A stretch of 64,000 bases of DNA from NCBI GenBank assembly GCA_900319075.1, contig ONMZ01000001.1, positions 97,261 through 161,260 on the forward strand, read 5' to 3'. Of this stretch, positions 1 to 64,000 are shown piece by piece (position 1 is the first letter of the stretch; each line of letters opens with the position of its first letter). Under the pieces are notes generated by a model. It did no database searches. It was not told the DNA's origin and worked only from the letters and a program-made list of their open reading frames with translations. This stretch comes from an uncultured Eubacteriales bacterium (GTDB lineage Bacteria; Bacillota; Clostridia; Oscillospirales; Ruminococcaceae). Position numbers and translations under genes: made by a program.

Positions 1-478
1 CCGCCACGGATACAAGGGACACAACTATGCAAACACTGCTCTTGCAGCACAGTTTATAGCACAAAGTGACAGACCGGTCGCAGCAATCTGCTCACATGAA
101 AGTGCCCTAAACAACGGGTTAAAAATCATAGCTGACGATATTGCCAATGCAGCGGAAAACTACACAAGGTTTATTGTTATTTCAAAGAAAACACTGTGCA
201 CAGAAAAAGCGGATGTTATATCTGTTTCACTTTCGCTGCCCCATGAAAAGTCCGCACTTTACAGACTGCTGACAAAGTTTTCGGTTGCCGGTCTGAACCT
301 GACTATGATAGAATCCCGTCCTTTGGCAAACACTGATTTTGAAGCTGTTTTCTACCTTGATTTTCAGGGCAGCATACGTGATCCAAAGGTTGCGATGCTG
401 ATAAATCAGCTTGAGGACGAGCTTGGATACTTTAAATTCTTAGGGAACTACGAATACATTACGGAGGTGGAAAAATGA
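1..478 (+). CDS. pheA: Prephenate dehydratase, C-terminal part (cut by window edge)
   Basis: The open frame enters from the left edge in frame 2 and gives about 158 residues. It decarboxylates and dehydrates prephenate to phenylpyruvate in phenylalanine synthesis. The first half carries the prephenate dehydratase motif TRFIVISKK. The second half is an ACT domain with the ESRP signature (IESRP), which in this family binds phenylalanine for feedback inhibition. A chorismate mutase domain may lie upstream, but I cannot see it. The stop overlaps the start of ispF (ATGA), implying translational coupling. An aroF-type DAHP synthase follows, so aromatic amino acid functions cluster here. Confidence 0.9.
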
Positions 479-996
479 GGATCGGACACGGTTATGATGT
501 ACATAAGCTGGTAAAAGGAAGAAAACTTATTCTCGGAGGTGTCAGGATAGTTAACGACATGGGACTTCTCGGACATTCCGATGCAGATGTGCTTACCCAC
601 GCTATAATGGATTCACTTCTCGGGTCACTTGCGTTGGGTGATATCGGAAAGCTTTTTCCGGATACAGACGAAAGATATAAAGACGCAAACAGCATTGAGC
701 TTTTAAGGCAGGTCGCAAGGCTGATCGACCAACGTGGATTCAGGATAGTAAATATTGACGCTACTATATGCGCTCAAAAACCAAAGCTTGCCGGTCACAT
801 AAACCATATGCGCCTTAATATTGCAAGAGCCTGCGCCATAGACGTTTCGCAGGTCTCGATCAAAGCTACTACCGAGGAGGGACTGGGCTTCACAGGGAAC
901 CTTGAAGGGATATCGGCTACTGCCGTGTGCCTTGTAAACGAACGCAGCGGAGGATTTTTCGGAGTTTTCACAGGAAATATGCCCTTTATGAGGTAA
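475..996 (+). CDS. ispF: 2-C-methyl-D-erythritol 2,4-cyclodiphosphate synthase
   Basis: This enzyme closes CDP-ME 2-phosphate to MEcPP with loss of CMP in the non-mevalonate isoprenoid pathway. At 173 residues it is slightly longer than the usual 156-160. The metal ligands of the family are visible as Asp8 and His10 in GHGYDVH and His42 after the HSDADV motif. The C-terminal [12 protein letters not shown] segment is also standard. The start ATG sits inside the pheA stop and is preceded by GGAGG. dxr and ispG of the same pathway lie far away at 33.6-36.8 kb on the other strand, so the pathway is split between loci. Confidence 0.97.
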
Positions 997-1029
997 TATG
1001 AACAAAGTGAAAATAATAAAGATCATGTC

Positions 1030-1058
1030 TTGACAAGTGTTTAAAAGAGTGATATACT
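1030..1058 (+). promoter_or_regulatory. Sigma-A type promoter for the DAHP synthase gene
   Basis: TTGACA at 1030-1035 and TATACT at 1053-1058 are separated by 17 bases. Transcription would begin near 1065, leaving a leader of about 60 bases. That leader holds a small AAAGCTT/AAGCTTT hairpin (1069-1092) and a four-codon mini-frame just before the gene. Confidence 0.85.
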
Positions 1059-1127
1059 TTAACACATAAAAGCTTAAAAGGATAAAAGCTTTAAAGCACA
1101 ACAGTAAGGAAAGGATATGTATTCAAA

Positions 1128-2147
1128 ATGATCATTATTTTCAACTCTCAAGCTACCAAGGAGAATGTTCAGGAGCTTATTGCCGATATTCATGCCAAGG
1201 GTCTTAAAACTCACCTCAGTGAAGGCGATCACACCACACTGGTCGGAATTATCGGAGATACTACAAGGCTCGATATTGACAATATAAAGAGCGCAAGCTA
1301 TATTGCCGATGTAAAAAGAGTTTCCGAGCCTTATAAAAAAGCAAACCGCAAGATGCATCCGGAGGATTCTTATATAAAGGTAACAGACAAGGTAACTTTC
1401 GGTGAAGGCATTTTCAATGTTATCGCAGGTCCTTGTTCGGTAGAAACCGAAGAGCAGATCATCGAAGTTGCACAGGACGTTAAAAAAAGCGGTGCAACAC
1501 TTCTCAGGGGCGGTGCTTTCAAGCCAAGGACTTCTCCATATTCCTTCCAGGGACTTGCCGGCGAGGGTCTGAAACTTCTTTTGGAAGCTAAAAAGGCAAC
1601 GGGTCTGCCTATTGTCACCGAGATAATGAATCTGGTTCACCTTGATATGTTCCAGGACGTAGATGTTATCCAGGTCGGTGCAAGAAATATGCAGAACTTT
1701 GACCTTCTCAAAGAGCTGGGAAAATGCAACAAACCTATCCTTTTGAAGAGAGGACTTGCAAACACCATTGAGGAGTGGCTCATGAGTGCAGAGTACATCA
1801 TGGCAGGCGGAAACGAGAACGTTATTCTTTGCGAAAGAGGAATAAGAACATTTGAGACTGCTACAAGAAACACACTTGATATTTCCGCTGTTCCCATGCT
1901 CAAGCATAAGACTCACCTGCCGGTCATCATTGACCCGAGCCATGCAACAGGCATCTCATGGATGGTTCCTCCGCTGGCAAAAACTGCGGTCAGCGCAGGT
2001 GCAGACGGAATAATGGTCGAGGTACACAATGACCCGCCGAAGGCTTGGTGCGACGGTGCACAGTCACTTAATCCAAAACAGTTTGACGATCTGATGACAG
2101 ATCTTAAACGCAGAGTTGAATTTGAAGGCAAGAAATTCTACATCTGA
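1128..2147 (+). CDS. aroF: 3-deoxy-7-phosphoheptulonate (DAHP) synthase, type I-beta
   Basis: The enzyme condenses phosphoenolpyruvate and erythrose 4-phosphate in the first step of the shikimate pathway. The 339 residues have the AroF/AroH-like layout: an N-terminal ferredoxin-like regulatory domain (about 1-70), then the TIM barrel. Conserved barrel motifs are AGPCSVE, RGGAFKPRTSPYSFQG, QVGARNMQN, LLKRG, ILCERGIRTFE, DPSHATG and GADGIMVEVH. In this class the N-terminal domain can mediate feedback control. It follows ispF but has its own promoter, and a strong terminator follows it. The ribosome site AAGGAAAGGA sits rather far from this ATG and fits a preceding mini-frame better. Confidence 0.96.
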   Translation: MIIIFNSQATKENVQELIADIHAKGLKTHLSEGDHTTLVGIIGDTTRLDIDNIKSASYIADVKRVSEPYKKANRKMHPEDSYIKVTDKVTFGEGIFNVIAGPCSVETEEQIIEVAQDVKKSGATLLRGGAFKPRTSPYSFQGLAGEGLKLLLEAKKATGLPIVTEIMNLVHLDMFQDVDVIQVGARNMQNFDLLKELGKCNKPILLKRGLANTIEEWLMSAEYIMAGGNENVILCERGIRTFETATRNTLDISAVPMLKHKTHLPVIIDPSHATGISWMVPPLAKTAVSAGADGIMVEVHNDPPKAWCDGAQSLNPKQFDDLMTDLKRRVEFEGKKFYI

Positions 2148-2155
2148 TATTATTC

Positions 2156-2190
2156 AGCCCGCTTAACTTTTTAAGCGGGCTTTGCTTTTA
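2156..2190 (+). terminator. Rho-independent terminator after DAHP synthase
   Basis: Perfect 10-base stem AGCCCGCTTA / TAAGCGGGCT with a 6-base loop, followed by TTGCTTTT. It separates the aromatic genes from the sigma factor operon. Confidence 0.9.
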
Positions 2191-2249
2191 AAATGTGACA
2201 TTGAAAACAGATATTCCGTCTTTATGTTCAAGAGAGCGAGGTGAAGGAT

Positions 2250-2804
2250 ATGGAGGACGAGAAAATAGTTGAACTGTTTTTAAAGAGGTCTCAGCAGGCT
2301 CTGAACGAGACTAAGGAAAAATACAATACATATTGTACAGTTATAAGCTCAAATATTCTTTCAGACAAACAGGATACAGAGGAATGCTTAAACGACGCAT
2401 ATCTGAAGCTTTGGAACAGCGTACCTCCGGAAAAGCCTAAATCCCTCAAAGCGTATTTGGGCCGGATCGTGCGTAATCTATCCCTTGACAGACTGGAAAA
2501 GAACCGGGCACAGAAACGTGGAGGTGGTCGTGCCGAGGCTGTTTTTGAGGAGCTGTCCGGATTGATCGGCACATCAAATATACAGATATCCGAAACCCTT
2601 GCAATACGTGAGGCTGTAAACGACTTTTTGAGAGGACTTGACAAAGAATCAAGAGTTATATTCGTGCAAAGGTACTGGTATTTTTGCTCCATAAAGGAGA
2701 TCGCTTCACAAATGGAAATAACGGAGAGCAAGGTCAAGATGCGGCTTTCACGAACAAAGGAAAAGCTGCGTAAACATTTACAAAAGGAGGGATTTGACAT
2801 ATGA
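2250..2804 (+). CDS. RNA polymerase sigma factor, sigma-70 family, ECF-like
   Basis: About 184 residues with the two-domain ECF layout. The region 2 helix is seen as DTEECLNDAYLKLWNSVPP and LKAYLGRIVRNLSLDRLEK (about 48-90). The region 4 helix-turn-helix is seen as KEIASQMEITESKVKMRLSRTKEKLR (about 145-175). It would direct RNA polymerase to a dedicated promoter set. I chose the ATG at 2250 because AGGTGAAGG lies 3-5 bases before it; a GTG at 2241 is the alternative. Its stop overlaps the start of the next gene (ATGA), which fits a sigma/anti-sigma pair. No self-recognised promoter could be identified upstream. Confidence 0.88.
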   Translation: MEDEKIVELFLKRSQQALNETKEKYNTYCTVISSNILSDKQDTEECLNDAYLKLWNSVPPEKPKSLKAYLGRIVRNLSLDRLEKNRAQKRGGGRAEAVFEELSGLIGTSNIQISETLAIREAVNDFLRGLDKESRVIFVQRYWYFCSIKEIASQMEITESKVKMRLSRTKEKLRKHLQKEGFDI

Positions 2805-3955
2805 ACGAGCTTAATTTTGCAAGGCTTCTGGGCGGCATAGACGATGATCTCATAACCGAAGCCACACCCGAAAAGAGAATAATCGTCAAGACCTTCTCTT
2901 GGAAATATGCCGCAGTCGCATCAAGTATAGCTTTAGTGTTCTGTTTCCTGGCAATGGCTCTGGTGTTCAGCAGAAAAGATGTGGACACAGCTTCGGAAAG
3001 TGCGGATGCCTCTGTGACAGAGGAAACTGAGTACGAGAAAAAGACAGTTAAAAAAGACGACAGCTCAAAAAAAGCGGACATAGATGAGCCGTTCTCGGGT
3101 ACATTGCATGAAAGGATCAATAAGATCGCTTTTTATAACTTTTCAACTTATGAAAAATTCAATGTAACAGAATTCACAGGCACACACAAATATATCAAGG
3201 ATGATATGTTAGATAAGCAACTCTATGAAAACTACTACGATTCTCGTAATATTAGTATGACAAATACAACTACAAATATATACAAAATAAAAGATATTAC
3301 CAGAGAAGTAGCGATCGCAGTTGACCTGATAGATTTGACGCCATTATTTGATGAATTGGAAAGAAGCGGCTTGAATCCGGAACAAAGAGATGAGGCTCAG
3401 ATAGATTATATCCGCAAACATAAGCCGGATTCCGAAGAAGGATACTACATTTATATCAACGAGGATTACAAACCTAAAACTTTGTATCAGCTGGGATTTG
3501 AAACTGCTCTGAAACAGTACGGTTCCTATGGATCTGCATATTACTATACCGACGGCGGTAAAACTATTGAGTTCCAGGGGCTTGACAAGCAGAAGGTGTG
3601 GGATATACTTTTTGAAGATGGTCAGAAGTGTACTGTTGTGGAAGATCCCGACAAGCTGCTTTTGAACGGCGAGTTCAAAAAAAAGCTGGATATAAGCACC
3701 AATATCCCCGTACTTGGCTGCGAGAACAAAAGTATATCCATTAGCGAAAACGGCTATCTTTTCACCAACATTCTTAATAAGGCATTGATATTCAACATCG
3801 GTGAGGAAAAGGCGAAAAACATTATAGATTACGTTAAGAACAACTGCAAAGGCTACGAGCTTGTTTACCGGGAAGGTGACAACAGCGAAAATGCCGAAAA
3901 TGCAAGTGAACAAAAGGAAGGATCCGGGACAGACGAGAGCAAAACGGGTGTGTAA
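2801..3955 (+). CDS. Membrane-anchored protein paired with ECF sigma factor (putative anti-sigma factor)
   Basis: 384 residues, not recognised by family. The N-terminal 35 residues are cytoplasmic-like and contain LLGGIDDDLITEA, a kind of motif common in proteins encoded directly after Firmicutes ECF sigma genes. One hydrophobic segment (about 36-56) follows. The remainder is a large, Tyr- and Lys-rich extracellular domain with an acidic, low-complexity C-terminus. There are no obvious catalytic motifs. Overlap with the sigma gene and the single-pass topology suggest it holds the sigma factor at the membrane and senses something outside; that role is inferred from position only. Confidence 0.7.
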   Translation: MNELNFARLLGGIDDDLITEATPEKRIIVKTFSWKYAAVASSIALVFCFLAMALVFSRKDVDTASESADASVTEETEYEKKTVKKDDSSKKADIDEPFSGTLHERINKIAFYNFSTYEKFNVTEFTGTHKYIKDDMLDKQLYENYYDSRNISMTNTTTNIYKIKDITREVAIAVDLIDLTPLFDELERSGLNPEQRDEAQIDYIRKHKPDSEEGYYIYINEDYKPKTLYQLGFETALKQYGSYGSAYYYTDGGKTIEFQGLDKQKVWDILFEDGQKCTVVEDPDKLLLNGEFKKKLDISTNIPVLGCENKSISISENGYLFTNILNKALIFNIGEEKAKNIIDYVKNNCKGYELVYREGDNSENAENASEQKEGSGTDESKTGV

Positions 3956-3960
3956 ATGTA

Positions 3961-4000
3961 AAAACGGACTGCTGCAACAATGCAACAGTCCGTTTTACTT
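3961..4000. terminator. Bidirectional terminator between convergent genes
   Basis: AAAACGGACTG pairs with CAGTCCGTTTT (11 bases), with a second small TGCA/TGCA pairing inside the loop. T-rich sequence follows on both strands, so it can end both the sigma operon and the transketolase operon. Confidence 0.9.
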
Positions 4001-4047
4001 TTTATTAGTTTATCAAACAGCGTTACTGCTCTTTCAGAACACCCGGC

Positions 4048-4995
4048 TTACTTGTTGTTTAATGCTTCTTTTACGGTTTTTACGATGTTATCCGAGCTTA
4101 AACCAAATTTCTTCAGAAGTTCAACAGCAGGGCCTGAATAACCAAACTCGTCATTTACACCGATCTTGATTACTCTGGTAGGATAATTTTCACTCAGCAC
4201 ATCACAAACTGCTTCCCCAAGACCGCCGATAACGCTATGCTCCTCTACGGTGATGACAAGGCCTGTATTCTTTGCAGAGTTAATGATAATATCCTTATCA
4301 ATAGGCTTGATGGTGTGAATATTTATTACATCCGCCTCAATGCCTTCATCTGCAAGTATCTTTGCTGCTTGGACAGCTTCATATACCATTAAGCCGGTTG
4401 CAACAATAGTAATATCCTTACCTTCACGGAGCTTTATTCCCTTTCCTATCTCAAATGAATAGTTTTGTGGATCGTTAAATACCGGGACTGCCAGCCTGCC
4501 CAGTCTCATATACACAGGACCTGTATATTCGATAGCTGCTTTTACAGCTGCTCTTGCCTCGGTATCGTCCGCAGGATTTATTATTACCATTCCCGGTATA
4601 GTTCTCATCAAGGCGATATCCTCGTTGCACTGATGTGTAGCGCCGTCTTCACCTACAGATATTCCTGCATGGGTCGCTCCGATCTTTACATTAAGATGCG
4701 GATAACCAATAGAGTTTCTGACCTGCTCAAACGCTCTTCCCGCAGCAAACATAGCAAAGCTTGAAACAAAGGGTATCTTCCCTGTTGCAGCCATTCCGGC
4801 AGCAACACCCATCATATTTGCCTCTGCAATTCCACAGTCAAAAAATCTATCGGGAAATTTCTTTTGAAAAATACAGGTTTTTGTTGCTGCTGCAAGGTCG
4901 GCGTCAAAAACATAAAGGTTTTCGTACTTATCGCCAAGTTCAGCCAGGGCATTACCGTAGCTTTCTCTTGTGGCTATTTTCTTTACGTTTTCCAT
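4048..4995 (-). CDS. Transketolase, C-terminal subunit
   Basis: 315 residues matching the pyrimidine-binding and C-terminal domains of transketolase; the thiamine-diphosphate domain is the next gene upstream. Visible features are the FDCGIAEANMMGVAAGMA segment with the catalytic glutamate, and the SVGEDGATHQ and EEHSVIGGLGEAV motifs. The two subunits together move two-carbon units in the non-oxidative pentose phosphate pathway and so supply erythrose 4-phosphate for the shikimate route. The split form is common in Clostridia and is not a frameshift: each half has its own start, with 5 bases between the genes. Confidence 0.95.
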   Translation of the reverse strand: MENVKKIATRESYGNALAELGDKYENLYVFDADLAAATKTCIFQKKFPDRFFDCGIAEANMMGVAAGMAATGKIPFVSSFAMFAAGRAFEQVRNSIGYPHLNVKIGATHAGISVGEDGATHQCNEDIALMRTIPGMVIINPADDTEARAAVKAAIEYTGPVYMRLGRLAVPVFNDPQNYSFEIGKGIKLREGKDITIVATGLMVYEAVQAAKILADEGIEADVINIHTIKPIDKDIIINSAKNTGLVITVEEHSVIGGLGEAVCDVLSENYPTRVIKIGVNDEFGYSGPAVELLKKFGLSSDNIVKTVKEALNNK

Positions 4996-5000
4996 ATCTC

Positions 5001-5843
5001 TTAACCCTCCAGTTCTTTAAGCTTGGCAGAAAGCTCAGCCATAGCCTGATCATACTGTTCTTTATTAGGAGCAGCTCCGTGCCAGGAGGCAACGTTTTCC
5101 ATAAAAGAAACGCCCTTACCCTTAACGCTGTTCATGATTATGACCACAGGCTGTCCGGTGATGCTTTCAGCCTCGTCAAAAGCTTTTTCAATAGACTCAA
5201 AGTCGTGAGCATCTACATTTTTGATCGTATGCCAGCCAAAGGATTCAAACTTATCGGCAATAGGATAAACGCTCATTACATTTTCGACCTTACCGTCGAT
5301 CTGCAAGCCGTTATTATCCACCACAGCAACAAGATTATCAAGTTTATAGTGAGCGGCAAACATCGCTGCCTCCCAGACCTGACCCTCCTGTATCTCTCCA
5401 TCGCCAAGCACCGTATAGACCTTATATGTATCGCTTGTTATCTTACCGGAAAGCGCCATTCCGCAAGCCACGGAAATACCTTGTCCAAGCGAGCCGGAGG
5501 ACATATCGATGCCGGGGGTATTTATACAAGGATGTCCTTGCAGCATTGCTCCGATATGGCGAAGGGATCTTATCTCATCTTTTGAGAAAAATCCTTTCTC
5601 CGCCAGTGCTGCATAAAGCGCAGGGGCTGTATGACCTTTAGAAAGGACAAATCTGTCTCTTGACGGCTCGTCAGGTTTATCAGGGTAAATATTCATCTTT
5701 GCAAAATAAAGATAAGCCACAAGATCAGATATAGAAAGAGATCCTCCCGGGTGTCCGGAACGGGCATTATATGTTCCCTCGATCACTCCCATACGGATCT
5801 TGCACGCAGCGATCTCAAGCTTTTTTTTCAATAATTCATCCAT
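5001..5843 (-). CDS. Transketolase, N-terminal (thiamine diphosphate-binding) subunit
   Basis: 280 residues covering the N-terminal domain of transketolase. GHPGGSLS, SKGHTAPALYAAL and SGSLGQGISVACGMA are standard. The GDGEIQEGQVWEA to VVDNNGLQ stretch is the GDG(X)nN thiamine-diphosphate/metal site. It forms a heterotetramer-like enzyme with the neighbouring C-terminal subunit. A well-placed AGG-rich ribosome site precedes ATG. The pair is followed by a strong terminator and preceded by a HAD phosphatase gene 15 bases away, so probably one transcript. Confidence 0.95.
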   Translation of the reverse strand: MDELLKKKLEIAACKIRMGVIEGTYNARSGHPGGSLSISDLVAYLYFAKMNIYPDKPDEPSRDRFVLSKGHTAPALYAALAEKGFFSKDEIRSLRHIGAMLQGHPCINTPGIDMSSGSLGQGISVACGMALSGKITSDTYKVYTVLGDGEIQEGQVWEAAMFAAHYKLDNLVAVVDNNGLQIDGKVENVMSVYPIADKFESFGWHTIKNVDAHDFESIEKAFDEAESITGQPVVIIMNSVKGKGVSFMENVASWHGAAPNKEQYDQAMAELSAKLKELEG

Positions 5844-5858
5844 ACTTTAACCTCCGTT

Positions 5859-6680
5859 TTATGCTTTACATCTATCAAAAATTATATCAATAACTTTAGC
5901 AATAGCATCCTCTTCACAGGACTCTTCAAGGATAATATCAGATGCAGATCTAACTTCATCTCCTGCATTTGACGGACATATCCCTACATCCGCTTCCATT
6001 ATCATTTCAAGGTCATTATTATAATCACCAACAGCAACAAATGTATGATCCTGCATATTACAAACTTCTCTCATCATTTTAAGAGCTGAGCCTTTTGAGA
6101 TGTTCTGGGGTAGGATCTCATAGTATTCAGGTGCCGAGCGCACAAAGTCAATGCCCTTGAAATCATGTGCTTTGACATATTCTATAAGGCTCTCCATTTT
6201 GTCATATTCAACGGCAAAAAGCACCTTATACCAATTGTCCGGAATGCTGTTGATATCTGTTATTACCGCATCGGAGATCTTACAGATCTCAAGGTGGCGT
6301 TTTTCAAGAGGAGTAAGCCGTGGAACATAAACATTTTCAAGTTTAAGCACCTCACACCCCACATCTTTGTTATCTGCAAGTATCTGGGAAACTATCTGTT
6401 TTGTTCCACATGGAACATAAACATCATAGATCTGTACATTGTTATTTATATCATAGATCATTCCGCCATTGCACATTATGATCGGACAATTGACATTAAC
6501 AATATCAAAATAAGGACGTGAAGCCTGCAGCGACCTGCCGGTAGCTATTGAAAAATGGCCTCCGGCTTTACAAAATCTCTCTACTGCATCCAGGGACTTT
6601 TTCCCCGGTATTTTGCTTGCCGGTAGGAATGTTCCGTCCATATCGGTTACAAGGACCACTTTTTTAATATCTTCAAACAT
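5859..6680 (-). CDS. HAD superfamily hydrolase, Cof type
   Basis: 273 residues. The N-terminal VLVTDMDGTFL is the DxDGT nucleophile motif of HAD phosphatases. SIATGRS is motif II. ISKGSALK supplies the motif III lysine, and VGDYNNDLEMI is the motif IV acidic pair. The long insert between motifs II and III is the C2 cap of the Cof group. These usually remove phosphate from small sugar phosphates or cofactors; the substrate here is unknown. It lies between rluD and transketolase with short gaps (8 and 15 bases), so it is co-transcribed with both. Confidence 0.9.
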   Translation of the reverse strand: MFEDIKKVVLVTDMDGTFLPASKIPGKKSLDAVERFCKAGGHFSIATGRSLQASRPYFDIVNVNCPIIMCNGGMIYDINNNVQIYDVYVPCGTKQIVSQILADNKDVGCEVLKLENVYVPRLTPLEKRHLEICKISDAVITDINSIPDNWYKVLFAVEYDKMESLIEYVKAHDFKGIDFVRSAPEYYEILPQNISKGSALKMMREVCNMQDHTFVAVGDYNNDLEMIMEADVGICPSNAGDEVRSASDIILEESCEEDAIAKVIDIIFDRCKA

Positions 6681-6688
6681 AATTTTCC

Positions 6689-7603
6689 TCAGCTGATCTT
6701 TTTGAGCTTACCGATTATTTTCACAAAATAATCGGGCAGTTCACTGTCAAACTCCATATACTCACCACTTGAAGGGTGTACAAAACCGATCTTTTTAGCA
6801 TGGAGGCACTGTCCTTGGACTCCTTTAACAGGTTTTCCGTATACATCGTCGCCATAAACTGCATGACCGATATATGCACAATGCACTCTGATCTGATGTG
6901 TTCTGCCGGTTTCAAGCCGAAATCTTACAAGTGAAAACTGTCCAAACTCATCTATCACTTCATAGTGTGTAACAGCGTCCTTTGAATTTGTATCGCAAAC
7001 ACACATTTTCTTTCTGTCGTATTTACTTCTTCCGATGGGAGCGTGCACAGTGCCCGTCTTTTCGGAGAATCGACCTGTGACCACAGCACAGTACTCCCTC
7101 GTGAAACTATGCGCTTTTATCTGCCGGGCAAGGTCATTATGTGCATCGTCGTTTTTAGCCACAATAAGGAGACCACTTGTATTCTTATCTATCCTATGGA
7201 CAATACCCGGTCTTATTACTCCGTTAATCGAGGAAAGCCTGCCCTTGCAATGGTATAACAGCGCATTTACAAGTGTCCCGCTGTAATTGCCGGCAGCAGG
7301 ATGCACAACCATACCTTTGGGTTTATTGACAACTAAAAGGTCATTATCCTCATAAAATATTTCCAGGGAAATATTTTCAGGCTCAACATCAAGCTCAACG
7401 GGATCGGGCTGACTTACCAGGATCTTGTCACCCCGCCTGAGCTTATAATTCTTTTGTATTAAAACAGAATTACAAGTCACAAAGCCGCTGTCAATAAGTT
7501 TTTGCACACTGCTGCGTGTTAAAGAAGGCTCACTGTCAGAAATGAATTTGTCGATCCTTGAGCCGACATCCTTTTCTTCTGCGGTAAAACAGAGTTCAGT
7601 CAT
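6689..7603 (-). CDS. rluD: Ribosomal large-subunit pseudouridine synthase, RluD family
   Basis: 304 residues. An N-terminal S4 RNA-binding domain (about 13-75) is followed by the RluA-type catalytic domain. The catalytic aspartate lies in the HRIDKNTSGLL motif. VVNKPKGMVVHP and ETGRTHQIRVH are further signatures. It converts specific uridines in 23S rRNA to pseudouridine. Exact target sites in Firmicutes paralogues are not fixed, so the symbol is by family. The start overlaps the end of lspA by 8 bases, the usual lspA-rluD coupling. Confidence 0.93.
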   Translation of the reverse strand: MTELCFTAEEKDVGSRIDKFISDSEPSLTRSSVQKLIDSGFVTCNSVLIQKNYKLRRGDKILVSQPDPVELDVEPENISLEIFYEDNDLLVVNKPKGMVVHPAAGNYSGTLVNALLYHCKGRLSSINGVIRPGIVHRIDKNTSGLLIVAKNDDAHNDLARQIKAHSFTREYCAVVTGRFSEKTGTVHAPIGRSKYDRKKMCVCDTNSKDAVTHYEVIDEFGQFSLVRFRLETGRTHQIRVHCAYIGHAVYGDDVYGKPVKGVQGQCLHAKKIGFVHPSSGEYMEFDSELPDYFVKIIGKLKKIS

Positions 7604-8129
7604 CGTTTTCCTCCGCAGCCTTCACTGTGTCTTCGGTTTTTTCATTCTCTGTTTCCGTGTTTTTTTTGCCCGAATCATCCAGGAATATAATATAAACCGC
7701 AAACAGTATTGCGCCAACAACTACACAGATATCGGCAAAGTTAAACACAGGAAAGTTGAAAGGCTCAAATTTTATATAATCAATAACTTCTTTCAATCTT
7801 ATTCTATCGATCAGATTACCCAGTCCGCCTGCAATAAGCATAGCCAGCGAAACAAGCTGAAGCTTGCGGGAATTTCTCTGTCTGTACATATAATAAACAC
7901 CCAGAGCGCAGATCACAACAGGCAGACCGATCAAAAACCATGTCTTTCCTTCCATTATACTCCACGCTGCGCCGCTGTTTCTGACATGATTAAGACTAAA
8001 AAGCTTAAAATCGCCAAATTTGACCACTTCTACAACGCTTCCGATCTCAAGATTAGCGTTTACGATTATTTTTATTATCTGATCCACAGCGATAAGACCG
8101 GCAGCAATTATAAGTGAGATTACAAACAT
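7596..8129 (-). CDS. lspA: Lipoprotein signal peptidase (signal peptidase II)
   Basis: About 177 residues with four hydrophobic segments. It cleaves the signal peptide of diacylglyceryl-modified prolipoproteins in the membrane. The two catalytic aspartates are visible in the GNLIDR and FNFADICV motifs. NSGAAW is also conserved. I chose the internal ATG at 8129, just before FVISLI, because GGAAGGAAG lies 4-6 bases before it. The longer frame adds an unlikely hydrophilic extension. The C-terminal tail (about 30 residues, Glu/Lys-rich) extends beyond the usual family length. A terminator-like hairpin separates it from divIVA. Confidence 0.95.
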   Translation of the reverse strand: MFVISLIIAAGLIAVDQIIKIIVNANLEIGSVVEVVKFGDFKLFSLNHVRNSGAAWSIMEGKTWFLIGLPVVICALGVYYMYRQRNSRKLQLVSLAMLIAGGLGNLIDRIRLKEVIDYIKFEPFNFPVFNFADICVVVGAILFAVYIIFLDDSGKKNTETENEKTEDTVKAAEENDD

Positions 8130-8180
8130 TCTATCTTCCTTCCGCAGGGACGGACAAAAGCTTATCCGCGTTGTACAAAC

Positions 8181-8225
8181 CATTAAAAGGCTCTGTATTC
8201 AAACCAGTATGTTTGTTACAGAGCC
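8181..8225 (-). terminator. Probable terminator after divIVA
   Basis: On the minus strand GGCTCTGTA pairs with TACAGAGCC, with a second CAAAC/GTTTG pairing inside the loop. TTTTAATGG follows, a short U-run. It would partly or fully separate divIVA from lspA. Confidence 0.65.
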
Positions 8226-8237
8226 AATTAGAATTTA

Positions 8238-9032
8238 TCAATTATTCTTGCCAAACTGGAGATCGTTAAGGGTGCTCTTAGGGATAACAGGTTCAAACGA
8301 TCCTGTATTAAGAATCTTTTCTACCCTTTCTTCTTCCTCTCTTGCAGCAGCCTCAAGCTGAGCGGTGCTGTCATCAACATTATCCTCTTCAGGCTGGGCC
8401 TCAACAGGCTCTTCCTCAGCCTCCTGAGGAGCTATGTAATTTCCATTTTCATCGAAAGAGGACTCATACTCATCAAGTTCCTCCTCAGAGAGTGTAGGCA
8501 GATCCATAACAAGCTGGATCTGAGCTTTATACTGTTCAATAAGATCAGACTTAAAGTATGAAACCTCTGCCTGAAGCTGTCTGTACTTAGCAAATTCCTC
8601 TTCGTAAGCAGCTTTAAGAGAATTGATCTTATTTTCTGTGATAGCTGTATTATCTCTTATAAGTTTAGCGCACTTATCTTTATGTTCCTTTACGATCCTC
8701 TCGCATTCAGCAGCACTCTGCTCTGCAAGACGCATCTGCTCGGTTTTTGCGCTGTCGATCATTTCCTTAGCCTGGACCTTGGCATCATTTACGATCTTGC
8801 GTGCATCTTTCTGAGCTGTAACAAGAACATCGGTAATAGCGTCCTTATCAGCCATCAGTTCATTAACCTTTTCAACGAGTTTGTTGATCTTGATATCCTT
8901 CTCCTGATTTTCTCTGACAAGTGCAGCGTAATCGTCTGCAACGTCCTTGAGATAATCATTAACTCCGTCGATATCGTAACCGTTCTTTACGACATCAAAG
9001 TTCTGATTGCTGATACTATTTGGATTTAACAT
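8238..9032 (-). CDS. divIVA: DivIVA-domain protein
   Basis: 264 residues. The N-terminal signature (NQNFDVVKNGYDIDGVNDYL, about 7-26) is the DivIVA membrane-binding domain. A long coiled coil (about 30-170) rich in Lys/Glu/Ala follows. The C-terminus is acidic and unordered with many Glu. DivIVA proteins mark negatively curved membrane at septa and poles and recruit division or wall-synthesis partners. It is last in the miaB-to-divIVA gene string, behind ylmH and sepF, as in many Firmicutes. It has an AGGAGG ribosome site. Confidence 0.93.
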   Translation of the reverse strand: MLNPNSISNQNFDVVKNGYDIDGVNDYLKDVADDYAALVRENQEKDIKINKLVEKVNELMADKDAITDVLVTAQKDARKIVNDAKVQAKEMIDSAKTEQMRLAEQSAAECERIVKEHKDKCAKLIRDNTAITENKINSLKAAYEEEFAKYRQLQAEVSYFKSDLIEQYKAQIQLVMDLPTLSEEELDEYESSFDENGNYIAPQEAEEEPVEAQPEEDNVDDSTAQLEAAAREEEERVEKILNTGSFEPVIPKSTLNDLQFGKNN

Positions 9033-9044
9033 TTGAAAACCCTC

Positions 9045-9827
9045 CTAAATAAATTTACACAAAGTAATATGAATTCTATCTTTTTTAGAAATACCATTTA
9101 TGGATTTTAATATAAACTTGCCATATCCCTTTACAGAGAATGATTGTCCCTGGTCCATCTTTTCATCCGGCTTATGGCTTACCAGATGATCTATACATAT
9201 ACCATTTGTTTTAATGCACAGCGCTGCCTTATCCCTTGAAAGTCTTGAAGCAAGGCTAAAGATACAGTCAGCACGAAGGGAAGAAACCGTTCCCGAGATC
9301 TCACTGAACTTTTTTTCGCACGAAACAGAACTATCAAGACCTAACGAAGCTTCAACGCCTACTCTGCCTATTTTCTTTATTTCGTACAGTATCTGAGAGG
9401 CAACACTCTCGTAAACGAGAATATTTGCCCTACCCTCTCCAACGATAATATCCCCCACGCAATCTCTTTCTATGCGTATAGCCATAAGGCTGCCGAGGAA
9501 ATCTCTATGGGAGAGCTTGTCAGCATTTCTGTATGTAAAGTGAATTGGCTTTACAGGAAAATCGTCCTCACCAGGCTCTTTTCCGTGGGGATAAAAGCCG
9601 ATCACTTTCCTGTCAGCTGAAGGATAGCCGCCCCAGAAACAAAAATTATCATAATTTTCAGATCTGAGCGCTTTCTCGCAAAGCTTTTGCTGCCGATCAT
9701 CAATAAAAAAGGAATACTTGGTATAATGCTTTTCCGAGGAGATCTTTGCCCATGAAAGTATATTTTTCAAAAGGATCTTGTCCTCATCGGATATATTCCC
9801 CAGATAAGAGAACCTTTCACGGGGCAT
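9045..9827 (-). CDS. ylmH: YlmH-like RNA-binding protein with S4 domain
   Basis: 260 residues. The N-terminal part matches YlmH-type proteins (FWGGYPSADRKVIGFYP, HRDFLGSLMAIRIERDCVGDI). The C-terminal S4 domain starts near residue 180 (LRADCIFSLASRLSRDKA). In Bacillus relatives YlmH-type proteins bind ribosomal particles and have been linked to rescue of stalled translation; what this copy does is not shown here. It begins 2 bases after the sepF stop and precedes divIVA, the standard ylm order. Confidence 0.9.
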   Translation of the reverse strand: MPRERFSYLGNISDEDKILLKNILSWAKISSEKHYTKYSFFIDDRQQKLCEKALRSENYDNFCFWGGYPSADRKVIGFYPHGKEPGEDDFPVKPIHFTYRNADKLSHRDFLGSLMAIRIERDCVGDIIVGEGRANILVYESVASQILYEIKKIGRVGVEASLGLDSSVSCEKKFSEISGTVSSLRADCIFSLASRLSRDKAALCIKTNGICIDHLVSHKPDEKMDQGQSFSVKGYGKFILKSINGISKKDRIHITLCKFI

Positions 9828-9829
9828 GA

Positions 9830-10285
9830 TCAGAAATTATAACCGTTCTTTTCAAGTTCCTGAGCGATATCAGCTCCGCCATATGCAACCACCTCAGGGA
9901 GAATAGCAAAAGTCTTGGCTGCAATAAGTTTCATTGTACCTCTATTTGCATACGAAACACCGGAAAGGAAGTCAACGATCCTTGTACCCACATCGTTGCT
10001 CACCGTTTCAAGATTAAGTATAACGGTCTTTTGAGCATTGATCTCGTCGCCTATGGACTTAACCTCCTGGAAAGTCTTAGGCCGTGCAAGAACGAGCTGC
10101 ATTACAGGGTCCGGTTTTCTATCATATATAGGTTCTGTCCTGACAGCTGAATTCTGAGCGAAATCATTTTCTTTGTACATTTCTCTGTCCTCCTGTGTTT
10201 CGTTGTTTTCTGTTTGAGTTTCATAAACATCCGGTTCTTCATCTTCACCGATAAAGAAGTTTTTGAACCCCTTAACGAATCCCAT
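9830..10285 (-). CDS. sepF: Cell division protein SepF
   Basis: About 151 residues. The N-terminal MGFVKGFKNFF helix is the membrane anchor. An acidic, flexible linker (about 15-60) follows. The C-terminal SepF domain has VLARPKTFQEV, ILNLETVSNDVGTRIVDFLSGVSYA and related motifs. SepF polymerises into rings that bind FtsZ and tether it to the membrane. I chose the ATG at 10285 because GGAGGG lies 7 bases upstream and the helix begins there. It directly follows yggS and precedes ylmH. Confidence 0.95.
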   Translation of the reverse strand: MGFVKGFKNFFIGEDEEPDVYETQTENNETQEDREMYKENDFAQNSAVRTEPIYDRKPDPVMQLVLARPKTFQEVKSIGDEINAQKTVILNLETVSNDVGTRIVDFLSGVSYANRGTMKLIAAKTFAILPEVVAYGGADIAQELEKNGYNF

Positions 10286-10289
10286 TTTT

Positions 10290-11012
10290 TTACCCTCCAA
10301 AATATTTTCTGGCTCCAAAGAGCTTTGTTCCAATTCTTACAAGATTTGAGCCATGCTTTATTGCAAGCTCGTAATCACCAGACATTCCCATAGAGAGAGT
10401 CTGCATACTAACTCCCTTGATATTCATTTCGCCTATTTTTAAGTAAAGCTCATGCATTTTTTCAAACACACCCTCATCACATCCCACAGGCGGAATGGCC
10501 ATAAGACCCTTGACCCTTATGTTTTCAAGTTGGGATATCTCGTGGATAAGCTCACTGCACTTATCATAGGAAACGCCGCTTTTAGTAGCCTCTTCTCCCA
10601 CATTTACCTCAACGAGCACATCCATTATCTTTTTATGTGAAAATGCCGATCTATCTATCTGTTCGGCAAGCTTTACACTATCCACAGACTGTATCATGGA
10701 AACATCCTGGATTATATATTTGACTTTATTAGTCTGCAAGTGACCGATAAAATGCACCTGGGCGCTTTTATCATAGCTGTCCTTCTTGGAAATGAACTCC
10801 TGGACCCGATTTTCTCCAAGAAGTGTCACGCCCTGACTTATGGCAAAGTTGATCTTTTCAGGCTCAACAGTCTTGGTGACTGCCATAATCTGCACATTTT
10901 CGCCGCTTTTAGCATATTTAGCCCTTGCGTTCTCTACATTATAACATATTTCTTTATAATTTTCAAGGATATATTGAAAATTAGAAGAATTATTTTTGGG
11001 AAGATCCATCAC
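10290..11012 (-). CDS. yggS: YggS/PLPBP family pyridoxal 5'-phosphate-binding protein
   Basis: 240 residues, single-domain alanine-racemase-like barrel. The lysine binding PLP lies in MAVTKT. LLGENRVQE, HFIGHLQTNKVKYI and LSMGMSGDYELAIKHGSNLVRIGT are the family signatures. It is not an enzyme but helps keep PLP and amino/keto-acid pools balanced. It overlaps the end of the HlyD-like gene by 20-23 bases; either the GTG at 11012 or the ATG at 11009 could start it. It sits before sepF, as in most Firmicutes. Confidence 0.94.
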   Translation of the reverse strand: MMDLPKNNSSNFQYILENYKEICYNVENARAKYAKSGENVQIMAVTKTVEPEKINFAISQGVTLLGENRVQEFISKKDSYDKSAQVHFIGHLQTNKVKYIIQDVSMIQSVDSVKLAEQIDRSAFSHKKIMDVLVEVNVGEEATKSGVSYDKCSELIHEISQLENIRVKGLMAIPPVGCDEGVFEKMHELYLKIGEMNIKGVSMQTLSMGMSGDYELAIKHGSNLVRIGTKLFGARKYFGG

Positions 11013-12273
11013 TTTCCGCCTCTTTCCCTTTTAAACTGCTGCTCTGATCACTTTTACTGCTGCTATCCTTTGGTGTAGTCGGTGAGACCTTGCTGCTATC
11101 GACATTTTCAAGGAGTATCTGATCGAAAACCAAAAGATATTCCTGGTCATCTGTGTTTTTGGAGAGTACAAAGTCATCTCCCTCATAGATAACATCTATT
11201 TTCTTAAACACAATATCCTTTCCGACTATGACATATACGCCCTTTTGTTCACCGCTGAAGCGTATAGCCCTTCTCGGCACTCTTACTCCTGTAAACTCAT
11301 CAAAAACGATAAGGCTTGATGCGACTCTTGTTGCTGCAAGCTCTTCATCCAGCCTGTCGCAGTTCATGACCACCATAATATTATCGTCTTCGACCGGCTT
11401 TACAGAATCGACATGGACGGTGTAAAGGTTTTTCGATGCACTCAAAGCAAGTTTAAGATCGGCACCTTCAACTATCCTTTTATCACTTTTCAGCACGCCC
11501 ACTATCTTACAGGAATAGCTGTCATATATTTTTCCTACTGCATTTTCAGGTCTTTTAGGTGTGGCATCAACTATCTCTTTTATTCTTTGAGGGGTTATGG
11601 AATCAAGCTTATCGATCGAAAGCTCATTTTCATATCCGTCTGCTGAGGACACAAAATAACCTGTCTGTGTAGTTTTTATCGTACCTGAAGGTGATGATGC
11701 AGCGGCAGTTTGTTTTTCTTTTTCGGTTTTGAGCTGACTCATCCTGGTGTCAAAATTAGTTTGCGATTTTGTAACGATATCATAAATATTCATCGTCATA
11801 GACAGATCGCTCTTCATCTCGCCCACATGAGAGTATTCGCCCTTTGCTATACTGGTCAGCATTTGCTTATACTGGCTGTTTATTTTATTCTTTATGGCTT
11901 CAGGCTGAATAAAATTAGTTGTTCCCGGATTTTGCGCTTTAGAAAGTTTGTCGATCTCAACAGTCAGATCTGCTGCTTTCTTTTTTGCAAGTATCTGATC
12001 TTCGCTGCTATACACCTGAGCCACAACATCATCTGTTTTGACCTTACTGCCGTCTGGCAGCAGATAATCTATTACTCCGCTCCCGTTATAATTCAACACC
12101 GTTTCATTTCTTACAACAACGCCGTCAAAAGACAAATTCTCGTTTATAGTGGTTATAACGGCTTCTTCTGTGTCATGCTTTTCGTTAAAAACATAATAAA
12201 GCTGACTGCCGATAACAGTAACCATCAACACGGCTATAAGAGCAGAAAGAAATTTAATGGTCAACGAATTCAT
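10990..12273 (-). CDS. HlyD-like membrane fusion family protein
   Basis: 427 residues. One N-terminal membrane segment (about 6-28) precedes an extracellular part. A barrel-sandwich/lipoyl-like half (VVVRNETVLNYNGSGVIDYL, about 50-70) precedes a helical stretch (about 85-190), and a second half follows near residue 200. The C-terminal tail is Ser/Lys-rich. The layout is that of membrane-fusion (HlyD) adaptors, but no ABC or other export partner is nearby. Related proteins occupy this same place beside yggS and sepF in Clostridia, which hints at an envelope or division role. The function is unknown. Confidence 0.72.
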   Translation of the reverse strand: MNSLTIKFLSALIAVLMVTVIGSQLYYVFNEKHDTEEAVITTINENLSFDGVVVRNETVLNYNGSGVIDYLLPDGSKVKTDDVVAQVYSSEDQILAKKKAADLTVEIDKLSKAQNPGTTNFIQPEAIKNKINSQYKQMLTSIAKGEYSHVGEMKSDLSMTMNIYDIVTKSQTNFDTRMSQLKTEKEKQTAAASSPSGTIKTTQTGYFVSSADGYENELSIDKLDSITPQRIKEIVDATPKRPENAVGKIYDSYSCKIVGVLKSDKRIVEGADLKLALSASKNLYTVHVDSVKPVEDDNIMVVMNCDRLDEELAATRVASSLIVFDEFTGVRVPRRAIRFSGEQKGVYVIVGKDIVFKKIDVIYEGDDFVLSKNTDDQEYLLVFDQILLENVDSSKVSPTTPKDSSSKSDQSSSLKGKEAESDGSSQK

Positions 12274-12287
12274 TTAAATGCTCCTTG

Positions 12288-12527
12288 TTATTCAGCTGTG
12301 CTGTCCTGCTCCTGAATACTTATAGGTCTGGAGGGGGAAATCGTAGAAATAGCATGCTTATAAACTATATTCTGTTTACCCTCGCAATCAAGTATAACTA
12401 TAAAGCTGTCAAAGCCTTTCACAATACCTTTGAACTGATAACCGTTCATAAGGAAAATGGTAACGCCGACCTTTTCCTTTCTTGCCTGATTTAAAAACAC
12501 ATCCTGAAGATTGATATTTTTATTCAT
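12288..12527 (-). CDS. hfq: RNA chaperone Hfq
   Basis: 79 residues. The Sm1 motif ([21 protein letters not shown]) and Sm2 motif ([10 protein letters not shown]) are clear. It forms a hexameric ring that binds small RNAs and poly(A)/poly(U) RNA. The Sm2 residues before P are YKHAIST, as in other Hfq proteins. I chose the ATG at 12527 because AAGGAG is 8 bases upstream; the GTG three codons earlier overlaps that site. The short acidic tail matches Gram-positive Hfq. It lies directly downstream of miaA, a widely conserved pairing. Confidence 0.97.
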
Positions 12528-12578
12528 TTTCAGCACTCCTTATTTTTGTCTTACACATCTCACAGCACTACACGCTGT

Positions 12579-13535
12579 TCAAGACCTATTATAACACATT
12601 ATTTTGGATTTGGCTACAATATTTTCGATATTTTTTATAATTTTTTCAAAAGAATCGTATTTATCCACATACACCCACCGGATGCCGCTCATTCTTCTGA
12701 ACCAGGTAAGCTGTCTTTTAGCGTAATGACGTGTTTCCAGCTTGATTTTATCTATGCACTCCTCAACGGAGCATACGCCTTTAAAATACGGGATCAATTC
12801 TTTAAAGCCGATAGCTTGACAGGCGGTTTTGATCTCTCCCTGTTCATAGACTCTTCTGCACTCATCCACAATGCCGTTTTGCACCATTTCATCTACCCTT
12901 TTATTGATCCTGTCATAGAGTTTATCTCTGTCCTCACAGGTAAGGCCGATAATACAGGTATCATAAGGAGACTCCACTTTCCTGCTGTTGATCTTATGCT
13001 GTGAAAGAGTAACGCCTGTAAGTTCATAGACTTCAAGAGCCCTGATAACCCTGGGAAGGTTATTTTCATGCACCTTCAAAGCAGTTTCGGGATCGGCCTC
13101 ACATAGTTTTTCCCAAAGAAAATGATTTCCCTTTTCTTCAGCTTCTTGTGAAAGTCTTTGTCTGATACTTTGATCGTTTCCCGTATCATCAAACTTTACA
13201 TTTTCAATGAGAGATGAAATATAAAGCCCTGTTCCGCCGCAGATGATCGGAAGTTTACCGCTCAGATAGACACGGCGTATTATTTCAGAGGCTTGTTTGA
13301 CATAATCAGCAACGCTGAAATCCATATCCAGGTCAAACACATCAACAAGGTGGTGGACAATGCCTTCCATTTCGTTTACAGTAGGCTTTGCAGTTGCGAT
13401 CTGCAAACCCTTATAAATTTGCATAGAATCTGCGGATATTATCTCTGCGTTGTATATTTTTGCAAGTTCCACAGAAACAGCTGTCTTTCCGGATGCAGTC
13501 GGTCCGCACACTACCAAAACAGGTATTTTATTCAA
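12579..13535 (-). CDS. miaA: tRNA dimethylallyltransferase
   Basis: 318 residues. It transfers a dimethylallyl group to A37 of tRNAs reading UNN codons. The P-loop is GPTASGKT (about 11-18). SADSMQIYKGL, GGTGLYI and the TRHYAKRQLTWFR motif are family signatures. The start appears to be TTG, preceded by AAAGGGTG about 8 bases away; no in-frame ATG fits better. MiaB, encoded five genes upstream in the same string, adds the methylthio group to the product. MiaA needs the DMAPP made by the MEP pathway genes elsewhere in this window. Confidence 0.96.
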   Translation of the reverse strand: MNKIPVLVVCGPTASGKTAVSVELAKIYNAEIISADSMQIYKGLQIATAKPTVNEMEGIVHHLVDVFDLDMDFSVADYVKQASEIIRRVYLSGKLPIICGGTGLYISSLIENVKFDDTGNDQSIRQRLSQEAEEKGNHFLWEKLCEADPETALKVHENNLPRVIRALEVYELTGVTLSQHKINSRKVESPYDTCIIGLTCEDRDKLYDRINKRVDEMVQNGIVDECRRVYEQGEIKTACQAIGFKELIPYFKGVCSVEECIDKIKLETRHYAKRQLTWFRRMSGIRWVYVDKYDSFEKIIKNIENIVAKSKIMCYNRS

Positions 13536-13559
13536 AGCGGATCACACCCTTTCATTTAT

Positions 13560-15560
13560 TCACACGATACGCCTGAATTGTTTTTCGATATCTCTTTTAG
13601 AGAGCTTGATAAAAACAGGTCTGCCGTGGGGACAGTATCTTATATCGTCGTTTTCATAAACATTTTCTATCAAAGCCTGAAGTTCTATTATACTTGACTT
13701 GTCATGGGCTTTAATAGCCGCCTTACAGGCAAGAGAATGATAAAGGTCATCGAAAAGCTCGATCTGAGGATCCATCTTATGAGCTATAAGATTTCTTGCA
13801 AGCTCGCTAACAGCCTCGGTAGGGTTTTCATCCCCAAGGATCACCGGCACACCCTTGACCGCCACAGTCGGAGCCACATCGGGTTCTATTTCAAAGCCAA
13901 GCTGCCTTGCTTTTTCAACATTTTGTGACAAAGCATCATATTCATCATAGGCAAGGACCACCATTACAGGTTCAAGAAGCATCTGTGGATCCAGCTGGTT
14001 TTTGTCATTTTTGATCTTTTCAAAGATATATCTTTCATGTGCAGCGTGCTTGTCCATAAGGAGCATATCGTCACCGCACTGGGCTACCACAAAGGTGCGG
14101 AACAGTTCACCGATCACCACAGGTTTGGGTTTTTCCGCAGTTTCAGCGGGCACAACGGGAATAACAGGCGCTTTTTTCTGCAGATCGCCGCTTCCAATAA
14201 ACCTGAACGATCCGGGATCATCCTCCTGAGGGAGGGGTATCTCGCTTACCAATTTATTGATCTGCTCAACAGTGATCTTCTGCTGTTTCTCAAAAGGCTC
14301 ATCGGCTTTGTAAGAATTGTGCGTCAGTGGAGCTGTGCTTTCACCGGAGGTGTTATATTCGGAGGATGCACAAGAGGTGTTTTCCTGCACAGTATGTTCC
14401 TTTGGAACATTATCCACCGGCGGATCTTCATAATTTACATTGCTCCGTGGCACCGGCTCGGTTTGTACAGGGTCTGCAAAGCGCATCTGAACTCCCGGAT
14501 CGGATCTTACGCTATAAAGCTGTTTATCTGTAAAATGCCGTTTGCTTTCAAAAACTATCTCGTTTGGTTTATCATTTTTTAAAAGAGAATCCTTGATCGC
14601 ATAAAACACAGCCTCATGCATAAGGCCTTCATTTGAAAATCTAACCTGGATCTTAGTCGGATGAACATTGACATCAACTGTATCCGGCGGTATCTGAAGA
14701 TATAGCACACAGGCAGGAAACTTTCCGACCATGATCTGATTACGGTATGCATCCTCAAGGGCACAGGAGCAGGCAACAGACTTTATATATCTGTGATTTA
14801 CGAAAAAATTCTGGAATTTTCTATTCGTTTTGGATTTCAGAGGTCTAACCGTATATCCGCTTATATGGATACCTTTCCAGTTATAATCCACAGGTATAAG
14901 CGACGATGCAAACTCCCGACCGTATACGGAATAAATAGCTGAGTAAACCTTACTGTCGCCGGGAGATATAAATTCAACTTTATTATCTCTTATAAACTTA
15001 AAAGAAATCTCCGGATGCGAAAGGGTAAGCTTAGTCACTATCTCTGCAACATAATTGCCCTCCGTAGAGTCCTTACGCATGAATTTAAGTCTTGCGGGAA
15101 CGTTATAAAACAGGTCCTTCACGGTAAAAGTCGTACCATCGGGACACCCGCTTTGTTCCATAAGCTTTTGCTCCCCGCCCTGTATTTCATAATGGGTTCC
15201 AAACTCATCATCGGGACGCTTTGTAAGCACGCTTACTTTTGAAACGGCACAGACCGAGGCAAGGGCTTCCCCTCTGAAACCCAGGGTCAATATGCTTTCA
15301 AGATCATTTTTAGAGGAGATCTTGCTTGTTGCATGACGAAGAAAAGCGGTGGGAAGATCCTGTGCAGAGATACCTTTGCCGTTATCGGTAACACGAAGAT
15401 ATGTTCTTCCCCCGTTTTTTATCTCTATAGTTATGTTTGTTGCACCTGCATCGACTGCATTTTCAAGCAGTTCTTTTGCCACAGAAGAAGGTCTGTCGAT
15501 GACCTCACCGGCAGCAATAAGTTCAGATATCTCTTTAGTCAGTACTTTTATTTCGGACAT
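13560..15560 (-). CDS. mutL: DNA mismatch repair endonuclease MutL
   Basis: 666 residues. The GHKL ATPase motifs are present in the first 120 residues: ELLENAVDAGA, DNGKGI and TLGFRGEALAS. The C-terminal domain has the endonuclease motif DKHAAHERYIFE, a form of DQHA(x)2E(x)4E, plus ACKAAIKAH and CPHGRP. This is therefore a nicking-type MutL, as expected in organisms without MutH. A low-complexity linker (about 330-440) joins the halves. It lies 31 bases after mutS and before miaA. Confidence 0.96.
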   Translation of the reverse strand: MSEIKVLTKEISELIAAGEVIDRPSSVAKELLENAVDAGATNITIEIKNGGRTYLRVTDNGKGISAQDLPTAFLRHATSKISSKNDLESILTLGFRGEALASVCAVSKVSVLTKRPDDEFGTHYEIQGGEQKLMEQSGCPDGTTFTVKDLFYNVPARLKFMRKDSTEGNYVAEIVTKLTLSHPEISFKFIRDNKVEFISPGDSKVYSAIYSVYGREFASSLIPVDYNWKGIHISGYTVRPLKSKTNRKFQNFFVNHRYIKSVACSCALEDAYRNQIMVGKFPACVLYLQIPPDTVDVNVHPTKIQVRFSNEGLMHEAVFYAIKDSLLKNDKPNEIVFESKRHFTDKQLYSVRSDPGVQMRFADPVQTEPVPRSNVNYEDPPVDNVPKEHTVQENTSCASSEYNTSGESTAPLTHNSYKADEPFEKQQKITVEQINKLVSEIPLPQEDDPGSFRFIGSGDLQKKAPVIPVVPAETAEKPKPVVIGELFRTFVVAQCGDDMLLMDKHAAHERYIFEKIKNDKNQLDPQMLLEPVMVVLAYDEYDALSQNVEKARQLGFEIEPDVAPTVAVKGVPVILGDENPTEAVSELARNLIAHKMDPQIELFDDLYHSLACKAAIKAHDKSSIIELQALIENVYENDDIRYCPHGRPVFIKLSKRDIEKQFRRIV

Positions 15561-15591
15561 TTTGCTGTTACCTTTCTGTATCTTTAAAAAA

Positions 15592-18207
15592 TTAAAGATA
15601 GGTCAAAAGCTCTTTAACAAAGCTTCTTAATTCTGTGTCAGTCATTTCATCAACGTTAGTTTCTCTGAGTCTGTCAAGGACGATGGTATCACTTATCTTA
15701 TCAAAGGACACCTGAGCTGATTCTGCATTTTCAACAGCAAGGTGTGCTTTTCTGTTTTCCTCTTCAAGCTCTGCAAGAAGCGACTTCGCCCTTGATATTA
15801 TCTTATCGGGCAGACCGGCAAGTTTGGCAACTTCGATACCGTAGCTCTCATCAACTCCGCCCGGGACTATCTTTCTCAGGAACTTTATAGTATCCCCCTG
15901 GCGCTTGACCGCAACGGAAAAGTTGCGTACACCAACAAGCTCCTTTTCCAGGCTGATAAGTTCATGGTAATGTGTTGCAAACAAAGTTTTGCATCCCAAA
16001 GAGCGTGATGTGGAAATATACTCCGAGACTGCTCTGGCTATGGAAATACCGTCAAAAGTTGATGTACCTCGTCCCACCTCGTCAAGGATAACAAGGCTGT
16101 TTTTCGTAGCGTGTTTGACTATATCCGCAACCTCTGCCATTTCAACCATGAATGTGGATTGTCCGGCAGTCAGGTCATCTGATGCACCGATCCTTGTAAA
16201 GATCTGGTCGACAACAGATATCTTGGCATAATCCGCAGGCACGAAGCAGCCGATCTGCGCCATTAAGGTTATAAGGGCTACCTGACGCATATATGTAGAC
16301 TTACCGGACATATTCGGACCGGTAATAACAGCCATTCTGTTGCTTGTAAGATCAAGATATGTATTGTTCGGGACAAATACCTCATCTTTCTGCATCAGTT
16401 CCACCACAGGGTGTCTGCCGTTTTTAATATCTATGACACCGTCGATTGCGATCTCGGGCTTTGTATAATTATTACTGATCGCCACGCCTGCAAAGGAGCA
16501 AAGGACATCGATCTGTGCAACCGCTGAGGCAGTTTCCTGCACGAGCCTGAGCTGGGTGGCGATAAAATCTCTGATCTCGGCAAATATCTCCTGCTCAACG
16601 GTTATTATTTTGTCACTTGCACCAAGGATAGTATTTTCCGCAACTTTCAGTTCTTCAGTAATAAACCTTTCACAGTTGGCAAGTGTCTGTTTACGGATGT
16701 ATGTCTGAGGGACAAGATCGTAAAATGACTTTGTTACCTCGATATAATAACCGAAAACACGATTATATCCTATCTTCAGGTTTTTTATGCCTGTTTTTTC
16801 CTTTTCTCTTTCACAGATATCGTCAATGATATCCTTTCCGCCGGAGCGGATATTTCTCAGCCCGTCAAGCTGTTCGTTAAATCCGTCTTTTATAACTCCG
16901 CCGTCTTTTACATTCACAGGCGGCTCGTCAACTATCGCATTCTCCACAAGATTGGAAACGGCGTCAAGGGTAGATATCTTACTTTCACACTCACAGATAA
17001 GCTTTGAATCAAATTGCCTCAGAAGATCCTTGAGCACCGGCAGTTTCAGGGCAGTAAGAGACAACGATTTAAGGTCTCTCGGAGATGCAGTTTTGTACAT
17101 TACTCTTGTCATAAGTCTTTCAAGGTCATAAACACCGCTGAGGACTTCCTTGATCTCGGAAAGCATCACAGGGTTCTCAACAAGCTGCTCAACAGCATTA
17201 AGACGTGACGTGATTTTGGCAGGGTTTATCAAAGGCTGTTCCAGCCATGATTTTAGCATACGCTTACCCATAGAGGTTTTTGTAGAGTCAATGACCCACA
17301 AAAGAGATCCTTTTTTCTCTTTATTGCGAAGAGTCTCGGTAAGTTCAAGATTTCTTCTTGCTGTAAAACCGATGGTCATAACAGGATCTACATCATGCTT
17401 AATAATCTTTGAAAATCTGCCTACAAGTGCTTTTTGCGTTTGGTATATATAGGCGAACAGCCCGCAAACCGCTTTTGCACTCACCTTCTGGGGATCTATT
17501 CCGAGATCCTCAAGGCTATTTACAGAAAACTGTTTCAATACATCCTCGGTATGGTATTTTACCGAAAAGTCCATTTCTTCAAGAAGCTGTACGGTGGTTT
17601 TAAGTTTTTCTCTAATAAACCTTGAAAGCTCCTTATTAGACAAGAAAGCATCGTTAATAAGAACCTCGGACGGTTCAAATCTTGAAAGCTCGTTAATTGC
17701 TTCGGCGGTCATCTGTTTTCCGGAAAATTCAAAAAGATGGACCTCGCCGGTGGAGATGTCGGCAAAGCATATTGAGCTTTGCTTATCGATGGTATAAAAA
17801 GAGCATATATAATTATTCGATGTCTCGTCAAGCATACTGCTCTCTATAAGCGTGCCGGGAGTAACAACCCTTATGACCTCTCTGGGAACGATACCTTTGC
17901 ACTTGGACGGGTCCATAGTCTGCTCGCAAATGGCGACCATAAAGCCTTTTTCGATAAGCTTTTTAATGTACATATCGCAGGCATGGTGCGGCACTCCGCA
18001 CATAGGTGCACGTTCACTCAGTCCGCAATCTCTTCCGGTAAGGGTGAGTTCAAGCTCTCTTGACGCAGTAATAGCATCATCAAAAAACATTTCATAAAAA
18101 TCACCCAGTCTATAAAACAGAATATGATTTCTATAATTCTTTTTAACTGCAAAATACTGCTGCATCATGGGAGACAGCTTTGATTCATCAACATCTTTAA
18201 AAAGCAT
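15592..18207 (-). CDS. mutS: DNA mismatch repair protein MutS
   Basis: 871 residues, normal length. The mismatch-reading motif is in GDFYEMFFDDA (about 36-46). Further on are the connector, lever and clamp domains. The ATPase has Walker A GPNMSGKSTYMRQ and Walker B/signature VILDEVGRGTSTFDG, then ATHYHEL. MutS dimers find mismatches and recruit MutL, encoded next. The C-terminal region after residue 800 is a helix-turn-helix dimerisation segment. No disrupted motif was seen. It is preceded by the YlbF-family gene. Confidence 0.97.
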   Translation of the reverse strand: MLFKDVDESKLSPMMQQYFAVKKNYRNHILFYRLGDFYEMFFDDAITASRELELTLTGRDCGLSERAPMCGVPHHACDMYIKKLIEKGFMVAICEQTMDPSKCKGIVPREVIRVVTPGTLIESSMLDETSNNYICSFYTIDKQSSICFADISTGEVHLFEFSGKQMTAEAINELSRFEPSEVLINDAFLSNKELSRFIREKLKTTVQLLEEMDFSVKYHTEDVLKQFSVNSLEDLGIDPQKVSAKAVCGLFAYIYQTQKALVGRFSKIIKHDVDPVMTIGFTARRNLELTETLRNKEKKGSLLWVIDSTKTSMGKRMLKSWLEQPLINPAKITSRLNAVEQLVENPVMLSEIKEVLSGVYDLERLMTRVMYKTASPRDLKSLSLTALKLPVLKDLLRQFDSKLICECESKISTLDAVSNLVENAIVDEPPVNVKDGGVIKDGFNEQLDGLRNIRSGGKDIIDDICEREKEKTGIKNLKIGYNRVFGYYIEVTKSFYDLVPQTYIRKQTLANCERFITEELKVAENTILGASDKIITVEQEIFAEIRDFIATQLRLVQETASAVAQIDVLCSFAGVAISNNYTKPEIAIDGVIDIKNGRHPVVELMQKDEVFVPNNTYLDLTSNRMAVITGPNMSGKSTYMRQVALITLMAQIGCFVPADYAKISVVDQIFTRIGASDDLTAGQSTFMVEMAEVADIVKHATKNSLVILDEVGRGTSTFDGISIARAVSEYISTSRSLGCKTLFATHYHELISLEKELVGVRNFSVAVKRQGDTIKFLRKIVPGGVDESYGIEVAKLAGLPDKIISRAKSLLAELEEENRKAHLAVENAESAQVSFDKISDTIVLDRLRETNVDEMTDTELRSFVKELLTYL

Positions 18208-18246
18208 AAGGCACTCACTTTCTACCTATTATCTTCAGATATAATC

Positions 18247-18657
18247 TTAATGACAGCCTCCGCAGGTGCTGCAGCTGCCTGAGCATCCATGTGGTGCTTG
18301 TTCCGGACAGGTCATGGGATCCTCACCGTTAGCTGCCATGGAAACAATAAAGTTAATAGAGTCAAGAAGCTTGTCCATTTCAGCTTTTGCTTCATTAAAT
18401 TCTACCATTTTAGGCATAGCCATTATTTCATCATACATTTCTCTGATCTCTTTATCAAGTGTCGTAAGCTTATCGGCATCTTTATCAGGTGTTCTCATCG
18501 CCTCGCTCAGCTCTGATCTTTTCAGATTGAACTCGCCGATCCTGTTCTGGATCTCGGTATCGGTATCGTTTATCTCACTTGCCTTCATATACCTGATATA
18601 TCTTTCATCTGTCTGGATAGCCCTTCCAAGTTCTCTTGCCTGTTCAATTACTGTCAT
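18247..18657 (-). CDS. YlbF/YmcA family protein with Cys-rich C-terminal tail
   Basis: About 136 residues, mostly helical. The helical body (about 1-110) resembles the YlbF/YmcA (RicF/RicA, DUF964) family. In Bacillus these form a complex with YaaT that affects RNase Y processing and sporulation. The last 22 residues hold six cysteines and two histidines: C-PEQAPHGC then C-STCGGCH. Such cysteines could bind metal or a cluster. The ATG at 18657 is chosen because AAGGAG lies 7 bases upstream; the earlier ATG is only 1 base from it. It is between miaB and mutS. Confidence 0.8.
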   Translation of the reverse strand: MTVIEQARELGRAIQTDERYIRYMKASEINDTDTEIQNRIGEFNLKRSELSEAMRTPDKDADKLTTLDKEIREMYDEIMAMPKMVEFNEAKAEMDKLLDSINFIVSMAANGEDPMTCPEQAPHGCSGSCSTCGGCH

Positions 18658-18680
18658 AACCATACTCCTTACTAACTATA

Positions 18681-20069
18681 TTATTTTTCAACAAGCTCGC
18701 CCTTCAAAGCCCAGTTCATAGCCTTTGTAATGCAAACCTGTACAAATTCACCAATATGTTTTTTATCTCCTTCAAACTCAACAATTATTCCTTCATCGTT
18801 TTTGCCTGTAAGATAGCCCTCTGCACTGCGTCCTTCACCCTCTACAAGCACCTCAACGGTTCTGCCCACAAAGCGGGAAAGCCATTTCGTGGAAACCTCA
18901 CGCTGTTCAAGCAGCAATTCCCGCAGCCACAGACCTTTTTGCTTGTCACTGATATTATCTTCGATCTCTGCTGCTTTTGTTCCGCTGCGTTTAGAATATA
19001 CAAAGGAATAGATGTTATCGTATTTTACAGTTTTTATTATATCTTTTGTTTCACAAAACTCCTCATAAGTTTCACCGGGGAAACCAACAATGATATCTGT
19101 TGAGAAAGAAAAGTCTTCGGATAAGCTCCTTGCATAATCAATAACAGACATATACTGAGCAATATCATAATGTCTGTTCATAGCTTTAAGCACCCTGTCA
19201 CAGCCGGACTGTAAGGGAAGGTGCAGGCACTTGCATACCTTTTCACATTCAAGGATCGTGTCGATAAGCTCTTTGCTTGCGTCCTTCGGGTGGCTTGACA
19301 TAAACCTTATCCTGAATTTCCCGGGAATATCATTTATTTTTCTTAAAAGCTCCGCAAACCCATAGCTATACGAGTTGACATTTTGTCCAAGAAGGGTGAT
19401 CTCTTTATATCCGCTTTCAACCAGCTGTCTTACTTCATTTATGACCGCATCGGGTTTTCTGCTTCTTTCTCGTCCACGGACATACGGAACGATACAGTAG
19501 GTGCAGAAATTATTGCAGCCATACATAATAGGAACATAAGCTCTCAGCTTATCTTTTCTGAACTGTTTAAAATCTTCGTTGATATCAAGGCTGCTCTCAG
19601 AGATATTAAAAAAACGCTTCCTCTTTGAAACGACCTCCCAGAGCATCTGATAAAACTCATTATAGGCAAATGTCCCGAAAACAAGATCGACCTGCCGATA
19701 GGTGGACTTTATCTTTTCCACAACGTGCTTTTGCTGTGCCATACACCCGCATACAGCAATTACCGTATCAGGGTTTTGTTCCTTAAAATGCTTCAGATCG
19801 CCTATTGTACCGTATACTTTATCCTCGGCATTCTCTCTTACTGCACAGGTGTTAAAAATTATCAGCTGAGCGGCTGTATAATCATCAGTCAGCTCATATC
19901 CTATTTTTAACAATTCGCCTTTTAACTTTTCCCCGTCGCTTACATTTTGCTGGCAGCCAAACGAATGTACAAATGCCAGAGGAAAATGTGCAAAAGTTGA
20001 TCTGTATTCATTGCAAAAGCGCACAAGTTCGGACTTTGCAGTGAGCTTTTCGCTTATCGTTTCCGGCAT
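18681..20069 (-). CDS. miaB: tRNA-2-methylthio-N6-dimethylallyladenosine synthase
   Basis: 462 residues. The N-terminal UPF0004 domain carries three cysteines (FGCQQN, NTCAVRE, CGCMAQ) that bind the auxiliary cluster. The radical-SAM CxxxCxxC is in YGCNNFCTYCIVP. A C-terminal TRAM domain (about 390-455) follows. It adds a methylthio group to i6A37, made by MiaA downstream. It is the first gene of the long string reaching divIVA and is preceded by a consensus promoter. Confidence 0.97.
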   Translation of the reverse strand: MPETISEKLTAKSELVRFCNEYRSTFAHFPLAFVHSFGCQQNVSDGEKLKGELLKIGYELTDDYTAAQLIIFNTCAVRENAEDKVYGTIGDLKHFKEQNPDTVIAVCGCMAQQKHVVEKIKSTYRQVDLVFGTFAYNEFYQMLWEVVSKRKRFFNISESSLDINEDFKQFRKDKLRAYVPIMYGCNNFCTYCIVPYVRGRERSRKPDAVINEVRQLVESGYKEITLLGQNVNSYSYGFAELLRKINDIPGKFRIRFMSSHPKDASKELIDTILECEKVCKCLHLPLQSGCDRVLKAMNRHYDIAQYMSVIDYARSLSEDFSFSTDIIVGFPGETYEEFCETKDIIKTVKYDNIYSFVYSKRSGTKAAEIEDNISDKQKGLWLRELLLEQREVSTKWLSRFVGRTVEVLVEGEGRSAEGYLTGKNDEGIIVEFEGDKKHIGEFVQVCITKAMNWALKGELVEK

Positions 20070-20117
20070 TTGACGACCTCATTTCCGCTTTATTTCAGGG
20101 CACAACAATACTATTTT

Positions 20118-20146
20118 ATTATATAACTTTTCTCTAATTTTGTCAA
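20118..20146 (-). promoter_or_regulatory. Sigma-A promoter for the miaB-mutSL-hfq-sepF string
   Basis: On the minus strand TTGACA (20146-20141) and TATAAT (20123-20118) are separated by 17 bases, a full consensus pair. The start of transcription would be near 20111, about 40 bases before the miaB ATG. Confidence 0.92.
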
Positions 20147-20149
20147 CCG

Positions 20150-20184
20150 CAAAAAGCAAAATCGCCGCAGTTCAAGCTGCGGCG
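20150..20184 (-). terminator. Terminator after the Cys-rich protein gene
   Basis: On the minus strand CGCCGCAG pairs with CTGCGGCG around a 6-base loop, followed by ATTTTGCTTTTTG. It lies just upstream of the miaB promoter and insulates it. Confidence 0.9.
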
Positions 20185-20196
20185 GTAGAATTGATA

Positions 20197-20988
20197 TTAT
20201 GTTTGTGTATTATCCTTGGATGGCTCCTGTGTTTCAAGTCCCTTTGGGAAAAATTCGTCTGTTGGGAAGGCGATCTTATCAAATACCTCACAGGGAGAGT
20301 CGGTATTGCTGGAGCATTCTTTGAGCGGTATGCAATAGTCATATACAGGAACAAGAACAGGCACGGGCCGTTCAAGCTTTATAACCGAGAACAGACCAAG
20401 TGTAGTTCTAACTATTCTGTTAGAAGGATCGATAACAGGCTCAGCCTGACACCCCTGTGAATCATTGCAGTCGATGTTGCAGTCAGGAACAGGCAGGCAT
20501 GGATTGCAAAGGAGCTTTGTGTTGAGAACGATAGGATCCACAACGCTCACAGATGCGATAGGCATTGTTGAGCAGCAGTCGCATCCATTGATAACAGGAC
20601 CGTTTGACTCATCTGAGCGGAATGCTTTTGTATTGCCTTCGCTTCCAAACAAAATAACTTTTTTACTGAATTTACACGATCCGGCTGCATCAGTTACGGT
20701 ACCGTCTCCACAGGAAGTAATCTGCAGTTCAAGGCTGAATGTATAGGTAATGTCCACAGAGTAAAAGCCTTTATTAAAGGGAACGGCATCTACTGCAAAT
20801 GTGGCATCGATCACCTCTGCACACGGTATTTTTACGTGGGAAGCATTGTTCAGCAGCTCCTGTGTCGGGGCGTCTACGCTTACAAGCAGATCCTCAAGAC
20901 AATCCTGTGATGAACAGGAATCGAACACACGCATGGCTTCAACGCACACAGCATCTTTAAACGTGTTCTGTTTTACGGAATCACTCAT
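20197..20988 (-). CDS. Unrecognised Cys-rich protein
   Basis: About 263 residues, function not recognised. The start at 20988 is fixed by CAGGAGG 7 bases upstream. Cysteines occur in pairs and clusters: VFDSCSSQDCLEDL near the N-terminus, INGCDCCST, LLCNPCLPVPDCNIDCND in the middle, and DYCIPLKECS late. No signal peptide or membrane helix is visible, so it is probably made in the cytoplasm or mother cell. Similar Cys-rich proteins in Clostridia are known only as hypothetical. Because the genome also has dpaAB, a spore-coat or exosporium role is possible, but nothing in the sequence proves it. It is a single-gene unit between two terminators. Confidence 0.7.
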   Translation of the reverse strand: MSDSVKQNTFKDAVCVEAMRVFDSCSSQDCLEDLLVSVDAPTQELLNNASHVKIPCAEVIDATFAVDAVPFNKGFYSVDITYTFSLELQITSCGDGTVTDAAGSCKFSKKVILFGSEGNTKAFRSDESNGPVINGCDCCSTMPIASVSVVDPIVLNTKLLCNPCLPVPDCNIDCNDSQGCQAEPVIDPSNRIVRTTLGLFSVIKLERPVPVLVPVYDYCIPLKECSSNTDSPCEVFDKIAFPTDEFFPKGLETQEPSKDNTQT

Positions 20989-21080
20989 AGTAAAATCCTC
21001 CTGAATCATAATATGTTAGAAGCAGTAATTTACTTCCCTATATCTTATTCAATCGGGAGTATAAGTGTGCAAAAACAGCG

Positions 21081-21114
21081 AAAAAAATAAAGAGCGGGAA
21101 TCAATACCGCTCTT
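21081..21114 (-). terminator. Terminator at the end of the histidine operon
   Basis: On the minus strand AAGAGCGG pairs with CCGCTCTT around a 9-base loop, followed by TATTTTTTT. It lies 10 bases after the hisE stop. Confidence 0.92.
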
Positions 21115-21123
21115 TTATCATGG

Positions 21124-21462
21124 TCAGGTGTTTTTATCGGTTGTATGGAACTTTTTAAGATTACCGATCTTTTCGTTTCTTTCTTCAAGCACCTTTTCTA
21201 TCTCGCTCCAGTCAAGCCCCTGATTTGCACAAAGGACCATAAGGTGATACAAAAGATCGTTGATCTCGTTTTTAAGCTCTTCATTATCACCGTTTTTTGC
21301 GGCGATTATCGTTTCAGCAGCTTCTTCTCCGACCTTTTTACAGATCTTATCAACACCCTGCTGATAAAGATAGCAGGTATAGGATTTTTCAGGAGCGTTG
21401 CCGTTATCGTTATCTATCTTTCTTTGCTTTAAGACCTCAAAGATCTCTTGGTATACGTTCAT
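21124..21462 (-). CDS. hisE: Phosphoribosyl-ATP diphosphatase
   Basis: 112 residues. It removes pyrophosphate from PR-ATP, the second step of histidine synthesis. The MazG-like motif is seen as KVGEEAAETIIAAKN and ELKNEINDLLYHLMV, which supply the acidic metal ligands. Here it is a separate gene, not fused to hisI as in enteric bacteria. It directly abuts hisI and is the last gene of the operon, with a terminator after it. Confidence 0.95.
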   Translation of the reverse strand: MNVYQEIFEVLKQRKIDNDNGNAPEKSYTCYLYQQGVDKICKKVGEEAAETIIAAKNGDNEELKNEINDLLYHLMVLCANQGLDWSEIEKVLEERNEKIGNLKKFHTTDKNT

Positions 21463-21816
21463 TTATTTTTCCTCCTCATTATACATTTCATTGAAAAAGC
21501 AGCTGTACGAGCCGGTATGGCAGGCAGCGCCTGTTTGTTTTACATTTACAAGCAGCGTATCGTCATCACAGTCTGAATAAATGCTGACCACCTTTTGAAG
21601 ATGACCGCTTGTGGCGCCTTTATTCCAAAGTTCCTGTCTTGATCTGCTCCAAAACCATGTATAACCTGTTTCAAGTGTCTTTTTTAGGCTTTCTTTATTC
21701 ATATATGCAAGCATTAGCACAGTTTTTGTATCCGCTTCAAAGCATATTGCAGGGATCAGCTCGCTCTTGGCAAAATATTTATCAAGGTCATTTATATCTA
21801 TTTTGATACTACTCAT
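21463..21816 (-). CDS. hisI: Phosphoribosyl-AMP cyclohydrolase
   Basis: About 117 residues. It opens the adenine ring of PR-AMP, the third step. [29 protein letters not shown] and the metal-binding DCDDDTLLV and GAACHTG segments are all present. The ATG at 21816 follows AAAGGAG by 5-6 bases. An open extension of 26 codons upstream lies within the GNAT gene and has no family match, so I left it out. hisE follows without a gap. Confidence 0.95.
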
Positions 21817-21826
21817 AATAACTCCT

Positions 21827-22228
21827 TTAAGTCCATAATGAAGTGATACACATGGGCAGCGACTTATCCTCGATCTTAAAGCCGCACTGCTCATAAAAAT
21901 GCGTTTCGTTCTTATAAGCTACAAGCACAACACGAAGATAATCCTTATATTTCTGCTTTGTCATATCCACAAGTGTTCTGCCAATCGTTTGTCCGTGATA
22001 CTGCGGATCTACAAGCAGATAGTGAACATATGCTGTCATAACGCCGTCGTCCATTGCGCATATCATGCCCACAAGCTTATCGCCGTCCCATGCGGAATAG
22101 ACAGTCTCATAGTTTTTCATTGCAGTGACAAGCTTATCGGGAAAATGTCCTGTTGACCACTCAACAGAAAGAAAAAGTCTTTCAAGCTGTTCACTCGTAA
22201 AATCATGTATATCTTTATACTCTGTCAT
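21827..22228 (-). CDS. GNAT family N-acetyltransferase
   Basis: 133 residues. The acetyl-CoA binding motif A is seen in [25 protein letters not shown] (about 67-92), and the C-terminal [15 protein letters not shown] is typical. The acceptor is unknown. It sits between hisI and an uncharacterised gene inside the histidine operon with gaps of 2-10 bases, so it is co-transcribed with it. Nothing ties it chemically to histidine synthesis. Confidence 0.85.
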
Positions 22229-22230
22229 AT

Positions 22231-22605
22231 CTACACCCCGATCTTTTCAGGGCTGTCAACTTTCCTGACTGCAAAGTATTTCAGAAACTCGGCAGTCCAC
22301 ATATCCATTTCCTCGCCGATCTGTGTTTCATTCACCTGTGTCATTATAAACCAGACCGTTTTGCAGCCTGTCTGAGACATTTCAGGAAGAAGAAACGAAA
22401 AGCCCCATTCTACGTCTTCTTTTTCGTCCTCAAAGCCGTTTCTTGCATCAATGACAAAATCACAGTTATGCTCTCTGAGCAACTCCAGCGCCGCAGTTGT
22501 CGGCTTGCGGTAATTGTCAAGCTTGGCTTCCTTTTTCCATGTGAGCAGCACTTTATTCTTGTCCGCAAGATACTGCACATCTGCATATTCGGATGTAAAA
22601 TACAT
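22231..22605 (-). CDS. Uncharacterised small protein in the histidine operon
   Basis: 124 residues, not recognised. It has alternating hydrophobic strands and helices (NKVLLTWKKEA, CDFVIDARNGF, CKTVWFIMTQV) that loosely resemble the SpoIIAA/STAS-like fold, but the match is by eye only. It has no signal peptide or membrane helix. It starts 14 bases after hisF and ends 2 bases before the GNAT gene. A paired role with that acetyltransferase is possible. Confidence 0.65.
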   Translation of the reverse strand: MYFTSEYADVQYLADKNKVLLTWKKEAKLDNYRKPTTAALELLREHNCDFVIDARNGFEDEKEDVEWGFSFLLPEMSQTGCKTVWFIMTQVNETQIGEEMDMWTAEFLKYFAVRKVDSPEKIGV

Positions 22606-22619
22606 AGTTACCTACCCTT

Positions 22620-23375
22620 TTATCTTACGATTATTCCCTTGCTGCGGCAATCGTCCTTTACCTGTCCGACAGTAAGCTCTTTGAAATGGAAAAGACTTGC
22701 TGCAAGCGCAGCAGAACAGTCGGTCTTTATAAATGCATCGGCAAAATCGCCCAGTTTTCCTGCACCGCCCGATGCGATAACAGGTATCTTAACAGCATCT
22801 ACAACTGCTTTGAGCATAGGTATATCAAAACCGCCACGGACACCATCGGTATCTATGGAATTAAGACATATCTCGCCTGCGCCCAGCTGTTCGCATTTTT
22901 TCACCCATTCAATAAGGTCGATGTGCATATCTATTCTTCCGCCGTTGATATAAACAGTCCATTTATTTGGACTGATAGCCTTAGCATCGACACCAACGCA
23001 TATACACTGGCTGCCGAAAATGTCAGCGCCTTCCTTTATCAGCTGAGGATTTTTTACAGCCTGAGAGTTGACAGAGACCTTGTCTGCACCGGCACGAAGA
23101 GTATCGTGGATATCATCGACGGTGGCGATACCCCCGCCCACAGTCAGCGGGACAAATACTTTTTTCGCAGTTTCTCTCACAACGTCAAGTATAACTCCCC
23201 TGCCCTCATGGGAAGCGGTAATATCATAAAAGACTATTTCGTCTGCCCCTTGAAGGTTGTACTCATAGGCACACTCCACCGGATCGCCCACCTCCTTGAT
23301 GCCCTCAAAGTTCACGCCCTTAACGACCTTTCCGTCACGAACATCAAGACAGGGTATAATTCTTTTAGCAAGCAT
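22620..23375 (-). CDS. hisF: Imidazole glycerol phosphate synthase, cyclase subunit
   Basis: 251 residues, TIM barrel. The catalytic aspartates are Asp11 in PCLDVRDG and the Asp in VGVDAK (about 130). Other signatures are [15 protein letters not shown] and IASGGAG. It uses ammonia from HisH to make IGP and AICAR from PRFAR. hisH is two genes upstream, with a methyltransferase gene in between, which is unusual because the two subunits form one complex. hisA, which makes the PRFAR substrate, is not in the operon. Confidence 0.97.
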
Positions 23376-23390
23376 AGGTTTTCCCCCGTG

Positions 23391-24182
23391 TTACTTTTTC
23401 TTTAAAACTGCAAAAGCAGCATAGTGCATAATATCAAATTCGTCGGGATATTCAGATAGCATTTCAAGATGCTCTTTTTCCCAATCAGCTATCTGCTGCT
23501 GAGTGAGAGATGATGCGCCTACACCTCTGCAGGCTTTTATTCTGCCGTTCCAGCCATCTTTTGTGAAATGGATCGGGATACGAAACTCAAACATTGTATC
23601 CACATCAAAGAACTCATTATACTCATCGGAAAGATTTATGGGATGAAAAGTCTCTCCTGCACCTGTCCACACAGGATTATATTTCAGCACAAGATCCTCG
23701 CTTTTCTTTGCTATCTCATCTTCATAAGGCAGCCAGTTCATGACCATAAAAGCGACCTTTCCGCCAGGTTTGAGCAGCTTTGAAAACAGCGGAGCTGTGA
23801 TCTTGTTATCAAAATACCAATAACACTGGCAGGCAGTTATAACATCAAAAGATCCATTTTCAAAATCAAGTTTCTCAGCAGATGAAGTTATGTATTTGAT
23901 ATCATATCCAAGCTGGGCAGAAAGCATTTGCGCTTGTTCGATCTGATCTTTGGAAATATCGGTGCCTGTCCAATTTGCACCGTACTTATACATATTTCTT
24001 GGCAGAACGCCTGTTCCGGTCCCGATGTCAAGAACACTTTGTCCTTTTATACATAACCCCAGCGCAATTATCTTATCATAAAACTCAGCAGGATAGATAT
24101 CTCTGTATTTAGCATAATCCTTTGATGCTTTACCCCAGTCAAAGCTCTTGCCTTTATCTATATTTGCAATGCTTATCTCCAT
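23391..24182 (-). CDS. Class I SAM-dependent methyltransferase
   Basis: About 263 residues. Motif I is VLDIGTGTGVLPRNM (about 52-66), followed by GTDISKDQIEQA and a FDVITACQCYWYFD post-motif. The N-terminal FDWGKASKDYAKYRDIYP is typical of small-molecule methyltransferases of the ubiE/Tam-like group. The substrate is unknown. The ATG at 24182 lies close behind a GGGGTGAG site; a GTG three codons earlier overlaps the hisH stop. It sits between hisH and hisF, so it is transcribed with the histidine genes. Confidence 0.87.
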   Translation of the reverse strand: MEISIANIDKGKSFDWGKASKDYAKYRDIYPAEFYDKIIALGLCIKGQSVLDIGTGTGVLPRNMYKYGANWTGTDISKDQIEQAQMLSAQLGYDIKYITSSAEKLDFENGSFDVITACQCYWYFDNKITAPLFSKLLKPGGKVAFMVMNWLPYEDEIAKKSEDLVLKYNPVWTGAGETFHPINLSDEYNEFFDVDTMFEFRIPIHFTKDGWNGRIKACRGVGASSLTQQQIADWEKEHLEMLSEYPDEFDIMHYAAFAVLKKK

Positions 24183-24187
24183 TATTC

Positions 24188-24793
24188 TCACCCCATAAGT
24201 TTTGAAAAGTTTTTGATTATTTTAAGTCCCGTTTCACCGCTTTTTTCCGGATGAAACTGGCAGCCGTAAACATACTTTCCGTCGCCCACAACAGCAGGAA
24301 CACTTGACCCGTAGCTACAATGGGCATACAGGTTTTCCTTTTCACAAAAGGCTTTATAGGAGTGTACAAAATACACGAACTCGTCATCGCCAATGCCTTC
24401 GAGCAGCTTACAATCTTTATCGCATTCAAGCTTGTTCCAGCCCATATGAGGTATCACAAGTTCCGGCTCGTCCATTATATCAACATAGCCCTTGATAAGT
24501 GAAAGTCCCGTACATTCCTCAAACTCGAAACTTTTTTCAAACAAAAGCTGCATTCCAAGGCATATCCCCATAAACGGCTTTACAGCTGCCTGATGTTTTA
24601 GCAAATCAACAAGTCCGCTTTCACTCAGCTTTTTCATCGCCCAGGGGAAAGCTCCCACACCGGGCAGGATAATTCCGTCAGCATTTTCAATATCCCTTGG
24701 ACTGCTTGTCAGCTCTCCCTTGATTCCAAGGTAATCAAGGGCATTTTTTACCGAAAAGATATTTCCGGCACCGTAGTCGATAATAGCGATCAT
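24188..24793 (-). CDS. hisH: Imidazole glycerol phosphate synthase, glutamine amidotransferase subunit
   Basis: About 201 residues. The class I amidotransferase nucleophile Cys is in FMGICLGMQLL (about 79). The His-Glu pair is in YGCQFHPEKSG near the C-terminus. It hydrolyses glutamine and channels ammonia to HisF. The start overlaps the hisB stop (ATG at 24791-24793). All catalytic residues are intact. Confidence 0.97.
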   Translation of the reverse strand: MIAIIDYGAGNIFSVKNALDYLGIKGELTSSPRDIENADGIILPGVGAFPWAMKKLSESGLVDLLKHQAAVKPFMGICLGMQLLFEKSFEFEECTGLSLIKGYVDIMDEPELVIPHMGWNKLECDKDCKLLEGIGDDEFVYFVHSYKAFCEKENLYAHCSYGSSVPAVVGDGKYVYGCQFHPEKSGETGLKIIKNFSKLMG

Positions 24794-25371
24794 CACAAAA
24801 CTCCTTTTGTGGAAAGCACAGCTCCGCCGTTAACAGCGATAGCTTGTTTCAGCGCATGAGCAGCGGCTTTGAATATAGCCTCACAAATGTGGTGATCGTT
24901 TTTACCGTACTCTTCTCTGATGTGTAAAGTAATACCGGCATTAAACGCAAATGCTCTGAAAAATTCCTCAGTCAGACAGGTATCGAACTGTCCTATCCTA
25001 TCTTCGCTGAACTGTGCATTGAACACAAGAAACGCTCTGCCGCTTATATCAAGAGAGCAAAATGCAAGTGCCTCGTCCATAGGAACATAAGCTGAGCCGT
25101 AGCGAGCGATCCCTGATTTATCTCCAAGTGCCTGGGCAAATGCTTTTCCAAGGCATATACCTGTATCTTCAACAGTATGATGAGCATCAACGTAAAGATC
25201 TCCCTGGCACTTAACGGTCAGGTCGATACCGCAATGTACAGCTAAAGCAGTAAGCATATGATCAAAAAATCCGATCCCTGTATCAACGGAAACATTGCCC
25301 TTTCCGTCAAGGTCAATTGATAAAGTAATATCTGTTTCTCTGGTCTTTCTGTCGATCTGTGCTGTTCTCAT
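24793..25371 (-). CDS. hisB: Imidazoleglycerol-phosphate dehydratase
   Basis: About 192 residues, mono-functional form without the phosphatase domain. It dehydrates IGP to imidazole acetol phosphate. The duplicated metal motifs are HHTVEDTG and a later [22 protein letters not shown] is also conserved. The start at 25371 is set by AGGTG 5-6 bases before it. The histidinol-phosphate phosphatase needed later may be the PHP protein near 53 kb. Confidence 0.97.
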
Positions 25372-25394
25372 AAATAACACCTGCCTGTAATTAT

Positions 25395-26690
25395 TTAAAA
25401 CCTGACTTTTATGGAATTGGCATGAGCTGTCAAGCCCTCTTTTTCAGCTACATAGATTATATCGTCCTTGCCCTTTTCAAGTGCCTCGTGAGTGTAATAG
25501 ATGAAGCTTGAACGCTTTTCAAAGCTTGTAACCGAAAGGGGTGAGAAGAACCTTGCTGTTCCGCTTGTGGGAAGAACATGATTGGGACCTGCGTAATAAT
25601 CACCGAGAGGTTCCGGAGCATACTGTCCGAGGAATATTGAGCCTGCATTATCAAGTCTGCCTACATACTCCATAGGATTTTCAAAAAGCACCTCCAGGTG
25701 TTCGGGTGAAAATCTGTTAGCCATCTCGCAAGCCTGTTCCTTTGTATCGCAAATAAGTATTGCACCGTAGTTTTCAAGAGAATACTTTATAATATCCTTT
25801 CTTTCAAGCTCCTGCATCTGCTTTTCTATTTCCGCAACTGTCTGATCTGCGATAGAATCGCTTGTTGTTACAAGCACAGCGGATGCCAGTTTATCGTGCT
25901 CAGCCTGAGACATAAGGTCAGCGGCGATATATCTTGGATTTGCCTTTTCATCAGCCATTACAAGTATCTCGCTGGGCCCTGCAAACATATCGATATCAAC
26001 AGTTCCGTACAGAAGCTTCTTTGCTGTTGCTACATAGATATTTCCCGGTCCGACGATCTTATCCACCTTAGGGATCTGCTCTGTGCCGTAAGCAAGTGCT
26101 GCGATAGCCTGTGCGCCGCCTGCAAGAAAAACTCTGTCAACTCCGCAAAGAGCAGCAGCAACAAGGATATCTTTATTTGGAGTACCGTCTTTAAGAGGCG
26201 GAGTGACCATAGTTATTTCCTTTACCCCGGCGATCTTTGCAGGGATAGCATTCATCAAAACGCTTGAAGGATAAGCCGCTGTACCGCCCGGTACATACAG
26301 ACCGACCTTTTCAAGTCCTCTGACTTTCTGACCAAGCACACATCCATCAGATGTACAGTTAACAAAGCTTTGTGCTTTTTGTCTTTGGTGGAAATCTGTA
26401 ATATTCTCAATACAGTTGAGCAGCGCTTCAACAAGCTTTGGATCTGCTTCGGTCAAGGCATCGTTTATAACATCTCTTGGCACTTCATAATACTGAGGGA
26501 GCTTGCCGTCAAACTTCAGTGTATACTCATTAACAGCTTTATCTCCATTATTTTTAACATTTTCAATTATATCGGAAACAACTGCTGTAATTTCCTTATT
26601 GGTTTCGCCGTTACGTTTTTCAAGCTGTTTAAAAAACTCTATCTCATCTTTCCCGTTGGCGTATATTTTCTTAATTGTAAGTGAGGACAT
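25395..26690 (-). CDS. hisD: Histidinol dehydrogenase
   Basis: 431 residues. It oxidises histidinol to histidine in two NAD-dependent steps. [18 protein letters not shown] is the family signature; [26 protein letters not shown] and SPEHLEV supply further substrate and zinc residues. Full length, no changes seen in key motifs. The unrecognised gene at 26.7-27.1 kb lies just upstream of it, and hisB follows after 23 bases. Confidence 0.97.
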
Positions 26691-26712
26691 ATGCTAACTC
26701 CTTTCAAAATTC

Positions 26713-27105
26713 TCAGAATATCAACTGCGGTCTTTTATCCTCGTTAAACAAAACCGTAACTGCACTGTTCGGAGCAACTCCGTGTGCTTGTGCATCTGCT
26801 ATGGATACTTTAACATCGCAGCTGATTATCTTGTCTCTCAAATTCGGAAAATACTGATTGTAATACAATACCGTGAACCATACATACTGCTGGTTTTGTT
26901 TATTGACGTTATAAACATACCCTGCAACAGCTGCACCGTTTGGCAATCCCTCAACGGGTCTCATGGGAGTATTCATCAGATAGCTCTTTATATCCTCGCC
27001 AAGTGATGCTGCCATCTGCTCGTCATTTGCATTTTGTTTCTTAGCCAGATAAAAAACAACTCCTATAAATGCACCGACAATAGCACCTACTATTACATAT
27101 TCCAT
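26713..27105 (-). CDS. Uncharacterised membrane-anchored protein in the histidine operon
   Basis: 130 residues, not recognised. The first 20 residues form one hydrophobic helix (YVIVGAIVGAFIGVVFYLA) that would anchor the protein. The rest is soluble and looks like a small beta-rich domain, with VWFTVLYYNQY near its middle. There is no catalytic motif and no cysteine cluster. It sits between hisG and hisD with gaps of 12 and 22 bases, so it is an integral member of the operon. Why a membrane protein belongs here is not clear. Confidence 0.65.
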   Translation of the reverse strand: MEYVIVGAIVGAFIGVVFYLAKKQNANDEQMAASLGEDIKSYLMNTPMRPVEGLPNGAAVAGYVYNVNKQNQQYVWFTVLYYNQYFPNLRDKIISCDVKVSIADAQAHGVAPNSAVTVLFNEDKRPQLIF

Positions 27106-27117
27106 ATATTTATCCCC

Positions 27118-27753
27118 CTACTTATCAAGTCTTTTTTCCACAAGATCAACGAAATTCTCGATCTCATCTTGTCTGAGTTTCATGCTGACCATATTAACTA
27201 TCAGTCTTGCTGAAACAGGGCAAACATCCTCGATTACCTCAAGTCCGTTTTCTTTAAGTGTTGTGCCGGTTTCTACAATATCGACTATTGCATCGGCAAG
27301 CTCAAGAAGCGGTGCAAGTTCCACAGAACCTTCGATCTTGACAATATCCACATCCATGCCCTTTGCTTCAAAAAAATTACGTGTAACATTAGGATACTTT
27401 GTGGCAATTGTCTTAACATTGTAGCCTGAATAAAAATCGCTGCCTTTTTTGGCGGCAAGAGCGAATTTACATTTGCCAAATCCCAGATCTACGAGTTCAA
27501 AACACTTTCCTTTCATCTCCATGATCGTATCCTTACCCACTACACCCATATCGCACACCCCATGTTCAACATAGGTGATAACATCGTTAGCCTTGGCAAG
27601 GACGACTTCCAGATTTCCATCCGGGACCGAAAGGATCAGTTTTCTGCCCTTTTCACGTATAGATGTACAGTCGTATCCAAAGCCTTCGAGCATATTGACT
27701 GTATCTTTTTCCAATCTGCCCTTTGTAAGAGCAATACGAAGCGGTTTATTCAT
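27118..27753 (-). CDS. hisG: ATP phosphoribosyltransferase, catalytic subunit (short form)
   Basis: About 211 residues, lacking the C-terminal regulatory domain of long HisG. It condenses ATP and PRPP, the committed step of histidine synthesis. ALTKGRLEK, GVVGKDT and the PRPP-binding DAIVDIVETGTTLKENGL are visible. The short form needs HisZ, encoded immediately upstream, for activity and histidine feedback. The ATG at 27753 follows GGAGGT by 7 bases. Confidence 0.96.
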   Translation of the reverse strand: MNKPLRIALTKGRLEKDTVNMLEGFGYDCTSIREKGRKLILSVPDGNLEVVLAKANDVITYVEHGVCDMGVVGKDTIMEMKGKCFELVDLGFGKCKFALAAKKGSDFYSGYNVKTIATKYPNVTRNFFEAKGMDVDIVKIEGSVELAPLLELADAIVDIVETGTTLKENGLEVIEDVCPVSARLIVNMVSMKLRQDEIENFVDLVEKRLDK

Positions 27754-27774
27754 CTTTTTTACCTCCATTTACTC

Positions 27775-28980
27775 TTACTCTGACAAAGGGATCACAGATA
27801 CATCATCGCCAATTACAGCAAGTTCTTTTATGCCATGCTTCTTTGCATATTCTTCACTTTCCTCACGGCTGTCAAAAAGTGAATTTTCAGCCCTTATCCC
27901 TTTATTTTGCAAGTCAAGAACATATCTCATCGCATCTACCTCATGACCTGCCTTGCCAAAGACAAGGACCTGTGTGGTTTCGGCCTTTTTACTGTTTCCG
28001 CAAATTATCATATGCTTGGCTGCGCTGTCAACATTAACGCCGAAGCCAACGGCATTGCATTGTCTGCCAAATTCACCGACCAGATTATCATATCTGCCCC
28101 CCTTTAGGACAGCCTCACCGATCGTAGACAGGTATCCTCTGAAAACAATGCCTGTGTAATAATCAATATGGCTGACTATTCCCAGGTCAAGGGAGATCTT
28201 TCCTTCATAGCCAAGTGAAGAAAGACTGTTGAATACCTCACGAAGATTGTCAAGTATATTACTTATCTTATCGTCAGTATAAAGAGCAGCTGCCCTGTCA
28301 AGAACGTCAACCCCACCGAAAAGCCGTGGAAGCTGTTTAAGGGCATTTACTACCTTTGTATCGCCGATATCATCAAGAAGATCATTGAGCACAGGATAAT
28401 TCTTGGTGGATATAAGCGTTCTGATGTCCTCTTTAACATCGCTGTCAACATCAAGCTTGTCCATCAGAGTTTTGAAATATCCGATATGTCCGATCTCAAG
28501 TCTGAAGTTTTCGCTGTCAAATCCCGATAACGCTTCTACTGCAATTGAAAGAGCTTCATAATCAGCACGTTTTTTGTTTTCGCCGCCAAGAAGCTCGATC
28601 CCAGCCTGGGTAATCTCATCAGATCTTCCTTTAAGCAAAGCATTATTTTCATATACGCTCTGATTATAAAAAAGTCTTAAAGGAAAACCGGTATCTTTCA
28701 GTCTTGAAGCAGCAAGTCTTGCAATAGGAATAGTTGAATCAGGCCGCATAACGATGATCCTACCCTTTGAATCAACGAGTTTGTACATATTTTCCTGCTT
28801 GAAATGTCTTGTACTGGATGAGAAAAGATCATAAAACTCAATTCCTGGTGTTACAACTTCGCTATACCCGGTTTGAGTAAAAAGTGTATTCAGCATTTGT
28901 TCAGCTTCACGTCTTGCTATACATTCATCAAAAAGCAGGTCACGTGTTCCCTCTGGGGTTATCAGGTCATTCTTTTTCAT
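27775..28980 (-). CDS. hisZ: ATP phosphoribosyltransferase regulatory subunit
   Basis: 401 residues. It resembles histidyl-tRNA synthetase (class II core: TPEGTRDLLFDE, MRPDSTIPIARLAA, GLDL-like VSHIDYYTGIVFRGY) but lacks tRNA aminoacylation function in this setting. With short HisG it forms the hetero-octamer that senses histidine. The C-terminal part has an anticodon-binding-like fold with several changes. It is the first gene of the operon, directly behind the promoter and operator-like site. Confidence 0.93.
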   Translation of the reverse strand: MKKNDLITPEGTRDLLFDECIARREAEQMLNTLFTQTGYSEVVTPGIEFYDLFSSSTRHFKQENMYKLVDSKGRIIVMRPDSTIPIARLAASRLKDTGFPLRLFYNQSVYENNALLKGRSDEITQAGIELLGGENKKRADYEALSIAVEALSGFDSENFRLEIGHIGYFKTLMDKLDVDSDVKEDIRTLISTKNYPVLNDLLDDIGDTKVVNALKQLPRLFGGVDVLDRAAALYTDDKISNILDNLREVFNSLSSLGYEGKISLDLGIVSHIDYYTGIVFRGYLSTIGEAVLKGGRYDNLVGEFGRQCNAVGFGVNVDSAAKHMIICGNSKKAETTQVLVFGKAGHEVDAMRYVLDLQNKGIRAENSLFDSREESEEYAKKHGIKELAVIGDDVSVIPLSE

Positions 28981-29020
28981 TATATCATTCCTTTGCTGTT
29001 CCTGGATCAGAATAATTTAA

Positions 29021-29078
29021 CGTAGTAAAGTGATAACATATTACTATGTTATCATCATAAATTATTTTAGCATAGTAA
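29021..29078 (-). promoter_or_regulatory. Palindromic operator-like site of the histidine operon
   Basis: TGATAACATA and TATGTTATCA form a perfect 10-base inverted repeat around TTAC (29031-29054). It lies immediately downstream of the expected transcription start. Copies of TTACTATG/TTACTACG occur at 29041-29048 (+), 29071-29078 (-) and 29021-29028 (-), the second of these inside the promoter spacer. The position fits a repressor site. A TrpR-family (YerC/HisR) regulator is one candidate, by inference only. Confidence 0.6.
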
Positions 29079-29092
29079 ATATAATATGTCAA
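29064..29092 (-). promoter_or_regulatory. Sigma-A promoter of the histidine operon
   Basis: On the minus strand TTGACA (29092-29087) and TAAAAT (29069-29064) are separated by 17 bases. The spacer contains TTACTATG, which recurs nearby, suggesting regulation. Confidence 0.88.
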
Positions 29093-29143
29093 GTCGATTT
29101 GCACAAAACAGGAACTCAAATTTTGTAAAATATTTATTAAGCC

Positions 29144-32100
29144 TCAGAACAAAGACAGCTGATTTTGTTTGGGAAGATCTCCAAAAGCGCCGTTTCTGTC
29201 AAGTGTTTCAACCACAGATCTTGGAACTCCGCTTTGTATCTGGAATTCTTCCACAGAAATAAAGCCCTTATCTCTTGATTTTTCATATATAAGTTTGGCA
29301 GCGTTTTCGCCTACTCCGTTAAGGGAACAGAACGGAAGCCTTATCTTGCCATCCTCGATCTGATATATAAACGAATGAGATTTATAAATATCCACCGGAA
29401 GGAACTCATAGCCTCTTGACAACATCTCATTGGCAATAAGAAGCATATCACAAACGTCTTCGTCCTTCTTTGATTTTTCGCTTTTGGGCATTGCCTCGTA
29501 TTCCTGTATTTTTGACCTCAGGAAGAACTTTCCTTTCATTACAGTTTCAGCGTCAAAATCCTCTCCCCTGACGGTAAAAATCGAGGCGTAAAAAGTAAGC
29601 GGATCGTGCACCTTGAACCAGCAGAGTCTTATAGCTGCAATAACATACGCTGCCGCATGGGCTTTAGGGAACATATACTTTATCTTCAAGCAGCTGTCGA
29701 TATACCACTGGGGTACATCATGTGCTCTCATTTCATTTTGCATATCTTCGGTAAGAAGTGCGGGAGCTTTACCTTTACGGGTTATCTCCATAATTTTGAA
29801 AGAAAGGCTTTTATCAACCCCGTGGTGGATAAGATATGTCATAATACTGTCTCTGGTTCCGATAACATTAGAAATATCGCAGATATTATTTGCTATAAGA
29901 TCCTTAGCATTACCAAGCCATACATCTGTTCCGTGTGACAGACCGGAAATCTGGAGCAGATCGGAAAAATTCTTTGGTTTTGCATCCATAAGCATCTGAC
30001 AAACAAATTTAGTACCCATTTCCGGTATTGCAAGGGTTCCGGTACTGAACATTATATCTTCACGTGTAACTCCCAGAGCCTCAGGTGAAGTAAAAAGGCT
30101 GTATACATCCGGATCAGACATTGGGATCTTTGTGATATCCTTTCCGCTGAACTCCTCAAGATACTTATAAAGCGTAGGCACATCGTGACCAAGCTCATCA
30201 AGTTTAAGGATAGTATCATGCAGTGAATGGAAATCAAAGTGCGTCGTTACCATATCAGAATCCATTTTTTCGGCAGGATGCTGAACAGGCGTAAAATCGT
30301 AAACCTCATAATCACTTGGAATAACGACCATTCCGCCTGGATGCTGGGAAGTTGTTTTCTTTATGCCGCAGCAGCCATTAGCAAGTCGTTCTTTCTCAGG
30401 TTCAGAAACTGTCCTTCCACGCTCTTCAAGATACTTTAATACATATCCGTAAGCATTTTTATCCTGGATAGCACTTATAGTTCCTGCTTTAAACACATGA
30501 TCCTCACCAAAAAGCTCCTCGGTATACTTATGTGCTCTGGACTGGAATGCTCCGGAGAAATTAAGGTCGATATCCGGAGCTTTATCTCCGTGAAACCCAA
30601 GGAATGTTTCAAAGGGTATATCGTGGCCGTCACGGTTAAGCTCGCATCCGCATTTAGGACATTTTTTCGGTGGAAGATCAAAGCCCGAACCCACAGATCC
30701 ATCGGTAATAAATTCACTATAACGGCATTGGGGACATACATAGTGCGGTTCAAGGGGATTAACCTCGGAAATACCCGACATAGACGCAACAAAAGATGAG
30801 CCTACCGAACCACGTGAACCCACCTGATATCCGTTTTGGTTTGAATACGCAACAAGCTTCTGAGAGATCATGTACAGCACGGCAAAGCCATGCTCGATGA
30901 TCGAGTCAAGCTCTCTTTCCAATCTGTTGAAAACGATTGGAGGGATATGCCCCTCATAATACTTGCTGATATGTTTTACCTGTTCCTCGTCAAGGTCTTT
31001 TTCAGCCGGAACGATTATACTATCAACGTCACAGTCGCCAAAAATACTCAGGCATTTTTTCCAGCATATTACCTGAAGTTCATACACTGCGCCTTCGATA
31101 AACGGCGTATATGTACCATTCGGAAAAGCTTTAAGGTCCGGATCAACAAGATCGGCAACACGGTTGGTATTGGCAACAACGACCTCAAAGGCTTTTTCTT
31201 CACCAAGGTATGAAAACTCTTCAAGCATTTCATCGGTGGTTTTAAAATACAAAGGTGCCTGGTTGTCAGCGTCAGAAAATCCCTGCCCTGCCATGATAAT
31301 GGCTCTGAACTGTGCATCGCTCTTATCAAGAAAATGCACATCACCTGTCGCACAAACAGGCAAGCCAAGCTCATCTGCAAGCTTACAGATAGTTCTGTTG
31401 TAATCTCTAAGCTGCTCATAGGTGGTAACTGTTCCGTTTCTGAGCATAAACTCATTGTTGCCTATCGGCTGTATTTCCAGGTAGTCGTAAAAGGATGCGA
31501 TCTGTTTAAGCTTTTCCCATGATGCACCTTCCACCATAGCACGAAAAACCTCGCCCTGTTCACAGGCAGAACCAATGATCAATCCCTCTCGGTTTTTTAC
31601 CAGCTGTGATTTCGGTATCCTCGGACGGCGTTTATAATATTTAAGGTTAGAATCCGAGATAAGTCTGTAAAGATTTTTAAGTCCGGTATTATTACGCACA
31701 AGTATTATCTGGTGATAACGCCTTTGGTTTCTTATGTTTTCCTCGCCCTCGTCACCAAGCAGACTGTTTATCATATCAACGCTTATAATAAGCAAAGGAT
31801 ACGTCTCTATCAGCTTATTACACAGTTTGACAAACACTTTTGCGTTCAGATCTGCACCTTTTGGCTCTGTTTTGGCAATATCGGAAAAAAAACTGTTGCT
31901 CAGCAGGTTTTCAAGCTTTGATCCTGTATCATCGAGCATGAGTCTGCACATTGAAGACAGGTCGATAAAAGAGTATTCAAACCCGATCTCACAACGCTCA
32001 AGCATTTTATCAAGATTTTTTTGCATTAAATATCCGTCGTCAAAGACCAAAACAGGGTCTTTCCCGCAAAAGGCAACAAAGTTTTCTGCAAACGTTTTTT

Positions 32101-33550
32101 CGTCAGGCAGCTCTGTAAGACTTAAAGACACACTATCCTGTACACAAAGCTCTGAGATCTTCTCGGCACTTACAGCGGTAATATCTCCGCTTTCGGAAAA
32201 TGATATGGAAACTGCAATAAACTCGTCGGTCAGTTCCCTTTTATCACAGCCTGAATAAACGTTCGCATCGTTATTTACCTCGTAGTTCTCAACACCATAG
32301 ATGATCTTGAAATCCGCATTTTCCTTACGAATTTTTGAGCAGGCACCGCCTGCATCGGAAAACGCCTGTACAACGCCGTGGTCGGTAATAGCTACAGCTT
32401 TATGGCCCCAGAAATTAGCTCTGTTCACAAGGTTAGCTGCCGGCGTCATGGCATCCATCTGGGACATATTTGTATGCAGATGCAGCTCAACACGTTTTTT
32501 TTGTGCAGTATCTTTTTTTAACTCACGCTTGACCAGCAGGATAGATTCGGGGATAAGGTAGAAAGAATGATCAAAATCGTCCTCTTCCATTATACCCGCA
32601 ACCAATATGGTGCTGCCATTTTTCAATTTTTCAAGCATAGCTTCAAGGACCTGCTTTGTAAGAGGGTTGAACTTATTGGCTCTCAAAGCACCTACCATTT
32701 TGATCGAAAGTGAGGATGTATAATCAGTAAAGAAAAGCTTTGCGATAAGCATACCTCTCTTTGTTTCTTTAGTTTCTATTTTAAATATATCTCCCCACAC
32801 GGTAACAGCGCCCTGAAAATCACTGGGGATATTCTTCATTTCGCTGACATTGGCGTTGGGAGAGATGGGTGACCCTTTAAGAACGACAGCATTTTCACAC
32901 AAAAGATGCAGTCTTGTAAAGTCAACGCTGCAGGTGCGAAACTCGATCTTTTCCTCGTCATTCTTCTTTAAAGGCTTATTGACAGGTGCAGTATTTTCAG
33001 CAGAAGAACGCTGCGGGATCTCAGGAGGAGGAAGCTTTGCAAGAAACTCCTGCTGTTCCCGCTGGATCTTCTCACTGTCATTTTCCAAAAGTCCGGTAAA
33101 TTCCACCCTATATCTTACGCTAAACAATTCCTCAATAAGACCAGACAGCTCCCTTGACGCACCATTATCTTTTAAAAGTCTGTATCCGCCATGCTTTAGT
33201 TCGATAGTTACAACGCTTTCATTTATCTTTGCCACAGCGTCATAGAAAAATCCGTTTACAAGAGAAAATCTGTCTTTGAAAAATTTGAATATTTCCGGGA
33301 AATAATCCTCAGTTAGCATATCCGGTGAAAACTTGCAGCTAACTGTGAATTTTCTAACGGAAAGCTTGTCCTTCATAAAGGAACAGAAATCATATATCTG
33401 GTCGTATGTAACAAGTTGGGAAAATGAAACTGTAACACACAAGGCTGTACGTTCACTATCCGTTGTTATTTTTATTATTTTTCCGCTGCTCATTTCAGAC
33501 GGAAGATCATATTGAAAACTCGAGAAAAAATCTCCGAAATTGTTGTTCAT
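29144..33550 (-). CDS. polC: DNA polymerase III alpha subunit, PolC type, with degenerate exonuclease region
   Basis: 1468 residues. It is the replicative polymerase of low-GC Gram-positives. An N-terminal domain (about 1-190) and OB fold (about 240-340) precede the PHP domain, HLHTNMSQMDA at 357 and AITDHG near 388. The polymerase core has VGSRGSVGSSFVA, four-Cys zinc region CPQCRYSEF/CPKCG, PDIDLNFSG and QHPGGMVV, all intact. The C-terminus QLSLF is a clamp-binding motif. The 3'-5' exonuclease that normally interrupts the PHP domain (about 440-595) is present in outline. However, its FDxETTG motif reads IAVSISFSESG and its NASFD motif reads FDDGYLM. Proofreading is probably lost in this protein. 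It is last in the der operon. Confidence 0.95.
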   Translation of the reverse strand: MNNNFGDFFSSFQYDLPSEMSSGKIIKITTDSERTALCVTVSFSQLVTYDQIYDFCSFMKDKLSVRKFTVSCKFSPDMLTEDYFPEIFKFFKDRFSLVNGFFYDAVAKINESVVTIELKHGGYRLLKDNGASRELSGLIEELFSVRYRVEFTGLLENDSEKIQREQQEFLAKLPPPEIPQRSSAENTAPVNKPLKKNDEEKIEFRTCSVDFTRLHLLCENAVVLKGSPISPNANVSEMKNIPSDFQGAVTVWGDIFKIETKETKRGMLIAKLFFTDYTSSLSIKMVGALRANKFNPLTKQVLEAMLEKLKNGSTILVAGIMEEDDFDHSFYLIPESILLVKRELKKDTAQKKRVELHLHTNMSQMDAMTPAANLVNRANFWGHKAVAITDHGVVQAFSDAGGACSKIRKENADFKIIYGVENYEVNNDANVYSGCDKRELTDEFIAVSISFSESGDITAVSAEKISELCVQDSVSLSLTELPDEKTFAENFVAFCGKDPVLVFDDGYLMQKNLDKMLERCEIGFEYSFIDLSSMCRLMLDDTGSKLENLLSNSFFSDIAKTEPKGADLNAKVFVKLCNKLIETYPLLIISVDMINSLLGDEGEENIRNQRRYHQIILVRNNTGLKNLYRLISDSNLKYYKRRPRIPKSQLVKNREGLIIGSACEQGEVFRAMVEGASWEKLKQIASFYDYLEIQPIGNNEFMLRNGTVTTYEQLRDYNRTICKLADELGLPVCATGDVHFLDKSDAQFRAIIMAGQGFSDADNQAPLYFKTTDEMLEEFSYLGEEKAFEVVVANTNRVADLVDPDLKAFPNGTYTPFIEGAVYELQVICWKKCLSIFGDCDVDSIIVPAEKDLDEEQVKHISKYYEGHIPPIVFNRLERELDSIIEHGFAVLYMISQKLVAYSNQNGYQVGSRGSVGSSFVASMSGISEVNPLEPHYVCPQCRYSEFITDGSVGSGFDLPPKKCPKCGCELNRDGHDIPFETFLGFHGDKAPDIDLNFSGAFQSRAHKYTEELFGEDHVFKAGTISAIQDKNAYGYVLKYLEERGRTVSEPEKERLANGCCGIKKTTSQHPGGMVVIPSDYEVYDFTPVQHPAEKMDSDMVTTHFDFHSLHDTILKLDELGHDVPTLYKYLEEFSGKDITKIPMSDPDVYSLFTSPEALGVTREDIMFSTGTLAIPEMGTKFVCQMLMDAKPKNFSDLLQISGLSHGTDVWLGNAKDLIANNICDISNVIGTRDSIMTYLIHHGVDKSLSFKIMEITRKGKAPALLTEDMQNEMRAHDVPQWYIDSCLKIKYMFPKAHAAAYVIAAIRLCWFKVHDPLTFYASIFTVRGEDFDAETVMKGKFFLRSKIQEYEAMPKSEKSKKDEDVCDMLLIANEMLSRGYEFLPVDIYKSHSFIYQIEDGKIRLPFCSLNGVGENAAKLIYEKSRDKGFISVEEFQIQSGVPRSVVETLDRNGAFGDLPKQNQLSLF

Positions 33551-33561
33551 AATAATTATCC

Positions 33562-34599
33562 TTAAAGCCTGTTAATTTCTTCTATAAGAGCCTTTAAAGC
33601 CTCTTGCTCAGGCAATTTACAGAGCTGTTTTCCATTTTTGAACAGCACAGCGCACTTATCTCCGCCTGCTATTCCAACATCTGCTTCGCCTGCTTCACCT
33701 ATCCCGTTGACTACACATCCCATTACTGCAACGGTAATATCTTTATTTATATCCTTTGTAAGAGCCTCGACTTTTTTTGCAAGTCCGATAAGGTCAATCT
33801 TTGTCCTTCCGCAGGTCGGACAGGAAACGATCCTTACTCCGCTCCCTTTTCCAATGGCTTTTAAAATATCCTTTGCTGCATAGATCTCTTTGACCGGCTC
33901 ATCTGTAAGTGAAACTCTTATTGTTTCTCCTATACCATCAAGAAGCAGTGAACCGATGCCGATAGATGACTTGATAAGCCCCATTCGCTCTGTTCCGGCT
34001 TCGGTAACACCAAGGTGCAAAGGATAATCACACTTTTGTGCAAGCAGTCTGTATCCCTTTACCATAGTATCCACATTTGATGACTTGATGGAAATAACTA
34101 TATTGTCAAAATCGCAGTCTTCAAGGATCTTCACATGACCCAAAGCGCTTTCCACCAAAGCTTCTGCACAGGGTGAACCATACTTTGCAAGGATATTCTT
34201 TTCAAGGGAACCTCCGTTTACGCCTATCCTTATGGGCAAATTTCGCTGTGTGCATACTTTTACAACTTCTCTGACACGGGAAATATCTCCTATATTGCCC
34301 GGATTTATTCTTATTGCATCGACACCTGCCCGGGCAGATGCTATTGCCAGCTTATAGTCAAAGTGGATATCAGCAACCAAAGGCATTGATACTTTTTCCT
34401 TTATAGCACCGATAAGCTTAACAGCATTTAGATCGGGTATCGCTGCTCTGATTATCTCACAGCCTGCCTTTTCAAGTTCAATTGCCTGTTTTACGGAGCC
34501 ATCAATATCATCAGATGGGACGTTCAGCATAGATTGAATATATATCTTTTTACCGTCAAGGGTAATATCTCCAACTTTTACAGCCTTACAGGTTCTCAT
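33562..34599 (-). CDS. ispG: 4-hydroxy-3-methylbut-2-en-1-yl diphosphate synthase
   Basis: 345 residues. It reduces MEcPP to HMBPP in the MEP isoprenoid pathway, using a [4Fe-4S] cluster. The cluster cysteines are in the SCPTCGR and VMGCVVNGIGEA motifs. Bacterial short form, with VADIHFDY and RINPGNIG in the barrel. It lies 12 bases from polC and 20 from rseP. dxr, two genes upstream, makes an earlier intermediate of the same pathway. Confidence 0.96.
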   Translation of the reverse strand: MRTCKAVKVGDITLDGKKIYIQSMLNVPSDDIDGSVKQAIELEKAGCEIIRAAIPDLNAVKLIGAIKEKVSMPLVADIHFDYKLAIASARAGVDAIRINPGNIGDISRVREVVKVCTQRNLPIRIGVNGGSLEKNILAKYGSPCAEALVESALGHVKILEDCDFDNIVISIKSSNVDTMVKGYRLLAQKCDYPLHLGVTEAGTERMGLIKSSIGIGSLLLDGIGETIRVSLTDEPVKEIYAAKDILKAIGKGSGVRIVSCPTCGRTKIDLIGLAKKVEALTKDINKDITVAVMGCVVNGIGEAGEADVGIAGGDKCAVLFKNGKQLCKLPEQEALKALIEEINRL

Positions 34600-34618
34600 T
34601 ATTTCCCATTCCTTTATA

Positions 34619-35671
34619 TCAGAATAATTTTATTATATCGCTAACAGTTACAATCGCCATCAATAACAAAAGGGCGATCAATCCTATAAAATGCACCATT
34701 CCCTCGTGTTCGGGCTTTACAGGTTTTCGTCTTATACCCTCGATTATAAGGAAAACAAGCCTTCCTCCGTCAAGTGCCGGCAGAGGCAGGAGGTTGAAAA
34801 TACCAATATTTATCGTGATGAACGCTGAAATAGACAGCATTGTATGGATAAGACTTGACCAGTCTATTTTACCCGTTTCTTCATCTGTTTCGGAATCGAC
34901 AACATCACCTATCGTATCTACTATTCCAACAGGTCCGCTAAGATCACGAAGCGAATACTTGCCGGTTATAATGTCCTTCAGAGATATAAAAATAAGTCTT
35001 GCGTCAGATGCTCCCGTTTTAATGGTTTGTGAAAGGACAGTTCCCACATTCAATGCAACAGGTTTCACTTTAAAATCTATATGCATGGTTTTTTCATTGA
35101 CTGCAAACTTTACATCTTTAAGCTCTTTTATTTCTCCGTCCCTTTCCACAACCATATCAAAAACTCCGTCTTTATCGTTTCTGAACTGGAAAGACATATC
35201 TGCTGTTGTAAAAATACGCATACCGTTGATCTTGACAATCCTGTCACCAAGCTCAAGACCGGTTGCATGGGAAGATGCACCATCTTCAAAATAAGATATG
35301 GTCGTTGAAGCATACGGGCCGCTGGTTGCAGTATTTATCAGCAGCAAGACAAAGCCGAGGATAAAATTCATCACTACTCCGGCGATCACTATCAGGATCC
35401 TGCGCCACACTTTCTTTTTACAAAAAGCGTTGGAATCATCGCTGGAGCCGTCCTCACCCTCCATAGCGCAGTATCCTCCAAAGGGAATGATACGAAGCGC
35501 AAACAATGTATCTCCCTTTTTCTTTTTGAATATTGCCGGTCCCATTCCGATAGCAAACTCATTTACCTTGACCTTATTCCACCTTGCGACGATAAAATGT
35601 CCGAACTCGTGTATAACTATTATTATTTCAAACATCAGCACCGCAAAGAGTATTGAACCCAAAGTTCTCAT
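34619..35671 (-). CDS. rseP: RIP metalloprotease, RseP/site-2 protease family
   Basis: 350 residues with at least four membrane segments. The zinc motif HEFGH is near residue 22 in the first helix. One PDZ domain sits in the middle (GLELGDRIVKINGMRI). The third ligand region is NLLPLPALDGGRLVF near residue 290. Such proteases cut substrates within the membrane, often anti-sigma factors or signal peptides. The membrane partner of the ECF sigma factor at 2.8 kb is a conceivable substrate, without evidence. It lies between dxr and ispG, as in many bacteria. Confidence 0.95.
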   Translation of the reverse strand: MRTLGSILFAVLMFEIIIVIHEFGHFIVARWNKVKVNEFAIGMGPAIFKKKKGDTLFALRIIPFGGYCAMEGEDGSSDDSNAFCKKKVWRRILIVIAGVVMNFILGFVLLLINTATSGPYASTTISYFEDGASSHATGLELGDRIVKINGMRIFTTADMSFQFRNDKDGVFDMVVERDGEIKELKDVKFAVNEKTMHIDFKVKPVALNVGTVLSQTIKTGASDARLIFISLKDIITGKYSLRDLSGPVGIVDTIGDVVDSETDEETGKIDWSSLIHTMLSISAFITINIGIFNLLPLPALDGGRLVFLIIEGIRRKPVKPEHEGMVHFIGLIALLLLMAIVTVSDIIKLF

Positions 35672-35674
35672 AAA

Positions 35675-36826
35675 TTATTTTTCCCTTTCAATTATCAGCT
35701 TTCTCACATATTCTCTGGCTGTGTTATCAGCCTCAAGAACATCATCCACACAAGTAATATCTTTTCCGTCTATATTTTCAAGAGCTTCAGTAACAAGCTC
35801 ACCAATTTCTAAAAACTTTATTTTCCCGTCAAGGAAAGCTGCAACCGCAACCTCGTTTGCACCATTAACTATTGCCGGCTTCGTACCGCCTTGGGTTATG
35901 GCTTTTATGCACGCCGTGAGGCAATCAAAGGTTTCATAATCCGGCTTATCAAAGCTAAGTGTACCATAATCAGTAAGCGACAAATGCTTTGTCGGGCAAT
36001 CGACCCTTTCGGGGTATAAAAGTGCATACTGGATCGGTATTTTCATATCCGGCACACCCAATTGTGCTATAACCGAGTTATCATTAAACTCAACTGCCGA
36101 ATGTACCACGCTTTCCCTTTGGACAACTATTTCGATCTGTTCGGGTTTAAGATCAAAAAGCCAGATGGCCTCAATAAACTCCAGGCCTTTGTTCATAAGC
36201 GTTGCTGAATCAATAGTGATCTTTCTTCCCATTGACCAATTCGGATGGGCAAGAGCCTGTTGTACACCAACGTTTCTAAGATCAGCCTTTGTTTTCTTGT
36301 AAAAAGGTCCCCCCGAGGCAGTCAGGATAATGCTTTTCAGCTGCTCCTTCTTATTTCCCTGAAGGCATTGGAAGATGGCAGAATGCTCACTGTCAACAGG
36401 ATATATTTTCACGCCTTTTTCCTTCGCTCTGTTAATAACAAGCTTTCCGCCTGCCACAAGAGTTTCCTTATTTGCAAGCGCAATATCTGTGCCATGTTCA
36501 ATTGCAGTCAGCGTAGGAATAAGACCTACCATGCCCACAACGCTGTTGAGCATTATATCAACACCGTCCATAGAAGCTATGGCTTTCAGGCCATCCATTC
36601 CGGTCAACACGGTAACATCGCTGTCAAGGAGCTTTTTAAGCTCATCAAGCTTTTGCTCACAGTATATGCATACAGTTCTTACCTTATGCTCATTGGCCTG
36701 CTGAGCAAGCTTCTCAACGTTGGAATAAGCTGCAAGTGCAGCGATCTTCAGACCATGCTTATCACAAACCTCTATCGCCTGAGTTCCTATCGATCCGGTT
36801 GAGCCGATTATAGAAATTGTTTTCAT
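35675..36826 (-). CDS. dxr: 1-deoxy-D-xylulose 5-phosphate reductoisomerase
   Basis: 383 residues. It converts DXP to MEP with NADPH, the committed MEP pathway step. The Rossmann motif IGSTGSIGTQA is at the N-terminus; LANKETLVAGG, PVDSEHSAIFQCLQG and LTASGGPF carry substrate and metal residues. Full length. It starts 65 bases after cdsA and precedes rseP by 3 bases. Together with ispG, ispF and uppS it gives most of the isoprenoid route seen in this window. Confidence 0.97.
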   Translation of the reverse strand: MKTISIIGSTGSIGTQAIEVCDKHGLKIAALAAYSNVEKLAQQANEHKVRTVCIYCEQKLDELKKLLDSDVTVLTGMDGLKAIASMDGVDIMLNSVVGMVGLIPTLTAIEHGTDIALANKETLVAGGKLVINRAKEKGVKIYPVDSEHSAIFQCLQGNKKEQLKSIILTASGGPFYKKTKADLRNVGVQQALAHPNWSMGRKITIDSATLMNKGLEFIEAIWLFDLKPEQIEIVVQRESVVHSAVEFNDNSVIAQLGVPDMKIPIQYALLYPERVDCPTKHLSLTDYGTLSFDKPDYETFDCLTACIKAITQGGTKPAIVNGANEVAVAAFLDGKIKFLEIGELVTEALENIDGKDITCVDDVLEADNTAREYVRKLIIEREK

Positions 36827-36891
36827 GTTTTCATCCTTTTTAAATATTCATAGGGGTAAGCTCACGGCCTGCCCCTAATCATCAATATTCT

Positions 36892-37719
36892 TTAACCTAT
36901 TATCATTCCCTGGGTGTAAAGATAGAACATAAAAGGCGCAACAAGCAATACGCTGTCAAACCTATCCATTACGCCGCCGTGACCGGGCATTATATTTCCG
37001 TAGTCCTTAATACCGGTCTGTCTTTTGATTATTGAGGCAGTAAGGTCACCGACAAGTCCGATAAGGGCGCACATCATACCTGCAACAAAGATCCATCCAA
37101 AGCGTACCGGGAGACCTTTGCAAAGATATCTGTACACCAGAGAAACAATAAGCATTATCACTCCGTTTGAGATAACTCCGCCTATAAGTCCTTCAACAGT
37201 CTTTTTAGGGCTTATTTCCGGGCAAAGCTTTGTCTTTCCAAGGAAAGTACCTGCAAAATATGCACCGCTGTCTGCAAGCCATGCGCCGCAAAGAGTAATT
37301 ACAAGCAGGAAAACACCGCCGCCTCTGCGGGACATATCAATAAGAGGATGCATACAGTAATTAACAAGTGAGGTTACACCGATCATAACAAAAAAGTCTG
37401 TGTAAGTAAAATTCTTGTGGTCTGAAAGATACAAAATACATACAGCTACTATAAACAAAAGATAATAAAGCTGAGAATTAAAGAAAGTCATCCAGCCGTG
37501 AGCGTGCAGTGCCGGCATTAAGGCATCAAGTCCTACAAATGCATAACATGCAACACACACCTTAAAATGCTTGTCAAACTTTGTTGCACGGAAGATCTCC
37601 CAAATCGCCATAGCTGTAATAAAACCAAGTGCAATATTAAAAACAAAAGTATCATGAAGTATCAGCAGAACTATGGCAATTACAAGGGCAACAGCCGCTG
37701 ATTTAATACGTGTGCTCAT
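36892..37719 (-). CDS. cdsA: Phosphatidate cytidylyltransferase
   Basis: 275 residues with about seven to eight hydrophobic segments. It makes CDP-diacylglycerol from phosphatidate and CTP. The C-terminal signature is seen as GDLTASIIKRQTGIKDYGN and PGHGGVMDRFDS. It follows uppS by 3 bases. plsY and gpsA, earlier in the same operon, make precursors of its substrate. Confidence 0.95.
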   Translation of the reverse strand: MSTRIKSAAVALVIAIVLLILHDTFVFNIALGFITAMAIWEIFRATKFDKHFKVCVACYAFVGLDALMPALHAHGWMTFFNSQLYYLLFIVAVCILYLSDHKNFTYTDFFVMIGVTSLVNYCMHPLIDMSRRGGGVFLLVITLCGAWLADSGAYFAGTFLGKTKLCPEISPKKTVEGLIGGVISNGVIMLIVSLVYRYLCKGLPVRFGWIFVAGMMCALIGLVGDLTASIIKRQTGIKDYGNIMPGHGGVMDRFDSVLLVAPFMFYLYTQGMIIG

Positions 37720-37722
37720 TTT

Positions 37723-38460
37723 TTATACTCCTCCGAATCGTCTGTTTCTGTCATTGTAGGCTACAATAGCCTTATCAAGATCGTCCTTTTTAAAATCCGG
37801 CCAGAGAATATTGGAATAATACAACTCCGCATAAGCACTTTGCCAGATCATAAAATTTGAAAGCCTCTGTTCACCGCTTGGTCTGATAACAAGATCAACA
37901 GGGGGAACTTCACGGGTATAAAGGTTTTGTTCGATCATATCCATGGTAATATCATCAGGCTCGAGCTTCCCGTCTTTGACCATCTGAGCAAGTGTCCTAC
38001 AGCTGTGACAGATCTCATCTCTTCCGCCGTAATTTATCGCAAGCAGCAGCGTCATAGAGTCAAAATCCTTTGAGGTCATTTCAACATCAAGCATTTTCTC
38101 CTGCAAAGAAGGTCTGAGCTTGGTCCGGTCTCCGATAAATCGGATACGGATCTTTTCCTCGATAAAATCCTTGACCTCATCAAGATACTTCTCAAAAAGG
38201 TCCATAAGAGCATCGACTTCTTCCTGAGGACGTTTCCAGTTCTCAGTTGAAAAAGCGTAAAAGGTAAGATATTTGATGCCGATCTGTTTGGCATATTTAG
38301 TTATTGTACGAAAATTCTGAGCACCCTGACGATGTCCTATTTTTCTTGGCAGTCCACGTTTTTTTGCCCATCTGCCATTTCCGTCCATAATTATCCCTAC
38401 GTGTACCGGGATGTTCAGATTATCCATTGATGCGCTCTCATTTTTACCGAACAAAGCCAT
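37723..38460 (-). CDS. uppS: Undecaprenyl diphosphate synthase (isoprenyl transferase)
   Basis: 245 residues. It adds isopentenyl units in cis to farnesyl diphosphate to make the carrier lipid of wall synthesis. The catalytic aspartate is in VGIIMDGNGRWAKKRG (about 19-34). RPSGEQRLSNFM and the final ELYYS-LWPDF segment are family signatures. It lies between frr and cdsA, a conserved order. Confidence 0.96.
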   Translation of the reverse strand: MALFGKNESASMDNLNIPVHVGIIMDGNGRWAKKRGLPRKIGHRQGAQNFRTITKYAKQIGIKYLTFYAFSTENWKRPQEEVDALMDLFEKYLDEVKDFIEEKIRIRFIGDRTKLRPSLQEKMLDVEMTSKDFDSMTLLLAINYGGRDEICHSCRTLAQMVKDGKLEPDDITMDMIEQNLYTREVPPVDLVIRPSGEQRLSNFMIWQSAYAELYYSNILWPDFKKDDLDKAIVAYNDRNRRFGGV

Positions 38461-38485
38461 TTTTACAACCTCTTCAATTTACAAA

Positions 38486-39040
38486 TCAGATGGAAAGGAT
38501 CTCTTTTTCTTTTTCTGCAACGTGCTCGTCCACTTCCTTGCAGAACTTATCAGTCATTTTCTGGATAGCTTCTTCTCCGTCCTTCTGCTCATCCTCGGTG
38601 ATCTCGCTGTTTTTCTTTTTAGCCTTTATTTTTTCCATAGCATCTCGTCTGATAGAACGAATAGCGACTTTGGTATCCTCGCCGCCCTTTTTGACTTCCT
38701 TAACGATCTCCTTACGTCTGTCCTCGGTAAGCTGAGGGAAGGTAAGACGAATGACCTGACCGTCGTTTTGTGGATTTATACCGATATCCGATGCCTGGAT
38801 AGCCTTTTCAATGGATTTCAGAGTAGATTTGTCCCACGGAGTAATGACAAGCACTCTTGCCTCTGCAACAGATACAGCAGCCATCTGGTTCACCGGTGTA
38901 GGTGATCCGTAATAATCCACCTTTACTTTATCAAGCACGTTAGGATTAGCTCTGCCGGCTCTGATCGAGGCAAACTCGGAAAGCATTACGTTTATTGATT
39001 TTTCCATTTTTGATTTTGCTTTTTCTTTAAGTTCTTTCAT
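38486..39040 (-). CDS. frr: Ribosome recycling factor
   Basis: 184 residues. It splits post-termination ribosomes with EF-G. The three-helix bundle domain contains SIRAGRANP, and LTEDRRKEIVKEVKK is also conserved. Length is standard. It lies just downstream of pyrH, the usual order. An EF-G-like gene is at 50.8-52.9 kb, but that protein is a divergent paralogue rather than the obvious partner. Confidence 0.97.
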   Translation of the reverse strand: MKELKEKAKSKMEKSINVMLSEFASIRAGRANPNVLDKVKVDYYGSPTPVNQMAAVSVAEARVLVITPWDKSTLKSIEKAIQASDIGINPQNDGQVIRLTFPQLTEDRRKEIVKEVKKGGEDTKVAIRSIRRDAMEKIKAKKKNSEITEDEQKDGEEAIQKMTDKFCKEVDEHVAEKEKEILSI

Positions 39041-39059
39041 AAATATCGCTCCTTTATGG

Positions 39060-39764
39060 TTATTTAACTATTGTACCTATATTTTTTCCCATACACGCAT
39101 CATAAATATTGTCAGGTCTGCTAAGATCAAAAACAAGGATAGGGATATTATTATCCTGGCACATTGCAGCGGCAGTAGAATCCATTACTTTCAGTCCCTT
39201 TGAAAGTATCTCGTTAAATGTAAGTTTATCGTATCTTACAGCATCCGGATACTGATGAGGATCTTTATCATAAACGCCGTCCACCATTGTTGCTTTAAAG
39301 AAAATATCCGCCTCGATCTCAGCTGCTCTCAGGGCTGCTGCGGTATCGGTAGAGAAAAACGGGTTTCCTGTTCCTCCGCCAAAGATGCAGACTCTTCCCT
39401 TTTCAAAATGTCTTATTGTTTTATTTCTTATGTATGGCTCGGCAACCTGAGGCATAGAGATAGATGTCTGTACCCTTACCTCAAGACCGCAGTGCTCAAG
39501 ACCGTCGGCAACAGCCAGGGAGTTCATTATTGTTGCCAGCATACCGATATGGTCAGCTCTTGTTCTGTCCATTGCTCCGCTGGAGCGTCCTCTCCAGAAG
39601 TTTCCGCCGCCAACAACAATTCCGACCTCAACTCCGGCATCAACGCATTTTTTAATGCTCTTTCCGAAAGAATTGATAACCTCGTAATCAAGTCCCATTT
39701 TCTTATCACCGGCAAGAGCTTCACCGCTGAGCTTCAGAAGTATTCTTTTGTACTTTGGTTCCAT
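39060..39764 (-). CDS. pyrH: UMP kinase
   Basis: About 234 residues. It phosphorylates UMP to UDP with ATP and belongs to the amino-acid-kinase fold. [39 protein letters not shown] and [14 protein letters not shown] are diagnostic. The ATG at 39764 follows AAGGAG by about 10 bases; a longer frame would add seven residues of no family match. It sits between yjbQ and frr. Confidence 0.97.
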
Positions 39765-39815
39765 ATCATTACAACTCCTTAACATATATTTTCCGGGCTT
39801 ACCCGTATTATTAAC

Positions 39816-40214
39816 CTATCCACGCATTACCTTTATGTAAAACGTCCTGTCTCTGGGCCCATCACACTCAACAAAATATATCCCCTGCCATGTTCCCAGC
39901 AAAAGTCTGTTATCGCTGACTATGACCGTTTCTGAGCATCCTATGCAGGTCGATTTCATATGTGCGTGAGAATTTCCTTCGGCGTGTCTGAACTGAGGTC
40001 TGTCTGGAAACGTCTTATTCAGCGCAAGTGAAAGGTCACAGACCACATCAGGGTCAGCATTTTCATTTATAGTTATTCCGGCTGTGGTATGGGGACAAAA
40101 AACCACAGCAATACCTTCGTTAACACCTGATTCAATGACCGCCTGTCTGACATAGCTTGTAATATTATAAAAAGCGGTCTGTTCTTTTGTTTTTATATGT
40201 ACCGTCTTGATCAT
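39816..40214 (-). CDS. YjbQ family protein (UPF0047)
   Basis: 132 residues. HTTAGITINENADPDV and GNSHAHMKSTCIGCSETV are the family signatures, and LLLGTWQGIYFVECDGPRDR is standard near the C-terminus. Some members are described as having weak thiamine-phosphate synthase activity; the physiological role is unsettled. It is embedded in the der operon between gpsA and pyrH (51-base gap to pyrH). Confidence 0.93.
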   Translation of the reverse strand: MIKTVHIKTKEQTAFYNITSYVRQAVIESGVNEGIAVVFCPHTTAGITINENADPDVVCDLSLALNKTFPDRPQFRHAEGNSHAHMKSTCIGCSETVIVSDNRLLLGTWQGIYFVECDGPRDRTFYIKVMRG

Positions 40215-40229
40215 GATCTTATCTCCCTA

Positions 40230-41237
40230 TCAGCCTTTAAGAAAATCTGCTTCCAGTTCGGTCGTCCACGGTCTGTTCATCAATATTGATATAGCATCCT
40301 TCGGAGATTTTCCGCAATAGAGTATATCATACAGCACGCACGTTATAGGCATTTCAACGCCCATTTTTTTACAAAGCGTATACGCATTTTTCGTACACAC
40401 ATAACCCTCAACGGTACCTATCTGTTTTACAGCTTCCTGAGGATCGGTACCTTTTCCTATAAGAATTCCTGCACGTCTGTTTCGGCTATGCATACTACAG
40501 CAGGTAACTATAAGATCACCTATACCGCTTAAACCGGAGAATGTTTCAGACTGGGCACCCAAAGCAAGTCCCAATCGGCGTATCTCATTGATACCTCTGG
40601 TCATAAGAGCAGCTTTTGTATTATCTCCCAAGCCAAGCCCGTCACAAACTCCAGCGGCAAGGGCTATAACATTTTTGAGCGATCCGCCGATCTCTGCACC
40701 GATAACATCGTCACACAGATAAATTCTGAAAGTACTGCTTGAAAACGCTTTCTGTATTGCTTTTGCCGCATTATAGTCATCGCAGGCTGTAACCACCGTT
40801 GTGGGTGTTCCACGGCTAACTTCCTCTGCGTGAGAGGGACCTGTAAGGACAGCGACAGTATTTTGCACAAAGCACTCTTTGGCAACCTGGCTCATTGTTT
40901 TGAAGCTTTCCGCTTCAAGGCCCTTTGAGGTATTGACTATAATAGACTTCGGATCAATATACTCCGCAGCTTGTTCACATACCCCTCTTAAAAACGACGA
41001 CGGAATGCCCAACAGTACAATGTCGGCATTTTTCACACAGGAGATATCCGTAGTCAGCTTTATAGACTCATTTATCTTTACACCCGGCAGCTTCGCAGCG
41101 TTTTCACCGGTTTTTCTGATGGTTTCGATTTCTTGTTCAAAAGCCGACCAAACTGTGACATCGTTGCCGGCATTATCGGAAATAATGGCAAGTGCAAGTC
41201 CGAACGCACCTGAACCAAGAATAGTTACACGAACCAT
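40230..41237 (-). CDS. gpsA: Glycerol-3-phosphate dehydrogenase [NAD(P)+]
   Basis: 335 residues. It reduces dihydroxyacetone phosphate to glycerol 3-phosphate for phospholipids. The Rossmann motif is ILGSGAFGLALA. The catalytic lysine is in GGSLKNVIALAAG, and GLSGIGDLIVTC is conserved. Its product is the acceptor used by PlsY, encoded immediately upstream. All motifs are intact. Confidence 0.97.
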   Translation of the reverse strand: MVRVTILGSGAFGLALAIISDNAGNDVTVWSAFEQEIETIRKTGENAAKLPGVKINESIKLTTDISCVKNADIVLLGIPSSFLRGVCEQAAEYIDPKSIIVNTSKGLEAESFKTMSQVAKECFVQNTVAVLTGPSHAEEVSRGTPTTVVTACDDYNAAKAIQKAFSSSTFRIYLCDDVIGAEIGGSLKNVIALAAGVCDGLGLGDNTKAALMTRGINEIRRLGLALGAQSETFSGLSGIGDLIVTCCSMHSRNRRAGILIGKGTDPQEAVKQIGTVEGYVCTKNAYTLCKKMGVEMPITCVLYDILYCGKSPKDAISILMNRPWTTELEADFLKG

Positions 41238-41255
41238 GTTACAGCTCCTTTCAAA

Positions 41256-41939
41256 TTAGTTGTCTTTTGTACCGTTTTCGGATTCTTTTTTCTTGCTTCC
41301 AAATTTATTCTCAGTACCATTCATAAGTCTGATTATATTAGGTTTATGCATATAAACAATTATAATTCCTATAAGGGCGGCAACAATAGTATTGGGCACG
41401 ACCCCCTGGGGATACGGGAAAATAAAAGACTGGACCACAAACGTGAATATTGGATAAGAAACAGCCGCAGCTATTGATCCCACAGAAACATATTTTGTTA
41501 CTATGACCAGAAGAATAAAAACTCCCACAGACAAAGCACAAGTCAGCGGATCTATTGTCAAAAGCGTAGTTGCTGCAAGAAGGACACCTTTTCCGCCGTG
41601 AAAGCCGTAGAACACCGGGAAAATATGGCCGATCATCACGATAAGGCCTGCAAGGTATCCGATAAACTTGTTGTCACCAAAGAAGGTGATATCCATAAGG
41701 TCGGTAACAACTATCCTGCAAATGACAACAGCGACGACTCCCTTTATAAGATCAAAAATAAGTGTAGCCAGAGCCGGTCCTTTGCCAAACACACGGTAAA
41801 CATTTGTAAGTCCGGCATTTTTACTGCCGTACTCTCTTATATCTTTATGCTTCATTATCCTGCATACAAGAATTGCAGAATTAAGGCTTCCAAACAGATA
41901 TGAAAACACAACAGTAAATGCTATTGCAAGGTATGACAC
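41256..41939 (-). CDS. plsY: Acyl-phosphate--glycerol-3-phosphate acyltransferase
   Basis: About 227 residues with five or more hydrophobic segments. It transfers acyl groups from acyl phosphate to glycerol 3-phosphate, the first acylation of phospholipid synthesis. The family motifs are YLFGSLNSA, REYGSKNAGLTNVYR and GHIFPVFYGFHGGKG. I chose a GTG start at 41939 because GGGAGG lies 7 bases upstream. The longer ATG frame would overlap der by 59 bases and add 27 residues with no family match. The tail is charged and Lys/Glu-rich. Confidence 0.95.
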   Translation of the reverse strand: MSYLAIAFTVVFSYLFGSLNSAILVCRIMKHKDIREYGSKNAGLTNVYRVFGKGPALATLIFDLIKGVVAVVICRIVVTDLMDITFFGDNKFIGYLAGLIVMIGHIFPVFYGFHGGKGVLLAATTLLTIDPLTCALSVGVFILLVIVTKYVSVGSIAAAVSYPIFTFVVQSFIFPYPQGVVPNTIVAALIGIIIVYMHKPNIIRLMNGTENKFGSKKKESENGTKDN

Positions 41940-41961
41940 TAAACTTCCTCCCAAAAAGATA

Positions 41962-43293
41962 TTACTTAACGTCGCTTCTGTCACGCTCCCGGATCTTGAA
42001 AACGATCGGCGTACCATCAAGTGAAAATACTTCTCTTATCTGATTTTCCAGATAGCGCTGATAAGAAAAGTGGAAAAGTTCCGCTCTGTTAACAAAGAAA
42101 ACAAACGTAGGCGGCTTAGTTGACACCTGGGTCATATAGTATATTTTCAGCCGTCTTCCTTTATCCGAAGGAGGCTGAACACGTGAAGTTGCATATGAAA
42201 GCACCTCGTTGAGCCGACCTGTTGGTATTCTCACCGAGTTTTGCTCTGCAACAGATTTTATCTTCTCAAAAAGCGTATTTATGCGCTGTCCGGTTTTGGC
42301 GGAAATAAACACATAGGGAACATAGCTCATAAAGGAAAAATTATTGTCAAGATCCTTTATAAACTCGTTCATGGTATTAGTTTCTTTTTCAATGGCATCC
42401 CATTTGTTCACAGCCACAACGCACGCCTTACCCTTTTCGTGGGCATATCCTGCAACCTTTGAGTCCTGTTCGGTGAAACCGACTTGTGCGTCAATAACTA
42501 TTACCGCAACGTCTGCCCTGTCCACAGCCATATAGGCACGCAAAACAGAGTACTTCTCGATACTGTCCAGCACCTTTGACTTACGTCTTATACCGGCAGT
42601 ATCTATAAAGATAAACTTTCCGTTTTCATTTTCGATCACCGAATCAGTTGCATCTCTTGTAGTACCGGCAATATTGGAAACGATAACTCTTTCCTCGCCG
42701 CAGATCTTATTGATGATCGAGGATTTACCCACATTGGGTTTGCCTATCACAGCAACTTTTATAACATCCTGCTGATCCTCCTCTTCATTTTTATCCGGAA
42801 GATATTTCAGCACCTCATCAAGCATATCGCCTGTGCCGTGTCCGTGCACGGAAGAAACAGCAAACGGCTCACCAAGCCCAAGATTATAAAATTCATAAAA
42901 CTCCGCAGGGGGATCGCCGAGCGCATCGCATTTATTAACGCACAGAACGACGGGCTTTCCTGATTTCTGAAGCATCTGAGCGACCTCATAATCGCTTGAG
43001 GTAACGCCCGTTCTCATGTCTGTAACAAAAATTATGGCATCTGCACTGGTAATTGCGACTTCTGCCTGTCTGCGCATCTGCTCGAGAATAACGTCATTTG
43101 AGTCAGGTTCGATACCACCTGTATCAACAAGCATAAACTCTTTTGACAGCCATTCACACTTTCCGTATATCCTATCCCTGGTGACTCCGGGAGTATCTTC
43201 AACAATTGACAGTCTCTGACCTATAAGTTTATTAAAAAGCGTAGATTTGCCCACATTAGGTCTGCCAACTATGGCTACAACGGGCAGCGACAT
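41962..43293 (-). CDS. der: Ribosome-associated GTPase Der (EngA)
   Basis: 443 residues with two G domains in tandem: VGRPNVGKSTLFN and DTGG near the N-terminus, then GKPNVGKSSIIN and DTAGIRRK from about residue 180. A KH-like domain ends the protein. It acts in 50S subunit assembly. It is the first gene of the long operon reaching polC and has a consensus-like promoter of its own. Confidence 0.97.
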   Translation of the reverse strand: MSLPVVAIVGRPNVGKSTLFNKLIGQRLSIVEDTPGVTRDRIYGKCEWLSKEFMLVDTGGIEPDSNDVILEQMRRQAEVAITSADAIIFVTDMRTGVTSSDYEVAQMLQKSGKPVVLCVNKCDALGDPPAEFYEFYNLGLGEPFAVSSVHGHGTGDMLDEVLKYLPDKNEEEDQQDVIKVAVIGKPNVGKSSIINKICGEERVIVSNIAGTTRDATDSVIENENGKFIFIDTAGIRRKSKVLDSIEKYSVLRAYMAVDRADVAVIVIDAQVGFTEQDSKVAGYAHEKGKACVVAVNKWDAIEKETNTMNEFIKDLDNNFSFMSYVPYVFISAKTGQRINTLFEKIKSVAEQNSVRIPTGRLNEVLSYATSRVQPPSDKGRRLKIYYMTQVSTKPPTFVFFVNRAELFHFSYQRYLENQIREVFSLDGTPIVFKIRERDRSDVK

Positions 43294-43338
43294 CCGATCA
43301 ACTCCAATTCTACATATTTACACACATACCCAAAATAT

Positions 43339-43367
43339 AGTATAGCACATTCCAACAGAAAAATCAA
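43339..43367 (-). promoter_or_regulatory. Promoter for the der-to-polC operon
   Basis: On the minus strand TTGATT (43367-43362) and TATACT (43344-43339) are 17 bases apart, about 45 bases before the der ATG. No later strong promoter was seen before polC. Confidence 0.82.
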
Positions 43368-43380
43368 CCAAAAACGAGCA

Positions 43381-43426
43381 TAAAAAAATAAAAAGCAGAG
43401 GAAGAAAAAGCTCATCCTCTGCTTTT
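43381..43426 (-). terminator. Terminator after rpmF
   Basis: AAAAGCAGAGGA pairs with TCCTCTGCTTTT (12 bases), followed on the minus strand by TATTTTTTTAT. It ends the DUF177-rpmF unit and insulates the der promoter. Confidence 0.92.
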
Positions 43427-43460
43427 ATCAAGCATAAATATCTTCTTATCAAAATAAAGC

Positions 43461-43643
43461 TTACGCTTCCTTCTTGATAACCTCTACACCCTTATAGTAT
43501 CCGCAGTTTTTGCACACTCTGTGGGGTGAAGTAAGTTCACCACAGTTTGAGCATCTGCAAAGCGCAGGTGCATCCAGCTTCCAAACGTTTGAACGTCTCT
43601 TATCACGTCTTGCTTTGGAAACCTTCCTCTTTGGTACTGCCAT
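43461..43643 (-). CDS. rpmF: 50S ribosomal protein L32
   Basis: 60 residues. MAVPKRKVSKARRDKRRS at the N-terminus is diagnostic. A zinc ribbon is present with CSNC and CKNC pairs, so this is the zinc-binding (C+) form. It directly follows a DUF177 gene, a pairing found across bacteria, and ends at a strong terminator. Confidence 0.98.
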   Translation of the reverse strand: MAVPKRKVSKARRDKRRSNVWKLDAPALCRCSNCGELTSPHRVCKNCGYYKGVEVIKKEA

Positions 43644-43679
43644 TTTGGCACCTCCTCTTCGGCATTCTGGAAAGGACCG

Positions 43680-44132
43680 TCAGTTATGGCTGACGCACCC
43701 GCAATCTCCCTCGTTAAGGTTCTGACCGCAAGTACAACATAGTCCCTTACAATCTTGTTTACATAGTATTTTAGTCGGCAGCTGCAGCAGAAGATCAGAC
43801 ACAGCAAGCTCATTCATGTCAAGCGTATTATTATCACAGACCACATACATTTCATCATCACTGTTTGTATGAGTGACCAGTATGTGTTCAAAGCTGTAAT
43901 GATAGCCCCTAACAAACTCGCTCAGGCATCTGTCACATTCAAGCTCAAGCTCGGCATCAATTTCATAGGTCAGCTTTACGACTCCGGCACGATTTACGAT
44001 CATGCCCTTGACAGCCGCTGGTGACTTAAAAGAATAACCGCCGGCATTATCCAGCTCATCAACTCCAATTGAATAGTCGATTTTCAACGACTCTCCAACT
44101 GCATCGAAGATCTGTCTAAGCTGTATTTTCAT
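43680..44132 (-). CDS. DUF177/YceD family protein
   Basis: 150 residues. LECDRCLSEFVRGY in the middle and the C-terminal CKGLCCTCGQNLNEGDCGC are typical of the family. In several bacteria YceD-type proteins are linked to 23S rRNA accumulation, and the gene is nearly always next to rpmF. The cysteine-rich tail may bind zinc. It is read from a full-consensus promoter 27 bases upstream of its start. Confidence 0.93.
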   Translation of the reverse strand: MKIQLRQIFDAVGESLKIDYSIGVDELDNAGGYSFKSPAAVKGMIVNRAGVVKLTYEIDAELELECDRCLSEFVRGYHYSFEHILVTHTNSDDEMYVVCDNNTLDMNELAVSDLLLQLPTKILCKQDCKGLCCTCGQNLNEGDCGCVSHN

Positions 44133-44158
44133 ACTACACCTCGAACATCACAAAGAGT

Positions 44159-44187
44159 ATTATATACCTTGTTTTGCGATTTGTCAA
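44159..44187 (-). promoter_or_regulatory. Sigma-A promoter of the DUF177-rpmF unit
   Basis: On the minus strand TTGACA (44187-44182) and TATAAT (44164-44159) have a 17-base spacer, a perfect consensus fit for a highly expressed ribosomal gene. Confidence 0.93.
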
Positions 44188-44222
44188 TACTTTTTTTCAA
44201 TTTTCTGCCCTGACAGGTCAAA

Positions 44223-44627
44223 TCATTTAATATATGCCTTGACCTTTGCAGGAAGCTCGTCCACATCTGCAGAAACAGTAAATATAATGTTTACGTCCTT
44301 ACAAAGGATAGCAACCTTTTCAAGCATTGCGCCCAGAGCCTCATAGTCTCTGCCGCCGATCTTAAGGATACCGTCTACAAAAACTTCCTGTATATCATAG
44401 TTTCCAGCGAGAAGACCGGCAACAAAGCCGTAGAAAGCATCATAGCTGTTAACACCATACTCCTCCGCATCAGCAAGTCTTACATTGTGCGGCAGATCAT
44501 AAGTGAGCTGCATTCCTCTTTCGATGCAAACTACATTTCCCGTTGCACTTTCAGCTGCTTTTTTGATCGCCTCAACAAGGATCTTGGTTTTGCCTGTGCC
44601 TTTTTTTCCTGGAATTAAATTGATCAT
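44223..44627 (-). CDS. Small P-loop protein of unknown function
   Basis: 134 residues. The N-terminus holds a Walker A motif, PGKKGTGKTK (about 6-15). A Walker B-like strand EVFVDGILKI follows near residue 83, and NIIFTVSADVDELP ends in a sensor-like strand. It resembles a trimmed RecA/AAA-like core with no extra domain, so it probably binds ATP or GTP. No partner is obvious; pgi lies 66 bases upstream, and a promoter-bearing ribosomal unit follows. Confidence 0.72.
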   Translation of the reverse strand: MINLIPGKKGTGKTKILVEAIKKAAESATGNVVCIERGMQLTYDLPHNVRLADAEEYGVNSYDAFYGFVAGLLAGNYDIQEVFVDGILKIGGRDYEALGAMLEKVAILCKDVNIIFTVSADVDELPAKVKAYIK

Positions 44628-44693
44628 AATAAACTCTCCGTTCTGCTTATAAAAGCTTTATTTTAAGAGTGTTTCCACTCATTATCCCTTTAT

Positions 44694-46031
44694 TTATTCA
44701 GCACCGAGTTTTGCCTCAAGCTCTGCTTTTGCGCCCTCATATCCCGGTTTTCCGAGCAATGCAAACATATTTTTCTTATAGCTTTCAACGCCGGGCTGAT
44801 TAAACGGGTTTACACCCATCATATATCCTGAAATCGCTACTGCCTTTTCAAAGAAATAGATAAGTTCTCCGAGATTTTCCTCATCAGGAGTATCAAGCTC
44901 GATCACAATGTTGGGAACACCGCCCTCGGTATGGGCAAGGATCGTTCCCTGGAACGCTTTTTTGTTTACAACGGACATATTCTGATTTGTAAGGAAATTA
45001 AGCCCGTCAAGATTCTCAGCGTCGTTTTCAAGCCACAGATCGCTCTTTGGCTTGATTATATCAACGACTGTTTCAAACATTATCTTTGAGCCGTCCTGGA
45101 TAAACTGTCCGAGGGAATGAAGATCGGTGGAGAATGTTGCAGACGATGGGAAGATACCCTTATCATCTTTTCCTTCGCTCTCACCGAAAAGCTGTTTGAA
45201 CCACTCACCCATCATAGTAAATGCAGGGTCATAGGAAACAAGCATCTCAACAGACTTGCCTTTTCTTGCAAGTATATTTCTTATAGCTGCGTACTTATAA
45301 CAATCGTTGTTATCGTCCTTAGCGTATGCATTCTGGGCTTTCCTTGCGCCCTCCATAAGCTTATCGATATCGCAGCCTGCAGCGGCTATCGGAAGCAGTC
45401 CTACTGCGGTAAGCACCGAGAACCTTCCGCCGACGTCATCCGGCACCACGAAAGTTTCGTATCCTTCGGTATCGGAAAGCTCTTTAAGTGTGCCTTTAGC
45501 TTTATCTGTTGTGGCAAATATCCTTTCCTTTGCCCCATCTTTGCCATACTTTTTCTCAAGCATCTGCTTGAAGATCCTGAAGGCAAGTGCAGGCTCGGTA
45601 GTGGTACCTGACTTAGAAATTATGTTTACGCACACATCCTTGCCCTCACAGATAGAGAGGACCTCATTAAGGTATGTAGGATTTATGCTGTTGCCGACAA
45701 AATAGATATCCGGAGTCTGCTTGGGCAGGTTATTATACAGCGGCGATTTAAGAAACTCAATTGCAGCTCTTGCGCCAAGATAGGAACCGCCTATACCGAT
45801 AACAACAAGCACATCGCAGGTATTTTTGATCTTCTCAGCGGCAGCCTTGATCCTTGAAAACTCTTCTTTATCGTAATTAGTAGGAAGATCTACCCAGCCA
45901 AGAAAGTCGTTCCCCAGACCGCTTTTCGCCTCAAGAGAAGCATGAGCGGCGCTTACAAGGGGAGCAACGCCTTTATATTCATCCTCACCGATAAAATTTT
46001 TAAGATACTTTGTTTGCAGTTTTATAGACAA
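44694..46031 (-). CDS. pgi: Glucose-6-phosphate isomerase
   Basis: 445 residues, the short Gram-positive form. It interconverts glucose 6-phosphate and fructose 6-phosphate. [28 protein letters not shown] and the [12 protein letters not shown] motif are diagnostic. The start is TTG, with GAAAGGAT about 10 bases upstream. glgA lies two genes upstream, so central sugar and glycogen metabolism meet here. It has its own promoter. Confidence 0.96.
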
Positions 46032-46063
46032 TACAGTCAGATCCTTTCAATTCAACTAAAAAG

Positions 46064-46092
46064 ATTATACAATATTTTTTTATACTTTTCAA
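46064..46092 (-). promoter_or_regulatory. Promoter of pgi
   Basis: On the minus strand TTGAAA (46092-46087) and TATAAT (46069-46064) are 17 bases apart, about 33 bases before the TTG start. Confidence 0.85.
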
Positions 46093-46140
46093 GGGTTTTG
46101 CAAATCAAAAATGGTATTTGTGCACTTTAACGAAAAAAGT

Positions 46141-47343
46141 TTACAATTTAAGAAGATTATAAATAAGCTTTTTAACGCCCATCAGCCAGTTCATTTTCTC
46201 GATATTGTCTTTAGCCACGATATTTACCGTACAAACCGGGCTATTATTGTACTCAAGGGTATATTGCACACAGACCTGTCCTTTTCTGACGGGAGCCGTG
46301 AGCGTTTCCGAAGTCTGTGAAACCTCTTTCAGCTGTGGGGATATGCCTCGTTTGATGATGACCAGAGGCCGGGTTTCCAGTTCAAGCTCGCATTCAAGCT
46401 TTTCTCCGCCTGTTACCGGGATGTTTTCAAGGAGTTTTTCCGGCACTTTGGGCACAAAGGTCTGAAACTCCTCTGATGCGGCCTTAAAAAGCTTTTTTAT
46501 ATCGTTATCACGTTTCTGCTTATCCGCACAGCCAAAAACCACTGCACAAAGCTTCATTCCGTTTTTATCCGCAGTAACACAGCCGCAGCTTCCGATCTTA
46601 TCCGAAGAAAAGGCTTTCATGCCGCTGACACCGCCGTAGGTCCTGACCAAAGTATTATTGTTCACAAGCTCTGCCTTACCGTTTCTGACCGTAGTGAGCC
46701 ATGTTTTCAAGTACGGAGCAAGAAAATCATATTTTTCAAGCTTTGTGCACAGTTTAGACAGATCGCCCGCTGTTGTAACATTTGCCGGATCTGTCCCTGT
46801 ACAGTCGGCATACACAGTTTTTCCCATTCCCAGGGATCTTGCTTTGGCATTCATATTTTCAACAAATCTCTGTTCGCTGCCTGAAACCCCTTCGGCAATA
46901 GTAACGGCTGCATCATTGGCGTTACCAACTGTGATCGCCTTGACAAGCTCATCGACTGATATTTTTTCGTTTATTTCCAGCCATATCTGCGGATCTTTAC
47001 AGCTGTTTGCACGGTTTGATACCGTGAATGTATCATTAAGGTCAATGTCTCCCCCTTGTATCTTTTCACAAAGCAGCAGCAAGGTCATGAGTTTGTTAAA
47101 ATGGAGCGATCGAAATACAGTATCTGCCTGTCTTTCGTAAAGTATCTTCCCTGTTTGCATCTCCACAAGTATAAAGCTCTTTGCAGTCACCCCGGAAACA
47201 TCCTGCTGCGGTGAAGTGGTTTTTAAAGCCTGCTCTGCGTTTTTTTCATCTGTGCCCGATGCGGACGTACCGATACAGAACAAATGGACCGAAATTGCAA
47301 GTACAACACAAATCAGATAAACAAATATTTTTCTTTTAAGCAT
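46141..47343 (-). CDS. DacF/PBP5-like D-Ala-D-Ala carboxypeptidase homologue with all active-site motifs altered
   Basis: 400 residues. A signal peptide or anchor (about 6-29) is followed by a peptidase S11 domain (about 50-280) and the C-terminal beta domain (about 300-380). A final amphipathic helix (WLMGVKKLIYNLL) would bind the membrane. The fold is that of low-mass penicillin-binding proteins that trim the stem peptide. However, the SxxK motif reads HFNK (81-84), SxN reads NAN (141-143), and KTG reads KAF (243-245). It should not be able to acylate penicillin or cleave D-Ala. It may work as a binding or scaffolding pseudo-enzyme. The gene is full length with no frameshift. Confidence 0.85.
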   Translation of the reverse strand: MLKRKIFVYLICVVLAISVHLFCIGTSASGTDEKNAEQALKTTSPQQDVSGVTAKSFILVEMQTGKILYERQADTVFRSLHFNKLMTLLLLCEKIQGGDIDLNDTFTVSNRANSCKDPQIWLEINEKISVDELVKAITVGNANDAAVTIAEGVSGSEQRFVENMNAKARSLGMGKTVYADCTGTDPANVTTAGDLSKLCTKLEKYDFLAPYLKTWLTTVRNGKAELVNNNTLVRTYGGVSGMKAFSSDKIGSCGCVTADKNGMKLCAVVFGCADKQKRDNDIKKLFKAASEEFQTFVPKVPEKLLENIPVTGGEKLECELELETRPLVIIKRGISPQLKEVSQTSETLTAPVRKGQVCVQYTLEYNNSPVCTVNIVAKDNIEKMNWLMGVKKLIYNLLKL

Positions 47344-47390
47344 AAGGACAGCCTCCGTTTCTTAAACAATACTATGTTTAAACGGAGGCT
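47344..47390 (-). promoter_or_regulatory. Hairpin containing the ribosome binding site of the DacF-like gene
   Basis: GCCTCCGTTT (47351-47360) and AAACGGAGGC (47380-47389) form a perfect 10-base stem, with AAACA/TGTTT pairing inside. On the minus strand the downstream arm contains GGAGG, 8 bases before the ATG. There is no U-run, so it is a poor terminator. It could hide the ribosome site. Confidence 0.6.
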
Positions 47391-47408
47391 GATATGTTTA
47401 TTTTATAT

Positions 47409-48854
47409 TCAGTAGCCTATGAGCCAGTCATACATTTCCTGGTATTTTACAGCTGATGCCTGCCATGAGAAATCCTTTGACATTCCAGCCTTGATTATCT
47501 CGTTCCATTCATCACGTCTATCATCAAAAATGTATTTGGCAAACATTACTGTATTGTACATTTCGTGTGCGTTGTAATTTGCAAATGAAAATCCCGTTCC
47601 GGTATGTTCAAACTGATTATACGGCTCGACGGTATCTCTGAGACCTCCCGTTTCACGCACGATAGGAACTGTACCGTATCTGAGGGACATAAGCTGAGAA
47701 AGTCCGCATGGCTCAAACAGAGAAGGCATAAGAAAAGCATCTGCGGATGCGTATATCCTGTGGCTGAGAGCGTTGCTGTAATAGATATTGGCCGAGACCT
47801 GACCGGGGAATCGTCCGGCAAACCACCTGAACATATCCTCGTATTTTCCGTCTCCTGTACCAAGAACGGCAAACTGTATGCCCTGCTGGCACATTTTTTC
47901 CATCATATAAGCAATAAGGTCAAAGCCTTTCTGGTCTGTCAATCTGCTGACGATACCAAGCATAAAGCGGTCGTTATTGATCTCCAGCCCGAGTTCTTCC
48001 TGAAGCGCCCGCTTATTGTGCACCTTCTTTTCAACCACATTCTTGACGCTGTATTTAACATTGATAAGCTTATCCTTGCTTGGATCATACTCATCATAAT
48101 CTATACCGTTAACGATACCTCGCAGGTCATTCTTCCTTGCTCTCATAAGCCCGTCAAGACCCTCTCCGTAAAAAGCAGTCTTGATCTCCTCGGCGTATGT
48201 ATTGCTTACGGTGGTGATAGCATCGGCATATACAAGTCCGCCTTTGAGCATATTTCCGTCAATGCCTGTCCTGAGTTTATCAATGGAGAAATAATAATCG
48301 GAAAGGCCGGAAAGCCATTTTATTCTGTCAACATTGTCATTGCCCTGGAATTTAAGATTATGTATGGTCATTACTGTTTTTATGCCGCGATAAAACTCTC
48401 CGCCCTGGAAGCTGTCATGGAGAAATACAGGTATAAGACCTGCCTGCCAGTCATGACAATGGATCACATCAGGTCTGAAATCTATGAGAGGAAGAGCAGA
48501 CAAAACCGCTCTGTCAAAGAAGATAAATCTCTCAATGTCCCAGTGATGCTCAAGGTAAGGCTTATCTCCGCAGAAATAATACTCATTATCAAGGAAATAG
48601 AAGATAACGCCCTCATATTCCATTTTCAGCACGCCCACATATCTGCTTTGACCGTCGTAATCCATATAGAAGTGGGTGACATATTCAAGCTGATCTTTCC
48701 ACTTACTGTCCATGCACATATATTTGGGTATAAAAACACGGCAGTCATAGTATCTTTTGTCAAAACACTTTGGCAAAGAACCTACAACGTCAGCAAGACC
48801 TCCTGTTTTAATGAAGGGAACGCACTCGGATGAAACAAACAACATATTTTTCAT
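47409..48854 (-). CDS. glgA: Glycogen (starch) synthase
   Basis: 481 residues, GT5 family. It extends alpha-1,4-glucan from ADP-glucose. The N-terminal KTGGLADVVGSLPK is the ADP-glucose binding motif. HCHDWQAGLIPV, MTIHNLKFQG and PSLFEPCGLSQLMSLRYGT are family signatures. Other glg genes are not in the window. It is read from a clear promoter and followed by the hairpin before the DacF-like gene. Confidence 0.96.
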   Translation of the reverse strand: MKNMLFVSSECVPFIKTGGLADVVGSLPKCFDKRYYDCRVFIPKYMCMDSKWKDQLEYVTHFYMDYDGQSRYVGVLKMEYEGVIFYFLDNEYYFCGDKPYLEHHWDIERFIFFDRAVLSALPLIDFRPDVIHCHDWQAGLIPVFLHDSFQGGEFYRGIKTVMTIHNLKFQGNDNVDRIKWLSGLSDYYFSIDKLRTGIDGNMLKGGLVYADAITTVSNTYAEEIKTAFYGEGLDGLMRARKNDLRGIVNGIDYDEYDPSKDKLINVKYSVKNVVEKKVHNKRALQEELGLEINNDRFMLGIVSRLTDQKGFDLIAYMMEKMCQQGIQFAVLGTGDGKYEDMFRWFAGRFPGQVSANIYYSNALSHRIYASADAFLMPSLFEPCGLSQLMSLRYGTVPIVRETGGLRDTVEPYNQFEHTGTGFSFANYNAHEMYNTVMFAKYIFDDRRDEWNEIIKAGMSKDFSWQASAVKYQEMYDWLIGY

Positions 48855-48923
48855 AGTTAAAATGTCCTTTCATTCATTATGTAGTGAGCAAGTTACAAAA
48901 CCGTGCTCAATCACATTTACATC

Positions 48924-48952
48924 ATTATATCACTTTAACACAAAAACGTCAA
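48924..48952 (-). promoter_or_regulatory. Promoter of glgA
   Basis: On the minus strand TTGACG (48952-48947) and TATAAT (48929-48924) are 17 bases apart, leaving a leader of about 65 bases. Confidence 0.88.
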
Positions 48953-48974
48953 CACATTTCTGATTATTTTATAT

Positions 48975-49016
48975 GAAATATGCAAAAGCACCGTAAAGCA
49001 AAAAACTTTACGGCGC
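48975..49016 (-). terminator. Terminator after dpaB
   Basis: CCGTAAAG pairs with CTTTACGG, extended by flanking GC pairs, around a loop of seven bases. TGCTTTTGC follows on the minus strand. It lies just after the dpaB stop. Confidence 0.85.
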
Positions 49017-49021
49017 TTAAT

Positions 49022-49600
49022 TCAAAGTATGACCGGCTGAAGCTGTTTCCTATGAAGGGCAGCTTCGATCGTTTCAGGCAAAAGATCAAAATCCGCAACT
49101 ATGGAATTTGGCTTTTTTTCGTAATCATCCTGTTTGTAGGGGACAAAATAATAATTTTTTAAATTTTGCAGCATTCCGATATTCTTGGCGCAGCCTGCAA
49201 GGGCATCGTTCGTTGAAACAGCTATAACGACCGGACCGGCGTTTCTAAGGTGGCTTTTTACAGCCATCGTTACAGGTGTATCGGTTATTCCCAGCGCAAG
49301 TTTTGCAAGAGTATTTGCTGTGCAGGGCGCAACGACCATTATATCGCACATTTTCTTAGGTCCTATCGGTTCGGCATCAACGATCGTTTTTATCACGCTT
49401 GTGCCGGCTATCTTTTCAAAACGGGCAGCGATCTCACGGGCATTGCCAAAGCGTGTATCAAGCCCGGCAGAATTATATGACATAACAGGGATAAGCTTTG
49501 CACCCATTTTAACAAGTTCACCGGCTGCTTTGAAAGATTTTTCAAAAGTACAGAATGAACCGCAGATACAATAGCCCACCCTAATGCCTTCAAAGGTCAT
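49022..49600 (-). CDS. dpaB: Dipicolinate synthase subunit B
   Basis: 192 residues, flavoprotein fold. GYCICGSFCTFEKS at the N-terminus and CDIMVVAPCTANTLAKLALGI are the flavoprotein (SpoVFB) signatures. With DpaA it oxidises dihydrodipicolinate to dipicolinate, the calcium chelator of spore cores. It overlaps the end of dpaA by 11 bases. Its presence argues that the organism makes, or recently made, endospores. Confidence 0.95.
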   Translation of the reverse strand: MTFEGIRVGYCICGSFCTFEKSFKAAGELVKMGAKLIPVMSYNSAGLDTRFGNAREIAARFEKIAGTSVIKTIVDAEPIGPKKMCDIMVVAPCTANTLAKLALGITDTPVTMAVKSHLRNAGPVVIAVSTNDALAGCAKNIGMLQNLKNYYFVPYKQDDYEKKPNSIVADFDLLPETIEAALHRKQLQPVIL

Positions 49601-50456
49601 CGTTTTCTCTCCTTTCGGTAATTATGTTCCTGACAGTATCGGCAATTATCTTTCCGGACGAACCGGGTGCATATTTCCCGGGTATTGCAAGGGCGTGTAT
49701 ATATCTTTTTCCAAGCCTCTCAACAGCCTGCTTATCTGCACCGCCATCTGCGGATGCAAGATCAATGAGCACCGCCTTGCTGTCCAGCTTTTCAAGCTGT
49801 TTTTCTCCGAATATAACGGCAGGAACCGTATTTATGACAATATTGTAATTTTCTATCTCCTTATCAAGCATATTCAGTCTGACAGGGTCATAGCCGTTAA
49901 CTGCTGCCTCTGCAAGCCGGGCAGTATTTCTTGCTGCAATACTTACTTTGGATCCAAGGGCTGAAAAAACTTTTGCACAGCACTTTGCAACTCTGCCATA
50001 TCCGGTTATAAGGACCTTTGTGTCGCAAATATCTATAATAAGCTCCTGCATAGCAATGAAAAGTGCGCCCTCTGCGGTTGGTACACAGTTTTTTATCACA
50101 AGCTCCTCGCAGGAATAATAATCACAGACCTCAAATCCCTTTGATTTAAAATAATCACATACGGCTCCTGTCATTCTTCCTCCGAGGACAAGAGCATTGT
50201 TTTTTAAACAACCTATCAGACTGTCAAAGGGGATATCACCTTGTGCAGAGGGGACATAAAAGCCGCCGTCACGCATTATGGGCAGCAGGAGTATGTTGGC
50301 CTTTTCATTCATAGCTTTGAGATCCGAAAGAATGATCGTATCTCCGCTTTTTCCGCAGGAGGCATAAGAATAGACCTTCCACACCCTTGAAAGCTCTTCA
50401 CAGGCATACACCATCCTATTGTCTCCGCCAACACTCAAGATCACTGTTTTATCCAT
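49590..50456 (-). CDS. dpaA: Dipicolinate synthase subunit A
   Basis: 288 residues. It has a Rossmann fold with KVLITGYGRVAKCCAKVFSALG near the middle (about 150-170), and a N-terminal SVGGDNRMVYACEEL motif. It is the NAD(P)-binding partner of DpaB in dipicolinate synthesis. GCGGAGGCG precedes the ATG. In Bacillus the genes are expressed in the mother cell late in sporulation; here they form a two-gene unit with no asd or dap genes attached. Confidence 0.95.
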   Translation of the reverse strand: MDKTVILSVGGDNRMVYACEELSRVWKVYSYASCGKSGDTIILSDLKAMNEKANILLLPIMRDGGFYVPSAQGDIPFDSLIGCLKNNALVLGGRMTGAVCDYFKSKGFEVCDYYSCEELVIKNCVPTAEGALFIAMQELIIDICDTKVLITGYGRVAKCCAKVFSALGSKVSIAARNTARLAEAAVNGYDPVRLNMLDKEIENYNIVINTVPAVIFGEKQLEKLDSKAVLIDLASADGGADKQAVERLGKRYIHALAIPGKYAPGSSGKIIADTVRNIITERRENDDL

Positions 50457-50514
50457 ATTTACGCCTCCGCATGGTTGTTTTTTATATTATTGTTCAGCAC
50501 CTGTCTATGCTTAA

Positions 50515-50530
50515 ATTATATGCCATTGAA
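50515..50530 (-). promoter_or_regulatory. Possible mother-cell type -10 element before dpaA
   Basis: On the minus strand CATATAAT lies about 65 bases upstream of dpaA. It resembles the CATA-containing -10 of sigma-E/sigma-K promoters. I could not find a convincing -35 at the right distance, so this is a weak call. Confidence 0.3.
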
Positions 50531-50640
50531 GGGCGTTATGTTAAAAGTTAAGGGTGCTCAAAAAAATAATAATGTACAGTTTGTAGAAAATCAATTATAA
50601 AATTTGTTCATATTAACGAAAAGAATTTTATAAAAATCTA

Positions 50641-50669
50641 TTGTAAAGATAGTTCAAATAGTATATAAT
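50641..50669 (+). promoter_or_regulatory. Promoter of the EF-G-like gene
   Basis: TTGTAA (50641-50646) and TATAAT (50664-50669) are 17 bases apart. Transcription would start near 50676, which supports a downstream translation start at 50775. Confidence 0.82.
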
Positions 50670-50774
50670 TAACCTATGCGGACACTCATTTTTGTATATT
50701 TGTTACATATCCGCAAATATTCACATGGACACGGTCAAACGAAACTGTCCGAAGACACGATTGGAGAGATTAAA

Positions 50775-52856
50775 TTGAAAAACTATGACAGCACCAAGAT
50801 CAAGAACATTGCCATTGCAGGTCATGCAGGTTCAGGTAAGACATCACTTACAGAGGCATTACTATACAAAAGCGGAACTATTGACAGACTGGGAAAGGTT
50901 ACTGACGGCAACACCGTTTCAGACTTCAGCCCTGACGAAATAGCAAGAAAGACCTCGGTCTATACCTCCCTTACAACAATGGAAACAGGTGAGTTCAAAG
51001 TAAATATGCTTGACACGCCGGGACTTTTTGACTACGAAGGGGAAATGATCGAGGGTATTTATGCAAGCGGATGTGTACTTATAACCGTTTCAGCAAAATC
51101 AGGCGTAAAGGTAGGCACACATAAAGCATACGACTGTGCGAAAAAATACAACAAGCCTACAATGTTTGTAGTAACAAAGCTTGACGATATTAACGCAAAC
51201 TTCAATAACGTTCTTACACAGCTCAAAGCAGAGTTCGGTCCGACTGTATGTCCGGTGGTTGTTCCTGTAATAGCTGACAGAAAGATCGTTTCATATGTTA
51301 ACCTCATTGAGATGCAGGCATATAAGTATGTTGACGGTAAGGCAGAGCCGACCGATATGCCTACCGCAGAGATCGCAGAAAACATGGAATACCGTATCGA
51401 CGGACTTGTTGAGGCAGTTTCCGAGGCTGTTGCAGAGACAGATGAGGCATTGTTTGAAAAGTTCTTCTCCGGTGAAGCTTTTACCCAGAAAGAGCTGACA
51501 GACGGTATTCATAAGGGCATGAACAGCGGTGCTATAACTCCTGTTGTATGCGTATCCAGCACCGATCTTTCCGGCGTTGATATGCTTCTCAAAGAGATCG
51601 ACCTGCTGCTTCCTCCGCCCTCTGAAAAGGATGCAATGGTGGGTGAGGATGCAAACGGAGAGCTTGTTGAGGTCGAGTGTAATGAAAACGATCCGCTTAC
51701 TGCCTTTGTATTCAAAACAGTCGCTGACCCGTTTGTCGGAAAGATGTCATTCATGAAAGTATTTTCAGGCAGCATCGCACCTAACAGATCTGTTGTCAAC
51801 GCCACAACAGGAAGCACAGAAAAGGTCGGCAAGCTTGTTTCGCTTCTTGGAAAGAAACAGACCGACGTTGCACAGGCAGGCTGCGGAGATATCGTAGTTG
51901 CACTGAAAATGAACATAAATACAAACGATACTATATGTGACGCAGCAAGGGTCGTAAAGTTCCCTGCAATGGAATTCCCCAAGCCAAGCTACAAGATGGC
52001 AGTCAAAGCCGCTTCACAGGGAGACGAAAGCAAGATCAGCAATGCGATCTCAAGGATCCTTGAAGAGGACAAGACAGTTACCTACGAGCAGGATCCGGAC
52101 ACTCTGGAACAGATAATAAGCACACTTGGCGGCGTTCATCTGGATTCTATCATATGCAAACTGAGCAACAGCTTCGGTGTGGACGTAAATATCTCTGTGC
52201 CGAAGATCGCATACAGAGAGACCATAAGAAAGAAAGTTAAGGTTCAGGGCCGTCATAAGAAGCAGTCCGGCGGTCACGGACAGTACGGTGATGTATGGAT
52301 CGAGTTTGAGCCATGTGTTTCGGATGAGCTTATATTTGAGGAAAAGGTATTCGGCGGCGCTGTTCCAAAGAACTTCTTCCCTGCGGTAGAAAAGGGACTT
52401 CAGGAAAGCATCAAAAAGGGTGTACTTGCCGGCTTCCCGGTAGTTGGTCTGAAGGCTATACTGGTTGACGGTTCCTACCACCCTGTTGACAGCTCGGAAA
52501 TGGCATTTAAAATGGCTGCAAGCATAGCTTATAAGGAAGGCATGAGACTTGCTGATCCTGTATTGCTTGAACCGATCGGAGCGCTGAACGTTCTTGTACC
52601 GGACGACAACACAGGCGACATTATGGGCGAGCTTAACAAGAGGCGAGGCAGAGTTCTTGGAATGAACCCGTCTGAAAAGGCCGGTCTGACCGAGGTAGTT
52701 GCAGAAGTTCCAATGGCTGAAATGTCCGATTTCACAATGTATCTGAGACAGACTACTCAGGGCAGAGGATCATACACCTTTGAAAAGGTACGCTATGAAC
52801 AGCTCCCTGCTAACCTGTTTGCTGATGTAATTGCGAAAAACGCTATGAGCGACTGA
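50775..52856 (+). CDS. EF-G-like translation factor GTPase
   Basis: About 693 residues. The G domain has AGHAGSGKTSL (G1), DTPGLFDYEGE (G3) and TKLDD (G4). Domains II-V follow with RKKVKVQGRHKKQSGGHGQYGD and a C-terminal RGRVLGM segment. True EF-G has DTPGH and NKxD; here the catalytic-type His is Leu and Asn is Thr, typical of the EF-G-like paralogue group. It may act in ribosome recycling or another step, not general elongation. The TTG start has GGAGAG 6 bases upstream. The ATG at 50676 sits at the expected transcript start and is unlikely. Confidence 0.9.
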   Translation: MKNYDSTKIKNIAIAGHAGSGKTSLTEALLYKSGTIDRLGKVTDGNTVSDFSPDEIARKTSVYTSLTTMETGEFKVNMLDTPGLFDYEGEMIEGIYASGCVLITVSAKSGVKVGTHKAYDCAKKYNKPTMFVVTKLDDINANFNNVLTQLKAEFGPTVCPVVVPVIADRKIVSYVNLIEMQAYKYVDGKAEPTDMPTAEIAENMEYRIDGLVEAVSEAVAETDEALFEKFFSGEAFTQKELTDGIHKGMNSGAITPVVCVSSTDLSGVDMLLKEIDLLLPPPSEKDAMVGEDANGELVEVECNENDPLTAFVFKTVADPFVGKMSFMKVFSGSIAPNRSVVNATTGSTEKVGKLVSLLGKKQTDVAQAGCGDIVVALKMNINTNDTICDAARVVKFPAMEFPKPSYKMAVKAASQGDESKISNAISRILEEDKTVTYEQDPDTLEQIISTLGGVHLDSIICKLSNSFGVDVNISVPKIAYRETIRKKVKVQGRHKKQSGGHGQYGDVWIEFEPCVSDELIFEEKVFGGAVPKNFFPAVEKGLQESIKKGVLAGFPVVGLKAILVDGSYHPVDSSEMAFKMAASIAYKEGMRLADPVLLEPIGALNVLVPDDNTGDIMGELNKRRGRVLGMNPSEKAGLTEVVAEVPMAEMSDFTMYLRQTTQGRGSYTFEKVRYEQLPANLFADVIAKNAMSD

Positions 52857-52861
52857 TAATA

Positions 52862-52912
52862 AAAACAAAAGAAGAGAGGTTTTTTCCGCACGAAAAAGCC
52901 TCTCTTTTTTTG
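52862..52912. terminator. Bidirectional terminator after the EF-G-like gene
   Basis: AGAGAGG pairs with CCTCTCT, extended by TTTTTTC/GAAAAA, then TTTTTTTG on the plus strand. The left flank AAAAACAAAAG gives a U-run on the minus strand. It serves both the EF-G-like gene and the PHP gene. Confidence 0.9.
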
Positions 52913-52916
52913 TGTT

Positions 52917-53789
52917 TTATAATGTTATAAATTGCGGTTTGTGCTGTTTGAAATAGGCAGCATACTTAAACCCGCAGTTCTTTGCGATCTGAGCGCCAAT
53001 ATCTATTCCCTGCCCCACATTCGCAGCACAGTGGGCATCTGAGCCCAGAGAGATGATCTCTCCACCGATATCCTTATACAGCCTTACAAGCTCCTCATCC
53101 GGCATAGTGTCGTTCAGATCGTTGAACAGACCCGACGTATTGATCTCAATGCCTTTGCCGGAAGCGATAACAGTTTTGAATATCTCAGCGCAGATATCAC
53201 GGTATTTTGACAGATCAACATTGATCTTATATTTTCCGCAGATATACCTGAGCGGATAAGTAAGATGTGAAAGAATATCAAAACCGCCCCATCTGCACAT
53301 TTCAAGCACTTGTTCAAAATAATCATCAAGCAGATCTTTTATCTCAAGGCTGCTCATTTTATCATATTCAAGATAATAAAAATCAGGCATACCCTTGTTG
53401 TTATGCAGCGAGCCCAGAATAAAATCCAGCTGCGGTTCGCCTGTCAGCTGCTCGGCGATCTCAGGTGCCTGAAGCGGCTGTCCAAGCTCTGCTCCGTGGA
53501 TAAATTCAAAGCCCTCATAGTGCTTTTGCTTCAGTTCAGCCATTCTCTCCAGACTTTTTTCATAAAACTCTTTACAATTATACATAAGTATATCGTCTTT
53601 ATCAGCCGTTTTGACGTCGATCCAATAATGCTCGGGTCTGAACCATGTATTACACTCACAGTGATCGGTCACAGCAAGCACTTTCAGCCCCAACCGGATC
53701 GCTTTGTCTATAAGCAGAGCCGGATCGTCTTTCCCGTCCGGTGAAAACATACAATGGGTATGACAGTCCAAAAGACCTTTTACATTCAC
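52917..53789 (-). CDS. PHP-domain phosphatase, histidinol-phosphatase (HisJ/HisK) type
   Basis: 290 residues. LLDCHTHCMFSPDG and AVTDHCECN supply the first PHP metal ligands; FIHGAELGQPLQ, GGFDILSHLTYP and SLGSDAHCA supply the rest. The length and order fit PHP-type histidinol phosphatases. That would fill a step missing from the his operon, though similar PHP proteins can have other phosphate substrates. It ends a four-gene minus-strand run behind a TIM-barrel protein. Confidence 0.85.
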   Translation of the reverse strand: MNVKGLLDCHTHCMFSPDGKDDPALLIDKAIRLGLKVLAVTDHCECNTWFRPEHYWIDVKTADKDDILMYNCKEFYEKSLERMAELKQKHYEGFEFIHGAELGQPLQAPEIAEQLTGEPQLDFILGSLHNNKGMPDFYYLEYDKMSSLEIKDLLDDYFEQVLEMCRWGGFDILSHLTYPLRYICGKYKINVDLSKYRDICAEIFKTVIASGKGIEINTSGLFNDLNDTMPDEELVRLYKDIGGEIISLGSDAHCAANVGQGIDIGAQIAKNCGFKYAAYFKQHKPQFITL

Positions 53790-53793
53790 CTTA

Positions 53794-54567
53794 TCACCCC
53801 TGTCTCATTTCAAACAGCTTCACGGCGGCTGAAAAAGCTTTGTCAAGGAACTGTTCGTCGGAAAGGTCGTTATACATATCCGTTCTGTTACGCATGACCT
53901 CAAGGGCGATTATCCCGTAAAAGTCAAGCTTTTTAAGTTTAGCAATAAACTTGCTGTAATCTATATTACCGTCAAAAGGTATTATATGCTGATCCGCTGT
54001 ACCGTCGTTATCGTGTATGTGGAGAGTTTTAAGTCTGTCGCCGTATTTTGCAAGCACGTCGCTGCCTTTTGAAAAGCAGTTTTCATGTCCCACGTCATAG
54101 CAAAGCTTAACGTTTGTATCATCGCACTCACCAAAAATAACATCAAGGTATTCAGGGCGTTCAATATTTTCAAATGCAAGCTCAACATCCATGCTCTTGG
54201 CATATCTTATCAAGCCCTTGAAATACGTTTTTCCGCAATTGCTGACAGCAGGCGGTTCGGTGGTATCTGTGGGATGGACAACAAGGGTTTTTATGGCAAA
54301 ATTGTGACATGAATCAATAGCACCGTGAAGCTTGATAAGGCTATCCATCGGTCTTTCATCAGTCCACAGATCATTCATCATGTGGAAAGGAGCGTGTACG
54401 CTCTCGATCCTCAAACCATTCTCTTTCACACACAAAAGCTCATCCTGAAAAACATCGCTCCCGTTCCATGTCATAATAACACTTTTAAATCCGGCTTTTT
54501 TAATAAGCCTGATACGCTCCTCAAAGGGAGTTGTTTTCGTATAGTTAGTATTAACCGCAAGGATCAA
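53794..54567 (-). CDS. Sugar phosphate isomerase/epimerase family TIM-barrel protein
   Basis: About 257 residues of the AP-endonuclease-2-like barrel. VVHPTDT, ELAFENIERP, KLCYDVGHENCF, LHIHDNDG and IALEV carry metal-binding His/Glu/Asp residues. Such proteins isomerise sugars or inositols; the substrate is unknown. I favour the TTG at 54567, which is 9 bases after GGAGG; a GTG at 54576 overlaps that site. It lies between UPF0210 and the PHP phosphatase. Confidence 0.85.
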   Translation of the reverse strand: MILAVNTNYTKTTPFEERIRLIKKAGFKSVIMTWNGSDVFQDELLCVKENGLRIESVHAPFHMMNDLWTDERPMDSLIKLHGAIDSCHNFAIKTLVVHPTDTTEPPAVSNCGKTYFKGLIRYAKSMDVELAFENIERPEYLDVIFGECDDTNVKLCYDVGHENCFSKGSDVLAKYGDRLKTLHIHDNDGTADQHIIPFDGNIDYSKFIAKLKKLDFYGIIALEVMRNRTDMYNDLSDEQFLDKAFSAAVKLFEMRQG

Positions 54568-54591
54568 AACAGTCACCCTCCAATCAGGATA

Positions 54592-55947
54592 TCAGTTTTT
54601 CAGCGAATGAAGCGGTGCAGGTATCTGTCCGCCTCTGTTTATAAACTTGCTTGGAGACTCTTTTTTCAAAGGCATTACAGGTCCGCATCCGAAAAGTCCG
54701 CCCCAGTCAAGTTCCTCACCGACTTTCTTGCCGATGGCTGGGATAATACGAACGGCGGTGGTTTTGCTGTTTACCATACCGATAGCCGCTTCATCAGCAA
54801 TGATCGCAGATATTGTATCCGCAGGAGTATCTCCCGGTACACAGATCATATCAAGTCCCACAGAGCATACAGCCGTCATTGCTTCCAGCTTTTCGATACA
54901 AAGTGCACCGCTTTTTGCAGCATCTATCATACCGGCATCCTCAGAAACGGGGATAAACGCTCCCGACAGACCGCCGATCCTCGAACAAGCCATTACTCCG
55001 CCCTTTTTGACCGCATCGTTAAGAAGTGCAAGAGCAGCGGTGGTCCCGTGGGTCCCGCATCTTTCAAGTCCGATCTCCTCAAGGATATGTGCCACAGAGT
55101 CGCCGACCGCAGGTGTTGGCGCAAGGGACAGATCCACAATTCCAAAGGGAACGCCAAGTCTTTCCGAGGCAGTTGTTCCCACAAGCTGACCCACTCTTGT
55201 GATCTTATAGGATATTTCCTTTATGACGTCGGATATCTTTGTAATATCGGCGTCGGGATACTTTTTAAGTGCCGCTCTTACTACGCCGGGGCCGGAAACA
55301 CCAACATTTATCATGCAATCAGGCTCACCTACACCGTGGAAGGCTCCTGCCATAAACGGGTTATCCTCAACAGCGTTGCAGAAAACCACCAACTTTGCCG
55401 CACCAAAGCAAGCCTGCTCAACGGTTTTTTCAGCACATTCCCTTACTATCTGACCCATCATTTTGCAGGCATCAAGGTTTATTCCTGTTTTAGTCGAGCC
55501 GATATTGACAGACGAACAAACCCTTTCCGTAGCAGCAAGGGCTTCGGGGATAGATTTGATAAGCTCGATATCCCCTGCCGAAAATCCCTTGGGAACAAGG
55601 GCAGAATAACCGCCGATAAGATTTACACCTACTGCCTTTGCGGCTTCATCCATTGTTTTTGCAAATTTCACAGGCGAGCACTTGCAGGCGGCGGAAACAA
55701 TAGCAATAGGGGTTACAGAGATACGCTTATTTATGATAGGTATTCCGTATTCCCTTTCGATCTGTTCACCCACCTCAACCAGCCGGGCTGCCTTTGTGGT
55801 TATCTTTTCATAGACCTTTTTACAGGCAACGTCTATATCGCTGTCTATACAGTCCAGAAGGGAGATACCCATAGTTATGGTGCGTATATCAAGGCACTCG
55901 TCCTGGATCATTCTTATTGTTTCAAGTATATCGTAAACATTTATCAT
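54592..55947 (-). CDS. UPF0210 (DUF711, PFL-like) family protein
   Basis: 451 residues. It matches UPF0210: [28 protein letters not shown]-like [23 protein letters not shown] and [17 protein letters not shown]. The fold is related to the glycyl-radical/PFL-like barrel, but no function is established. It is nearly always next to a small ACT-domain gene, as here. No mutated motif was noticed. Confidence 0.9.
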
Positions 55948-55965
55948 TTTACAGGTTCCCTCTCA

Positions 55966-56235
55966 TCAAATATGGTGCATACAGTTAAAAATATTTTCGT
56001 GCATTACGGTTACTTTCAGACCGTTGTCCTCACCAAGCTTTTCAAGAGATTCCGCCATGGCAGCAAAATCGCTGTTAAGCTTGGTAATATCCACCATCAT
56101 TATCATAGCGAACATTTCCTGCATAACAGACTGTGTCACCTCAATAACATTTGCATTATACTCCGCACATTTGGTGCTTACCTTGGCAAGTATACCAACA
56201 GCATCCTTACCTATAACCGTTACAACTGCTTTCAT
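55966..56235 (-). CDS. ACT domain protein, UPF0237 family
   Basis: 89 residues forming a single ACT domain: VVTVIGKDAVGILAKVSTKCAEY near the N-terminus and EMFAMIMMVDIT in the middle. It likely binds a small amino-acid-like ligand. It is 18 bases upstream of the UPF0210 gene and is the first gene after a promoter. Confidence 0.93.
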   Translation of the reverse strand: MKAVVTVIGKDAVGILAKVSTKCAEYNANVIEVTQSVMQEMFAMIMMVDITKLNSDFAAMAESLEKLGEDNGLKVTVMHENIFNCMHHI

Positions 56236-56276
56236 ATTTATACCAACCTTTCATCTTTTTTCACTTACAAATAATC

Positions 56277-56305
56277 AGTATAGCACATTTTTATCCTTTT
56301 GCCAA
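56277..56305 (-). promoter_or_regulatory. Promoter of the ACT-UPF0210 operon
   Basis: On the minus strand TTGGCA (56305-56300) and TATACT (56282-56277) are 17 bases apart, about 35 bases before the ACT gene start. It lies just after the end of the protease gene. Confidence 0.82.
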
Positions 56306-56326
56306 CCCAGGAACAAAAAAAATCTA

Positions 56327-58600
56327 TTAAAGTCTGTTTCTTTTTTTATCATATCCGGTATTTCGCAGTTTTTCCCTGCGCCTTTTTTTCCTTTTAACAA
56401 AGCCCAAAACAACAGCCAGAATCAACAAGACACCTGCAAAAACCAGGATAATAACTACCCACGCTGAAAAGCTTTTATTTTCAATATCAAGCTCGCTATG
56501 GACAACGTTTGTATCTTTATAAATGGGAATGATCGTATCATCTGACACAATAAAGCGCTGGGTAAAGACATTTTTACCGCCGTTTGTGTTAAGCAATTCT
56601 GCTGTGCGCTGAGCCTCGTTAGCATTTTGGGCAGACAAAGCAAAACAGTTCTGGACATTATATTTTCCTTCCTGTGCATACAGCCCAGCAGGGTCATGGG
56701 TATCCTTTGCACAGAAATAACAGTCGCTTATCGTACCCATTTGGAGCTCTCCCACGATGCACCCCCTGTTTTTTGCATCAAGCTCTCCGTAAAATCCACA
56801 GGAAATAACAGTGCCTCCCCGGCAAATTCCTGCGATCCCTCCGGCGGATTCACCGGTAAAGCTGCTGTTTTGTACAACAAGCTCTCTTACGATGGCATAT
56901 TTCCCAAGCTTTGCGAACAACCCGCAAGAGGAGGAACGTATATTTTTCATAACATGACCGTTACCGTAAAAGCAGCCGTTAAACTCACCTTTTTCCGGGG
57001 TACCTGCCGAAACAAATTCTTTATTGGAAAAATCAAGATCAGATTCCAGCATAACTATTTTATCGGTATACTCACTCCCGCCGGAGACATTGTTGGCAAA
57101 TTCGTTCCACTCATCCGTATTGGTAATAACAACGTAGTTGTCATGTTCGTTTTTAGCAGCTTCGATCAGCCGTTCAGCCTTATTTACTATGACGTTTTTC
57201 AGCTCTGAGCGGTATACAACATTTTTTGCATACTCCACCGCACGCTGCATACCCTTTGTATTTTCATACTGCTCTATTTTCTGTTTTAGATCCGAAACAT
57301 CCACAGAAGATCTTTTGGACGTATACGCATTGATATATGGATTTGCAAAGCTTGTTTGTATACTGTCCTGCCAGCCGTTTTTCTCGCTGAAATAGTAGCT
57401 TTCTCCTTTATTTCTCTCACAGGCTGCGCTTTCGGCAACGAAATAGTTATTGCCATTTTTTGATTTAAGTGATACAACAACAGAAAATCTGTCACCTTTT
57501 GAAAAACTTATATGCTCGGGAAACTTGACCGTAACATAGCCATCGTACCTTACGGTGCCCATTTTTTCAAGTATCTCCATACCGTTAACGGGAGAATCGC
57601 CCTTAACGTCCTTGAAGATACGCACCATATACTCTGTTCCTTCCCCGCCGTTGCCCTCAACAAAGAATGACACCTGTTCAAGGCTCTCATTATCCCGGGC
57701 GGTAAAAACATTCGCCGCCTGCACAGCATCCTGTGCTGAGGCTATTATTTTGTCATTTCCTTTATTGTGGGTATAGACATTGTCGCTTACAGACCTTTGC
57801 AGCTTATAAAAATAAAAGTCCCTAAGCTCGCTTTCACAGTAGGATATCCAATAAAAGCCGTCATCGTTACGGGTGCCCCAAACGCTTTTTACAAGCCACG
57901 CTCCGTCGCTTTCAGGTTTGACGCTCCCGAAATTATCCTTACTGTAATTATCATCCCAGCCTATCACTGTAACGCTGTGGTTAACAGATCTTTCTTCGTC
58001 CTGATAATAGCTTTTATGGTCGCTGCTGAAACGATCCGTATTGCTGTGGTAGCATACCGCTGCGCCGCCGTATTCCATAAGCTTTTCTTTTATGGCCTTT
58101 GTGTCACCGGTGATCCTTTCCACCTTTTCAAGCTCGTAATCTGCGACCCCCTGCTGAGAATAGGATACAGGGTTAAGGTATGGGGTGTTTAAAAGAGTAG
58201 GTTCATCGGATTCATATTCGATCCCCTGAAGTCTTGCAGCTGCAAAAACAGGCGAGGTTATATAGTTTGTTGAATAGCGCTGCTGGGGTGCAACATTCTC
58301 CTTTTCGCTCTGAGCAGAAAACCAGACCATGGAGCTTTCGGAAAGGTCAACAGACGTATTATCCAAGCCGCTGAAAACAATGCTTTGTTCCATTGCGCCA
58401 ATAGTTGCATAAGCCCAGCAGATATCGTATTTTTCAGGTGACTGCCTTACGGGAGTGACTTTTCCGCTTTCACGGGGGTCAAACTTTTCAGGGAGCTTAT
58501 TGTCATCGGCATAAACTACAAACGGCAAACAGGAAAAACAGAGCGCAAGGATTATAAAAAGGCTCATCGCTCGAATTGTTCTTTTAATAATTATCACCAC
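56327..58600 (-). CDS. Secreted, membrane-anchored papain-like (C1) protease with GLUG-type repeats
   Basis: 757 residues. A signal peptide (about 10-31) is followed by a C1A peptidase domain: Gln53 in VRQS, Cys61 in DICWAYAT, His208 in VNHSVTVIGWDD. The Asn motif, usually KNSWG, is KSVWG (238-242), a Ser in place of the third catalytic residue. A lectin-like beta domain (about 270-420) follows. Near 560-660 are GLUG-like repeats (GGIAGICRGGTVISCGFYG). The C-terminus has a membrane helix (about 715-738) and a basic tail. It should sit on the outer cell surface. The stop of tmcAL overlaps the start by 1 base. GTG is the likely start. Confidence 0.85.
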   Translation of the reverse strand: MVIIIKRTIRAMSLFIILALCFSCLPFVVYADDNKLPEKFDPRESGKVTPVRQSPEKYDICWAYATIGAMEQSIVFSGLDNTSVDLSESSMVWFSAQSEKENVAPQQRYSTNYITSPVFAAARLQGIEYESDEPTLLNTPYLNPVSYSQQGVADYELEKVERITGDTKAIKEKLMEYGGAAVCYHSNTDRFSSDHKSYYQDEERSVNHSVTVIGWDDNYSKDNFGSVKPESDGAWLVKSVWGTRNDDGFYWISYCESELRDFYFYKLQRSVSDNVYTHNKGNDKIIASAQDAVQAANVFTARDNESLEQVSFFVEGNGGEGTEYMVRIFKDVKGDSPVNGMEILEKMGTVRYDGYVTVKFPEHISFSKGDRFSVVVSLKSKNGNNYFVAESAACERNKGESYYFSEKNGWQDSIQTSFANPYINAYTSKRSSVDVSDLKQKIEQYENTKGMQRAVEYAKNVVYRSELKNVIVNKAERLIEAAKNEHDNYVVITNTDEWNEFANNVSGGSEYTDKIVMLESDLDFSNKEFVSAGTPEKGEFNGCFYGNGHVMKNIRSSSCGLFAKLGKYAIVRELVVQNSSFTGESAGGIAGICRGGTVISCGFYGELDAKNRGCIVGELQMGTISDCYFCAKDTHDPAGLYAQEGKYNVQNCFALSAQNANEAQRTAELLNTNGGKNVFTQRFIVSDDTIIPIYKDTNVVHSELDIENKSFSAWVVIILVFAGVLLILAVVLGFVKRKKRRREKLRNTGYDKKRNRL

Positions 58601-59766
58601 TATTTCGTAATAACGATCTTTCGTTTATACTCGTTGGAAAACGAAACCCCTGCACATACTTCTCTGAGTCTGACCGCATTGCACTCAAGAAACGCTGTAC
58701 GTTTGGAGCAGTCATTTTTCTCAAGCCTTGCAAGAGAGGTGTCGTACTCAAGCGTTCTGTTTTTTGCACTAACAAGCACCTGCGCTCCTTTTCGGTTAAG
58801 GGCAAGTATCCTGCCGTATGGCACAGGTGTGAGCATATCCTTTTGTGTTATGCCAAGAGCTATATGCATCAAAAATCGTCTGACTCTTGACATTGTAACA
58901 TCTTTGCTTTTTATAAGCTCAGCCAGTTCATCCATAGAGCCCGGACACCGGGCGATCGCTTTATTTATGCGGTTTATCAGGCTTTGAGTTACAAAAGGAC
59001 AGCTTTGGACGCTCTTTTCATCTGCACTCATTATCTTATATAAAATCGTCTTGTCAGATCTTGAAACAAATGCGGCAGGGCCCTGAGGCACCGTGGGAAC
59101 AAAGGAAGATATATCCTCGCCGGACCTTATTCGTTCACGCAAAAATGTGGCATTTGCAAATTCATTATACACCTTGTCATCTCCGTGGCCGGCACCTTTG
59201 CGTTTGATGCATATGGTCCTCAGCCAGGGAGCAACAGCTCTGGCTGCACGAATATACTCTATCCCAAGTACGTTATTGGCATCGGAAAGAATATCTTTAA
59301 TATCCTCTGAAAGCTCCTTTGCTGCAATACTTACAGCCTGAGGATATGTCAGACCATCTGCGATAAGCTCTTTGAACCTTTCGCTGTGCTCAAGCTCGCT
59401 GATAAGATCCGCTGCACTCTCAAGCTTGTCCGTATCAGCACATTCACATCCAAACGACATATATCTTATCACATTCTCGCCAAAGCCCCCAAGCAATCTG
59501 ACTGCGTTCAAAGCAAAAACCTGAGCCGGGGCACAGGAATAAGGTGCAGGAAGTTCAATAACAAGATCCGCACCCTGATCTATTGCCATCTGCGCTCTGT
59601 CATATTTGGAACAGACTGCTACATCGCCACGCTGAACAGCATCTCCGCTAAGGATAACAACTATATGATCCGCACCCTGCTTTTTTGTCTGCTCTATGTG
59701 ATATTTGTGTCCGTTATGAAAGGGGTTATATTCAGCCACTATGCCTGCGGCAAACATCTTAGTCAC
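58600..59766 (-). CDS. tmcAL: tRNA(Met) cytidine acetate ligase
   Basis: 388 residues, YlbM family. The nucleotidyltransferase motif AEYNPFHNGHKYHIEQ contains HNGH (about 18-21). LSGDAVQRGDVAV and DLVIELP are also typical. It makes N4-acetylcytidine at the wobble base of elongator tRNA-Met from acetate and ATP. The acetate kinase gene is divergent from it. The ATG follows GAGGTG by 7 bases. Confidence 0.93.
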   Translation of the reverse strand: MTKMFAAGIVAEYNPFHNGHKYHIEQTKKQGADHIVVILSGDAVQRGDVAVCSKYDRAQMAIDQGADLVIELPAPYSCAPAQVFALNAVRLLGGFGENVIRYMSFGCECADTDKLESAADLISELEHSERFKELIADGLTYPQAVSIAAKELSEDIKDILSDANNVLGIEYIRAARAVAPWLRTICIKRKGAGHGDDKVYNEFANATFLRERIRSGEDISSFVPTVPQGPAAFVSRSDKTILYKIMSADEKSVQSCPFVTQSLINRINKAIARCPGSMDELAELIKSKDVTMSRVRRFLMHIALGITQKDMLTPVPYGRILALNRKGAQVLVSAKNRTLEYDTSLARLEKNDCSKRTAFLECNAVRLREVCAGVSFSNEYKRKIVITK

Positions 59767-59854
59767 CTCAACGATTTATAGAAAGATAAATGTTAACAAA
59801 ATACTAAAATTTATTGCTAAAAATGTGTAAATCAGACAAATGGTAAAAATACAC

Positions 59855-59883
59855 TTGAAATTTCATACCGAAATTGTTATACT
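59855..59883 (+). promoter_or_regulatory. Promoter of ackA
   Basis: TTGAAA (59855-59860) and TATACT (59878-59883) are 17 bases apart. The leader of about 70 bases shows no obvious riboswitch. Confidence 0.82.
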
Positions 59884-59958
59884 GATATTATATTATATTG
59901 TGGCTTCAAAGTCAAGCAACAGTAATATTGTACAAATTATTGAGAGGAGTATTTCTTG

Positions 59959-61158
59959 ATGAAAGTATTGGTAGTTAACGCAGGTTCATCATCTCTTAAA
60001 TATCAGCTGCTTGATATGACTGATGAGTCTGTTATCGCAAAGGGAAACTGCGACAGGATCGGCATCGGCGGACACGTAAGCGCAAAGACAGGCGACGGAA
60101 GAAAGTATGAGGCTGACTGTAATTTCCCTACACACACAGAGGCTTTTGAAAAGCTGGTTGAGATCCTTACAACAGGAGAAACTAAGGTCATTGACTCTAT
60201 GGACGAGATCTCCGCAGTAGGTCACAGAATAGTGCAGGGCGCAGAGGTGTTCTCTGAGGCTTGTCTTGTAACAGACGAAGTTATCGACAAGATCGACGGA
60301 CTGGCAGAGCTTGCTCCTGTACATAACCACGCACACGCTCTTGCACTCAGAGCCTGCAAGAAGGTAATGCCTGCAACTACTCCGCAGGTAGTTGTATTTG
60401 ATACAGCTTTCCACCAGACAATGCCTCCGAAGGCATACATGTTCGGTCTTCCATACGAGGACTATGAGCAGCTGCACGTTAGAAAGTACGGTTTCCACGG
60501 AACATCACACAGATTTGTTTCTGCTGCACTTGCACAGGCTATGGGCAAAGACATCAAGGATCTGAAGATCGTTTCCTGTCACCTTGGCAACGGTTCGTCC
60601 ATAACAGCTGTTGACGGCGGAAAGTCTGTTGACACAACAATGGGCTTTACTCCTCTGGACGGTGTTATAATGGGCACACGTTCCGGAAGCGTTGACCCTT
60701 CGGCTGTTGATTTTGTCGCTGAAAAGCACGGATTCACACCGGCACAGATGAGCGATTATCTCAACAAAAAGTCCGGATTCCTCGGCATTTCAGGTATTTC
60801 ATCCGACAACAGAGACATTATTGCCGGTGCTAACGAGGGCAATAAGAGATGTGAGCTTGTAAACGAAATGCTTACCTACGAGATCAAGAAGTATATCGGA
60901 AGCTTTGCAGCAGCTATGAACGGTCTTGATGCTGTTCTGTTCACCGGCGGTATCGGTGAGAACGAGAGCCTTGTTCGTTCAATGGCTTGCTCTGACATGG
61001 AGTTCTTCGGCATCAAGCTTGACGAAGAGCTCAACAAGACTATCAGAGGCAAACTGTGCAAGATATCCTCAGCAGATTCCAAGGTTGAGGTATGGGTCGT
61101 TCCTACCAACGAGGAACTGCTTATTGCAAGAGATACTCTGGCACTTATAAACAAATAA
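59959..61158 (+). CDS. ackA: Acetate kinase
   Basis: About 399 residues. It makes ATP from acetyl phosphate in fermentation. VLVVNAGSSSLKYQL, VVFDTAFHQTMP, KYGFHGTSHRFV and VSCHLGNGSSI are diagnostic. The ATG follows AGAGGAG by 9 bases; an adjacent TTG three bases earlier is possible. pta is not next to it in this window. Codon use suggests high expression. Confidence 0.97.
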   Translation: MKVLVVNAGSSSLKYQLLDMTDESVIAKGNCDRIGIGGHVSAKTGDGRKYEADCNFPTHTEAFEKLVEILTTGETKVIDSMDEISAVGHRIVQGAEVFSEACLVTDEVIDKIDGLAELAPVHNHAHALALRACKKVMPATTPQVVVFDTAFHQTMPPKAYMFGLPYEDYEQLHVRKYGFHGTSHRFVSAALAQAMGKDIKDLKIVSCHLGNGSSITAVDGGKSVDTTMGFTPLDGVIMGTRSGSVDPSAVDFVAEKHGFTPAQMSDYLNKKSGFLGISGISSDNRDIIAGANEGNKRCELVNEMLTYEIKKYIGSFAAAMNGLDAVLFTGGIGENESLVRSMACSDMEFFGIKLDEELNKTIRGKLCKISSADSKVEVWVVPTNEELLIARDTLALINK

Positions 61159-61172
61159 CAGAACTTAAAGCA

Positions 61173-61211
61173 AAAGACTTGTCACCGTTTAAAGTGGCAA
61201 GTCTTTTTTTA
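61173..61211. terminator. Bidirectional terminator between ackA and the PPK2-type gene
   Basis: AAAGACTTGTCAC pairs with GTGGCAAGTCTTT (one wobble) around a short loop, followed by TTTTTT on the plus strand and TTTTGCTTT on the minus strand. Confidence 0.9.
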
Positions 61212-61214
61212 CGC

Positions 61215-62723
61215 TTATTTATCCTTATCCAGCTTTTGCTCTATCTTTTCAATAATAGTTTTCAAAGCCTTGATACGGGCATATTTTTTATCGTTGCCCT
61301 CGATAATAGTCCAGGGCGCTGCTTTGGTTGAGGTCCTTTCGATCATTGTGTCTATATACTTTTCATAGACATCCCATTTTTCACGGTTACGCCAGTCCTC
61401 ATCGGTTATCTTCCACTGCTTTTCGGGAGTGTTCTGCCGCAGGGTAAATCGCTTGAGCTGCTCGTCCTTATCAATGTTTATCCAGAACTTGATGACAACT
61501 GCGCCCCACTCCATAAGGAACTTTTCAAACTCGTTGATTTCCTGATAAGCCTGCTCGACCCTGTCAGCAGGGGTTATGTTCTCGATCGGCTCTACCATTA
61601 CCCTTCCATACCAGGTGCGGTCAAAGATAGTAAAGTGGCCGTCGTTTTCAAGCCTTGTCCAGAAGCGGTAGAGATAGTGCCTTGCAAGCTCGTATTTATC
61701 AGGGGCAGCGATAGGTTCGACCTCGTAGCCTCTTGGGTCAAGGGCATTTGCCACACGGCGGATATTACCGCCCTTTCCTGCTGCATCCCAGCCTTCATAA
61801 CAGATAACGACCGGTATTTTTTTCTGATAGCAGAGATTTTGCAGTTTGAAAAGCTTGTCCTGGTATTTTTCCAGCTTTTTATCATATTCCTCATCGGTAA
61901 GTGTTTTATCCAAAGGGACCTCGCTGACCTTTGGCACGGCAGCCATTTTAAACTCTTCCGGTTTAACGTTTGCAAACGGGATCTGGTTTTTAGGAACGAA
62001 TGTGCTTGCGGAAGCTTTAGCTTCAAGCTTTCCTTCAACGGCAAGCACAAGAGCTTTTATCATTTCAAGCTTTGCCCCTGTTTTATCGTCACCGCCGATC
62101 ACATTCCAAACACCGCTTGGAGTGTTTGTTTTACTTATCATTTCCTCGTAATACTTAGCGAATTTTTCACGCTTTTTGAGATTATAAAGGTCGTGTTCGT
62201 CTATACGCCAGCTGGTATAGTCCGATGACATAAGCTTTTTAATGCGCTTTCTCTGCTCGTCCTCAGTGATATGAAGGAAAAACTTGACTATAAGATAGCC
62301 ATCATCTGCAAGCTGTCTTTCAAAGACATTTATATCATCAAATCTCCTTCGCATCTCACTTTTGCTTATCTCATCATAAAGATAGGCATTTACTGTGTCA
62401 CGGTACCAGCTGCGGTCAAGGATAAGGAAATTACCCTGCATAGGCATAGCACAGGCATAACGCCACAGCCAGGGTTTTCTTTTTTCCACCTCATTTGGCT
62501 TACCAAAAGACATTACCTTGTAAAAACGTGGATCAAGGCATTTTATAAGCTGAGCGATCTGTGAACCTTTGCCGGAGGCAGACCAGCCATCGATCGTAAT
62601 AATCACCGGGAGTTTATTTTCTTTGATCTTGTTTTCAAGTCCCGAAAGCCTTGCACGGTACATCTCGATCTGTTCCGAGACAAGCTCTTTATTAACGTCA
62701 TTCTGTTTAACTTCATTAAGCAT
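61215..62723 (-). CDS. pap: Polyphosphate:AMP phosphotransferase, two-domain PPK2 protein
   Basis: About 502 residues made of two PPK2 domains in tandem. The first has Walker A GWSASGKGSQI (about 46-56); the second has GWDAAGKGGNI (about 310). Each domain also has the lid arginines and a DRSWY or DRTWY motif. Two-domain PPK2 proteins phosphorylate AMP to ADP with polyphosphate. The ATG at 62723 follows GAGGTG by 6 bases. It converges on ackA, whose product route also yields ATP. Confidence 0.9.
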   Translation of the reverse strand: MLNEVKQNDVNKELVSEQIEMYRARLSGLENKIKENKLPVIITIDGWSASGKGSQIAQLIKCLDPRFYKVMSFGKPNEVEKRKPWLWRYACAMPMQGNFLILDRSWYRDTVNAYLYDEISKSEMRRRFDDINVFERQLADDGYLIVKFFLHITEDEQRKRIKKLMSSDYTSWRIDEHDLYNLKKREKFAKYYEEMISKTNTPSGVWNVIGGDDKTGAKLEMIKALVLAVEGKLEAKASASTFVPKNQIPFANVKPEEFKMAAVPKVSEVPLDKTLTDEEYDKKLEKYQDKLFKLQNLCYQKKIPVVICYEGWDAAGKGGNIRRVANALDPRGYEVEPIAAPDKYELARHYLYRFWTRLENDGHFTIFDRTWYGRVMVEPIENITPADRVEQAYQEINEFEKFLMEWGAVVIKFWINIDKDEQLKRFTLRQNTPEKQWKITDEDWRNREKWDVYEKYIDTMIERTSTKAAPWTIIEGNDKKYARIKALKTIIEKIEQKLDKDK

Positions 62724-62879
62724 CAAAAGCACCTCGTTTCTTTATTATTTCCTTAAAACTATTATAAAACAATACCCGGATTAAGTATACTGGCATTATG
62801 ACTAAATTTTATGTATCAATTTTGTTAATTAGCAGTTCATAAATTTCATGTATACTCAAAAAGTCAGTGAGGTGAAAGG

Positions 62880-63872
62880 ATGTCCGACAAAAAAGACAAG
62901 GCTCGTGAGATACTTGACGAGAGCGATTACGAATACGAAAAAAAAATATACGAAGAAGAAAAGCGCAGGCAGCAGGAGCTTGAGGAAAAGAAACAGGCTG
63001 CCATAGCTGCACGAAAAAAGCGCCAAAAAGAAGCCGAAAAAGAGCGTGAGCGTCAGCTTGCCCGTGAGAGGATAGAGCTGATGAAAAAGAAAAACGCAGA
63101 AGACTCCGCTGAGGCTGAACCTGCACAGGAGGATATTGCCCCGGCAGAACAGCAAACGGCTGTAAAGCTAAGCCCAAAAAAGAAAATACAGAATTTCATT
63201 TATCTTAACAAGTGGTGGCTTATTCTTGCAGGCTTTGTTGTGTTTATCGCTGCGTTTATAATCTATCACCAGCTTCAGATAAAAAAAGCTGATCTTACCG
63301 TTATGATGATAGCAGACAACGGACTTTCCACTAAAGAAAAAGAGATCGAGGAGCTGTTTGAGGAGTATGTAGACGATATTGACGGCAACGGATATGTTCA
63401 CGTCAATGTTATCGTAATGCCTCTTGATCCCACTTCATATTCACAGGATCAGAAAGACACCCGCAGCAAATTCCTGGCAAATCTGTACAGCACGGAAAGT
63501 ATGCTGGTTATCACAGATACCAATACGGAGTATCAGTACCTGGAGATAATGGATCACAAGCTCGGTGAAAAATTCCCCGGCAACAAATACGTGGACGAGA
63601 TCGGATTCTCTCTTAATATGCAGCTTGTTGCTGACAAGCTGGGTTACAAGGATATGCCAAACGATGTACACATTTCCATAAGACAGCCTGTGGCAACTGT
63701 AGAGGACAGCCTTGAGACTGCAAAAAAGAATTACGATATATCTTATAAATACCTTGAAAAGATGATAAACGACCTGACTCAAAAGGCAAAGGAAAGCAAC
63801 GACCCCGGACTTTCTACTCCGCCTAAAAAGCTTGATATCCCGCAGGCATCTTCCTCCGCAGAGTCGGAATAA
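62880..63872 (+). CDS. Unrecognised single-pass membrane protein
   Basis: 330 residues, no family recognised. The first 75 residues are a highly charged coiled coil (Glu/Lys/Arg-rich, YEEEKRRQQELEEKKQA). Acidic and Pro-rich linker residues lead to one membrane helix (WWLILAGFVVFIAAFIIYH, about 112-130). The rest is soluble, probably outside. It holds DDIDGNGYVHV (about 165-175), which looks like a calcium-binding loop (DxDGNG). The tail is Ser-rich. GGTGAAAGG precedes the start. It stands alone and diverges from the PPK2-type gene. Confidence 0.65.
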   Translation: MSDKKDKAREILDESDYEYEKKIYEEEKRRQQELEEKKQAAIAARKKRQKEAEKERERQLARERIELMKKKNAEDSAEAEPAQEDIAPAEQQTAVKLSPKKKIQNFIYLNKWWLILAGFVVFIAAFIIYHQLQIKKADLTVMMIADNGLSTKEKEIEELFEEYVDDIDGNGYVHVNVIVMPLDPTSYSQDQKDTRSKFLANLYSTESMLVITDTNTEYQYLEIMDHKLGEKFPGNKYVDEIGFSLNMQLVADKLGYKDMPNDVHISIRQPVATVEDSLETAKKNYDISYKYLEKMINDLTQKAKESNDPGLSTPPKKLDIPQASSSAESE

Positions 63873-63940
63873 TACTAAACAAAAACTAAAACAGCCGACT
63901 GCATATGGACTGCACTTATACAGAAGCATTATAAACTCTT

Positions 63941-63979
63941 TTTGGGGAAAACCCTTTTGCAAAAGGGTTATTCCCCAAA
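63941..63979. repeat. Long near-perfect palindrome near the right edge
   Basis: TTTGGGGAAAACCCTTTT pairs with AAAAGGGTTATTCCCCAAA across a GC centre, one base bulged. CCCCTTTCCTAAAACTCTT follows. It could be a terminator for the gene before it or a dispersed repeat of the host; no second copy lies in this window. Confidence 0.6.
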
Positions 63980-64000
63980 CCCCTTTCCTAAAACTCTTAA

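Follow-up and report, generated by a model that had tools for sequence, protein, structure and literature searches.

A polC gene with a degenerate exonuclease segment

The window, the whole 64,000-nucleotide stretch of DNA analysed here, encodes a PolC-type DNA polymerase III alpha subunit on its minus strand (polC, 29144..33550), as a single unbroken open reading frame of 1468 amino acids. The protein exceeds the curated cut-offs of two PolC profiles (TIGR01405, 1272 bits against 1043; NF001688, 1417 bits against 873), and possesses the polymerase core, finger and HhH regions of this type, while two PolC N-terminal Pfam domains score slightly under their cut-offs. The polymerase domains are recognised by Pfam, the polymerase core occupies residues 850-1350 (29501..31003, minus strand), the zinc-finger cysteines are present by a by-eye reading of the translation, and the C-terminus, QLSLF, is presumably a clamp motif. 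The Pfam PHP domain spans residues 355-688, and both Pfam and the alignments place an insertion inside it. Its N-terminal part (residues 350-430; 32261..32503, minus strand) supplies the ligands H, H, D, H and E, and its C-terminal part, with the following stretch (residues 610-840; 31031..31723, minus strand), supplies H, C, D and H, such that the nine-ligand pattern HHDHEH[C/H]DH is complete. This agrees with an earlier note on this DNA, which had described the polymerase, zinc and PHP residues as intact. The mismatch repair genes that it had listed, mutS (15592..18207) and mutL (13560..15560), both on the minus strand, also pass curated cut-offs.

The insertion is a vestigial DnaQ/DEDDh exonuclease of residues 441-592 (31775..32230, minus strand; placed at 31766..32233 by the earlier note), which has 152 amino acids rather than the 179 of intact relatives, and in which all five catalytic residues are replaced. 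In a multiple alignment with relatives, the five DEDDh positions are occupied by S448, S450, M509, K560 and G565 (SSMKG) instead of D, E, D, H and D, respectively. These correspond to the Asp and Glu of the former ExoI (FDxETTG; 32201..32209), the Asp of the former ExoII (32024..32026), and the catalytic His and Asp of the former ExoIII (31856..31873), all on the minus strand. The losses of both ExoI acids and of the ExoIII His, and the Met in ExoII, had been claimed from the sequence; the alignment confirms them, and adds the loss of the ExoIII Asp. An intact D-E-D-D set elsewhere in the segment, the result proposed as a refutation, did not emerge from this comparison. The residue calls rest on the multiple alignment, with which hhalign agrees at all five positions, in preference to a simple pairwise local alignment, which shifts some of the dead residues (SSDP- in the window protein) and finds no intact set either.

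Homology extends over the full length of the segment, which hhalign matched to intact PolC exonucleases across 155/155 columns (E 1.5e-34; reversed control 0.064). A profile search of the PDB with the segment returned a single match, the PolC exonuclease 2p1j (E 2.7e-5). With a limit of E<=1, Pfam RNase_T did not report the window PolC, although most matches with an E above 0.1 are lost to HMMER's filters. Across the bacterium's whole genome, RNase_T picked out two further proteins that exceed the cut-off and a single weak place, PolC not being among them. The segment is related to DnaQ/RNase_T across the whole domain, but lacks all five of its DEDDh ligands. Nor is this an exonuclease-less PolC, in which the PHP halves have no insertion between them, as 152 residues remain. 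The missing DEDDh active site leaves the assignment to PolC standing, because many true PolCs are without the whole insertion. Given the known chemistry of DEDD exonucleases, it is near certain that this catalysis has been lost from the window PolC.

The dead exonuclease is shared by a clade

Seven genomes of the genus, one of them the named strain Ruminococcus sp. FC2018 (L004/G153), share the dead exonuclease, and their PolCs form one clade (UFBoot 100) with members 72-91% identical to the window PolC. The window protein retains 0/5 DEDDh residues and each of its six sisters at most 1/5, whereas all 26 intact relatives in the alignment retain 5/5; the interval between ExoI and ExoII is also 21-27 residues shorter in the seven than the intact 75. 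An assembly error is excluded because seven genomes of the genus share the segment. Any wider artefact, such as a frameshift or a pseudogene, is likewise refuted, and retains virtually no probability, given the inclusion of a named strain, the lack of internal stops, and a Pol omega of 0.016. Hence the earlier judgements that this is not a pseudogene, and that a degenerate proofreading region lies in an otherwise intact PolC, both hold, the latter across the clade. The best reading of these sequences is that the DEDD exonuclease of PolC has been dead since the common ancestor of this small Ruminococcus clade.

Relaxed but remaining selection

For each domain, the summed branch length within the clade was divided by that within the intact group. 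This ratio was 2.10 for the exonuclease, 0.68 for Pol, 0.46 for HhH, 0.41 for OB, 0.40 for NTD and 0.38 for PHP. The exonuclease/Pol ratio was 3.3 (range 2.4-5.0 over 25 bootstraps), an approximately threefold acceleration of the dead segment relative to the polymerase core. Purifying selection on the dead segment is relaxed but remaining: omega was 0.18 (0.09-0.29) between the window and FC2018, and 0.13 (0.07-0.25) between a second dead pair (L041/L042), whereas two pairs with an intact exonuclease gave 0.058 (0.03-0.10) and 0.048 (0.02-0.10). The NTD omega of the window/FC2018 pair was 0.11 (0.07-0.18), and therefore the dead segment is not the sole loosely held part of the protein. Among the alignment columns that 24 intact sequences conserve, 208/266 hydrophobic cells are still hydrophobic, and 71/329 polar cells are still identical. 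The segment is best read as a shortened, fast-evolving spacer in the PHP loop that probably still folds.

A new role, as a lid of the PHP channel or in binding the clamp or a partner, would also explain the retention of the segment, the omega of which (0.13-0.18) is not 1. All seven have a Cys at the position of window residue 535 (A2 column 104), which is a conserved Ser in the intact relatives, and the PolC exonuclease sits in a loop beside the PHP site, according to PMC5636811. However, folding constraint alone would suffice, the segment is the fastest-evolving part of the clade's PolC and carries private deletions, and other PolCs lack it entirely, making a new role improbable. No clamp-binding motif of the kind found in PolA2 was seen by eye in the relic of the seven sequences.

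Candidate substitutes for the lost proofreader

Proofreading sets the mutation rate. The likeliest substitute proofreader would lie inside PolC itself, in the nine-ligand PHP site, together with the PHP of DnaE1. The PHP ligands were complete in 57/57 examined PolCs without a readable DEDDh (7 from the clade, 5 from the family, 17 from the class, 21 from the phylum, and 7, tentatively, from the f38 family). They were also complete in 110/115 PolCs with DEDDh, and all five PolCs with a broken PHP keep DEDDh; with these margins, the absence of PolCs lacking both would arise by chance with a probability of 13%. The DnaE1 PHP was complete in 11/11 genomes examined. According to PMC5636811, the PHP of Mycobacterium tuberculosis DnaE1 is the replicative exonuclease, while Geobacillus PolC, with one PHP ligand changed, is without PHP exonuclease activity. 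This change appears as GN for GD in both 3f2b and 9qpc.

Hence we consider it probable, though well short of assured, that the PHP sites of PolC and DnaE1 proofread in place of the DEDD exonuclease. PolC would proofread with its own PHP, in which each of the nine metal ligands known from the zinc-dependent PHP exonuclease in mycobacterial DnaE1 is kept, and the DnaE1 PHP site and mismatch repair would assist. The PHP and DEDD activities would have been redundant before the loss of the latter. Pairwise ratios had hinted that PHP is more tightly constrained within the clade, but this was rejected as evidence, as on the tree the PHP ratio of 0.38 (PHP-N 0.57, PHP-C 0.32) resembles those of OB (0.41) and NTD (0.40), leaving Pol as the odd one.

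PHP conservation in PolC may instead serve structure, since PolCs with DEDDh (110/115) also keep their PHP. With a structural PHP, and with MutS and MutL encoded in the window, the clade's PolC might be without any proofreading, mismatch repair and DnaE1 sufficing in a lineage of mild mutators. Yet the clade is diverse, and the root-to-tip distances of its PolC cores (0.30-0.37) fall within the range of the 13 intact relatives printed (0.20-0.39), which is a weak test because protein rates are constrained; we regard this as quite unlikely.

Somewhat less unlikely, though still doubtful, is that proofreading comes from a stand-alone DEDDh exonuclease acting in trans, in the manner of E. coli epsilon. 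The candidate is the protein of 171-192 amino acids with the motif FDVETPN (L001, L002); the bacterium's own genome encodes two proteins of this kind, DEDDh complete by eye. Stand-alone proteins of 178-201 amino acids (frame length) occur in 5/7 clade genomes against 3/22 other genomes of the genus, which include two with no PolC match (G155, G173); this difference has a Fisher p of 0.008 in a test blind to kinship. However, G167 and G168, each 90% complete and with a dead PolC exonuclease, yielded no such protein at E<=0.001, while same-length proteins also occur in relatives with an intact PolC (G065, G149, G152). Neither own-genome protein passes an epsilon cut-off, and no C-terminal clamp-binding motif was seen by eye in the candidates.

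Dead and missing exonucleases in other PolCs

A second clear case of a retained but dead PolC exonuclease was found in genus g415 (G675), which also contains an exonuclease-less PolC (G648). A third, tentative case is the f38 family, in which seven PolCs carry a large insertion without a readable DEDDh. The similarity of this insertion to the exonuclease is weak, with six sequences matching 29 columns at an E of 9e-4 (against 0.27 for the reversed control), and L145 alone giving an E of 0.013. The dead but retained stage would be represented by the window clade, and both the dead stage and the excised stage by g415. Catalysis would have been lost first, and the segment excised later. It may be, at slightly less than even chances, that PolC repeatedly reverses its own evolution, the DEDD insertion dying, lingering dead and then being excised, to return PolC to proofreading by its PHP.

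Discussion

The window PolC appears to have been caught between losing one proofreader, the DEDD exonuclease, and relying on another, older one, the PHP site. No description of a retained dead exonuclease in PolC was found in the open-licence PubMed Central literature. According to a 2026 survey, it is the PHP, and not DnaQ, that becomes inactivated in Pol III alpha; the window clade is a counter-example to this view within the replicative enzyme itself. FC2018 and its intact sister species provide a natural comparison for whether the PolC PHP proofreads.

Canonical PolCs with a DEDDh insertion (Geobacillus 3f2b; 9qpc, which matches an intact exonuclease query) share the domain order, insertion-split PHP, polymerase core and C-terminal QLSLF of the window PolC. 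However, they are its mirror image, having Asn in place of Asp at one of the PHP ligands, whereas the window PolC combines a complete PHP with a dead DEDD exonuclease. Exonuclease-less PolCs have already been described (Timinskas et al. 2013, PMC3919608), and like the window PolC they occur alongside a DnaE1-type DnaE and are without a DEDD exonuclease. Those examined here also have a complete PHP. Unlike them, the window PolC keeps 152 of the usual 179 segment residues, homologous over their full length. M. tuberculosis DnaE1 has the same nine-ligand PHP site, but no insertion, and its PHP activity is demonstrated (PMC5636811), whereas that of the window PolC would follow from its ligands. 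Catalytically dead exonuclease domains are also retained in other DNA polymerases, as PolA2/APEX and Pol I orthologues carry an inactive 3'-5' exonuclease (PMC12926913). These, however, are family A enzymes, and PolA2 has a clamp motif within its relic, whereas the window PolC is a replicative family C enzyme, in whose relic no such motif is visible by eye.

A degenerate exonuclease retained within PolC

The polC gene is an open reading frame of 1468 aa on the minus strand (29144-33550), with putative ispG (33562-34599), membrane metalloprotease (34619-35671) and dxr (35675-36826) genes as its upstream neighbours, all three named from their translations. Its product clears the curated cut-off of each of two PolC models, TIGR01405 and NF001688, and its PHP, polymerase, finger and HhH domains pass the Pfam cut-off, with two PolC N-terminal domains falling slightly below it and no exonuclease domain reported by the same search. 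An alignment with genus relatives shows the PolC exonuclease and residues 441-592 to be collinear. The earlier note had described an ExoI motif without both acidic ligands, a methionine at the ExoII aspartate position and a replaced ExoIII histidine, and the alignment against relatives that it proposed bears out each reading: the five DEDDh positions are S448, S450, M509, K560 and, at the further catalytic position, G565. ExoI and ExoII are separated by 51 residues, whereas intact sequences have 75 there. The homology of this segment to the PolC exonuclease is independent of the flanking regions, since a profile of the segment itself, built from seven such dead forms, aligned to that of the intact exonuclease across all 155 columns (E 1.5e-34; reversed control, 0.064), and its only PDB match with an E value of up to 5 was 2p1j, a PolC exonuclease (E 2.7e-5).

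The dead form was found in seven of the 29 genomes of the genus sample, 27 of which had a PolC match: the window's own (G000), G153, G162, G166, G167, G168 and G174, each with one PolC match. DEDHD was kept in all 20 remaining PolC-bearing genomes, three fragments without the exonuclease region (L063, L066, L067) being left out of this reading. Across the multiple alignment, all 26 intact rows, from this and other genera, keep DEDHD, whereas each dead form retains at most one of the five residues, with an ExoI-ExoII spacing of 48-54. A single loss would explain all seven, because a PolC-core tree groups them as one clade with support of 100. We treat G153 as Ruminococcus sp. FC2018 (Ruminococcus, Oscillospiraceae in the NCBI taxonomy), because the PolC rows of the two records (L040 and L004) are identical.

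The exonuclease is specifically accelerated in this clade. With topology fixed, total branch length within the clade relative to that within the intact group was 2.10 for the exonuclease, compared with 0.68 for Pol, 0.38 for PHP (0.57 and 0.32 for its parts), 0.41 for OB, 0.40 for NTD and 0.46 for HhH, an acceleration of about 3.3-fold relative to Pol (2.4-5.0, 25 bootstraps). The dead segment is still constrained, rather than freely evolving: by a counting method, exonuclease omega was 0.18 (0.09-0.29) between the window and FC2018 and 0.13 (0.07-0.25) between L041 and L042, while two intact pairs gave 0.058 and 0.048. These values are rough at an exonuclease dS of 0.75-1.67, and their intervals partly overlap; Pol omega for the window and FC2018 was 0.016. 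At 85 exonuclease columns conserved among 24 intact sequences, 208 of 266 hydrophobic cells are still hydrophobic in the dead forms and 71 of 329 polar cells identical, a combination of retention and loss that fits a dead yet folded domain; elsewhere in these PolCs, conserved cells are kept at 288/322 (PHP-N), 839/882 (PHP-C) and 1276/1323 (Pol). Separately, L046 and L047 differ by a pairwise dN of 0.20 in the PHP part corresponding to window PolC residues 610-840, against just 0.028 in the Pol core, making recombination inside polC possible.

Distribution beyond the genus

An intact exonuclease query matched anywhere in the genome at 1e-10 in 126 of 148 genomes of the family sample. Ten loci among the exceptions and weak cases were read: five PolCs, spread over five genera, have no insertion (L027, L100, L101, L102, L108), L106 and L107 have an intact exonuclease, L105 is cut but terminates in an intact ExoIII, and L103 and L104 permitted no judgement. 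Two of the five genera (g18 and g22) also hold a frame of PolC size that matches the exonuclease. At class level the query matched in 331 of 392 genomes, and 30 were followed up, 10 of them weak matches and 20 drawn from the 61 non-matching genomes. Of these 30, 4 yielded no PolC, the insertion was missing from the PolC of 17, 2 had a diverged but intact exonuclease, and 7, all of family f38, had a long insertion with no readable DEDDh.

PolC was present in 91 of 119 genomes of the phylum sample, with 35 frames of exonuclease size, 3 cut, and 53 of 1133-1292 aa, short enough to be without the exonuclease. It was absent from all 21 short PolCs read (20 plus G648), and reading all 35 long ones, the window's included, gave 33 intact and two dead, the window and G675. 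No PolC match was obtained at the thresholds used in G205, G229, G178, G414 and 28 of the 119 phylum genomes; nearly all genomes without a match are at least 95% complete, and are perhaps DnaE-only lineages or carriers of a diverged PolC.

Where the intact exonucleases of G579 and G616, members of the same family, have VVVDIETTG, the sequence in the G675 PolC (L236/L272) is VVLALATTG. In G648 (L271), of the same genus g415, the segment is absent, leaving a short linker, PAGEPAPGGPAEGNPAD. Decay and absence thus coexist within one genus, where we infer, rather than observe, the order of the two. The f38 PolCs (L139-L145, from G220, G243, G282, G298, G470, G374 and G500; 1471-1705 aa) are a more tentative case. 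Their insertion has weak homology to the exonuclease, and the good conservation of one part of it among six of the seven, around HVADF and FLRRAGYGINIE, suggests a constraint of its own.

Candidate replacement proofreaders

The PHP site of PolC ranks first as the likely substitute, ahead of the DnaE1 PHP, stand-alone DEDDh proteins and MutSL, because it lies in the same protein, is found in every clade member and is a known proofreader in mycobacterial DnaE1 (PMC5636811). Its nine ligands, HHDHEHCDH, are complete in all seven clade PolCs; the DnaE1 PHP is complete in all 11 genomes read, seven of them clade members. Against a take-over by PHP, this domain is under no extra constraint in the clade, judged by branch-length ratios, and is retained in nearly all PolCs read, whether or not the exonuclease is dead.

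A genome search for a separate DnaQ-type protein, as the earlier note had proposed, found two short stand-alone DEDDh proteins in the window's own genome. By frame length, such proteins occur in 5/7 clade genomes, with none in G167 or G168, against 3/22 remaining genus genomes. Small DEDDh proteins with the ExoI motif FDVETPN are encoded at L001:1444-2022 and L002:1441-1956, the motif having been examined in L001, L002, L089, L090 and L091 only. The L002 gene adjoins a putative LexA-like repressor gene, named from its translation, and the C terminus of its product is unlike that of the L001 type. MutS and MutL are further fidelity factors, profile search in the window having identified both of the mutSL genes named in the earlier note.

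PHP and DEDDh states were tallied over 172 PolCs, a non-random sample of related rows in which species may repeat. PHP was complete in 57/57 PolCs without a readable DEDDh and 110/115 with one; the five broken forms, four with N for D and L118 altered at several ligands, all keep DEDDh. Hence 0/172 rows had lost both, an outcome with a 13% chance given these margins, which is consistent with an exchange of function between DEDDh and PHP without proving it. L118 itself (G490; PHP ligands HKDRELLNH, DEDDh intact) is the reverse of the window's case within the same class. PolC root-to-tip distances of 0.30-0.37 in the clade, against 0.20-0.39 in 13 intact relatives, argue mildly against a strong mutator.

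Relation to known PolC variants

In most Clostridia, a 2026 survey (PMC12926913) counts three proofreaders as active: the PHP of PolC, the PHP of DnaE1 and the DnaQ of PolC; loss of one of these could be tolerable. PolCs without an exonuclease have been in print since 2013, when they made up 6% of the PolC sequences surveyed and, except for one extra copy in Thermotogae, came from Clostridia and Negativicutes (PMC3919608). The 53/91 share of short PolCs in our phylum sample is far above this figure. Because a Pol III alpha subunit that keeps a dead DnaQ domain was not described in the accessible open-licence literature searched, and the pattern given by the 2026 survey is the opposite one, with PHP rather than DnaQ inactivated, the dead but retained exonuclease appears to be a new variant, alongside the exonuclease-less PolC already known.
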